From: Acidimicrobiales bacterium
GTDB lineage: Bacteria; Actinomycetota; Acidimicrobiia; Acidimicrobiales; RAAP-2
Length of the DNA: 57,081 nt
Assembly (NCBI GenBank): GCA_017883045.1
Contig: JADGOJ010000004.1
Coordinates: 1 to 57,081 of the forward strand
Direction: 5' to 3'
The notes under the pieces are model-generated. The model did not search any database. It saw nothing but the letters and a program-made list of their open reading frames with translations, and was not told where the DNA came from. Numbering within the stretch: the stretch's first letter is position 1; every line of letters begins with the position of its first letter. Shown one piece after another: positions 1 through 57,081 of the stretch. The translations under genes and the position numbers were made by a program.

Positions 1-1476
<1,476 letters not shown>

Positions 1477-1770
1477 CTACTTGGTAATGGTCGCCAGTAC
1501 GTCGCGGCTGGAAAGAATCAGGAGGTCCTCACCGTCGACGGTGATCTCGGTGCCGCCGTACTTCGAGTAGACGACCGTGTCGCCGACGCTGACGCCGGTC
1601 GGGATCACCTCGCCGGTGCTCTCGGTGCGACGACCGGGGCCCGTGGCGAGCACTTCACCCTGCTGGGGCTTCTCCTTGGCGGTGTCGGGGATGACCAGAC
1701 CCGACGCCGTCGTGGCCTCGGCGCTGTTTGGGCGAACCACAATGCGGTCTTCCAATGGGTGCAACTTCAT
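1477..1770 (-). CDS. groES: Co-chaperonin GroES
   Basis: [46 protein letters not shown]...; 97 aa; AGGAGG Shine-Dalgarno upstream. Confidence 0.97.
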
Positions 1771-1791
1771 GATTTCTTGCCTCCTGTGCTT

Positions 1792-1846
1792 TTGGCACTC
1801 GATTCTTACGACTGCTAATTTAGCAGCCGGAGCGCCCGAGTGCCAA
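1792..1846. promoter_or_regulatory. Tandem/double CIRCE (HrcA operator) between groES and divergent MFS gene
   Basis: Minus strand reads TTGGCACTC-N9-GGCTGCTAA-A-TTAGCAGTC-N9-GAGTGCCAA; each half resembles CIRCE TTAGCACTC-N9-GAGTGCTAA; outer arms TTGGCACTCG/CGAGTGCCAA form a perfect 10-bp inverted repeat. Confidence 0.85.
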
Positions 1847-1878
1847 CGGCGTCGAAACTGCTGCCCTAGCCTGTCGCA

Positions 1879-3102
1879 ATGGCTTTCACCCCGTTGCAGC
1901 GTCGCGACGTCCGGCTGCTCGCCGGACTGCGCGGGGTGACCTTCCTCGGCGACTCGGTGGCCCTGATCACGCTCTACTTGCGTTTGGCCCCGGTCGGCCA
2001 CGCCTGGGCCATCGCCGCGCTCTCCATCGCCGGCACCCTGCCCCTGGTAGTGCTCTCCCCCTTGGCCGGCCAGGTCGTCGACCGGCTGCCCGCGAAGCGC
2101 CTCCTCACCCAACTCGGCTTCGTCGAGGCCGCGATCTGCGTGGGCATCGGCTACTGGCACGGCATGACCGCCACGCTGCTGCTGATGCTGGCGCTCAGCT
2201 CGTGCGTCGCATTCTCGTTCCCCGGCTACTCGGCCCTCGTGCCCACGGTCGCCGGCGAGGACAACATCTCGCGCGCCCAGGGCCTGATGCAGGCCGTCCA
2301 GGGGGGTGCGGCGGTGCTCGGGCCCATCACCGGAGGCTTCCTCGTGGGGTGGACCGGCCAGAGCTGGCCGCTCTACCTCGACGCACTCTGTTACGCGCTC
2401 GGCGCCTTCGCCACCACCTTGCTGCACCACGACCGGCGCCCCTCGCCCGACACCACCATCGAGCGCCTGGAGTCCGAGAAGATGATGGCCGGGGTCCTCT
2501 TGCTCTGGAACGACAAGGTGCTGCGGCCCGTCGTCCTGACGACGCTCGTGTTCTTGCTGGCGCTCAACATGGTGAACGTGGGCGAGGTCTTCTTCGTCAC
2601 GGTCACGCTGCACGCGTCGGCCGTCTACTACGGCCTGCTCGGCGCGAGCTTCGGGCTCGGATCGATCGCGGGGTCGCTGCTGGCCGGCAAGCTGCACCAG
2701 GGCCACGTTCAGTTGGCCCGCTCGATCCTCGCCACCATCGCCGTCGTGGGCGTGATGATCGGGCTGGTGGGGCTGGTCACCCGCGTCGAGTACATCTATC
2801 CGCCGATGGTGGTCGCGGGCGTCGCCGCCGGCGTCGCCCAGGTCGCCTTCGCCACGCTCACGACCGTGCGATCGCCCGAGTTGCTGCGCGGTCGGGTGTT
2901 CGCCGCGGTCGGGGCCATCTTCACGGGCAACCAGATAGGCGCCACCGCCCTCGGCGGGCTGGTGCTCACCCTGATCGCCCCGCGCACGGTCTTCCAGGTC
3001 TGCGGGATCTTCGCGACGGTCTCGGCGCTCGTGCTCGGACCTTTCGCGCTGCGCGCGAGCACCAACGCCCACGCCGCCGAGCAGGTCGGTCAGGGCGAGT
3101 GA
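1879..3102 (+). CDS. MFS transporter (12-TM type)
   Basis: 407 aa hydrophobic protein with repeated TM segments and MFS-like loop [13 protein letters not shown]. Confidence 0.85.
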
Positions 3103-3701
3103 CGCCGGCGCGCCCAGGCGCGCCCGTCGGGTCCGTAGACCACTCGGTCGTGGAGCCGGTCAAGGCGATGCTGCCAGAACTCGAAGAGCGTAGGGGTGAG
3201 TCGAAAGCCGCCCCAGTGCGCCGGCCGGGGGACGTCGCGGCCTTCGAACTCGCGCTCGACCTCGCGGACCCGGCGCTCGAGGGACTCGCGGCTGTCGATC
3301 GGCGCGCTCTGGGCGCTGGCGTGGGCGCCGAGCTGGTGGCCACGGGGTCGCGCGGCGAAGTAGGCGTCGGACTCGGCCGAGGACATCTTCTCGACGTCGC
3401 CCTCGATCCGGATCTGGCGACCGAGCCGCTCGCAGTACCACAGCAGGGCCCCGTGGGGATTGGCGAGGAGCTCACGGCCCTTGCGCGACTCGTAGTTGGT
3501 GTACCAGCCGAACGAGTGGTCGTCGATATGGCGCAGCAGCACCATGCGCGCGCTCGGGTGACCGTCGGGTGTCGAAGTGACCAGCGCGACCGCCTCGCGG
3601 TCGGGCATCTCGAGACTGGCGTCGTCGAACCAGCGGCGGAACTGGACGAAGGGGTCGGGGTCGCAGTCGGTGACGTCGAAGGGGGTCCAGGGCTCGTTCA
3701 C
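3090..3701 (-). CDS. pdxH: Pyridoxamine 5'-phosphate oxidase
   Basis: [28 protein letters not shown]...[34 protein letters not shown]...[24 protein letters not shown] start overlaps tsaD stop (GTGA). Confidence 0.93.
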
Positions 3702-4705
3702 GAGACGTCGGCCAGCTGCCAGTTGGGGGTGGCCGGCAGGTCGAGCGGGCTCGGGCCGTCGGCGCGCAGGCGGTAGAGCCCCGCGGCCGCGATCATCGCC
3801 GCGTTGTCGGTGCACATGGCCAGGCTCGGCAGGTGGCTCACGACGCCGAAGTCGTCGGCCAGTCGCGCGACGCCCTCGCGCAGGGTCGAGTTCGCCGCCA
3901 CGCCTCCGGCGAGCGCGATCCCGCGCACCTCGTAGTGCTCGAGGGCACTGCGCAGCTTGCGCAGCAGCTGCTCGGCGACGGCCGCCTGGAACGAGGCGGC
4001 GACGTCGGCCAGACCCACGTCGCTCTGCTTCTGCGTGGCGCGCACGACCGCCGTCTTCAGGCCCGAGAACGAGAAGTCGTAGTCGCTGCCCGTCATCGAG
4101 ACCGGCAGCTTGAGCTTGCCCGGGGTGCCGGTCCGGGCGAGCCGGTCGATCTCGGGTCCACCGGGGTAGCCGAGTCCGAGCCAGCGAGCGACCTTGTCGT
4201 ACGCCTCACCGGCGGCGTCGTCGATGGTCTCGCCGAGCACCTGGTGATGGCCGGGTCCCGACTGCAGGACGATCAGGCTGTGCCCCCCGGACACCAGCAG
4301 CGTGAGCAGGGGCCACTCGAGGCCCGACTGCTCGAGCAGGGGCGCGAAGAGGTGGCCTTCCAGGTGGTTCACCCCGACGAACGGCACCCCCCACGCCAGC
4401 GAGAACCCTTTGGCCGCCGAAAGGCCCACCAGCAGCGAGCCGATCAGGCCCGGGCCGCTCGTCACCGCGATGCCCTCGATTGCCGGATCGTGCGGGTCGA
4501 GTCCGGCCCCGTCGAGGGCGCGCCGCACCACCGGCCCGATGGTCGCCACGTGCGCGCGCCCGGCGAGCTCGGGCACCACGCCGCCGAAGGCCCGGTGCTG
4601 GTCGATGGACGACTCGAGGACCGAGGAGATGACGTGGAAGTCGTCGTCGACGACCGCCGCAGCGGTCTCGTCACAACTCGTCTCGATCCCCAGCACCACC
4701 GCCAT
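3698..4705 (-). CDS. tsaD: tRNA N6-adenosine threonylcarbamoyltransferase TsaD
   Basis: MAVVLGIETSCDETAAAVV...GVNHLEGHLFAPL...; TsaD/Kae1 motifs. Confidence 0.97.
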   Translation of the reverse strand: MAVVLGIETSCDETAAAVVDDDFHVISSVLESSIDQHRAFGGVVPELAGRAHVATIGPVVRRALDGAGLDPHDPAIEGIAVTSGPGLIGSLLVGLSAAKGFSLAWGVPFVGVNHLEGHLFAPLLEQSGLEWPLLTLLVSGGHSLIVLQSGPGHHQVLGETIDDAAGEAYDKVARWLGLGYPGGPEIDRLARTGTPGKLKLPVSMTGSDYDFSFSGLKTAVVRATQKQSDVGLADVAASFQAAVAEQLLRKLRSALEHYEVRGIALAGGVAANSTLREGVARLADDFGVVSHLPSLAMCTDNAAMIAAAGLYRLRADGPSPLDLPATPNWQLADVS

Positions 4706-4726
4706 GCAACCAGCGTAGGGCCCGCT

Positions 4727-5188
4727 CTAGCCCTCGAAGGACAGATCGGCCCAGAGCACCAGCGCGTCCTCCCTGGTGCGCTCGTAGTAGTTCTTGCGCA
4801 CGCCGACCGGTCGGAAGCCGAAGCGGTAGTAGAGCTGTTGGGCTCGTTCGTTGGAGACGGCCACCTCGAGGGTCGCCCGGCGCACGCCCCGGGCGAGCGC
4901 GTTCGCCCACGCCTCGTCGAGCAATGACGAGGCGATGCCACGGCCCTCCTGGCCGTGAAGCGTGCCCAGGGTGTTGACGTGCAACTCGTCCAGGACGAAC
5001 ATGACGCCGAGGTACCCGACGATGCGCCCGACTTCGACGGCGACGGTGTAGCGACGGGTCTCGACGTTGGTGATCTCGTCGAGCAGCATCCCCCTCGTCC
5101 AGGGCTCGGGGAACTGCGCTTCCTCGAGCACGAGCAGTTCGGTGACGTCACGGCGCTCGGCCGGGCGGATCGTCCACGCGACGTTCAC
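4727..5188 (-). CDS. rimI: Ribosomal protein S18-alanine N-acetyltransferase-like GNAT
   Basis: TIRPAERRDVTELLVLEEAQFPEPWTRGML...GRGIASSLLDEAW...LEVAVSNERAQQLYYRFGF; between tsaB and tsaD; GTG start overlaps tsaB stop (GTGA). Confidence 0.92.
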   Translation of the reverse strand: MNVAWTIRPAERRDVTELLVLEEAQFPEPWTRGMLLDEITNVETRRYTVAVEVGRIVGYLGVMFVLDELHVNTLGTLHGQEGRGIASSLLDEAWANALARGVRRATLEVAVSNERAQQLYYRFGFRPVGVRKNYYERTREDALVLWADLSFEG

Positions 5189-5865
5189 GTCGGTCGCTGG
5201 CGCGTCGCGAAGTTGGCCACGGCGTCGGCCTCGCGAAGGTAGAGCGGTGCGACGACCACGTCGGCTTCGCGCCGGGCACCGATCGTCAGGGCGGCGTGCA
5301 GTGACGGCACCGATTGGTCGAAGACGGCGCCGTTGGGCACCGCGTCGAAGTCGGCGAAGTACCGAACGACACCGTCGCCGGTGAAGGTCACGGGTGCGCC
5401 GTTGGTCGCCCACTCGATCACGACGTCGCGGGGGACCGCGACGCGGGGAACCTTCAGCATGACGACCTCGTCGTCGAGCTGGAACGTCTGGACGAAGACC
5501 TCGCCGCGGCGTCCGTCGACGCAGCTGACGACCTTGCCGCGGACACCGGCGTCGAAGGCCCCGCGGGCCAGCAGCTCGAGCGACGTGGCCCCCACCAGTT
5601 CACAGCCGAGACCCTGGGCGAAGGCGATGGCCGTCGCGATGCCGACACGGAGTCCCGTGAACAGTCCGGGCCCACGGTCGACGATGACGCGCGTCACGTC
5701 ACGGGGCTTCAGCCCGGCCTCGCCGAGGATCGCCTTCATCGCGAGTGCCAGGGCCTCGGTGTGGCGACGATCGTCGTTGACGACGCGCACGACCTCGAGG
5801 CCGCTCGTCGAACGAACGCCGACCGCGCAGGCGCGGGTGGCCGTCTCGATGGCCAGGACGTTCAC
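5185..5865 (-). CDS. tsaB: tRNA threonylcarbamoyladenosine biosynthesis protein TsaB
   Basis: VNVLAIETATRACAVGVRS...DRGPGLFTGLRVGIATAIAFAQGL; GTG start overlaps tsaE stop (GTGA). Confidence 0.95.
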   Translation of the reverse strand: MNVLAIETATRACAVGVRSTSGLEVVRVVNDDRRHTEALALAMKAILGEAGLKPRDVTRVIVDRGPGLFTGLRVGIATAIAFAQGLGCELVGATSLELLARGAFDAGVRGKVVSCVDGRRGEVFVQTFQLDDEVVMLKVPRVAVPRDVVIEWATNGAPVTFTGDGVVRYFADFDAVPNGAVFDQSVPSLHAALTIGARREADVVVAPLYLREADAVANFATRQRPT

Positions 5866-6341
5866 CGCCCGGCCCAGCGGTCCAGCTCGCCGGCTCGCTG
5901 GGAGGCGAGTTCCCCGTCGACCACGAGGGTCCGGCCGTCCTCGTCGTCGACGACGAAGTCGACGGTCATGACGTCGCGTCCGAAGACCGACGCCGCGAGT
6001 TCGCCCCACTCCACGAGCGCCACCGCCGACTCCTCGACCAGTTCTCCCAGCGCGAGGTCGACGACCTCGTCGAGGGTCTCGACGCGATAGACGTCACAGT
6101 GGTGCAGCGTCGCGATACCCTGGGCGTTCGCGCAGTGGTGCTCGCGCACCATCGTGAAGGTCGGGCTGGTGACGCGCTCCGTGACGCCGAGCCCCTTGGC
6201 GACGCCCTTGGCGAACGTGGTCTTGCCCGCGCCCAACGCACCGGTCAGCAGGACGATGTCGCCGCTGCGCAGCACCGGCGCGAACGCCTGGCCGGCGTCC
6301 ACGCACTCCTCGGACGTCGCGCAGTACCTACGCCAGCTCAC
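5862..6341 (-). CDS. tsaE: tRNA threonylcarbamoyladenosine biosynthesis ATPase TsaE
   Basis: Walker A GALGAGKTTFAKGVAKGLG, VTSPTFTMVREH, HCDVYR motif. Confidence 0.96.
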   Translation of the reverse strand: MSWRRYCATSEECVDAGQAFAPVLRSGDIVLLTGALGAGKTTFAKGVAKGLGVTERVTSPTFTMVREHHCANAQGIATLHHCDVYRVETLDEVVDLALGELVEESAVALVEWGELAASVFGRDVMTVDFVVDDEDGRTLVVDGELASQRAGELDRWAGR

Positions 6342-6886
6342 GCCCCGCCCACCAGACCCTTCAGGATTCGCAGGTCCGAACGCATCACGTTCACCACGCT
6401 AGGTCCGCCGCGAAGCGCGGCCGCCGGGTGGAAGGTCGCCATTCCGACGGCACCCTCGAGATCGACGACGCGACCGTGGGTGGTGCCAATCCCGCCGTCG
6501 AAGCCGAAGACCGAACGGGCCGCGGTGTTGCCGAGCGCCAGCACCACCGTGGGCCTGATGACGCTGAGCTGCTCGCTCAACCACGGCCTGCAGGCCTCGA
6601 GTTCGCCGCGCGTCGGGGTCCGATTGGCCGGGGGCCGGCACTTCACGACGTTGGTGACGAAGCACTGGGCGCGCTTCAGGCCCACCTCCTCCTCAATCAG
6701 CCGGAACAGGAGCTGGCCGCTGCGGCCGATGAACGGCTCGCCGCCCTCGTCCTCCCTGCGACCAGGTGCCTCGCCGATGACCATCAGGGCTGGATGGCCG
6801 GGCCCCGATCCGATGACGACGCGCTGACGGGTCAGGGAAAGCGCGCAGCGCATGCACGTGGGCAGATCGGCGAGGTCGAGGCCCAC
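6338..6886 (-). CDS. Uracil-DNA glycosylase, family 4 type (Fe-S)
   Basis: VIGEAPGRREDEGGEPFIGRSGQLL...FVTNVVKCRPPANRTPT...EACRPWL...TFHPAAALR; four cysteines spaced as in Fe-S UDGs. Confidence 0.92.
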   Translation of the reverse strand: MGLDLADLPTCMRCALSLTRQRVVIGSGPGHPALMVIGEAPGRREDEGGEPFIGRSGQLLFRLIEEEVGLKRAQCFVTNVVKCRPPANRTPTRGELEACRPWLSEQLSVIRPTVVLALGNTAARSVFGFDGGIGTTHGRVVDLEGAVGMATFHPAAALRGGPSVVNVMRSDLRILKGLVGGA

Positions 6887-6889
6887 GGT

Positions 6890-8041
6890 CTAGTCCACGA
6901 GAACGCGCGGCACGCGAGCGCCGATGCCACAGAGGATCTCCCAGGTGATGGTGTCGGCCCTGCGGGCCCACTCCTCAGCCGTGATCTCCTCGTCGCCTTG
7001 GCGACCCAAGAGCACGACGTCGTCGCCGGGCTTGACGTCGTCAGCGCCGCAGTCGATCAACAGCTGGTCCATCGTCACGTTGCCGGCCAGCGGGTAGCGC
7101 TTGGCGTTGATCAGCACCTCGGCGCCGGCGTCGAAGAGCCGACGGGGGTAGCCGTCGGCGTAGCCGAAGGGCACGGTCGCGATGGTGGCGGGATGCTCGA
7201 GCGCCCGGCGCCGCCCGTAGCTCGGCCGTTCGCCCGCCTCGACCCGACGCACCGCGACGACCTGGGCGCGCAGCGTGAGTGCCGTCTCGAGTCTCAGTCC
7301 CTTCTCCTCGAGCGCCGAGGACAACCAACCCTCGGGCAGGTAGCCGTAGAGCGCGAGGCCGATGCGCACCATCGTGCGGCGCGCCTCGGGGTAACCGAGC
7401 GCCCCGGCGCTGTTGGCCGCGTGCAGGACCCTCGGCGCCACGCCGCGCGCGGCGAGGGCCACGACGACCTCGTCGAAACGGTCGATCTGGGCGCGAGTGA
7501 ACGACCGGTCGTCCGCGCTCGAACCGTCGGCCACGCTGAAGTGGGTGTAGATGCCCTCGAGGTCGATCACCGGCGACGCCTCCAGGATGTCGACCACCTC
7601 ATCGAGGGCGGCTGGGTCGACGCCCATCCGGTGCATGCCGGTGTCGACCTTCACGTGCACGCGGTGCAGTCCCCCGAGCCGCTCGGCACTCGCCACGGCG
7701 GCCTTGGCCCCCTCGAGGGAGCCAATGGTGAGGGTCAGCGAGTGGCTCAAGGCATCGGGGATGGTCTCGGGGGGGATCTCAGCGAGCAGGAGGATCGGCG
7801 CGGAGATGCCGCTGCCGCGCAGCTCGATCCCCTCGTCCACGATCGCCACGGCCAGCGTGTCGGCGCCACCGTCGAGGGCGGCCTTGGCAGCGAGTTGCGC
7901 GCCGTGGCCGTAGGCGTTGGCCTTCACGACCGCGCACAGCAGCGTGTCGCCCATCACCTCTTTCAGGGCGCGGACGTTGTGGGCGATCGCCGAGGCCGAG
8001 ATCTCGGCCCAGGCCGGGCGACGCACGCCCTCAACCGGCAT
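6890..8041 (-). CDS. alr: Alanine racemase
   Basis: RPAWAEISASAIAHNVRALKEVMGDTLLCAVVKANAYGHGAQ...; PLP-lysine motif. Start at MPVEGV chosen over the longer 8236 ORF. Confidence 0.94.
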   Translation of the reverse strand: MPVEGVRRPAWAEISASAIAHNVRALKEVMGDTLLCAVVKANAYGHGAQLAAKAALDGGADTLAVAIVDEGIELRGSGISAPILLLAEIPPETIPDALSHSLTLTIGSLEGAKAAVASAERLGGLHRVHVKVDTGMHRMGVDPAALDEVVDILEASPVIDLEGIYTHFSVADGSSADDRSFTRAQIDRFDEVVVALAARGVAPRVLHAANSAGALGYPEARRTMVRIGLALYGYLPEGWLSSALEEKGLRLETALTLRAQVVAVRRVEAGERPSYGRRRALEHPATIATVPFGYADGYPRRLFDAGAEVLINAKRYPLAGNVTMDQLLIDCGADDVKPGDDVVLLGRQGDEEITAEEWARRADTITWEILCGIGARVPRVLVD

Positions 8042-8417
8042 CGACCGGCCCTTTGGCGCTGGCGACCGCGAAAGCGCCCGCCGTCTGGTCCGTGTGCGAC
8101 ATGGACAGGTGGATCTCGTCGACGCCGCGACTCGTCGCGAGCGCGGCGGCGACACCGTAGAGGGCCACCCTCGGTGCTCCGCTCGGTTCGCGGCGGATCT
8201 CGATGGAGTGCCAGGGCGCGGCGCCGAGGCCGACACCGAGGGTCTTCAAGACCGCCTCCTTCGCGGCGAAGCGTGCCGCGAGCCGCTCGGGTCGCGCGTG
8301 GGCGTCGCGGCGCTCGTCATCGGTGAACAACCGCTGCGCGATCGCCGGATGGCGCTCGAGGGCCAGCGCGAAGCGCGCCACGTCGACGATGTCGATACCG
8401 ACGCCGACCGTCGCCAC
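8031..8417 (-). CDS. acpS: Holo-[acyl-carrier-protein] synthase
   Basis: GVGIDIVDVARFALALERHPAIAQRLFTDDERR...RLAARFAAKEAVLKTLG; GTG start. Confidence 0.95.
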   Translation of the reverse strand: MATVGVGIDIVDVARFALALERHPAIAQRLFTDDERRDAHARPERLAARFAAKEAVLKTLGVGLGAAPWHSIEIRREPSGAPRVALYGVAAALATSRGVDEIHLSMSHTDQTAGAFAVASAKGPVDAG

Positions 8418-10258
8418 TATTCGACCGTCACGGTCTTGGCGAGGTTGCGCGGACGGTCGACGTTGCGTCCGAGCCCCCGGGCAACGGCGTAGGCGAAGAG
8501 CTGCATGGGCACGATGTCGACCATCGGCGTGAACAACGGCTCGGTCGCCGGCACGCGCAGGACGTAATCCGCCACCGCGCTGATCGCCTCGTCGTCGTCG
8601 GTCGCCACGACCACCACGCTGGCGCCCCGGGCCTTCACCTCGGCGAGGTTGGACAGTATCTTCTCGTGCATCGCGGGATTGGTCGCGACCGCGACCACGA
8701 CGACACCCGGTTCGATCAGGGCGAGTGGGCCATGCTTCAGTTCACCGGCCGGATAGCCCTCGGCGTGCAGGTAGGTCAACTCCTTCAGCTTCAGCGCTCC
8801 CTCGAGGGCGGTGGGGAAGCCGACGTGGCGGCCGATGAAGAAGAAGTCGTGGGCCCCCATGAGTTCCTTCGCCACGTGTTCGACGCTCGCGCGCCGCTCG
8901 AGGGTGGTCGCGACCTGGGCGCTTACCGCGTTGAGCCCGAGGAACAGCGCGTCGATGTCGACCGGCGTCATGGTGCCGCGAAGTTGGGCGAGGCGCAGCG
9001 CGAACAGCTCGAGTGCGGCGACCTGGGCCACGAAGGCCTTGGTGGAGGCGACGGAGACCTCGAGGCCGGCGCGGGTGTAGATGACGGCGTCGGCCTCGCG
9101 CGCGAGTGAGGAGTCGACGATGTTGGAGATCGCCACGACGTGCGCGCCTCGGCGCTGCGCCTCGCGGGTGGCCTGGATCGTGTCGATGGTCTCGCCGCTC
9201 TGCGAGACACCGATCACGAGGGTGCCGATCTCCACGATCGGATCGCGGTAGCGGTACTCGCTGGAGATGTCGACCTCCACGCTGATCCGCGCCCAGCGCT
9301 CGATGGCGTACTTCGCCACGAGTGCCGCGTGGTGCGACGTCCCCGCGGCCACCAGCACCACGCGCTTGACCGCTCGCAACTCCTCGTCGCTGATGCGCAG
9401 CTCGTCGAAGGTGATCGTCCCGTCGCGACGGCGCCGATCGAGGAGGGTCGCCCGGATGGCGTTGGGCTGCTCGCTGATCTCCTTGGACATGAAGTCGTCG
9501 TGGCCGCCCTTCTCCGCGGTCTCGAGGTCCCAGTCGATGGCGAGTTGGCGCAATCGGACGGGCGCCCCTTCGAGGTCGATCGCCCGGAAGCCCTCCGGCC
9601 CCAGACGAACGATCTCGTCGTCGTTGACCGCGTAGAACGCGGTCGCGCGGTCGAGGATCGCCGGCACGTCGCTCGCGAGGTAGGTCACCCCCGGCGCGGT
9701 GCCGACGACCAGGGGCGAGATCCGCCGCGCCGCGACGATCACGTCGGGTTCGTTGGCGTCCATCACCGCCAGGGCGAAGGCCCCCCTGACCGTCAGGAGG
9801 CTCTGGCGCATCGCCTCCATCAGATCGAGGCCCGACGCGCGCGACTCCTCGATGAGGTGGGCCAGCACCTCGGAGTCGGTGACCGAGGTGAACCGGTGAC
9901 CACGGGCCTCGAGCTGCTCTTGCAGTTCGGTGTGGTTCTCGATGATGCCGTTGTGAATGATGGCGATGCTCCCTGAGCAGTCGAGGTGGGGGTGGGCGTT
10001 GACGGCCTCGGGCGCGCCGTGCGTGGCCCAGCGGGTGTGGCCGATGCCCGAGCTGAAGCCGACGGGGGCCAGTTCGCACTCGAGGCGCAGGGCCGCGACC
10101 GATTCGGTCCCGACGGCGGCGCGCGCGCGCCAGGTCTGGCCCGGGCGCACGAGGGCAATTCCCGCGGAGTCGTAGCCGCGATACTCCAGGCGGGTCAAGC
10201 CCTCCAGCAAGGTCGCGAGCGTGTCGGAGGATCCAACGACCCCAATGATGCCGCACAT
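8417..10258 (-). CDS. glmS: Glutamine--fructose-6-phosphate aminotransferase
   Basis: MCGIIGVVGSSDTLATLLEGLTRLEYRGYDSAGIAL...; C-terminal DRPRNLAKTVTVE. Confidence 0.98.
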   Translation of the reverse strand: MCGIIGVVGSSDTLATLLEGLTRLEYRGYDSAGIALVRPGQTWRARAAVGTESVAALRLECELAPVGFSSGIGHTRWATHGAPEAVNAHPHLDCSGSIAIIHNGIIENHTELQEQLEARGHRFTSVTDSEVLAHLIEESRASGLDLMEAMRQSLLTVRGAFALAVMDANEPDVIVAARRISPLVVGTAPGVTYLASDVPAILDRATAFYAVNDDEIVRLGPEGFRAIDLEGAPVRLRQLAIDWDLETAEKGGHDDFMSKEISEQPNAIRATLLDRRRRDGTITFDELRISDEELRAVKRVVLVAAGTSHHAALVAKYAIERWARISVEVDISSEYRYRDPIVEIGTLVIGVSQSGETIDTIQATREAQRRGAHVVAISNIVDSSLAREADAVIYTRAGLEVSVASTKAFVAQVAALELFALRLAQLRGTMTPVDIDALFLGLNAVSAQVATTLERRASVEHVAKELMGAHDFFFIGRHVGFPTALEGALKLKELTYLHAEGYPAGELKHGPLALIEPGVVVVAVATNPAMHEKILSNLAEVKARGASVVVVATDDDEAISAVADYVLRVPATEPLFTPMVDIVPMQLFAYAVARGLGRNVDRPRNLAKTVTVE

Positions 10259-10303
10259 GGGACCAGCCTACTCGTGGCCCTTTGACGCTCTCCTGGCCGA
10301 ATG

Positions 10304-11605
10304 TTACGCGAGGAAAATGCTTTGCAGGCGCGCGGAGAAGACGTCGACGAACTCCGCGTTCAACGCCTCGATCATCACGCGCACGACCGGCTCGGTGCCC
10401 GAGGGGCGGATGAACAGGCGCACGTCGGCCGGTTCTATCCCGTAGGCCGCGCTCAGTTCGTCGAACAGTTCGTGCACCGCCTCGTCGTTGTAGTTCTCGC
10501 GCGCCACGTTGACGAGCCTTTGGGGGACACGATGCCACACCGCGTCGGCCTGCTCGGCCAACGGTCCTCGGCGCGCCACCAGGTCCGCGAGCATGAGTCC
10601 AGTCAGGAGACCGTCACCCGTCGGCGCCAGGTTGCGAAAGATGAGATGGCCCGACTGCTCGCCCCCGAAGGGCAACGACTGCTCCTCCAGCGCCATCAAG
10701 ACGTTGCGGTCACCCACGTCAGTCTCGACGACCGCGATGGCGGCCTCCTTCATCGCGCTGTGCAGGCCGAGGTTGCTCATCGAGGTGACCACGAGTCCCC
10801 CGCCGAGCGTGTTGCGTTCGAAGAAGTCCAGGGCGAACAGGACCATCAGGTCATCGCCGTCGCGAACGTTGCCCCCCGCGTCCACGGCGATCAGACGGTC
10901 GGCGTCGCCGTCGAAGGCGAGACCCAGGTCGGCGCGCAGCTCGAGCACTTTGGCCACCAGTCCCTCGACGTGAGTGGAGCCGCACTGCTCATTGATGTTG
11001 TGCCCGTCGGGCTGATCGTTGATCGTCGTGAGGCGCGCGCCCGTCGCTTCGAACAGTTCGTGGGCCACGTGCGACGCCGCCCCGTTCGCGCAGTCCAGCA
11101 CGATGTGCAGCGGCGAAATGTCGCCGGGGACCAGTGAACGAAGGTGCGCCGTGTAATCGGACTCGGCCGTGGCATCGACGGCGAACTCGGCGAAGGTCGC
11201 GCCCGTCGCATGAGGGGCGGTGTTCAGCGCATCGGTGACCGCCTGCTCGGTCGCGTGGTCGAGCTTGCCCCCGCCGAGCCCCAGGACTTTCAGCCCGTTG
11301 TCGTAGTAGGGGTTGTGCGAGGCCGAGACGACCACCCCCACGCCGCCACGTTGCAGGGCGATGATCGCCACTCCGGGGGTCGTGAAGTAGCCGAGGTTGA
11401 CCCCGGCAGCGCCACCATCGCGAAGCCCCGTCAAGACGGCGGCGGCCAGCTGCGGTGAGCTCTCGCGGGTGTCGTAGCCGACGAAGACCGGAGTGGCAAA
11501 GACGCTGGCGACCGCACGGCCGAGACGGTACGCCAGGTCCGTGGTGATCTCGTCGTACGCTCGCCCGCGAATACCGTCCGTGCCAAACCGCACGGTCATG
11601 GCCAT
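10304..11605 (-). CDS. glmM: Phosphoglucosamine mutase
   Basis: VRFGTDGIRGRAYDEITTDLAYRLG...VVVSASHNPYYDNGLKV...FDGDADRLIAVD. Confidence 0.97.
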   Translation of the reverse strand: MAMTVRFGTDGIRGRAYDEITTDLAYRLGRAVASVFATPVFVGYDTRESSPQLAAAVLTGLRDGGAAGVNLGYFTTPGVAIIALQRGGVGVVVSASHNPYYDNGLKVLGLGGGKLDHATEQAVTDALNTAPHATGATFAEFAVDATAESDYTAHLRSLVPGDISPLHIVLDCANGAASHVAHELFEATGARLTTINDQPDGHNINEQCGSTHVEGLVAKVLELRADLGLAFDGDADRLIAVDAGGNVRDGDDLMVLFALDFFERNTLGGGLVVTSMSNLGLHSAMKEAAIAVVETDVGDRNVLMALEEQSLPFGGEQSGHLIFRNLAPTGDGLLTGLMLADLVARRGPLAEQADAVWHRVPQRLVNVARENYNDEAVHELFDELSAAYGIEPADVRLFIRPSGTEPVVRVMIEALNAEFVDVFSARLQSIFLA

Positions 11606-11997
11606 TACCGCTTCGAGTACTGAGGAGCCTTACGCGCCTTCTTGAGACCGTACTTCTTGGTCTCCTTCTTGCGCGAGTCACGCGTCAAGAGGCCGGCCTT
11701 CTTCAAGGCGGGGCGGACGTTCTCGTCAATCTCGAGCAGCGAGCGAGCGATGCCCAGACGCAGCGCGCCGGCCTGGCCGGCCACGCCGCCGCCTTCGATG
11801 GTGGCGTCGATGTCGTAGGTCTGCTGTGCCTCGATGAGACGCAGCGGCTCCATCACCATCTGGCGATGCGTCGCCGAGGTGAAATAGTTGTCGAATGCGC
11901 GAGAGTTGATGGTGATCGTGCCGGTGCCGGGGCGAAGACGCACGCGCGCCACCGCTTCCTTGCGACGGCCGGTGGTCTGGGTGAGTGGTGATGACAC
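11605..11997 (-). CDS. rpsI: 30S ribosomal protein S9
   Basis: [30 protein letters not shown]...[17 protein letters not shown]. Confidence 0.98.
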
Positions 11998-12009
11998 GGG
12001 GTATTCTCC

Positions 12010-12468
12010 TTAGCCGCGGCGGATCGCCGAGGTGTCGTACTTGGTTGGCATCTGTGCGGCGTGGGGGTGCTCGGCGCCGGCGTAGACGAACAGCTTGCCC
12101 ATCTGAGCGCGGCCGAGCCGGTTCTTCGGGACCATGCCCTTGACGGCGTCGAAGACGAGCTTCTCGGGGTCGGTGTCCATCAGGGTCTGCCAGGACGTCG
12201 CGCGCAGGCCGCCCGGGTAGCCCGAGTGGTGGTAGGCGAACTTCTGGGCCGCCTTGTTGGCGGTCAGGACGACCTTGTCGGCGTTGACGATGATGACGTT
12301 GTCACCGCAGTCGACGTGGGGGGCGAAGTAGGTGCGGTGCTTGCCGCGCAGCAGCGATGCGGCGACGGTCGCGACGCGGCCCAGGACCAGGCCCTCGGCG
12401 TCGATGACGAGCCACTCACGCGTAATGTCCTTGACCTTCGGTGAAAATGTGCGCACGGAACTTCCCAT
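12010..12468 (-). CDS. rplM: 50S ribosomal protein L13
   Basis: RTFSPKVKDITREWLVIDAEGLVLGRVATVAASLLRGKHRTYFAPHVDCGDNVIIVNADKV; start set at MGSSVRTF inside the longer ORF. Confidence 0.97.
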   Translation of the reverse strand: MGSSVRTFSPKVKDITREWLVIDAEGLVLGRVATVAASLLRGKHRTYFAPHVDCGDNVIIVNADKVVLTANKAAQKFAYHHSGYPGGLRATSWQTLMDTDPEKLVFDAVKGMVPKNRLGRAQMGKLFVYAGAEHPHAAQMPTKYDTSAIRRG

Positions 12469-12508
12469 TGGATAACTTGACGGCCCAGACCGGGTCGGAG
12501 GACTCCCC

Positions 12509-12537
12509 AGTCTACGAAAAACGGCCCCTCGGGGCAA
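12509..12537 (-). promoter_or_regulatory. Candidate rplM-rpsI promoter overlapping a GC hairpin with T-run
   Basis: Minus strand TTGCCC-N17-TAGACT; GCCCCGAGGGGC followed by CGTTTTT lies over the -35 and spacer. Confidence 0.55.
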
Positions 12538-12602
12538 ATCGCACCGTCCAACGGGAGGGACCACCCAACTCGCGCCGCTCGGTCACCCCGCCGGGCGTAC
12601 TG

Positions 12603-13469
12603 TCATCGGGCGAAGGTGTCGTAACCGACCCCGATGAGGGCCAACCCGGCCGCGGGCGCCGCCGAGGGCAATTGGTGGCGGCTCAGGCTCGCGAGGCGCT
12701 CTCGGATCGTCTCTTCGGGCAAGGACCCCTGGCCAATGGCCACCATTGTCGAGGTGAGGCACCTCACCATGTTGTGGCAGAAGGACTGGGCGCGGATCGT
12801 CAAGCGCACTACCGGCGCGTGGCGCGGACTCATTATCCACTCGTCCTCCAGCCGCTCCCACCGGGCATCGAGCACCCGACGCAGCAAGGGCTCGCCGACG
12901 TTCGAGTTGGACGGGCGCCTACAGAAGGCCCGAAAGTCGTGAGTGCCGACCACCTCACTGGCGACGCGGTTCATCGCCGTCAGGTCGAGGGGACCCTCGA
13001 CGCTCCACGACCAGGCGTTGGTCGTCTCCAGACCGGGCTCTTGGCTCTCCAGCACCAGGTAGCGGTACTCGCGCCACGTCGCCGAGAATCGGGCGTGGAA
13101 CTCGTGGGAGACCGGCTCGGCGTGCAGCACCTGGATCCGACCGCGCAGCTGCTTGTTGAGCGACGCAATCAGGCGCTCGCTCTCGAGGCTGCGCACCTTC
13201 GCTTGGCGAGGGAGGTCGACGTGCACGACCTGGCGAAAGGCGTGCACGCCGCTGTCGGTGCGCCCGGCGCCGACGATCACGGGCTCGTGTTCGAGACGCA
13301 GGGTCTTGGCGATCGTCGATCGCAACAGGCCGACCACGGTGTCGTGGTGTGGCTGATAGGCGAAGCCCCTAAAGGCCAGGCCGTCGTAGGCGACGTCGAG
13401 GCGCCACCGCTGGGTGGCGCCTAGCGACGGATCAGACGAACTCAATGCGCGCCATCGGGGCGTTGTCAC
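12603..13469 (-). CDS. truA: tRNA pseudouridine(38-40) synthase
   Basis: RWRLDVAYDGLAFRGFAYQPHHDTVVGLL...VGAGRTDSGVHAFRQVVHVD. Confidence 0.95.
   Translation of the reverse strand: MTTPRWRALSSSDPSLGATQRWRLDVAYDGLAFRGFAYQPHHDTVVGLLRSTIAKTLRLEHEPVIVGAGRTDSGVHAFRQVVHVDLPRQAKVRSLESERLIASLNKQLRGRIQVLHAEPVSHEFHARFSATWREYRYLVLESQEPGLETTNAWSWSVEGPLDLTAMNRVASEVVGTHDFRAFCRRPSNSNVGEPLLRRVLDARWERLEDEWIMSPRHAPVVRLTIRAQSFCHNMVRCLTSTMVAIGQGSLPEETIRERLASLSRHQLPSAAPAAGLALIGVGYDTFAR
13400..13421 (-). terminator. Perfect 9-bp inverted repeat (GGCGCCACC-4-GGTGGCGCC) at rplQ/truA junction
   Basis: Direct inspection; 10 nt downstream of the rplQ stop and inside the truA 5' coding region. Terminator function is uncertain. 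Confidence 0.5.
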
Positions 13470-13794
13470 CCTGACGCGGCCCGAGCTTCAAGATGCGCGT
13501 GTAGCCACCGGGACGCTCGGTGTAACGAGGTGCGATCTCGGTGAAGAGCTTGTGGGTCATGTCCTTGTCGCGGATGAAGGCGACCACGCGACGCTGCGCG
13601 TGGACCGAGCCCTCGGGTGAGTTCTTGGCGGCGGTGACGACCTTCTCGACGATCGGGCGCAGGGCCTTGGCCTTGGCCTCGGTGGTGACGATCGACTCGG
13701 CCGCGATCATCGAAGCCACGAGGTTGCCCATCATGGCCTTCTGGTGGGCGCTGTTGCCGCCGAACCGCTTGCCCTTCGTGGGAGTTCCGCGCAT
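13432..13794 (-). CDS. rplQ: 50S ribosomal protein L17
   Basis: MRGTPTKGKRFGGNSAHQKAMMGNLVASMIAAESIVTTEAKAKALRP. Confidence 0.97.
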   Translation of the reverse strand: MRGTPTKGKRFGGNSAHQKAMMGNLVASMIAAESIVTTEAKAKALRPIVEKVVTAAKNSPEGSVHAQRRVVAFIRDKDMTHKLFTEIAPRYTERPGGYTRILKLGPRQGDNAPMARIEFV

Positions 13795-13796
13795 GC

Positions 13797-14738
13797 TTAG
13801 TCCTCTACTCGCAGTGAGAGACCGCGCTCTTCGAGGCGGTCGTTGACGTCCTTCAGCGACGTGGCGCCGAAGTTGGTGATCGAGGTCAGGTCACGCTCGG
13901 TCGCGTTGACGAGCTGGGCGATGGTGTTGATGCCGGCGCGCTTCAGGCAGTTGCGCGAGCGCTCGGTGAGTCCCAACTCCTCGATGCGGATGTCGAGCTC
14001 GCTGGCGGCGGCCTGGGCCGTGCCCACGTCGCCCAACTCAAGGGCCGGAGCCTCCTCGTCGAAGTTGCCGATCAGCTCGACGAGCGAGCCGAGGGTCTTT
14101 CCAGCCGAGGCCAGGGCCTCGCGGGGGCTGATGGAGCCGTCGGTCTCGATCTCGATGACGAGGCGGTCGAAGTCCTTGGACTGCTCGACGCGCACGGGCT
14201 CGATCTCGAAGCTGACGCGACGGACGGGGGTGAAGATGGCGTCGAGCGGGATGACCCCGATCGTCGACGATCCCTTGTTGCCCTCGGCGCCGACGTAGCC
14301 CTTGCCACGCTCGACGGTCAGCTCGAAGGTCAGCGCGCTCTTGGGGCTGGTCAGGTACGCCAGGTGCAGGTCGCGGTTGAGGATCTCCACGTCGGCGGTG
14401 GTCGACAAGTCGGCGGCGGTCACGGGACCCTCCCCCTTCTTGTCGAGGCGCAGGGTCACGGGCTCGTCGCTGTGCACCTGCAACAGCAGGTCCTTCAGGT
14501 TCAGGCAGATGTCCTGGACGTCTTCCTTCACGCCTTCGATGACACCGAACTCGTGCAAGACGGCGTCGAACTTGACGCGGGTCGCGGCGGCGCCGGGGAT
14601 CGACGAGAGCAGGGTTCGGCGCAGCGAGTTGCCCAGCGTGTGGCCGAATCCGGGGTCGAGCGGCCCAATGCCGAACGATTGACGGTTGTTGACTTCGTCG
14701 CCGAGGGCTTCGATGGTGGGTCGTTGGATGATCAACAT
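13797..14738 (-). CDS. rpoA: DNA-directed RNA polymerase subunit alpha
   Basis: FGIGPLDPGFGHTLGNSLRRTLLSSIPGAAATRVKFD...LEERGLSLR. Confidence 0.98.
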   Translation of the reverse strand: MLIIQRPTIEALGDEVNNRQSFGIGPLDPGFGHTLGNSLRRTLLSSIPGAAATRVKFDAVLHEFGVIEGVKEDVQDICLNLKDLLLQVHSDEPVTLRLDKKGEGPVTAADLSTTADVEILNRDLHLAYLTSPKSALTFELTVERGKGYVGAEGNKGSSTIGVIPLDAIFTPVRRVSFEIEPVRVEQSKDFDRLVIEIETDGSISPREALASAGKTLGSLVELIGNFDEEAPALELGDVGTAQAAASELDIRIEELGLTERSRNCLKRAGINTIAQLVNATERDLTSITNFGATSLKDVNDRLEERGLSLRVED

Positions 14739-14769
14739 GGGGACTCCTTGAGGTCTTTGAGAGGTTCGG

Positions 14770-15414
14770 TTACTTGGAGTACAGCTCGACGATGAGCTGT
14801 TCCTTGATCGACTCGTCGATCTGCTCGCGCTGGGGGACGATGCGCACGGTGACGCTGAAGCCGTTGTCGCCCGTCTCGAGCCAACCGGGCACCGAGCGGT
14901 CCAGCACGTCGAGGTTGCGCTTGACGTTGAAGTTCTCGCGTGTGACGTTCTTGAGGGCGATGACTTCGCCAGGACGGACGCGGTACGACGGGATGGTGAC
15001 GCGCTTGCCGTTGATGGTCACGTGACCGTGACGCACGAACTGACGGGCCTGGGCGCGCGAGGCGCCCCAACCGGCGCGGTAGGCGATGTTGTCGAGGCGC
15101 AGCTCGAGGAACTGCAGCAGGTTCGTGCCGGTCATCCCGGGACGGCGGCTGGCCTCTTCGTACAGGTTGCGGAACTGCTTCTCCAAGAGACCGTAGATGC
15201 GACGGGCCTTCTGCTTCTCGCGAAGCTGGGTGAGGTACTCCGAGCCCTGGCGCTGGCGGTCACGGCCGTGCATGCCCGGCGGGAAGGCCCGCATCTGACG
15301 GTCCGAGTTCTCGGCGACGGGGCACTTCATGGTGAAGCAGCGCTCACCCTTGAGGTACAGCTTGGTGCGCTCACGACGACAAAGTCGGCAAACGGGTCCT
15401 GTGTAACGAGCCAT
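14770..15414 (-). CDS. rpsD: 30S ribosomal protein S4
   Basis: MARYTGPVCRLCRRERTKLYLKGERCFTMKCPVAE... Confidence 0.98.
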   Translation of the reverse strand: MARYTGPVCRLCRRERTKLYLKGERCFTMKCPVAENSDRQMRAFPPGMHGRDRQRQGSEYLTQLREKQKARRIYGLLEKQFRNLYEEASRRPGMTGTNLLQFLELRLDNIAYRAGWGASRAQARQFVRHGHVTINGKRVTIPSYRVRPGEVIALKNVTRENFNVKRNLDVLDRSVPGWLETGDNGFSVTVRIVPQREQIDESIKEQLIVELYSK

Positions 15415-15422
15415 GATCTTCC

Positions 15423-15818
15423 TTAGCCTCGGCGGCGCTTCTTGGGGCGACAGCCGTTGTGGGGTAGCGGGGTGACGTCCTTGATGGCGACGACTTCGAT
15501 GCCGGCGGCCGCAATCGAGCGGATCGCGGTCTCACGACCCGAGCCCGGACCGCGCACGAGCACGTCGACCTTCTTCACGCCGTGCTCCATCGCCGCGCGA
15601 GCGCACTTCTCGGCGGCCAGCTGGGCGGCGTAGGGCGTCGACTTGCGCGATCCCTTGAAGCCGACCTGGCCCGACGAGGCCCACGACAGGACGTTGCCCT
15701 CGGGGTCGGTGATGGACACGATCGTGTTGTTGAAGGAGCTCTTGATGTGCGCAACGCCGAAGGCGACGTTCTTGCGTTCCTTCTTGCGACCCTTGCGGCC
15801 GGCGGTCGGCTTAGCCAT
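15423..15818 (-). CDS. rpsK: 30S ribosomal protein S11
   Basis: [46 protein letters not shown]...[13 protein letters not shown]. Confidence 0.98.
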
Positions 15819-16195
15819 TACTTCGTAACCTTCTTCTTACCGGCGACGGTGCGCTTGGGGCCCTTGCGGGTGCGGGCATTGGTGCGGGTGCGCTGGCCCC
15901 GGACGGGCAGGCCCTTGCGATGGCGGATCCCCTGCAGGCAGTTGATCTCCATCTTGCGCTTGATGTCCTGGGCGACGTCACGACGACGGTCACCCTCGAC
16001 CGACAGGTGCTGGTCGATGTAGGCACGAAGCTTGTTGACGTCGGACTCTTCGAGGTCCTTGACGCGCGTGGACTCGTCGATGTCGGTCGCCGCGCAGATC
16101 TGCTGCGCGGTGGTCGGTCCGATTCCGAAAATGTATGTGAGTGAGATCACCGTACGCTTGTCGCGTGGGATGTCTACTCCGGCAATACGGGCCAT
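15818..16195 (-). CDS. rpsM: 30S ribosomal protein S13
   Basis: [33 protein letters not shown]... Confidence 0.98.
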
Positions 16196-16207
16196 GTTCT
16201 TCCTCTC

Positions 16208-16321
16208 CTAGCCCTGGCGCTGCTTGTGGCGTGGGTTCTCGCAGATCACGCGGACGTGACCGGCCCGGCGAATGACTTTGCACTTCTCACACATGGTCTT
16301 GACGCTGGCGCGAACCTTCAT
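16208..16321 (-). CDS. rpmJ: 50S ribosomal protein L36 (zinc-ligand C+ form)
   Basis: Not in ORF track (short); reverse translation [37 protein letters not shown], 37 aa. Confidence 0.97.
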
Positions 16322-16353
16322 GTCGTTTCTTTCTCGATCCTCTGGAACTTGAG

Positions 16354-16578
16354 CTATTTGTAGCGGTAGGTGATGCGGCCGCGGGTCATGTCGTAGGGCG
16401 TGATCTCCACCTGGACCTTGTCGCCGGGCAGGATGCGGATGCGGTGCATGCGCATCTTGCCCGAGCTGTGGGCGAGGACGGTGTAACCGTTCTCCAGCTC
16501 GACGCGGAACATGGCGTTGGGCAATGGCTCGACGACGGTCCCCTCAACGGTAAACGCGTCTTCCTTTGGCTTGCTCAG
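16354..16578 (-). CDS. infA: Translation initiation factor IF-1, apparent CTG start
   Basis: Not in ORF track; reverse translation (L/M)[79 protein letters not shown] seven nt before CTG. Confidence 0.93.
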
Positions 16579-16671
16579 GTTCCTTCTCCTTGTAACGGCA
16601 CTGCGGGACGTGAAAGAGCAACAACTCCTCCACGGATGGACCTCAGGGTGATACCAAGAGGTCGGCTGACC

Positions 16672-16699
16672 ATTCTACCGAATTTTTCCCCGAACGCAA
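16672..16699 (-). promoter_or_regulatory. Candidate infA promoter
   Basis: Minus strand TTGCGT-N16-TAGAAT about 95 nt upstream of the infA start. Confidence 0.5.
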
Positions 16700-16744
16700 A
16701 AGCCGGGGTTCCCTCCGGCCTTCGGCTAGGGGCCGAAAGACAGT

Positions 16745-16775
16745 CTAGGGGTCAAAATGTGACTGGGGACCCTAG
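16745..16775. promoter_or_regulatory. Inverted repeat CTAGGGGTC-N14-GACCCTAG upstream of split-barrel/DosRS-like genes
   Basis: Direct inspection; imperfect by one inserted base; 33 bp before the ATG at 16809. Confidence 0.4.
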
Positions 16776-16808
16776 TTGCGCGGGGCAAAACGGGTTCATG
16801 CTGGGTGG

Positions 16809-17204
16809 ATGACGGCAACGGGTCAGACCCTCTCAGGCGAGCCGCTCTCGCGGGCGGACTGCCTTCGCTTGCTGGGCGGCGTCGATCGGGGCCGGGTCGT
16901 ACTCTCGGTGCGGGCCCTGCCCGCAGCCCTCCCGGCCCGGATTGCCCTCACCGGAGAGGACCATTTGGTGCTGGCGAGCACCGAAGAGGCCGTAATCCTC
17001 GCCGCCCGCCGGGGCGACGTGATCTCGGTGCAGATCGACGGCCTCGAACCCGATGGGACGACCTGGTCGGTCCTGGCGTCAGGGATCGTGGCCAACGCCG
17101 ACGAGGACGAGGCCATCGGCCCAGGCCTGCAGGACGCCGTCGATCACGGCGCCACCCTGCTGACATTGCCCCTGTCGGTGGTGCGAGGCCAGCGCACCCA
17201 CTAG
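16809..17204 (+). CDS. Pyridoxamine 5'-phosphate oxidase-like split-barrel (flavin-binding type) protein
   Basis: LLGGVDRGRVVLSVRALPAALPARIALTGEDHLVLAS...TTWSVLASGIVANADED; pattern of PNPOx-like actinobacterial proteins. Confidence 0.7.
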   Translation: MTATGQTLSGEPLSRADCLRLLGGVDRGRVVLSVRALPAALPARIALTGEDHLVLASTEEAVILAARRGDVISVQIDGLEPDGTTWSVLASGIVANADEDEAIGPGLQDAVDHGATLLTLPLSVVRGQRTH

Positions 17205-17246
17205 CGGCCCTCAACGAGGCCCACGCCGTGTGGAAGGCTGAACGCT

Positions 17247-18383
17247 ATGGCGTACCACCGGATCCTCGATCCCGAGCGGCTTCACGCGCTCATCGACGCG
17301 ATCCTGCTGATCGAGGCCGACGCCAACCTTGACGGCCTGCTCGGGCGCATCGTCGAGACGGCGAGCCAGTTGGTCGGCGCGCGCTACGGAGCGCTGGGCG
17401 TGGTTGCCGGCGACGGCACGACGCTCTCGCGCTTCATCACCTACGGGATCGACGAGGGGACGAGGGCGACCATCGGCGCCGACCCCCACGGCGCCGGAGT
17501 GCTCGGCGAGACGATGCGCCGACGCGAACCCCTCGTCATCGACGAGTTGAGCACCTACCCCAAGGCGGTGGGAGTCCCCGAGGGACACCCGCCGATGCAC
17601 CGGTTCCTCGGCGTGCCCGTCACGACCGGTGACGGCCACATCTTCGGCAACCTCTACCTCACCGATCCGCTCGACGGCGAGCCCTTCAGCGAAGAGGACG
17701 CGCAACTCGTCGTGGGCTTCGGCCGGGCGGCCGGCCTGGTCATCGACCAGGCGACGCTGCGCAGCCAACTTCGTGAGCTGACCCTCAGTGAAGAGCGCGA
17801 ACGACTGGCGCGCGACCTGCACGACACGGTCATCCAACGGCTCTTCGGGGCTGGGCTCGCATTGCAGATATCGCTCTCCTCGGTGCTCGACGACGACGTG
17901 CGCAGTCGGATCAACAACGTCCTTGACGAACTCGACACCACGATCAAGGAGATCCGTACCACGATCTTCGAGATCGACCAGGAGCAGGCGACCGACGTCT
18001 CGCTCCAGAGCAGGATCAACTCGCTGACGATGGAGGTCGCCAACCGACTCGGGGTCCACACCGACGTGAAGATCGAAGCGGGCATCGACGCCGCCATCGG
18101 CCCGCACTGCGCGCATCACACGATCCAGGCGCTTCGCGAGATCCTGTCGAACATCGTTCGCCACTCCAACGCCTCGGCGGTGGAGATCAAGGTGTCCACG
18201 AAGGGCAACCTGATCGAGGTCGTGGTACGCGACAACGGCGTCGGATTCACGCCAAATATCGGGCCAGGACGGGGTTTGCGCAACCTGGCGTCGCGCGCGC
18301 GCGAGCTGGGTGGGGATTGCACGATCAATTCCGAGATCGGCCGTGGCACAATGGTTCGATGGACCGCCAACCGATTGGACTGA
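17247..18383 (+). CDS. GAF-domain histidine kinase, DosS/DevS-like (single GAF)
   Basis: GAF with EGHPPMHRFLGVPV...FGNLYLTD, HisKA_3 H-box LARDLHDTVIQRLFGAGLALQ, ATPase motifs DNGVGF and GRGLRNLASRA. Confidence 0.92.
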   Translation: MAYHRILDPERLHALIDAILLIEADANLDGLLGRIVETASQLVGARYGALGVVAGDGTTLSRFITYGIDEGTRATIGADPHGAGVLGETMRRREPLVIDELSTYPKAVGVPEGHPPMHRFLGVPVTTGDGHIFGNLYLTDPLDGEPFSEEDAQLVVGFGRAAGLVIDQATLRSQLRELTLSEERERLARDLHDTVIQRLFGAGLALQISLSSVLDDDVRSRINNVLDELDTTIKEIRTTIFEIDQEQATDVSLQSRINSLTMEVANRLGVHTDVKIEAGIDAAIGPHCAHHTIQALREILSNIVRHSNASAVEIKVSTKGNLIEVVVRDNGVGFTPNIGPGRGLRNLASRARELGGDCTINSEIGRGTMVRWTANRLD

Positions 18384-18384
18384 T

Positions 18385-19029
18385 GTGATCCGCCTGCTGC
18401 TTGTTGATGACCACGAGATCGTCCGCCGGGGCCTTCGCGAGCTGCTCGAGGTCGAGGCCGACCTGAAGGTCGTCGCCGAGGCGGGGTCGCTCGACGAGGC
18501 GCTCGCGCTCAACATCGACGAGATCGACGTTGCCGTGCTCGACGTCCGCTTGCCCGACGGCAGCGGTGTCGACCTCTGTCGGCTGCTGCGCGAGAAGCGT
18601 CCGGAACTGGCGTGCCTGATGCTGACGTCATTCGCCGACAACGAGGCGCTCAACGCGTCGGTGCTCGCCGGTGCGAGGGGCTACGTCTTGAAGAACGTCC
18701 GCGGCGACGACTTGGTCGGCGCCATCCGCCAGGTCGCCGACGGCGAGATGCTCCTCACCAACGATCAGATCGAGCGGGCCCGCGAGCGGTTGCGTCGCCA
18801 GATCACCGAGGACATCCGACTCGAGAGCCTGAGCGCCCAGGAGAGCCGCATTCTCGAGCTGTTGAGCGAGGGGCTGAGCAACCGCGAGATCGCCGAGGTC
18901 ATGTTCCTCGCCGAGAAGACGGTCAAGAACTACGTGTCGAACCTGCTCGCGAAGCTCGGCTTCCAGCGCCGCACCGAGGCGGCGCTCTTCGCGCAGCGTC
19001 AGTACGACCGCAGCCACCCTCAGGACTAG
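18385..19029 (+). CDS. NarL/DosR-family LuxR-type response regulator
   Basis: VIRLLLVDDHEIVRRGLRELL...VLDVRLPDGSG...LSAQESRILELLSEGLSNREIAEVMFLAEKTVKNYVSNLLAKLGFQRRTEAA; starts at GTG one nt after the kinase stop. Confidence 0.93.
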   Translation: MIRLLLVDDHEIVRRGLRELLEVEADLKVVAEAGSLDEALALNIDEIDVAVLDVRLPDGSGVDLCRLLREKRPELACLMLTSFADNEALNASVLAGARGYVLKNVRGDDLVGAIRQVADGEMLLTNDQIERARERLRRQITEDIRLESLSAQESRILELLSEGLSNREIAEVMFLAEKTVKNYVSNLLAKLGFQRRTEAALFAQRQYDRSHPQD

Positions 19030-19766
19030 GCGACGGTGAAGACCTCGGGCCCCTCGTCGGTGACGGCGATGGTGTGCTCGAAGTGCGCCGAGAGCTGGCC
19101 GTCCTGGGTCAAGACACTCCAGCCGTCCTCGAGCACGTAGGTGTCGTAGGAACCGACGTTGATCATGGGCTCGATGGCGAAGACCATGCCCTCTTTCAGC
19201 GTGGGCCCGGGCGTGCCCGGCCAGTAGTTGGGCACTTGGGGGCTCTCGTGCATCGCGGTGCCGATCGCGTGGCCAACGTACTCGCGCACTACGGAGAATC
19301 CGGCGGCCTCGGCGACGTCCTGGACCGCGCGGCCGACCTCGTGCAGCCGATTGCCGATGACCAGTTGGTCGATGCCGGCCCACAGGGAGCGCTCGGTCAC
19401 CTCGATCAACTTGCGCGCGAGGTCGCTGATCTCGCCAACGCCCGCGGTGTACGCGGCATCTCCGTGGTAGCCCTCGATGATGGCGCCGCAGTCGACCGAG
19501 ATGATGTCGCCCTCTCGCAGCACGTAGCCGCCCGGGATGCCGTGCACGATCATGTCGTTGGGACTCGTGCAGATGACCGCCGGGAACCCGTGGTAGTTGA
19601 GGAAGTTCGAGCGCGCGCCGCGCTTGGCGAGCACCTCGGCCGCGACCTCGTTCAGTTGCATCGTCGTGACACCGGGGCGGATCGCCGCGCGGGTCGCCTC
19701 GTGCATCTCGGCCACCACCTGGCCGGCCTTGCGCATCTTCTTGAGCTCCTCGGCCGAGCGCCTCAC
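19026..19766 (-). CDS. map: Methionine aminopeptidase type I
   Basis: MRRSAEELKKMRKAGQVVAEMHEATRAAIRPGVTTMQLNEVA...; metal-ligand motifs. Confidence 0.97.
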   Translation of the reverse strand: MRRSAEELKKMRKAGQVVAEMHEATRAAIRPGVTTMQLNEVAAEVLAKRGARSNFLNYHGFPAVICTSPNDMIVHGIPGGYVLREGDIISVDCGAIIEGYHGDAAYTAGVGEISDLARKLIEVTERSLWAGIDQLVIGNRLHEVGRAVQDVAEAAGFSVVREYVGHAIGTAMHESPQVPNYWPGTPGPTLKEGMVFAIEPMINVGSYDTYVLEDGWSVLTQDGQLSAHFEHTIAVTDEGPEVFTVA

Positions 19767-20422
19767 GCCAGCCCCCGCTCGTGCACGATCGCCTCGATGG
19801 CGCTCGTCACCTCGTCGGGGCTCTGGTCGCCGTCGACGGTGACCAGCAGACCCCGCGACTCGTAGAAGGCGAGGAGGGGCTCGGTGTCACGCTCGTAGGT
19901 CTCGAGGCGCTTGCGAATCGCCTCGGGCTGGTCATCGGCGCGTTGAACGACGTCGCCGCCGCAGTTCGTGCAGGTGCCCGAGATGGCCTCGACGTCGGTG
20001 TCGCGGTAGATCGCCCCGCACTCTTGGCAGATGCGCCGCGACGAGAGACGCTGGGTCACCAGTTCGATGGGCACGTCGAGATTGATGCAGAGCTTGATGC
20101 CGTCGTCGCCCAGGATCCGCTCGAGGGCCTCGGCCTGGCCGAGGGTGCGGGGGAAGCCATCGAGCAGTCCGCCCGACTGAGCGTCGGGCTCTTCGAAGCG
20201 CTCCCTCACCAGTTCGATGACCAGGTCGTCCGAGACGAGCGCGCCCGAATCGAGCACCGAGGCGACCTCGCGGCCGAGCGGCGAGCCGGCCTTGACCGCA
20301 CCGCGCAGGATGTCGCCCGTCGAGATGTGCGGGATGCCGTAGGACGCCGCTAGGCGCTTGCACTGTGTTCCCTTGCCGGCGCCCTGTTTGCCCAGGACGA
20401 CGAGATTCAGACGTGCTGGCAT
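19763..20422 (-). CDS. adk: Adenylate kinase with Zn-type LID (CxxC...CxxC)
   Basis: LVVLGKQGAGKGTQCKRLAASYGIPHISTGDILR...CQECGAIYRDTDVEAISGTCTNCGG. Confidence 0.95.
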   Translation of the reverse strand: MPARLNLVVLGKQGAGKGTQCKRLAASYGIPHISTGDILRGAVKAGSPLGREVASVLDSGALVSDDLVIELVRERFEEPDAQSGGLLDGFPRTLGQAEALERILGDDGIKLCINLDVPIELVTQRLSSRRICQECGAIYRDTDVEAISGTCTNCGGDVVQRADDQPEAIRKRLETYERDTEPLLAFYESRGLLVTVDGDQSPDEVTSAIEAIVHERGLA

Positions 20423-20424
20423 TA

Positions 20425-21714
20425 CTACTTCTTCAAGAAGCCTTCGTAGTTGCGCATCATGAGTTGCGAGTCGATCTGACGCATGGTCTCAAGGGCCACG
20501 CCGACCGCGATCAGCAGTGTTGTGCCGTAGTACGGGAAGCGGTTGATGTTCCACATTGACATGAGGATGCTCGGCACGACCGCCACGGACGCGAGGAAGA
20601 GCGCCCCGACGACGGTGATCCGGCTCAGCAGCTTGGCGAAGTACTTCTCGGTGGGCAGGCCCGGGCGGATCCCCGGCACGAAGCCGCCCTGCTGGCGAAG
20701 CATCTCCGCCTGCTGGTGGGGTTCGAAGGCGATGTACACGTAGAAGAACGTGAAGGCCAGGATCAAGAGGAAGTCAGACAGGATGTAGAAGAAGCTCGTG
20801 GGGTGCAGCGAGGAGTTCACGAAGTTCTGGAAGCCGGTCCACGGGACGATGTTCGACATCAGCACCGGGATGTAGAGCACCGAGGAGGCGAAGATGATCG
20901 GGATAACGCCCGACTGGTTCACCTTCAGCGGAATGTAGGTGGTGTTGCCGCCCATCTCCTTGCGCCCGACCACCCGTCGCGCGAAGGTGACCGGTATGCG
21001 GCGCTGGCCGTTGTCCATGAAGACGATCAGGACGAGCAGGGCGATGGAGATCGCGAGGATCACCAGGAACTTGAACGGTCCGCCCTCGCTCCAGACGGCC
21101 TTGCCGCCCGTGGGCAGGCCCGCGACGACGTTGGCGAAGATCAAGAGGCTCATGCCCTGGCCGATACCGCGCTGGGTGATGAGCTCGGCGAGCCACATGA
21201 CGAAGGCCGTGCCCGCGGTCATGATCGCGACCATGAACAGCCCGAGCCAGATGTTGAACCTCGGGATCAGGTCGATGTTGAAGCCGAGCAGTGCCTGGTC
21301 GTGGCCGTGGAATGCGTAGATCAGGCCCGTCGATTGCAGCAGTGCCAGGCCGATGGTCAGGTACCGGGTGGTCTGGGTGATCTTCTTCTGGCCGACCGCG
21401 CCCTGGTCGCGCCACTGGGTGAGCTTGGGGATGACGGTCGTAAGGAGTTGGATCACGATCGAGCTGGTGATGTAGGGCATGACACCGAGGCCGAAGACCG
21501 CCAGACGCGTCAGCGCGCCACCCGAGAACAGGTTCAAGAACCCGAGCACCCCGCTCGCGCCAGCCTTGGACTGGAGCAGGGTCACCTGGGACCAGCTCAC
21601 ACCAGGGATGGGCAGGTTGGCCCCCAGCTGGTAGAGGCAGATGATCCCGATGGTGAACAGGACCTTGTTGCGAAGGTCCGGTACGCGAAAGATGTTCCCG
21701 AGGCGGCTCAGCAC
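20425..21714 (-). CDS. secY: Preprotein translocase subunit SecY
   Basis: FRVPDLRNKVLFTIGIICLYQLGANLPIPGV...; multi-TM; position in spc operon. Confidence 0.98.
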   Translation of the reverse strand: MLSRLGNIFRVPDLRNKVLFTIGIICLYQLGANLPIPGVSWSQVTLLQSKAGASGVLGFLNLFSGGALTRLAVFGLGVMPYITSSIVIQLLTTVIPKLTQWRDQGAVGQKKITQTTRYLTIGLALLQSTGLIYAFHGHDQALLGFNIDLIPRFNIWLGLFMVAIMTAGTAFVMWLAELITQRGIGQGMSLLIFANVVAGLPTGGKAVWSEGGPFKFLVILAISIALLVLIVFMDNGQRRIPVTFARRVVGRKEMGGNTTYIPLKVNQSGVIPIIFASSVLYIPVLMSNIVPWTGFQNFVNSSLHPTSFFYILSDFLLILAFTFFYVYIAFEPHQQAEMLRQQGGFVPGIRPGLPTEKYFAKLLSRITVVGALFLASVAVVPSILMSMWNINRFPYYGTTLLIAVGVALETMRQIDSQLMMRNYEGFLKK

Positions 21715-21723
21715 GGTGGGGCC

Positions 21724-22209
21724 CTAGCGGTTCTGGTGCTGGTTGCCCGCCGCCGGGGGCCGGACGGCGAACGGCAGGTCCAGTTCGGTCGTGGTGCCAC
21801 CCGCGGCCTCGATGGCGGCCTTCGCTGACGCCGAGAAGCGGTGGGCCGACACGTTCAGCTTCGCGCCGATCGTGCCACGCCCGAGGACCTTGACCAGGTC
21901 CTTCTTGCGGGCCAGTCCCCTCGCGACGAGCACCTCGGGGGTGATGTCGCTCACGCCCAACGCCCCGAGGGCGTCGAGGTTGACGGGCGTGTACTCGACG
22001 CGGAACGGGTTGGTGAAGCCCTTCAGCTTGGGGATGCGCTGGAGCAGCGGCAACTGGCCACCCTCGAAGCCGGCCGGGATCTGGCGACGTGCCTTCTGGC
22101 CCTTGGTGCCACGGCCGGCGGTCTTGCCACCCTTGCCGGCGATACCGCGACCGACGATCTTCTTGCGGTGCGTTGAGCCCTCAGGCGACTTGAGATCGTG
22201 CAACTTCAT
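21724..22209 (-). CDS. rplO: 50S ribosomal protein L15
   Basis: MKLHDLKSPEGSTHRKKIVGRGIAGKGGKTAGRGTKGQKARR. Confidence 0.97.
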   Translation of the reverse strand: MKLHDLKSPEGSTHRKKIVGRGIAGKGGKTAGRGTKGQKARRQIPAGFEGGQLPLLQRIPKLKGFTNPFRVEYTPVNLDALGALGVSDITPEVLVARGLARKKDLVKVLGRGTIGAKLNVSAHRFSASAKAAIEAAGGTTTELDLPFAVRPPAAGNQHQNR

Positions 22210-22391
22210 CAGTTGACCTCTTCCACTTTGATCAGGTGCGGCACGCGGGCGATCATCCCGTGGATCTCGGGACGGTCGGGCAACACGTTGGACTGGCCGA
22301 TGCCGCGCAGCCCGAGCGCACGCAGGGTCCCGCGGTGCTTGGGCTTCGTGGCGATCGCCGAACGAATCTGGGTTACTTTCAACTGGGTCAT
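22209..22391 (-). CDS. rpmD: 50S ribosomal protein L30
   Basis: LKVTQIRSAIATKPKHRGTLRALGLRGIGQSNVLPDRPEIHGMIARVPHLI. Confidence 0.97.
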   Translation of the reverse strand: MTQLKVTQIRSAIATKPKHRGTLRALGLRGIGQSNVLPDRPEIHGMIARVPHLIKVEEVN

Positions 22392-22393
22392 GA

Positions 22394-22948
22394 CTAGGCC
22401 TCCGTCACCTTGAACAGGTCACCCTCGCGCTGACGCTCGCGGTAGGCGCGCAGCGTGCCACTGGGGATGACGTGGTCGGCGGTCTTGTCACGCGACGCCG
22501 CGATCTCCTCGGGACGGCGCAACTGCTTGAGCCCCTCGATCGTGGCGTGGGCGACGTTGATGCCGTTGGACGAACCGAGCGACTTCGCGATGATGTCCTT
22601 CACGCCGGCCATCTCGAGGATGGCGCGCGCGGCGCCGCCGGCGATGACGCCGGTTCCCGGAGCCGCGGGCTTCATGAGCACACGCCCGGCACCCGAGGCG
22701 CCAAGGACCGGGTAGACGATCGTCGTGCCGGCCAGGGGCACGTCGAAGAGGTTCTTGCGAGCCTCTTCGATGCCCTTCTGCACGGCGAGACCGGCTTCCT
22801 TGGCCTTGCCGTAGCCGAGTCCGACGCGGCCCTTGCCGTCGCCGATCACCATGAGTGCGGTGAACGAGAAACGGCGTCCACCCTTCACTACTTTCGACAC
22901 GCGATTCACTTTGATGGTGCGCTCTTCGTACTGCTCTAGGTCGGCCAT
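22394..22948 (-). CDS. rpsE: 30S ribosomal protein S5
   Basis: [45 protein letters not shown]. Confidence 0.98.
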
Positions 22949-23304
22949 TAGAACTCCAGTCCGGCGGCGCGAAGGGCGTCGGCGAATGCCGCGACCCGGC
23001 CGTGGTAGTCGAATCCGCCGCGGTCGAAGACCACGGTGGTGATGTGGGAATCCTTGGCCCGCTGGGCCAAGAGTCCGGCGACGGCCTTGGCACCGTCGAT
23101 GTTGCCGCCGCTGGTGCCCTTCAGACCGGCCTCGACCGATGACGCGGCGGCCAGGGTGCGACCAGCGACGTCGTCGATGATCTGTGCCGAGATGTGCTTG
23201 TTCGTGCGGCTCACGGCGACACGCGGACGCTCAGCCGTGCCCGAGAGGCGACGACGGATGCGGGCGTGACGGCGCTGACGCAGTTCACGGGTAGAACGTG
23301 CCAT
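22948..23304 (-). CDS. rplR: 50S ribosomal protein L18
   Basis: [45 protein letters not shown]. Confidence 0.98.
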
Positions 23305-23843
23305 TACTTCGCAGCCTTTCCTGCCTTGCGCATAACTCGTTCACCGAGGTAGCGCACACCCTTGCCCTTGTAGGGCTCGGGCTTACGGAGTTTGCGGATC
23401 GACGCGGCCACCTGGCCAACGACTTCCTTGTCAGCACCCTTGATGATCACTCGCGTGGGGGCCGGCACCTCGAAGGTGATGCCCTCGGGCGCGGTGAACT
23501 TCACCGGGTGAGAGAAGCCGAGCGCCAGGTCGAGCACGCCGGGACCGCCAGCGGCCGCGCGGTAGCCGACGCCGATAATCTCGAGCTCCTTCGACCAGCC
23601 CTCGGTGACGCCGGTCACCATGTTCGAGACCAGTGTGCGGGTCAGGCCGTGCAACGAGCGGTACACCGTCTCGTCGTTGACGCGGTCGACCGTGAGCACG
23701 TCGCCCTCCTGGGCCAGCGTGATGCCGTCGGGGACGTTGCGGGTCATGGTCCCGTTGGGACCCTTCACCGTGACGACGCCGTCGGCCATGCTCACGGTCA
23801 CCGCTGGCGGCACCGTGATGGGGTTACGACCAATACGTGACAT
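23304..23843 (-). CDS. rplF: 50S ribosomal protein L6
   Basis: [33 protein letters not shown]...[12 protein letters not shown]. Confidence 0.98.
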
Positions 23844-23873
23844 CAGCGAACCTCCAGTGGGGTTGTCGGTCGG

Positions 23874-24278
23874 TTACCAGACATAACAGAGCACCTCGCC
23901 ACCCAGCTTGGCCTTGCGGGCTTCGCGGTCGGTCATGAGGCCGTGGCTCGTCGAGACCACCGCGACACCGACGCCGCCAAGCACCTTGGGCATCTGGTCG
24001 GACTTCTTGTAGATCCGCAGACCCGGCTTGGAGACTCGCTTGATACCGATGATGGTCTTCTTGCGGTCCTCTGAGTACTTCAAGCTGATCTCGAGCTGCG
24101 AGCCGGGCTTGCCGTCGATCTTCGTGACGGTGAAGCCCGAGATGAAGCCCTCCCTCTGGAGGACCTTCGCGAGGTTCTCCTTCAGCTTCGAGCTGGGCAT
24201 CTTCACCGTGTCGAACATGGCGGAATTCGCGTTGCGAATTCGCGTGAGCATGTCGGCGATGGGGTCAGTCATTGTCAT
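23874..24278 (-). CDS. rpsH: 30S ribosomal protein S8
   Basis: [46 protein letters not shown]; start inside the longer ORF. Confidence 0.97.
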
Positions 24279-24288
24279 TGCTGTCCTC

Positions 24289-24474
24289 CTACCAACTTGC
24301 CTTCGTGACGCCGGGAATCTCGCCGGCGTGGACCATCTGACGCAAGCAGATACGGCAAAGGCCGAACTTGCGGTACACCGAGCGCGGGCGACCGCACCGC
24401 TCGCAACGCGTGTAGGCACGCGTCGAGAACTTCGGAGTCTTCTGCTGCTTGATTCGAAGAGCTTTCTTCGCCAT
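24289..24474 (-). CDS. rpsZ: 30S ribosomal protein S14 type Z (zinc-binding)
   Basis: [61 protein letters not shown]. Confidence 0.98.
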
Positions 24475-24476
24475 GT

Positions 24477-25040
24477 CTATCGATTCTCCTGCTTGAAGGG
24501 GAAGCCGTAGGCCCGCAAGAATGCGCGACCCTGCTCGTCGTTCGCGGCCGTGGTGACGATCGTGATGTCGAAACCACGCGGCGCGTCGATCTTGTCGTAG
24601 TCGACCTCGGGGAAGATCAACTGGTCGTTGACACCGAAGGTGTAGTTGCCTCGCCCGTCGAACGACTTGGGCGACAGACCTCGGAAGTCACGGATTCGCG
24701 GAATCGCGAGGCTCAGCAGACGGTCGAAGAACTCCCAGGCGCGGTCGCCGCGCAGGGTGACCTTCACGCCGATGGGCTGCTCCTCGCGCAGCTTGAAGCT
24801 CGCGATCGACTTCTTGGCCCGCGTGACGATCGGCTTCTGGCCGGTGATCAGCTCGAGGTCGCGCTGGGCGCCCTCGAGCAGCGAGGCCTGCTGGGTGGCC
24901 CGCCCGACTCCGGAGTTCAAGACGATCTTTTCGAGGCGAGGCACCTGCATGATGTTGTCGAGGCCCAACTCTTCCTTGAGAGCCTGACGGATCTCTTGGT
25001 CGTAGCGGACCTTCAGACGTGGACGGGTTGTCGTGCTCAT
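24477..25040 (-). CDS. rplE: 50S ribosomal protein L5
   Basis: [41 protein letters not shown]; start MSTTTRP overlaps rplX stop (ATGA). Confidence 0.97.
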
Positions 25041-25342
25041 AGCGACTCTCCACACTTGCGGCAAACGCGCACCTTGGCGTCCTCGGTGATCTTGTAGCCG
25101 ACCTTGGCCGGACCCTTATGGCCGTCGCACCACAGCGCGACGTTCGACACGTGCAGCGGCATCAACTTGTCGATGATGCCGGCCTGCATGGTCGCGCCGG
25201 CCTGCTTGGTGTGGCGCTTGGCGATGTTGAGGCCGTCGAGGATCACCTTCTGGCTCGCGGGGAGCGCCTCTTCGACCTTGGCGCGCTCGCCGCGGAACTT
25301 TCCCGCGAGGACGAGCACGTCGTCACCTTTATGAATCTTCAT
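25037..25342 (-). CDS. rplX: 50S ribosomal protein L24
   Basis: [46 protein letters not shown]. Confidence 0.97.
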
Positions 25343-25710
25343 TACAGCACCTCCGGCGCCAGTGAGATAATGCGCATGAACTTCTTGTCACGAAGCTCGC
25401 GGCCGACGGGCCCGAAGATTCGGGTACCGCGCGGCTGCAGCTGGTCGTTGATCAGCACCGCCGCATTCTCGTCGAACTTGATGTACGAACCGTCGGGACG
25501 ACGCTTCTCCTTGGCCGTGCGAACGACGACGCAGCGCACCACGTCGCCCTTCTTGACCGCGGCGCCCGGGATGGCGTCCTTCACCGTGGCGATGAAGACG
25601 TCACCGATCGAGGCGTAGCGACGGCGTGAGCCACCGAGCACCCGGATGCACAGGACTTCCTTCGCACCGCTGTTGTCGGCGACCTTGAGGCGGGACTCTT
25701 GCTGGATCAT
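25342..25710 (-). CDS. rplN: 50S ribosomal protein L14
   Basis: [37 protein letters not shown]. Confidence 0.98.
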
Positions 25711-25985
25711 CGAGCACGCTCCACTATCTCGGTCAGGCGCCAGCGCTTCAGCTTGGACAGGGGGCGGGTCTCCTGCACGCGAACCTTGTCGCCGATCTTG
25801 GCTTCGCCCTTCTCGTCGTGGACGTAGAGCTTCTTGGTGCGCTGCACGGTCTTGCCGTAACGGGGGTGGCTTACGCGCTCGTTCACCGCCACGACCAAGG
25901 TCGAGTCCATCTTGTTCGAGAGGACGATGCCCTCGCGTACCTTGCGGGGGTTCTCTCGCGTTGTTTCGTTCGTCGAGTCAGTCAT
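25707..25985 (-). CDS. rpsQ: 30S ribosomal protein S17
   Basis: [45 protein letters not shown]. Confidence 0.98.
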
Positions 25986-25987
25986 GA

Positions 25988-26221
25988 CTACTCACCTTCT
26001 CTTACGGCTTCGGCGGCCGCGATCTCACGCTCGCGCATGAACGTCGACAGGCGCGCGATGTCCCTGCGCACCAGTCCCAGTCGGGCCGAGTTGTCGAGTT
26101 GGCCGGTCGCCAACTGGAAGCGGAGGTTGAACAGCTCACGGCGGGCTTCGCCGAGTCGCTCCACCAGTTCGTGGTCTCCGAGGAGTCGCATCTCCGCGAC
26201 GCGTTCTTTGGTCGTTGCCAT
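25988..26221 (-). CDS. rpmC: 50S ribosomal protein L29
   Basis: [44 protein letters not shown]. Confidence 0.96.
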
Positions 26222-26658
26222 TAGATGGTCACCTCCGGGGTGCCGTGCGTGCCGGGACGCACGACGAACTTGGCCTTGATCGGCAACTTCTGGATGGCGC
26301 GCTCCATGGCGGCGCGCGCCAGGGTCTCGTCGACTCCACCGAGCTCGAACATGATGCGTCCGGGCTTCACGACGGCGACCCAGAACTCGGGATTGCCCTT
26401 GCCCGAGCCCATACGTGTCTCGGCCGGCTTCTGGGTGACGGGCTTGTCCGGGAACACCCGGATCCAGACCTTGCCACCACGCTTGACGTGACGGGTCATC
26501 GCGATACGAGCGGCCTCGATCTGACGAGCGGTGATCCAGCCCCTCTCGAGGGCCTGGATGCCGAAGTCGCCGAAGCTCAACTCGACGCCGCCCTTGGCCA
26601 TACCGGCCATGCGACCGCGCTGCTGCTTGCGGTGCTTCACCTTGCGGGGCATCAACAT
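26221..26658 (-). CDS. rplP: 50S ribosomal protein L16
   Basis: [71 protein letters not shown]. Confidence 0.98.
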
Positions 26659-26660
26659 GA

Positions 26661-27587
26661 TTACTCAGCGTCCTTTCGGAAGTGGGGGGTGTCGGTGTGC
26701 TCTTGGGCCGTGCGTCGCTCGATCTCTTCCTCGACGCTCAACTGGGCTTCGACCTCGGGGGTCGCCGCCAACAGGTCGACGGGGTTCACGTCCACGACGG
26801 CTTCCTCGGCGACGGGCTCGGCCTCGACGCGACGGCGTCCACCGCCGGCGCGAACGACGCCCTTGGGTGCGCCCGCGGCGCCCGCGGCGACCGGCACGGC
26901 GTCCCCGGCGGCCATCGCGGCCTCGCGGACGATCTTCTCGTCGTTGGTCAACTGGTAGGGCAGGATATCGCCCTTGTAGATCCAGACCTTCACGCCGATG
27001 CGACCGGTCGAGGTGCGAGCCTCACGAAAGCCGTAGTCGATGTCCGCGCGAAGGGTGTGCAATGGCACGCGGCCTTCACGGTAGGACTCGCGACGAGACA
27101 TTTCCGCGCCACCGAGGCGGCCTGAGGCTTGGATCTTGACGCCCATGGCCCCGGCCTTCTGGACGGTCTGGATGCCACGCTTCATGGCGCGGCGGAAGGC
27201 CACGCGACGAAGGAGCTGGTCGCAGATGCCCTGGGCGATCAATGCGGCGTCCAACTCGGGCTGCTTGATCTCCTGGATGTTCAGCGAGATCTTGTTCTTC
27301 TGGCCCGTGATCTTCTCGAGGTCCTTCTTCAGGCGCTCGGCCTCAGCACCGCGGCGACCGATCACGATGCCCGGGCGGGCCGTGTGGATGTCGACGCGGA
27401 TGCGGTCGGAGTTGCGTTCGATCTCGATGCGGCTCACGGCGGCGCTCTCGAGCTGCTTGGTCAGGTAATCGCGGATCTTCCAGTCCTCGATGACGAGGTC
27501 CTTGTATCCGCGCTCCTTGAACCAGCGCGACTTCCAGTCCGTCGTGATGCCGAGACGGAAACCGTAGGGGTTTACCTTCTGACCCAT
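26661..27587 (-). CDS. rpsC: 30S ribosomal protein S3 with C-terminal extension
   Basis: [23 protein letters not shown]...; 308 aa with non-canonical tail rich in E/A/V. Confidence 0.98.
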
Positions 27588-28285
27588 TACTTCGTCTCCT
27601 CAGTGGTGTCGTCCGACACCGTCGTGTCCGCAGGGGTCTCCTCGGCGTCCGTTACCTCGACCTGTTCGTCAACGACTTCCGTTCCGACGGCGTCGTTCTC
27701 GACAACGCCCTCGACGGGGTTGTTCACGACGTCGAACTCCATGACGTCGGTCTCACTCGCCTCGTTCTCGATCGCCTCGTTCTCGAGTGCTTCGGCTGCG
27801 GCGGTCTCGCGCTTGTTGAGGCTCGCGGTCTGGTCGGCGCGACGGCGCGACGACGCGACGCGACGCGAGCGCGAGACGACGGCCTGCGCGGAGCGAGCGG
27901 CCCTCAGGACCTCGAGGCGGTCGTCGTCGAGGCGCGACACGATCACGGTGATGTGGCACGAACGCTTGCGGATCTTGCCCGCACGACCGCGCGCACGCGG
28001 CGTGAAGCGCTTCATCGTGATGCCCTCGTCGGCGTAGGCGGCCGAGACGAAGAGCTCGTCGGCCTGCATGCCGTCGTTGTTCACGGCGTTGGCGACAGCC
28101 GAAGCCAGCACCTTGCCGATGACGTCGGCGGCCTCGCGGGTCGTGCCCGCCAGGATCTCGCGCGCGGTGGTGACGTCCTCATTGCGGATGATGTTCAGCA
28201 CGACTCGGGCCTTGCTGGCCGACATGTGGTAGCCGCGCAGCGTGGCGCGGGTCCCCGGGCGTTCGTTGATCTTGGGACCGGTCAT
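27587..28285 (-). CDS. rplV: 50S ribosomal protein L22 with ~110-aa mostly acidic C-terminal extension
   Basis: [33 protein letters not shown]...[27 protein letters not shown] then an E/D/T-rich tail. Confidence 0.97.
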
Positions 28286-28563
28286 TAGCGCTTACCCGTC
28301 TTTTCCTGGCCGGCGTGGAACCTGAAGGTGCGCGTCGGGGCGAACTCACCAAGTTTGTGGCCGACCATCGACTCGTTGACGAACACCGGCACGTGACGAC
28401 GACCGTCGTGGACCGCGAAGGTGTGCCCGACCATGTCGGGGATCACCGTCGAGCGTCGGCTCCAGGTCTTGATGACCTTCTTCTCGTTGGCCGCGTTCAT
28501 GGCGTCCACCTTCTTCAACAGGTGGGCGTCGATGAATGGGCCCTTCTTTAAGCTGCGTGACAT
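28285..28563 (-). CDS. rpsS: 30S ribosomal protein S19
   Basis: [55 protein letters not shown]. Confidence 0.98.
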
Positions 28564-28570
28564 TTTCTAC

Positions 28571-29404
28571 CTACCTCCGCGAGCCGCGTCCACGGCGACG
28601 ACGAATAATGAGCGCGTCTGATGCCTTTGGCAGACGCGTACGACCTTCTGGCTGACCCCACGGCGAAACGGGGTGACGTCCACCGGAAGTCTTGCCTTCA
28701 CCGCCACCGAGCGGGTGGTCGACCGGGTTCATGGCGACACCACGCGTCTGGGGGCGGATGCCCTTCCAGCGGTTGCGTCCGGCCTTGCCGATCTTGATGA
28801 GTTCGTGCTCCGAGTTGCCGACGATGCCGAGCGTGGCACGACAGTCGATCGGCACGCGGCGCATCTCGGTCGAGGGAAGGCGGAGTGTGGCGTAGTCGCC
28901 CTCCTTCGCGACGATCTGGACACTCATGCCGGCGCTGCGGGCCATCTTGCCGCCGCCGCCGGGGCGAAGCTCCACGTTGTGGACCGTCGAACCGGTAGGG
29001 ATGAATCGCATCGGCAGCGAGTTACCCGCGCGGATGTCGGCCTTGGGGCCGGACTCGACCATGTCGCCCACCTTCAGACCGTTGGGCGCGAGGATGTAGC
29101 GCTTCTCACCGTCGAGGTAGTGCAGCAGGGCGATGCGACAGGTGCGGTTCGGGTCGTACTCGATGGCCGCGACCTTGGCCGGGACACCATCCTTGTTGCG
29201 CTTGAAGTCGATGATGCGGTACTGCTGCTTGTGGCCACCACCGCGGTGACGCGACGTCTTGCGGCCGTTCGCGTTTCGTCCACCCGTCTTGGGCTTGGAG
29301 GCGAGCAGCGACTTCTCCGGCGTCGACTTCGTGATGTCGGCGAAGTCCGACACCGTCTGGAAGCGACGACCGGGGCTGGTTGGTTTGCGTTGACGCAGTG
29401 CCAT
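28571..29404 (-). CDS. rplB: 50S ribosomal protein L2
   Basis: [21 protein letters not shown]...[47 protein letters not shown]. Confidence 0.98.
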
Positions 29405-29412
29405 GGCAGTCC

Positions 29413-29703
29413 TTAACTCTCGAAGAGGTTGATCGTGTCGCCCTGCTTGAGGGTGACGATGGCCCGCTTGGTGCTGGGGCGAGCGCCCACGACACCGGTA
29501 CGGCGATTGCGTGTCGCCTTGCCCTTGCGGTTGAGGGTATTGACGTTGGTGACCTTGACATTGAAGGCCTGCTCAACGGCGTTGCGAACGTCGATCTTGG
29601 TCGCCCGAGGGTCGACGATGAAGACGTAGGTGTGGTTGTCCATCAGTCCGTAGGTCTTCTCCGAGACGACGGGACGGATAAGGACACTCATGGCGTCGCG
29701 CAT
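29413..29703 (-). CDS. rplW: 50S ribosomal protein L23
   Basis: [55 protein letters not shown]. Confidence 0.97.
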
Positions 29704-30383
29704 CAGCTGTTCTCCTTCGCGATGGGCAAGGTGGCGTCGGTGAAGAGCACCCAGTCCGAGTCGAGGACGTCGTAGGCGTTGACCTCGCCGGCGTCGATGG
29801 TCTTGACGTTCATCAGGTTGCGGAACGAGGAGAAGGCGACCGCGTCGTCACGGCTCAGCACGACGAGGATCTTGCCCTCGAGGCCGAGCGCGTTCAGCGA
29901 CTTGACCGCTTCCTTGGTCTTGGGCTCGCTCCAGTCGCCGAAGCCGTCGACCAGGGCCACGCGTTCGAGCGCGGCACGGTCCGACAGCGCCGAGTAGAGC
30001 GCCAGGCGGATCATCTTCTTGGGCGTCTTCTGGTCGTACTTGCGGGGCTTCGGTCCGAGGGCGATGCCGCCACCCGGGTAGTGCGGCGCGCGGATGGTCC
30101 CCTGACGGGCGCCACCGGTGCCCTTCTGGTTGAAAGGCTTCTTGCCACCACCGCGTACTTCCTTGCGGGTCTTGGTCGACTGGGTGCCGGCGCGCTTGGC
30201 GGCGAGCTGGGCCTTGACGACCTGGTGCATCACGGCCATGTTGGGCTCGATGCCGAAGATGGTCGGCTCGAGGTCGACGGTGCCGAGCTCGGCGCCGTCG
30301 AGGGACTTGCGCGCCACCGAGCGGCTGGCGGGGGCCGGACGGTCCTTCTTGATCGGACCGCGCAGTGTAAAGACGTCGCTCAT
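29703..30383 (-). CDS. rplD: 50S ribosomal protein L4
   Basis: RAGTQSTKTRKEVRGGGKKPFNQKGTGGARQGTIRAPHYPGGGIALGPKPR. Confidence 0.97.
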   Translation of the reverse strand: MSDVFTLRGPIKKDRPAPASRSVARKSLDGAELGTVDLEPTIFGIEPNMAVMHQVVKAQLAAKRAGTQSTKTRKEVRGGGKKPFNQKGTGGARQGTIRAPHYPGGGIALGPKPRKYDQKTPKKMIRLALYSALSDRAALERVALVDGFGDWSEPKTKEAVKSLNALGLEGKILVVLSRDDAVAFSSFRNLMNVKTIDAGEVNAYDVLDSDWVLFTDATLPIAKENS

Positions 30384-31039
30384 CGTGCGCCTCCGGCCTT
30401 CATCGGGTTCTTCACCGACGTGCGCAGAACGACCACGCCGCCGCGAGGGCCGGGCACGGCACCCTTCACGAGCACGAGGTTGCGCTCGACGTCAACGCCG
30501 ATCACTTCGAGGTTGGTGGTGGTGACCTGGCCGCCGCCCATGCGTCCGGCCATCTTCGTGCCCTTGAACACGCGACCGGGGGTCGCGCAGGCACCGATGG
30601 AACCAGGGGCGCGGTGGTGCTTGTGGTTACCGTGCGCGGCGCCCTGTCCCGAGAAGTTGTGGCGCTTCATGCCACCGGCGAAGCCCTTGCCCTTGGACAC
30701 GGCGGTGGCGTCGATCATCTCGCCCTTTTCGAAGGTGTCGACCAGGATCTCCTGGCCCACCGAGTAGCCGCTGACGTCGTCGATGCGAAGCTCGACGAGC
30801 TTCTTGCCCGGCGTGACGCCGGCCTTGTCGAAGTGGCCGAGCTCGGGCTTGGTCATTGTCGACGTACGACGAGTGCCCCACGTGACCTGAAGGGCCGAGT
30901 AGCCCTCCTTCTCGGGGGTCTTCACCTGGACGACGCGAGCTGGGCTGACTCGGACAACAGTCACCGGGATGGCCCGATTCTGGCTGTCCCAGACCTGGGT
31001 CATGCCCACCTTCTCGCCGACGATCGCTTTGGTCGCCAC
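30380..31039 (-). CDS. rplC: 50S ribosomal protein L3
   Basis: VATKAIVGEKVGMTQVWDSQNRAIPVTVVRVSPARVVQVKT...; GTG start preferred over the upstream ATG because of the GAGGG SD. Confidence 0.95.
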   Translation of the reverse strand: MATKAIVGEKVGMTQVWDSQNRAIPVTVVRVSPARVVQVKTPEKEGYSALQVTWGTRRTSTMTKPELGHFDKAGVTPGKKLVELRIDDVSGYSVGQEILVDTFEKGEMIDATAVSKGKGFAGGMKRHNFSGQGAAHGNHKHHRAPGSIGACATPGRVFKGTKMAGRMGGGQVTTTNLEVIGVDVERNLVLVKGAVPGPRGGVVVLRTSVKNPMKAGGAR

Positions 31040-31088
31040 GTTTCCCTCTTCTCTACTGATCTGCACGTCGGTTCGTCCGACATACAGA

Positions 31089-31121
31089 CGCTCCGCCGGG
31101 CAACAAAACCCGAACGGAGCG
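31089..31121 (-). promoter_or_regulatory. Stem-loop in rplC leader (candidate r-protein regulatory leader)
   Basis: Minus CGCTCCG-TT-CGGG-TTTTGTTG-CCCG-G-CGGAGCG: 7 + 4 bp stem, ~50 nt before rplC. Confidence 0.55.
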
Positions 31122-31221
31122 CTCGACTGGTTTGGTCCAGCGTTCCCCTTGCGGGCGACTGAACACTTCTCTTGTACTCCACTGTCCCCAAAGACAGGGC
31201 TATTAACCGTACACCATTCGA

Positions 31222-31249
31222 CCCCGACAGCGCAAAGTCGCTGGCGGGG
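31222..31249 (-). terminator. Candidate hairpin terminator/attenuator after rpsJ
   Basis: Minus CCCCG-C-CAGCG-ACTTTG-CGCTG-T-CGGGG just downstream of the rpsJ stop. Confidence 0.5.
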
Positions 31250-31264
31250 CCGAAGGCGTGCTTA

Positions 31265-31588
31265 CTAGACCTGGCGAATCTTGATCTCGATGTCCACGCC
31301 GGCTGGAAGGTCGAGGCGCTGGAGCGAGTCGACGGTCTTGGCGGTGTGGTCCACGATGTCCAAGAGACGCTTGTGCACGCGCATCTCGAAGTGCTCGCGG
31401 CTGTCCTTGTGCTTGTGCGGCCCGCGAACCACCGTGTAACGGTGCTTCTCGGTCGGCAGCGGCACTGGCCCCTGCACCTTGGCGTTCGTGCGCTCGACCG
31501 TTTGCACGATCTTCGCAGTGGACTGGTCCAGGATGCCGTGGTCGAAGGCCTTCAGCCGGATTCGGATCATCTGTCGGTTGTCGGCCAT
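31265..31588 (-). CDS. rpsJ: 30S ribosomal protein S10
   Basis: [70 protein letters not shown]. Confidence 0.98.
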
Positions 31589-31595
31589 GGCCTAC

Positions 31596-32783
<1,188 letters not shown>

Positions 32784-32894
32784 TGTCGGGGACTTACTTT
32801 CTGTCTAGTGACGGACCCTCCGCGGGTCCGCCGTGTTTGTTTCGGCCCTCCCCGACGACGGTTTGGACCTTGTTATTGCTGGTTTCCCAGCTTC

Positions 32895-34982
32895 CTACGC
32901 GCCAGTGGCCTTGGCCACGATCTCCTTAGCGATCGAGTCAGGGACTTCAGCGTACGAATGGAACTGCATGGTGTACGTCGCGCGCCCTTGGGTGCGAGAA
33001 CGCAGGTCAGTAGCGTAGCCGAACATGTCGGCCAGAGGAACAAGTGCCTTAATTGCTTGGCTGTTGCCCTTCTGCTCCATGCCCTCGACACGACCGCGCC
33101 GCGACGAAAGGTCGCCGATGACGTCGCCCATGTAGTCCTCGGGGGTGACCACTTCGACGGCCATGATCGGCTCGAGGAGCACGGGGCTGGCGAGGCGGGC
33201 GGCCTTCTTCACCGCGATGGAGCCGGCGATCTTGAAGGCCATCTCCGAGGAGTCGACGTCGTGGTAGCTGCCGTAGGTCAGGCGAACGCGCACGTCCACG
33301 ACCGGGAAGCCGGCGAGCACGCCCGCGGTCAGCGCCTCGGTGATGCCCTGGTTGACCGGCTGGATGTACTCCTTGGGAATGACCCCGCCGGAGATCTCGT
33401 CGACGAACTCGTAGCCGCCACCGGGGCCCGTGGGCTCGAGGGTGATCACGACGTGGCCGTACTGGCCCTTGCCACCGGTCTGGCGCACGTACTTCTCTTC
33501 GACCTTGGTGACGGTCTTGCGGACTGTCTCGCGGTACGCGACCTGGGGCTTGCCCACGTTGGCGTCCACGGCGAACTCGCGCAGCATGCGGTCGACGAGC
33601 ACTTCGAGGTGCAACTCGCCCATTCCCGAGATGATGGTCTGACCGGTCTCCTCGTCGGTGCGCACGCGGAACGTGGGGTCCTCTTCGGAGAGCGAGTAGA
33701 GCGCCTTGCCCAGTTTGTCCTGGTCGGCCTTGGTCTTGGGCTCGACAGCGACGTGGATGACGGGTTCGGGGAACGTGAGCGTCTCGAGCTGGATTGGCTG
33801 GTCGACGGAACTGAGCGTGTCGCCGGTCGTGACCTGCTTCAGACCCACCGCGGCGACGATGTCGCCGGTGCGGATGGTGTCGAGGTCCTCGCGGTTGTTG
33901 GCGTGCATCAAGAGGAGTCGTCCGAGACGCTCCTTCTTCATGCCCTTGGTGGTGTTGAGGACGGTGTCGCCCTTCTCGAGGGTGCCCGAGTACACGCGCA
34001 GGTACGTCAACTTGCCGACGTAGGGGTCGGTCTGGATCTTGAAGGCGAGCGCGGAGAAGGGCTCGTCGTCGGACGGCTTGCGCTCGATGACCTCTTCCTT
34101 GCCCGGCTTGGTGCCCTGGGTGGGGGGTAGGTCGATCGGCGACGGCAGGAAGTCCACGACCGCGTCGAGCATGGGCTGGACGCCCTTGTTCTTGAAGGCC
34201 GAGCCGTTCAGGATCGGCACGCAGAGGCCCTCGAGGGTGCCGCGGCGCAGCGCCGCGCGGATGTCGGCGGTCGCGATCTCCTCGTCGCCCAGGACCTTCT
34301 CCATCAGGTGGTCGTCGAAGGTCGTGAGGATGTCGAGCAGCTTGACGCGGTACTCGGCGGCCTGCTCCCTGTACTCGTCGGGGATGTCGATGACCTCGAC
34401 CTTCTCGCCGTGCTCGTCGTGGTGGATCGTGGCGGTCATCGAGCAGATGTCGATGATGCCCAGGTACCCGCCCTCGGCGCCGATGGGCAGCTGGATCACC
34501 GCGGGGGTGCAGTCCAGGCGGTCCTCGATCATCGCGACGCAGCGGAAGAAGTCCGCGCCGATGCGGTCCATCTTGTTCACGAAGCAGATGCGCGGCACGT
34601 GGTACTTGTTGGCCTGGCGCCAGACGGTCTCGGTCTGGGGCTCGACGCCGGCGACGGCGTCGAACACCGCGACGGCGCCGTCGAGCACGCGCAGCGAACG
34701 CTCCACCTCGACGGTGAAGTCGACGTGGCCCGGAGTGTCGATGATGTTGATGCGGTGGCCGTTCCACTGACAGGTGGTCGCAGCCGAGGTGATGGTGATG
34801 CCGCGCTCCTGCTCCTGGACCATCCAGTCCATGGTCGCGGCACCCTCGTGCACCTCACCGATCTTGTAGTTCTTGCCCGTGTAGAACAAGATGCGCTCGG
34901 TCGTGGTGGTCTTGCCGGCGTCGATGTGCGCCATGATGCCGATATTTCGGACCTTGTCCAGGGGGAATTCACGTGCGGTCAT
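32895..34982 (-). CDS. fusA: Elongation factor G
   Basis: [59 protein letters not shown]. Confidence 0.99.
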
Positions 34983-35000
34983 TTCAATAACTCTCTTTGA

Positions 35001-35471
35001 TTACCAGCGGTAGTGCGCGAAGGCCTTGTTGGACTCGGCCATCTTGGCCATGTCCTCGCGACGCTTCACCGCGGCGCCGACGCCATTGCTGGCGTCGATG
35101 ATCTCATTGGCGAGACGCTCGGCCATGGTCTTCTCGCGACGCTTCTTGGCGAAGTCGGTGAGCCAACGGATGGCCAGCGTCGTCGAACGCCGCGGGCGGA
35201 CCTCGACCGGGACCTGGTAGGTGGTGCCACCGACGCGGCGGCTGCGCACCTCGAGCTCGGGACGGACGTTCTCCAGCGCGCGCTTCAAGGTGGCCACGGG
35301 GTCGGTGCCGGTCTTCTGCTCGACCTGCTCGAGGGCGGTGTAGACGATGCGCTCGGCGATGGTGCGCTTGCCGCGCTCGAGGATCTTGTTGGTCACCTGG
35401 GTGACGAGGACCGACTTGTAGATCGGGTCGACGGGCACTTCACGACGGACGGCGGGACCCTTACGAGGCAT
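35001..35471 (-). CDS. rpsG: 30S ribosomal protein S7
   Basis: [58 protein letters not shown]. Confidence 0.98.
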
Positions 35472-35842
35472 TACTTCTCCCTTTTCGCACCGTAGCGGCT
35501 ACGGGCTTGCTTGCGGTCGCGCACACCGGAGGTGTCGAGCGCGCCGCGGATGATCTTGTAACGCACACCCGGGAGGTCCTTCACACGTCCCCCACGCACG
35601 AGCACGATCGAGTGCTCCTGGAGGTTGTGGCCGACGCCGGGGATGTAGGCGGTGACTTCGACGCCCGAGGTGAGCCGGACACGGGCGACCTTTCGCAGCG
35701 CGGAGTTCGGCTTCTTGGGCGTGACCGTGTGGACGCGGGTGCAGACACCACGACGCTGCGGGGCCCCCTTCAGGGCCGGCGTCTTGGTCTTGGATACCTT
35801 GTCCTGTCGACCCTTTCGGACCAACTGTGCAATTGTGGGCAC
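35471..35842 (-). CDS. rpsL: 30S ribosomal protein S12 (GTG start)
   Basis: [57 protein letters not shown]. Confidence 0.98.
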
Positions 35843-35908
35843 GCGGAACCTCTTCTAGTTGAACTTCGTTCTTGGAACGTGCCAGTGACATCGGCACGCG
35901 GACTGTCT

Positions 35909-35938
35909 ATCCTACGACAAACAACCTAATGACGGCAA
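35909..35938 (-). promoter_or_regulatory. Candidate rpsL (str operon) promoter
   Basis: Minus TTGCCG-N18-TAGGAT. Confidence 0.55.
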
Positions 35939-35941
35939 GCC

Positions 35942-35968
35942 CGCCACCGACCACGGGGGCCGGTGGCG
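35942..35968 (-). terminator. Hairpin terminator candidate downstream of rpoC
   Basis: CGCCACCG-11-CGGTGGCG perfect 8-bp stem 7 nt after the rpoC stop; no U-tract. Confidence 0.55.
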
Positions 35969-35975
35969 AACCTGG

Positions 35976-43687
<7,712 letters not shown>

Positions 43688-43806
43688 CGGACTATCCTCC
43701 GTGTAAGTGGGTGGCTACTACAGGCTGTTCCCATGGCCAAGTGCAAAACGGCGTCAGGGGATGACAAAGTTGAGTGCAGGGACACGGTCTTTCAACTCTA
43801 GTGGCT

Positions 43807-43842
43807 CCGACGGGGAATGCGCAAATAGCGCTCCCCTGTCGG
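43807..43842 (-). promoter_or_regulatory. Large stem-loop in rpoB 5' UTR
   Basis: Minus CCGAC-A-GGGGA-GCGC-TATTT-GCGC-AT-TCCCC-GTCGG nested pairing. Confidence 0.5.
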
Positions 43843-43873
43843 GGACACGCGGCCGTCGAAGTCGGTTGCGCTC

Positions 43874-43902
43874 ACCCTAGGCAGGTTCTGGGTCGAGGTC
43901 AA
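43874..43902 (-). promoter_or_regulatory. Candidate rpoBC promoter
   Basis: Minus TTGACC-N17-TAGGGT in the 283-bp rplL-rpoB intergenic region. Confidence 0.6.
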
Positions 43903-43923
43903 GTACCCCGTGACCGAGGAGTT

Positions 43924-43949
43924 GCCCCGACCGGCGGACCGGCCGGGGC
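43924..43949 (-). terminator. rplL-rpoB intergenic attenuator hairpin
   Basis: Minus GCCCCGGCCGG-TCCG-CCGGTCGGGGC: 11 bp with one G.U pair; 21 nt after the rplL stop. Confidence 0.6.
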
Positions 43950-43970
43950 TCCTGTCCAAAAACGTTGGAA

Positions 43971-44366
43971 CTACTTGACTTCCACCGTGGCGCCAGCGGC
44001 CTCGAGGGACGCCTTGGCCTTGTCGGCGTCAGCCTTCGAGACCTTCTCCAGGACGGGCTTGGGGGCTCCGTCGACGAGGTCCTTGGCTTCCTTCAGACCC
44101 AGGCTGGTGAGTGAACGCACTTCCTTGATCACCTGGATCTTCTTCTCGCCGCCGGCCACCAGGATGACGTCGTAGTCGCTCTTCTCTTCAACGGCGCCAG
44201 CCTCGGCACCGCCGCCGCCAGCGGCAGCGGGCGCGGCAACGGCCACGGGGGCCGCGGCAGTCACGCCGAACTTCTCCTCGAACTCCTTCAGCAGTTCGCT
44301 CAGCTCGATGACGGAAAGCTCAGCGATGCCGTCGAGGATCTGCTCCTTGGTAAGGGTTGCAGCCAT
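43971..44366 (-). CDS. rplL: 50S ribosomal protein L7/L12
   Basis: [45 protein letters not shown]...[27 protein letters not shown]. Confidence 0.98.
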
Positions 44367-44410
44367 GGTGATTCCTTTCTCTTCTTAGTTTCGGTACTGC
44401 GTTGGTGTGG

Positions 44411-45133
44411 TTATTCGGCCGGTTCGCTCGCGGCGTCCTCTGCAGGAGCCTCGGTGGTTTCGGCCTCGGGCTCGGCCACGGGGGCCTCCTCCTCGACCGC
44501 GACCTCCGCGACAACTGCCGCGGCGTCGTCGCTCGCTGCGGGTGCAGCTTCCTCGACCCCGGCCGGAATCTCGGCGGCTTCCTCGACCTCGACGTCGGCG
44601 GGAGCGGCAACGCCGCCCTTGCTTTCGAGAAGGGCCGAGAGGCCGTAGGCGAAGTTTTGCGGGACGGCCTTCAACAGGCCCGCCATCGTGCGAAGCGGTG
44701 AGGCCAACAGTCCGGCCAGCTGCGCGAGGAGCACGTCGCGACTCGGCAGGTCGGCCAAGGCGCTCAGGTCCTTCGTCGACAGGAGCTTGCCGTCGGTGAC
44801 GCCGCCCTTGACGATCAACTTGGGGGACTCCTTGGCGAAGTCGCGAAGGGCCTTGGCAACGGCCGAGACGTCGCCGTCGACGAAGGCGATCGCCGTGGGT
44901 CCCTGGAGGAACTCGCTGATCGGCTCGACCGACGTGCCCGAGATGGCGCGCAGCACCAGGGTGTTCTTGAAGACCTTGTAGTCAGCGCCCAGCGTGCGCA
45001 GTTGACGACGCAGCCTCGAGATCTGCGAGACGGTGAGGCCCCGGTACTCGGTTACGACCGCCGTGGACGTGCCGGCGACCTTGGACTTGACCTCGTCGAC
45101 GGTGGCGACCTTGTCGGGACGGACCTTGCTCAT
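44411..45133 (-). CDS. rplJ: 50S ribosomal protein L10 with acidic Ala/Glu-rich C-terminal tail
   Basis: MSKVRPDKVATVDEVKSKVAGTSTAVVTEYRGLTVSQISRLRRQLR...; tail EVEEAAEIPAGVEEAAPAASDD.... Confidence 0.97.
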   Translation of the reverse strand: MSKVRPDKVATVDEVKSKVAGTSTAVVTEYRGLTVSQISRLRRQLRTLGADYKVFKNTLVLRAISGTSVEPISEFLQGPTAIAFVDGDVSAVAKALRDFAKESPKLIVKGGVTDGKLLSTKDLSALADLPSRDVLLAQLAGLLASPLRTMAGLLKAVPQNFAYGLSALLESKGGVAAPADVEVEEAAEIPAGVEEAAPAASDDAAAVVAEVAVEEEAPVAEPEAETTEAPAEDAASEPAE

Positions 45134-45148
45134 ACTGACTCCTTCACC

Positions 45149-45178
45149 GGATGCCGCCCGGTACGGGCCTGGACATCC
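45149..45178 (-). promoter_or_regulatory. Stem-loop in rplJ (L10) leader near RBS
   Basis: Minus GGATG-tccag-GCCCG-tac-CGGGC-gg-CATCC; location matches L10 autoregulatory leaders. Confidence 0.5.
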
Positions 45179-45308
45179 AAGCGAACGAGTCCGCGAACGG
45201 AACTCGAACTCCTCGTCAGGCGGACCCTGAGGCCACTTATGCGCGAGCGCACCGGATGTCTTCGGCGTTCTTCAAAATCTGTGGCACCGACTTCGTGCGC
45301 GGTAGTAC

Positions 45309-45338
45309 ATCGTAGTGACGCGGCCCAGACCGCGTCAA
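45309..45338 (-). promoter_or_regulatory. Candidate rplJ-rplL promoter with 7-bp inverted repeat between hexamers
   Basis: Minus TTGACG-N18-TACGAT; GACGCGG-6-CCGCGTC at 45317-45336. Confidence 0.55.
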
Positions 45339-45342
45339 AACG

Positions 45343-46059
45343 CTAGGCGGAGGCCAGGACCTCGTCGGTCTCCTTGGTACGCGCCGGGTCGATCTTGACC
45401 CCGGGGCCCATGGTCGACGACACGGTGACGCTCAAGAGGTAGCGGCCCTTGGCACTGGCGGGCTTGACGCGCACGATCTCGTCGATGACGGCTTGCACGT
45501 TGCGCACCAAATCCTCGCGGCTGAAGCTCACCTTGCCGACGCGCAACTGCACGTTGCCGATCTTGTCGGTGCGGTACTCGACGCGCCCACCCTTGAACTC
45601 GGTGACGGCCTTGGCGACGTCCATCGTGACGGTGCCGGTCTTGGGGTTGGGCATCAGACCACGTGGTCCGAGCACCCGACCGAGGCCCCCGACCTGGCCC
45701 ATCAGGTCCGGGGTGGCGATGGCCACGTCGAAGTCGAGGAATCCACCGGCGACCTTGGCGACGAGGTCGTCAGCACCGACGACGTCGGCACCGGCGTCGC
45801 GCGCGGCCTGCGCGGCCTCGCCGGCGGCGAAGACCGCCACGCGGTTGGTCTTGCCCGTGCCCGCGGGCAACGAGAGCGTGCCGCGCACGATCTGCTCGGC
45901 CTTGCGCGGGTCGACGCCGAGGCGGATCGCCAGCTCGACGGTCTCGTCGAACTTGGCGCTCGCCAGGTTCTTCACCTTGTCCAGCGCCTCGGTGATCGTG
46001 AGGAGCTCCTCGCGGTCGACCTGTGCGAGGGCGTTCCTGTAGTTCTTGCCGTGCTTCAC
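45343..46059 (-). CDS. rplA: 50S ribosomal protein L1
   Basis: [61 protein letters not shown]. Confidence 0.98.
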
Positions 46060-46068
46060 TGTTCTCTC

Positions 46069-46494
46069 CTAGCCCGCCACCGAGATGCCCATCGATCGGG
46101 CGGTGCCCGCGACTTGCAGCTTGGCCATCTCGAGGTCTTCGGTGTTGAGGTCCTTCAACTTGGTCTTGGCGATCTCTTCGATCTGGTCCATGGTCACGGT
46201 CGCCACCATCTCACGACCGGCGAGCTTCGCGCCCTTGGCGACACCCGCGGCCTGGCGCAACAGCACCGGGGTCGGCGGGGTCTTCAGGACGAACGAGAAC
46301 GAGCGGTCGTCGTAGATCGTGATGTCCACGGGGATGACCGTGCCCTTCATCGACTCGGTCGCCGCGTTGTACTGCTTGCAGAACTCCATCGTCTGGATGC
46401 CGTGCGGCCCGAGCGCGGTGCCCACCGGTGGCGCGGGGGTGGCCCCGCCCGCCTCGAGCTGAATCTTCACTACTGTGACAACCTTCTTGGCCAT
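46069..46494 (-). CDS. rplK: 50S ribosomal protein L11
   Basis: [47 protein letters not shown]. Confidence 0.98.
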
Positions 46495-46517
46495 GGCCTT
46501 CTCCTTACACCAGTTCT

Positions 46518-47192
46518 CTAGAGCTTCGTGACCTGGGTGAAGTCGAGCTCCACCGGGGTCTCACGTCCGAAGATGTCGACGAGCACCTTGACCTTGAGCT
46601 GGTCTTCGTTGATCTCGGCCACGTGGCCCGAGAACGTCGCGAACGGTCCGGTCTTGATCTGGACCGTGTCGTTGACCTCGAACTCGTGGGTGGGCATGCG
46701 ACGCTTCGCGGTCGGCTGCTCCACGCCCTCGACGTGGGGGCGGATGATGTTGTCGACCTCGCGGCGGGTCAGCGCCGTCGGGCGCGTCTTCTCGGCGCCC
46801 ACGAAGCCGGTCACGCCGGGGGTCGAGCCGATGACGTAGAAGATCTCGGGATCCGGCTCGCAGCGGATCAGCAGGTAGCTCGGGAACATGCGCTTGGAGA
46901 CGGTGACCTTCTTGCCCGACTTGAACTCGGTGACGTCCTCTTCGGGTAAGTAGATCTGGTAGATCTGGTCGCCCAACTCGCGGCTCTTGATGATGTTGTT
47001 CAGCGCGCCGATTACCTTCTGCTCGTGACCGGCGAAGGTGTGCACGATGTACCAACGGCCCGGCAGGTCGTAGGCGCTCTCGGCGACGGGCTCTTCCTCG
47101 AGGCCGTCGTCGAGAATCGTGACGTCGAGGATCTCGTCATCGCCGGCCACTTCGTCGTTCTCTGGATTCACTGGGGTCTCGATGTCGCTCAT
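46518..47192 (-). CDS. nusG: Transcription termination/antitermination protein NusG with acidic N-terminal extension
   Basis: [66 protein letters not shown]. Confidence 0.97.
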
Positions 47193-47199
47193 GGTGGCC

Positions 47200-47496
47200 T
47201 TACTTCTGGAAGAGGAACGTGACGAACTTCGAGAAGCCGTAGCCGAGGCCGAAGATCAACAGGGACATGAAGACGAGCACGAAGAAGACGATGGTCGTGT
47301 AGTTGATGACCTCGGGGCGGGTGGGCCAGGCGACCTGGCGCATCTCCTCGCGGATCTCGCGGATGAACTGGGCGGGCTTCGTGCGCTGACTACGGCGGCG
47401 CTGGACGTCCTGCGTCGAGGTGCGACGTGACGCGGGGGCGCCGTCGGCGCCCACCTGTCCCTGTCGCTGCATCATCCGCTTCTGTTCGCGATTCAT
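47200..47496 (-). CDS. secE: Preprotein translocase subunit SecE
   Basis: FIREIREEMRQVAWPTRPEVINYTTIVFFVLVFMSLLIFGLGYGFSKFV; adjacent to nusG. Confidence 0.95.
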   Translation of the reverse strand: MNREQKRMMQRQGQVGADGAPASRRTSTQDVQRRRSQRTKPAQFIREIREEMRQVAWPTRPEVINYTTIVFFVLVFMSLLIFGLGYGFSKFVTFLFQK

Positions 47497-47548
47497 CTCA
47501 CGTCTCTCGTTCGCACTTCACATCATTTCGCCGAAAAAACTCTTCGAG

Positions 47549-47621
47549 CAGGGCAGGAGGGACTCGAACCCCCAACCACCGGTTTTGGAGACCGGTGCTC
47601 TACCAATTGAGCCACTGCCCT
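47549..47621 (-). tRNA. trnW: tRNA-Trp (CCA anticodon)
   Basis: AGGGCAGTGGCTCAATTGGTAGAGCACCGGTCTCCAAAACCGGTGGTTGGGGGTTCGAGTCCCTCCTGCCCTG cloverleaf. Confidence 0.97.
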
Positions 47622-47645
47622 TCGTGACCACTCACCAAACTTCAT

Positions 47646-47678
47646 GGGTGGCCGTAAGGAAGATAAATCTTACCACCC
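47646..47678 (-). other. Stem-loop between rpmG and tRNA-Trp
   Basis: Minus GGGTGGTAAG...CTTA-CGG-CCACCC. Confidence 0.4.
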
Positions 47679-47695
47679 TCGCCGAGGGATGTCCC

Positions 47696-47860
47696 CTAGC
47701 GGGTCTCCTTGTGCAGGGTGTGCTTGCGCTCCCACTGGCAGTACTTGGACATCTCGATGCGCTCGCGGTCGTTGACCTTGTTCTTCATCGTGATGTAGTT
47801 GCGCCGCTTGCACGCCTCACAGGCCAGGGTCACCTGTACTCGCTTCTCGTTCTTCGCCAT
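47696..47860 (-). CDS. rpmG: 50S ribosomal protein L33
   Basis: Not in ORF track; [54 protein letters not shown]. Confidence 0.96.
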
Positions 47861-47916
47861 CGTTCTCTCCTCATCGTCACTGCGTTCACTGCGTGGACCC
47901 TGCTGGTCCTGCCTGG

Positions 47917-47990
47917 TAGCGGCGGCGGGAGTCGAACCCGCGACACCACGATTATGAGCCGTGTGCTCTAACCACCTGAGCTACGCCGCC
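47917..47990 (-). tRNA. trnM: tRNA-Met (CAT anticodon, elongator-like); CCA encoded
   Basis: GGCGGCGTAGCTCAGGTGGTTAGAGCACACGGCTCATAATCGTGGTGTCGCGGGTTCGACTCCCGCCGCCGCTA then CCA. Confidence 0.95.
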
Positions 47991-47995
47991 TGGCG

Positions 47996-48067
<72 letters not shown>

Positions 48068-48151
48068 TTTCGCGTCACAATAGACGCGGAGGGGAATTCT
48101 ACTCTGCCTTTGGCCGGTCGTTCCAACCGGCCGCGGGTACCCTTGACTCTC

Positions 48152-48685
48152 ATGAGAACTCGCCTGGTGGAATTGGCCGACGCTCGAGCGCTCATGAACA
48201 TCTACAACCCCGAGGTTATCGAGACCACGGTGAGTTTCGACCTCGTGCCGAGGACCCTGGCCCGCCAGGAGGATTGGATCCGGGCTCACATGGCCGCATA
48301 CCCCTGCATCGTGGCGCTGAACGACGACGACGAAGTCGGCGAACTGGGCGCCCGGGGCGAGAGAATCATCGGTTTTGCCGTCGTCTCACCCTTCCGCGAC
48401 CGCCCCGCCTACGCCACGACGGTCGAGAACTCGGTCTACGTCCACCGCCAGGCGCGCGGCCGGGGCGTTGGCGAGGTGCTGCTGCGCGAACTGGTCGCCA
48501 CCGCGGGTGAATCGGGCTTCCATTCGCTGATCGCCAGGATCGTCGGAGAGAACGACGGTTCGATCCGGCTGCACGAGAAGTGCGGATTCACCCTGGTCGG
48601 GACCGAAATCGAGGTGGGCCGCAAGCACGGCCACTGGCTCGACGTGGTCGAGTACCAGTACGTGATCCCCAACCAGCGGAGCTAG
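48152..48685 (+). CDS. GNAT N-acetyltransferase (phosphinothricin acetyltransferase-like)
   Basis: ALMNIYNPEVIETTVSFDLVPRT...ENSVYVHRQARGRGVGEVLLRELVATAGESGFHSLIARIVGENDGSIRLHEKCGFTLVG. Confidence 0.9.
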   Translation: MRTRLVELADARALMNIYNPEVIETTVSFDLVPRTLARQEDWIRAHMAAYPCIVALNDDDEVGELGARGERIIGFAVVSPFRDRPAYATTVENSVYVHRQARGRGVGEVLLRELVATAGESGFHSLIARIVGENDGSIRLHEKCGFTLVGTEIEVGRKHGHWLDVVEYQYVIPNQRS

Positions 48686-50295
48686 GTCGCCATCTCGAGC
48701 TCGTTCTCGGGCCAAGACCACTGGGTCCAGCGCCCCATCGGCAGCAGCAGGACGCCTCCGAGGATCGCCACCGCCACGGCGATCAGCAGCGGATTGCTGT
48801 GCACGAGCCCGGCGAGGAGCTGCCGGCCACCCGGGATGCCGATGAACGGGCCGGTGATCGACAGCGCCAGGAGCCAGAAGTGCTCGCGACCCTGGTAGCT
48901 GGCGGCCAGCAGCACCAGGCCCCACGCGAGGTACCAGGGCTGCACGACCGGGCCCAGCTCGACGAAGAGCACCAGGGAGAGGCCGAGCGAGCGGACCCAC
49001 CCGCGTCGTTCGCCATGCCAGAGCAGCCAGAGCGCGAATCCGGCCGCCGCCGTCAGTCCGAGGAACCGGGTCACCGAGAGCACCGCCGTCGTCGAGACCG
49101 ACTCCAGTCCGAGCGAGTGCAGGATGTTGCCGATCGCCATCCCGACGGCGGTCGCGGGGGCGGCCCACGATCGCACCGTGCCGTTGGACAGCAGGTTCTT
49201 GACCCAGCCGAAGCCGAATCCGGCGAGCAGGGTCGACACCCCGAGCGTGGCGCCGGCCACGACTCCGGCGATCAGGATCGGTTTGACGCGCTGGCGCAGC
49301 GTGGCCCGGGCCCCGAGCCAGGTCCACGCGACGTAGGCGAGGCCGATGGCGGCCGGGGCCTTGATCGCGGTCGCGAGCGAGCAGAAGAGCAACGCCCAGT
49401 AGGGCCGCCGCTTGACCGCGAGCGCGATGCCGACGACGAGCAGGCCCGCCATGATCGCGTCGTTGTGGGCCCCGCCGATCAGGGTCAGCAGCACGAGCGG
49501 GTTCATGGCGCTCAGCACGAAGGCCTCGCCGGGATCGCGGCCGAGCCCGCGCGCCAACAGCACCACGCCGTATCCGATCAGGGCCACCGCGAACGTCTCG
49601 AGCAGGCGCAGCCCGACGACCGTGGCCAACTGATTGTGACGGGTGATCTTGGCCATGGTCCCGTCGAGGAAGAGGAACAGCGGCCCGTAGGGGGCCGGCG
49701 CATTGCCCCACAACCCGTCGACCGGGTTGACGTAGGGGCTCGAGCCCAGCGAGAAGGGGCCCAGGATGTACGGATTGAGGTGGTAGCTCGTCATCTCACC
49801 CTGGGCCGCGTAACTGAACACGTCGCGCGAGAACAGCGGCGGGGCCACGATCATCGGCCCGGCCCACAGCAGCAGGGTCCACCACAGGGTCTTCAGCGAC
49901 GCGCCGCGGTGGAGCTTCATTACCTCGGCCAGGCGCAGCCACACCCGCATCAGGAGCAGAAGGCCGCCGTAGACGAGCACGACGGACAGGATGTACTTCG
50001 TCTGGCTCGGCGTGCCGACCGGATTGCCCGACGGCTCTCCGAAGAACCAGGTGTTGACCATGTTGAGCTTGAAGGGCGAATTGGTGAACGAGCAGCCCGA
50101 CAGGATCAGAAGCATCCCGACGAAACCCAGGAGCGCGGGCTGCCACAGAAAGGACCAGCCCTCGAAGGGCCCGGGGCGGAACCGGCCGAGGGGCGTGTAG
50201 CGCTGCTCGAGGAACTGGACGCCGGCCTCGAAACGGCCGGCCACGCGCTCGTAGTTGCGACGAACCGAGTTCGCCAGCAACCTCAGTCGATCCAC
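48682..50295 (-). CDS. Polyprenol-phosphate-mannose-type alpha-mannosyltransferase (GT87/MptAB-like), multi-TM
   Basis: LNPYILGPFSLGSSPYVNPVDGLWGNAPAPYGPLFLFLDGTMAKITRHN; many TM helices; GTG start with AGGAG SD, shorter than the ORF-track start. Confidence 0.8.
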   Translation of the reverse strand: MDRLRLLANSVRRNYERVAGRFEAGVQFLEQRYTPLGRFRPGPFEGWSFLWQPALLGFVGMLLILSGCSFTNSPFKLNMVNTWFFGEPSGNPVGTPSQTKYILSVVLVYGGLLLLMRVWLRLAEVMKLHRGASLKTLWWTLLLWAGPMIVAPPLFSRDVFSYAAQGEMTSYHLNPYILGPFSLGSSPYVNPVDGLWGNAPAPYGPLFLFLDGTMAKITRHNQLATVVGLRLLETFAVALIGYGVVLLARGLGRDPGEAFVLSAMNPLVLLTLIGGAHNDAIMAGLLVVGIALAVKRRPYWALLFCSLATAIKAPAAIGLAYVAWTWLGARATLRQRVKPILIAGVVAGATLGVSTLLAGFGFGWVKNLLSNGTVRSWAAPATAVGMAIGNILHSLGLESVSTTAVLSVTRFLGLTAAAGFALWLLWHGERRGWVRSLGLSLVLFVELGPVVQPWYLAWGLVLLAASYQGREHFWLLALSITGPFIGIPGGRQLLAGLVHSNPLLIAVAVAILGGVLLLPMGRWTQWSWPENELEMAT

Positions 50296-50381
50296 GCAAC
50301 TCCTCTCCTGAACAGTGACACCGTACCCCGGTCGCTGGATTTCGGACGTGGCCAATCCAGCTGGAGCTGGACTGGCCTTGG

Positions 50382-50463
50382 TGGGCCGGGAGGGATTTGA
50401 ACCCCCGTAGGCAAAGCCGTCTGGTTTACAGCCAGATCCCATTGGCCGCTCGGGCACCGACCC
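50382..50463 (-). tRNA. trnY: tRNA-Tyr (GTA anticodon), long variable arm; CCA encoded
   Basis: GGGTCGGTGCCCGAGCGGCCAATGGGATCTGGCTGTAAACCAGACGGCTTTGCCTACGGGGGTTCAAATCCCTCCCGGCCCA. Confidence 0.96.
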
Positions 50464-50528
50464 GTCGAGAATCCTACTGCCACGAGCCGGCCCACCACCA
50501 ACCGACGCGGACCATCTACCATTTGTCC

Positions 50529-51017
50529 ATGCCAAGCTTCGACATCGTCTCCGAGATCGACCTGCAAGAGGTGCGCAACGCGGTCGATCAAGCCAACCGC
50601 GAAGCGAACACCCGATTCGACTTCAAGAACACCGGCGCCACCATCGAGATGAAGGAGAAGGAGTTGACGCTCTCGGCCTCGACCGAGGATCGCCTGCGCG
50701 CGCTCTACCAACTGCTCGAGGAGAAACTGGTGAAGCGTTCGGTGTCGTTGAAGTCACTCGACCCCGGCAAGATCGAAGAGGCCAGCCAGGGCGCTGCCCG
50801 TCAGAAGGTCTCGTTGAAGGCTGGCATCTCCCAGGACGTCGGCAAGCAGATCAACAAGATGGTCAAGGAGATGGGCGTGAAGAACCTCAGCTCCTCGATC
50901 CAGGGCGACCAGGTCCGCGTCACGGGCAAGCAGCGCGACGACCTCCAGCAGGCGATCGCCTTCTTCAAGGAGGCCGATCTGTCGGTGCCCTTGCAGTTCA
51001 CCAACTTCCGCGACTAA
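50529..51017 (+). CDS. yajQ: YajQ-family nucleotide-binding protein
   Basis: MPSFDIVSEIDLQEVRNAVDQANREANTRFDFKNTGATIEMKEKELTLSA... Confidence 0.96.
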   Translation: MPSFDIVSEIDLQEVRNAVDQANREANTRFDFKNTGATIEMKEKELTLSASTEDRLRALYQLLEEKLVKRSVSLKSLDPGKIEEASQGAARQKVSLKAGISQDVGKQINKMVKEMGVKNLSSSIQGDQVRVTGKQRDDLQQAIAFFKEADLSVPLQFTNFRD

Positions 51018-51529
51018 CTCGTCGCGTTCTCCTCGGCCGCCAGGTGCTCTTCGATCTCCACGATGGGATGCACGCGGAAGATCCGGTTGAACACCATCAT
51101 CTTGAGGAACCAGAAGAGGGCGAAGCTGAACAGGTTCGTGAACGACACCAGGGCGGTGTTGGTCAGGTGGGCCCAGTGGTGCGAGTGCACTTCGTGACGG
51201 GCCCAGAACGCGCCAATCTGCGACATGCCGATGCCGAGCATCGTCATCGACCAGAAGGGCACGATCTCCTTGCGGAAGTGGCTCTTGCCCCGCTTGCCCC
51301 ACGTCCAGCGGCGATTCAACTGGTAGGCCGGCAGCGAGGCGACGAGGTTCCCCGCCAGGGTCGCCCACATGACGCCGGGGATGATCTTCAGGCCGTAGAA
51401 GAGCGAGATGGCGGCGAACGAGGTTGCGGTCGAAACCCCCGAAACCATCGTGAAGCGGATGATCTTCTTGCCCTCGTGAGTCTTTGACCACGCCAAGAGT
51501 GCGCGCAAACGAGTAACCATTGCCTCCAC
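51014..51529 (-). CDS. GtrA-family membrane protein
   Basis: IIRFTMVSGVSTATSFAAISLFYGL...ATLAGNLVASLPAYQLNRRWTWGKRGKS; ~4 TM helices. Confidence 0.85.
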   Translation of the reverse strand: MEAMVTRLRALLAWSKTHEGKKIIRFTMVSGVSTATSFAAISLFYGLKIIPGVMWATLAGNLVASLPAYQLNRRWTWGKRGKSHFRKEIVPFWSMTMLGIGMSQIGAFWARHEVHSHHWAHLTNTALVSFTNLFSFALFWFLKMMVFNRIFRVHPIVEIEEHLAAEENATS

Positions 51530-51582
51530 CCTACTTGGCGGCCCCAGCGGGGCATCGTAGAGACGGGTGCAACAATGGGTTC

Positions 51583-52452
51583 ATGTCCGAAGCCCTTCAA
51601 TTCCTCGTCAAACTGCTCGACCTCGAGACGATCGAGGTCAACACCTATCGGGGCCAGCATCCCGAAGAAGAGCGCCAGCGCACGTTCGGGGGCCAGGTGG
51701 CCGCCCAGGCGCTGATGGCGGCGGGACGAACCGTCGAACGAGGGAGGGTCCACTCGCTCCATTCGTACTTCTTGCGACCCGGGGATCCGCGCATCCCGAT
51801 CCTCTACGAGGTCGACCGCATCCGCGACGGACGGAGTTTCACGACCCGGCGCGTCGTCGCGATTCAGCACGGGCGCGCCATCTACAACATGCAGGCGAGC
51901 TTCCACACCGACGAGGTCAGCCTCGAGCACCAGTTCGACATGCCCGTCGTCCCCGCACCCGAGACGATCGCACCCCTGTTCGAGAGGGTGCAGGAGGAGT
52001 TCGGCGACATCGATGAGTGGTTCAAGCGCCAGCACCCCATCGACCAGCGATTCATCGGTGAGCTCCCGTGGAGTCCCCTGCGCAGCAAGGAGCCGCGCCA
52101 GCGGATCTGGATCAAGGCCGACGGCACACTGCCCGACGACCCGCTGCTGCAGGCTTGCGTGGTGACCTACGCGAGCGACATGAGCCTCTTCGACGCGATA
52201 CTCGCTCCCCACTCGATCCGCTGGGACAACGGATCGTTCATGGGTGCGAGCCTCGACCACTGCATGTGGTTCCACCGCGAGGTGCGGGCCGACGAGTGGC
52301 TGCTCTACGACACCGATTCGCCGATCGCCCACGGGGGGCGCGGCCTCGCACGCGGATTCCTCTTCAACCGAGAGGGCGAGTTGATGGTCTCGATGGTGCA
52401 AGAGGGCCTCACGCGGATCGTCGACCCCGACAAGGAGAGGACGACACCATGA
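51583..52452 (+). CDS. tesB: Acyl-CoA thioesterase II
   Basis: LLDLETIEVNTYRGQHPEEERQRTFGGQVAAQALMAAGRTV...LHSYFLRPGDPRIPILYEVDRIRDGRSFTTRRVVAIQHG. Confidence 0.94.
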   Translation: MSEALQFLVKLLDLETIEVNTYRGQHPEEERQRTFGGQVAAQALMAAGRTVERGRVHSLHSYFLRPGDPRIPILYEVDRIRDGRSFTTRRVVAIQHGRAIYNMQASFHTDEVSLEHQFDMPVVPAPETIAPLFERVQEEFGDIDEWFKRQHPIDQRFIGELPWSPLRSKEPRQRIWIKADGTLPDDPLLQACVVTYASDMSLFDAILAPHSIRWDNGSFMGASLDHCMWFHREVRADEWLLYDTDSPIAHGGRGLARGFLFNREGELMVSMVQEGLTRIVDPDKERTTP

Positions 52453-52913
52453 GCCTCGCCGGTGACATCGCCGACTACGAAGCGGCGACGAGGCACTTCC
52501 TCGACGCCGTGGTTCACGTCACCGCCCAGAACATCGACCGTCACGTCGAGGGCGGCTGGAGCGCGCGTCAGGTGATCCATCACGTCGCCGACAGCGAGGC
52601 CCAGTCCTACGCGCGCCTCCGACGGCTGCTCGCTGAACCGGCCGGATCGACGATCCAGGGGTACGACGAAGCGGCCTGGGCCGAGTGCGTGGCGCTCGGC
52701 TACATGGAACTGCCCACCGAGCACTCCCGCGAGGTGTTCAGGGCTGTTCGACAGGCCTCGTTCGACGTGCTGGGACGGCTGAGCGAGGACGACCTCGATC
52801 GCTACGGCGAGCACTCCGAGTCGGGCCGCTACACACTCGCAATGTGGCTCACCACCTACCGCCAACACCCCCGCGCGCACGCCGCCCAACTGCTCGAGGC
52901 GATCGAGGCCTAG
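52449..52913 (+). CDS. DinB/YfiT-like metal-dependent family protein
   Basis: GGWSARQVIHHVADSEAQSYARLRRLLAEP...WLTTYRQHPRAHAAQL; His triad pattern; ATGA overlap with tesB. Confidence 0.85.
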   Translation: MSLAGDIADYEAATRHFLDAVVHVTAQNIDRHVEGGWSARQVIHHVADSEAQSYARLRRLLAEPAGSTIQGYDEAAWAECVALGYMELPTEHSREVFRAVRQASFDVLGRLSEDDLDRYGEHSESGRYTLAMWLTTYRQHPRAHAAQLLEAIEA

Positions 52914-54185
<1,272 letters not shown>

Positions 54186-54250
54186 AATTCCTCGATTCGT
54201 CTTTTGGGGCCGTGCCTATCGTATGCGAACCCGACGACGACCCTGTTGAA

Positions 54251-55246
54251 TCAGCCGTTGCCCGATGGCGCCATCGTCACCTGGTAGGTCCGGCTCCTCG
54301 TCATGCCCGACGCGGCCGGCGCCCCAATCAGTGAAATCGTCAACGTCGCGTGCTCGCTGGGCGCGGTGGTGAACAGGTTCGGCACGAACGCGAAGGACCG
54401 CAGCGGGCCGAGGGTCGTCGAGATGGTCTGGCTCTGCGCGGCACCGTGGGCTGGCCTGAGTGTCACGCGCAGGGTCACCGGCTGGTTCACGTAGCCCGCG
54501 TTCACCACCGAGACGCCCAGGCGGATCGACGTGACGGGTGACAGAACGAGGGTGCCCGCGGGTGCGGGAAGCGGCGATGGCGTGACCTCCACCGCGGCGA
54601 TCCCGATGCCTCGAGCGGGGGCGAGCGAGGGTGCCGCGAACAGCGTCGAGAGCCCGTTGGTCGCGTCGAAAGTCGCGCTCGCGCTGGCGAGCGCCGGAAG
54701 CGTCACGCGACCGGGCTCGAGCGCCAGTCCCCACCGGTCGAAGTTCCACTCACGGCTCGTGTCGAGCAGCGTCTGCGCGGGGTCGGCCACCGCCTTGGAC
54801 GACGCCGGGATCGCGGGCCAGGGGAGGCTGAGCGCGCGAGCCACGCTGGCCAACAGCGACTGATAGGCGTCGACACGTTGCTCGGTGAGCTGGGCCACCG
54901 CGTCGTTGATCCCGTGGGCCAGCCGGGGCCGGCGCAACTGGTCGGCCTCGCTGACCCAGGTGGGCAGCAGCTGATCGAGCTGGCCGAGGCGCGCCGCGAA
55001 GACCGGGCGGGTCAGGGACTGGCCGTTGGCCAGCAGGTAGGCCAGGTGGCTGTCGAATTCGTTCTCCTGGGCGACGAGCTGGCTCGCGAGCTGTCCGAAG
55101 CTGCGGTTCTCACTGCGCCGCGGGCCGATCGCCCCGTGGGCGGACCGGGTCACGTCACGCGCAAACAGCAGCGCCAGCAGCGTCGCCGCCAGCGCGAGGG
55201 CGAGGAACAACGTCTGTCGACGACGTTGCGCACGGGTACGGGCCAC
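54251..55246 (-). CDS. Hypothetical membrane-anchored protein with possible Ig/CARDB-like C-terminal domain
   Basis: RRRQTLFLALALAATLLALLFARDV signal anchor; C-terminal IRLGVSVVNAGYVNQPVTLRVTLRP...; no recognised family. Confidence 0.7.
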   Translation of the reverse strand: MARTRAQRRRQTLFLALALAATLLALLFARDVTRSAHGAIGPRRSENRSFGQLASQLVAQENEFDSHLAYLLANGQSLTRPVFAARLGQLDQLLPTWVSEADQLRRPRLAHGINDAVAQLTEQRVDAYQSLLASVARALSLPWPAIPASSKAVADPAQTLLDTSREWNFDRWGLALEPGRVTLPALASASATFDATNGLSTLFAAPSLAPARGIGIAAVEVTPSPLPAPAGTLVLSPVTSIRLGVSVVNAGYVNQPVTLRVTLRPAHGAAQSQTISTTLGPLRSFAFVPNLFTTAPSEHATLTISLIGAPAASGMTRSRTYQVTMAPSGNG

Positions 55247-55267
55247 GTCGTAAGAACTTACTCGTCC

Positions 55268-56590
55268 CTAAAATTGCCCTTCATCCTCCACGCCCTCGAG
55301 TTCGAGGATCTCCGAGACGCCCTCGGGCAACGGATTGTCAGGGTCGATCCCCCACTTGCTCTCGTTGAGGCTGGTGGTGAGTTCATGGACGGGGCCGAGC
55401 TCGGGCAAGTCCTTCGCCCGCTTCGCTCCACCCAGCTTGCGTACGTCGAGGGCCGCGGGGATCAGACGAGACTCGAAGGACTTGACGAGCTTGTTGTACT
55501 CGCTCACCCCGGTGTCGAGCGCCTTGCCCATCTTCGCCATTGGCTCGGCGACGAGACGGATCCGGTCGAAGATCGTCTCGGCGGTCTGGTAGATCCGCTC
55601 GGCGTTCAGTGCGATCTGGTGCTGACCGAGCACCATCGCCACCGACCACAGCAGTGACCAGAGGTTCGTCGGACCCGCGATGAGAACTCGTTCCTTCGCC
55701 GCGTACGTGACGAGATCGGGATCGGCGTCGAGTGCCGCTGAGATCGCGAAGTCGCTCGGCACGAAGCACACGACGAACTCGGGGGCCGGCGTGATGACCT
55801 CCCAGTAGCCCTTCTCATTGAGCTTCTTCACGTGGCCACGAAGGTCCTTGGCGTGCTTCGCGTAGAACCCCCTGCGCTCCTCGACGTCTTCGGAGGCGAG
55901 TGCCGACTCGAACGCATCAAAGGGGAACTTCGCGTCGATGGCGATGCTGGTGCCGTTGGGCATGCGCACCACGCAGTCCGGGCGCAGTCCGCGACCGGAG
56001 TCGTTGGTGCTCGTCACCTGCATGTCGTAATCGATGTTCTTGCGCAGCCCCGACATCTCGAGGACGTTGGCCAACTGGATCTCTCCCCAACGACCACGCT
56101 GGTCGCTGCGGCCGAGCAGTTGATTGAGTCGTCGGGTCTCCTCTTGGGCCCGCTTCTGGGCCTCCAACAGCTCCTCGGCCTTGCCCTTCACGTCCGAAAG
56201 GGCACCGGCGTTCTGGGTGTTGAAGTCGGCCAGGTTCTTCTTGTACTCCCCGAGCAGGGTCTCGAGGGGTTTGAGGGTCGAGTCGAGTTTCGACTCTCGA
56301 AGCTTGACCAAGTCCTCCTGGGACTGGCTGAACTGCTGGACGGTCTGGAGCAAGACCCGGTTCGACAGGTTCTCGAACGTCCGCTCCATGTTCTCGATCG
56401 CCGTCGCGTGGTCCGCCCGCTGCCGCTCCAGGAGGTCGTTGGCGGCGGTCAGTTGCGTGTCGCGCACCGCCAGGGCCGATTCGGCCCGGGTCACTTCGTC
56501 GCGCAGCGACTGCGAGCGCTTCATCGAGAGCCCCCACATGACGGCGACGCCCAGCGCGAGGCCTATGACGCCCGCGACCACTCCCACCAT
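55268..56590 (-). CDS. rmuC: DNA recombination protein RmuC (TM-anchored)
   Basis: RGRWGEIQLANVLEMSGLRKNIDYDMQ...LRPDCVVRMPNGTSIAIDAKFPFDAFESAL; RmuC domain. Confidence 0.95.
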   Translation of the reverse strand: MVGVVAGVIGLALGVAVMWGLSMKRSQSLRDEVTRAESALAVRDTQLTAANDLLERQRADHATAIENMERTFENLSNRVLLQTVQQFSQSQEDLVKLRESKLDSTLKPLETLLGEYKKNLADFNTQNAGALSDVKGKAEELLEAQKRAQEETRRLNQLLGRSDQRGRWGEIQLANVLEMSGLRKNIDYDMQVTSTNDSGRGLRPDCVVRMPNGTSIAIDAKFPFDAFESALASEDVEERRGFYAKHAKDLRGHVKKLNEKGYWEVITPAPEFVVCFVPSDFAISAALDADPDLVTYAAKERVLIAGPTNLWSLLWSVAMVLGQHQIALNAERIYQTAETIFDRIRLVAEPMAKMGKALDTGVSEYNKLVKSFESRLIPAALDVRKLGGAKRAKDLPELGPVHELTTSLNESKWGIDPDNPLPEGVSEILELEGVEDEGQF

Positions 56591-56656
56591 CTCTACCCCT
56601 TCGACCGAACACCCCCACCCTAGATAAGCGCTGTAACACGGCAGTAGCCTTTGGCC

Positions 56657-57081
56657 ATGTACCGGCTATTTCGCCAGAGGAGCGAGCCCGAGCTCGACGA
56701 GCCGGTCGACACCAGTGAGAGCGAGCAGTTGCGCCCCCAGGTGGTGCAGATCTTCGCCTTGGTCGGCGAGGCGATCGCCGGAGCGACCCACGCGCTGCTC
56801 GCCGGGGACCGCGAGCTGGCCAAGCGGATCGTCGAACAGGACATCGAGATCGACAACCTGGTCAACTCGGCAGTGTCCGCCACCGAGAACCGATTGCTCG
56901 AGAACACCTCGATGGACGTCGAGGAGCGCGGCCGGCTCCTGACCCTGATGCGGATACTCCCCGAAGTCGAGAGGAACGGCGACCTCGCCGAACACATCGC
57001 ACGGCGCGCGGCGCGCGGACTCGGCAGCGAGATGTCGCCGCGAAGCAGGGGCCTGGTCGAACGCATGGGTGAGGTCGCATC
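56657..57081 (+). CDS. PhoU-like domain protein (truncated by window edge)
   Basis: MYRLFRQRSEPELDEPVDTSESEQLRPQVVQIFALVGEAIAGATHALLAGDRELAKRIVEQDIEIDNLVNSAVSATENRLLENTSMDVEERGRLLTLMRILPEVERNGDLAEHIARRA. Confidence 0.85.
   Translation, partial: MYRLFRQRSEPELDEPVDTSESEQLRPQVVQIFALVGEAIAGATHALLAGDRELAKRIVEQDIEIDNLVNSAVSATENRLLENTSMDVEERGRLLTLMRILPEVERNGDLAEHIARRAARGLGSEMSPRSRGLVERMGEVA

Follow-up and report, generated by a model that had tools for sequence, protein, structure and literature searches.

A single-GAF histidine kinase of an Acidimicrobiales bacterium is very probably a Dos-type heme gas sensor paired with a DosR-like regulator

The mycobacterial kinases DosS and DosT carry a heme-binding GAF domain (GAF-A) followed by a second GAF domain (GAF-B). 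Could a kinase with one GAF domain only be a heme gas sensor of the same type? This question is raised by a gene at positions 17247–18383 (+ strand) of a 57,081-nucleotide stretch of Acidimicrobiales DNA (GCA_017883045.1, contig JADGOJ010000004.1, positions 1–57,081), hereafter called the window. The gene has an ATG start and encodes a sensor histidine kinase of 378 aa that contains VPEGHPPMHRFLGVPVTTGDGHIFGNLYLTD. The computed domain order was a heme-type GAF domain (residues 26–167; 17322–17747, + strand; Pfam GAF_2, E = 1.9e-18) followed by HisKA_3 dimerisation/phosphotransfer and HATPase_c domains (residues 183–373; 17793–18365, + strand), with domain limits at 183–244 and 293–373, respectively. 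The catalytic residues of this kinase core were intact, and the best PDB match to the kinase part in a sequence search was the catalytic domain of DosT (3zxq). The predicted phosphoacceptor H192 of the RDLHD motif (17820–17822, + strand) as well as E298, N302, D329, G331, and G333 were invariant in an alignment of 39 full-length single-GAF kinases.

The original prediction, made from the DNA sequence, described a kinase with one GAF domain and no transmembrane segment, and this description was borne out: Pfam detected a single GAF_2 domain, and no transmembrane segment was found in the 378-aa kinase (highest 19-residue Kyte-Doolittle mean, 1.35). A GAF-B domain was absent in the Pfam search of the 378 residues, the GAF-A domain running straight into HisKA_3. 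The open frame comprises 392 residues, with an in-frame stop 14 residues upstream of the ATG, and therefore no second GAF domain is hidden in front. Since GAF-B was searched for and found to be absent, the kinase is a single-GAF variant of the Dos family, distinct from DosS or DosT proper. The kinase names NarX, MctS, LiaS, and MadS from NCBIfam were dropped, as all matches were far below the cut-offs.

H114 in an HPPM motif and Y137 in an NLYL motif had been proposed to correspond to H149 and Y171 of DosS, and the computed alignment with DosT and DosS agreed, as did the coordinates of both codons. H114 (17586–17588, CAC, + strand), the predicted proximal heme ligand, aligned with DosS H149 and DosT H147, and Y137 (17655–17657, TAC, + strand), the predicted distal Tyr, aligned with DosS Y171 and DosT Y169. 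The one additional loop residue that had also been noted relative to DosS was located to a hairpin (TTGDGHIFG versus RIRD-EVFG), and because of it the spacing between His and Tyr is 23 in the kinase compared to 22 in DosT and DosS. This extra residue was common in the genus-level clade without being general in the wider family. A sequence search of the PDB gave the GAF-A domain of DosT as top match (2vzw; 132 bits, E = 1.8e-37), with DosS GAF-A entries next. In DosS, the spectrum of His-ligated heme was lost in the H149A variant and gas discrimination was lost in the Y171F variant (PMC4082495).

A predicted structure of the GAF domain alone (pLDDT 87.8, pTM 0.85; 89 and 95 for the blocks with H114 and Y137) was compared with GAF-A structures of DosT and of DosS, the latter as the original prediction had proposed, and its fold matched heme-bound DosT (2vzw) at 1.2 Å over 144 columns with 50% identity (TM-score 0.93 by target length). 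In a Foldseek search with this model, the first 17 PDB chains were all DosT or DosS GAF-A domains (E = 1e-16 to 4e-14), mostly at 1.2–1.5 Å. The next GAF structures showed about 23% identity or lower and E = 4e-9, a value some seven orders of magnitude above that of the best match. The full-length kinase model was of moderate confidence (pLDDT 78, pTM 0.48) and yielded the identical first 17 chains.

A third residue bears on which gas or redox signal may be read. G51 (17397–17399, + strand) is found in the alignment at the position of DosS Glu87 and DosT Gly85, which places the kinase nearer to the O2 sensor DosT than to DosS. It has been proposed that the Glu87 site of DosS governs O2 access and auto-oxidation, a reading that is contested in a review (PMC4082495). 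G51 was invariant among the 39 closest relatives. Its frequency in a larger set of GAF-A-like domains is biased because one seed pattern for that set includes it, a pattern that was not used in the search yielding the 39 relatives. We consider it rather unlikely, with a small but real chance, that the GAF domain binds heme and acts mainly as a redox (Fe3+/Fe2+) or NO/CO sensor instead of sensing O2 directly. A redox-sensing role has been advocated for DosS itself (PMC4082495), and acidimicrobia of bog and palsa, the sites from which related MAGs originate, probably face NO and redox swings. However, the invariant Gly is as in DosT, and stable O2 binding has been reported for the E87G and E87A variants of DosS (PMC4082495).

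The conservation of the two heme-site residues was determined next to that of other GAF domains. H114, P115, and Y137 were invariant in the 39 full-length single-GAF kinases and in all aligned GAF-A domains (104/104) from one- and two-GAF kinases of two phyla. In the larger set of GAF-A-like domains, His was present in 124 out of 125 and Tyr in 125 out of 125, the profile used for gathering this set having been made from members bearing both residues. Among 35 GAF-B and other GAF domains encoded at these loci, His was seen in two and Tyr in one. Given this contrast, the conservation of H114 and Y137 among the compared sequences exceeds chance. It is quite improbable that His and Tyr persist as structural relics of this fold and that the domain binds another ligand (a nucleotide or a tetrapyrrole intermediate) or none. 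The remaining invariant residues are indeed fold residues (Gly, Pro, and Phe), and biochemical evidence for heme is confined to mycobacterial members in the literature covered, but the GAF-B domains of the same proteins keep the fold and yet lose both residues, and an HP motif and Tyr present throughout two phyla are hard to explain without a role in ligand binding.

Single-GAF kinases were the commonest form among the fetched relatives and occurred in Acidimicrobiia, in other Actinomycetota (Desertimonas and Glycomyces), and in Chloroflexota, while the two-GAF form was carried by Streptomyces, Actinomadura, Micromonospora, and others. A quick tree with 112 rows had the two-GAF proteins nested among single-GAF proteins and required at least four changes between the forms; the direction of change is unproven by this tree because it was rooted at the midpoint and its sampling was weighted towards the query. 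The spacing from the last GAF helix to RDLHD was identical (offset 0) in 71 out of 75 single-GAF kinases and longer by one heptad (+7) in three, and the spacing from GAF-B was likewise at offset 0 in 18 out of 18 two-GAF kinases. The coiled-coil register is thus the same, and the heme GAF domain therefore fills the coupling position that is held by GAF-B in DosS-like proteins. Although GAF-B is absent here and its role in DosS and DosT is unsettled, it is very improbable that single-GAF kinases are degenerate versions of DosT that have lost GAF-B along with gas control and serve a DosR-like regulator as constitutive kinases or phosphatases, since the spacing to the H-box is exact or off by a heptad, the catalytic residues are invariant, and single-GAF forms are many and mostly outside the two-GAF group.

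The original prediction had also called the protein a minimal heme kinase. A single-GAF variant of the Dos type was supported, but "minimal" in the sense of rare or derived was not, because single-GAF kinases are widespread and the two-GAF kinases are nested among them. A tentative reading, for which we claim less than even support, is that the single-GAF kinase is the older Dos form, with the heme GAF domain placed on the coiled coil, and that GAF-B was inserted later in the same register; the O2-DosR circuit would then be pre-mycobacterial and reach Acidimicrobiia and Chloroflexota. If so, single-GAF kinases would be natural minimal systems for the switching of a HisKA_3 kinase by a heme GAF domain. 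Two further arrangements were observed. In some same-genus genomes, the operon was replaced by another single-GAF kinase (about 40% identity) with a divergently transcribed regulator. A kinase from Chloroflexota (Anaerolineae) contained two tandem GAF domains that both have the heme-type His and Tyr, in contrast to DosS and DosT, in which only GAF-A has them.

The kinase gene is the second of three genes in an operon. The first gene (16809–17204, + strand) encodes a putative PNPOx-like flavoprotein (PF12900 Pyridox_ox_2, Pfam E = 9.8e-9), and the third (18385–19029, + strand; GTG start, 1 nt past the kinase stop) encodes a response regulator of the NarL family with a receiver and a GerE HTH domain that is nearest to DosR. 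Its best PDB match was DevR/DosR (3c3w; 204 bits versus 125 for the runner-up), 110 out of 210 residues were identical to DosR (52%), and the recognition helix AEKTVKNYVS was retained. The gene order PNPOx-kinase-regulator, located between rpsM/infA and map, was kept in same-genus orthologues. The sensor operon is located on the opposite strand inside a ribosomal-protein region (15818–19766; rpoA-rpsM on one side, map-adk-secY on the other), and the regulator gene shares a 4-base overlap with the convergent map gene.

Upstream of the operon, a DosR-like box, GTGACTGGGGACCCTA (16759–16774, + strand), was detected 50 nt before the PNPOx start codon. This likely operator was conserved among orthologues and its distance was constant in most of them; a GKGAC-N4-GDCCCTA box was present in 21 out of 26 same-genus kinase loci compared to 0.05 expected in shuffled sequence. 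Compared to GGGACTTNNGNCCCT, the stringent DosR motif applied to M. smegmatis (PMC6448022), the box showed 2 mismatches over 12 specified positions. The genus box has T instead of G at the second position, which counts against the DosR-type reading. Two diverged orthologues have GGGAC. A candidate −10 element, CATGCT (16797–16802, + strand), is found 6 nt before the PNPOx start and was conserved in most orthologues; an element at this position would point to a leaderless mRNA, the box then covering the −35 region.

PNPOx genes are linked to DosR-type regulation in other bacteria as well. The PNPOx-related MSMEG_5243 of M. smegmatis is counted as a DosR-regulon protein (PMC6292918), and SCO0214 (PNPOx) of S. 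coelicolor bears a predicted OsdR site at −50 (PMC5069765), which supports the operon as a DosR-type circuit. PNPOx-like genes were found near the kinase in 18 out of 63 other single-GAF loci and in 10 out of 31 two-GAF loci. Besides, a short PNPOx-like protein (PF12900) was seen to adjoin Dos-type kinases in other families.

Together, the alignment, the fold match, the invariant His and Tyr, the DosR-like partner, and the DosR-like box point to a Dos-type heme kinase with one GAF domain. We consider it highly likely that the kinase is a soluble Dos-type heme gas sensor, in which a single heme GAF domain on a kinase core drives the DosR-like regulator. Very probably, a soil or bog actinobacterium here uses a pared-down DosT with one heme-binding domain that is paired with a DosR-like regulator. 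We infer that the 378-aa protein binds heme and has gas-controlled kinase activity, working like a DosT-type heme sensor of O2, NO, and CO. In this scheme, the GAF domain would hold heme (the genome encodes a ferrochelatase); H114 would be the proximal ligand, and Y137 would form a hydrogen bond to the bound gas. The kinase would be inactive while its heme carries O2 and would become active, through the helix from GAF to the DHp domain, once O2 is lost or NO or CO binds. H192 would then hand its phosphate to the adjacent regulator, which is predicted to bind the box at 16759–16774 and to activate its own PNPOx-kinase-regulator operon, forming a positive loop under low oxygen.

Compared with known systems, the kinase resembles DosT (Rv2027c) of M. 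tuberculosis in the fold of the heme GAF-A, the proximal His, the distal Tyr, a Gly where DosS has Glu87, the HisKA_3/HATPase_c core, and the DosR-type partner. However, DosT has a GAF-B domain and its gene lies away from dosR, whereas the kinase described here has one GAF domain and an extra hairpin residue and is encoded in one operon with the regulator. The other M. tuberculosis kinase, DosS/DevS (Rv3132c), is alike in the GAF-A fold, in the His149 and Tyr171 equivalents, and in a gene adjoining that of the regulator, but its distal network contains Glu87 and His89, where the present kinase has G51 and V53, and it carries two GAF domains. OsdK-OsdR (SCO0203-SCO0204) of S. coelicolor also combines a DosT-like kinase with a DosR-like regulator, and OsdR boxes were predicted before osdR, usp, and a PNPOx gene (PMC5069765); OsdK, however, resembles full-length DevS/DosT (41–42% identity), and the gene order is different. 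PolS-PolR of Microlunatus phosphovorus is a DevS/DevR-like pair proposed to respond to oxygen change, but PolS, a putative heme protein, has two GAF domains.

The single-GAF form is a common variant of a known sensor family, and its sequences are already present in public databases. A search of the open-access literature, subscription papers being outside its scope, found no paper on single-GAF Dos kinases. The passage of the heme signal from GAF-A past GAF-B to the kinase in DosS and DosT could be studied in a simpler setting: a naturally occurring kinase whose heme GAF domain stands alone, at the same spacing to the DHp helix, would make signal transfer testable in a small soluble protein. 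The locus also suggests that DosR-type oxygen control occurs in environmental acidimicrobia, beyond mycobacteria and streptomycetes.

A wider regulon was searched for with the box. The strict palindrome GGGACTNNAGTCCC was not in excess in the window (26 found versus 36 expected) or in the genome (75 versus 74 for a reversed control), and the box was recognised only by its conservation among orthologues. A genome-wide regulon predicted from GKGACNNNNGRCCCTA was not supported (64 matches versus 50 for the reversed-pattern control, summed over 37 genomes). Within the same genome, no clear box was found at USP or HSP20 genes; a weaker GCGACTTTCGACCC precedes one USP start by about 124 nt, although it falls inside another reading frame. 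The sole other strict box in the genome, GTGACTTTGGGCCCTA (L097 1513–1528; G000:C138:8912–8927), was found 157 nt before the start of an ABC-transporter ATPase gene. In related genomes, single DosR-like boxes were found before genes for HSP20, USP, BON, GAPDH, cytochrome b, and malic enzyme; the HSP20 and USP examples came from two genomes, with no clear genome-wide excess. Some of the genes behind these boxes belong to typical DosR-regulon families.
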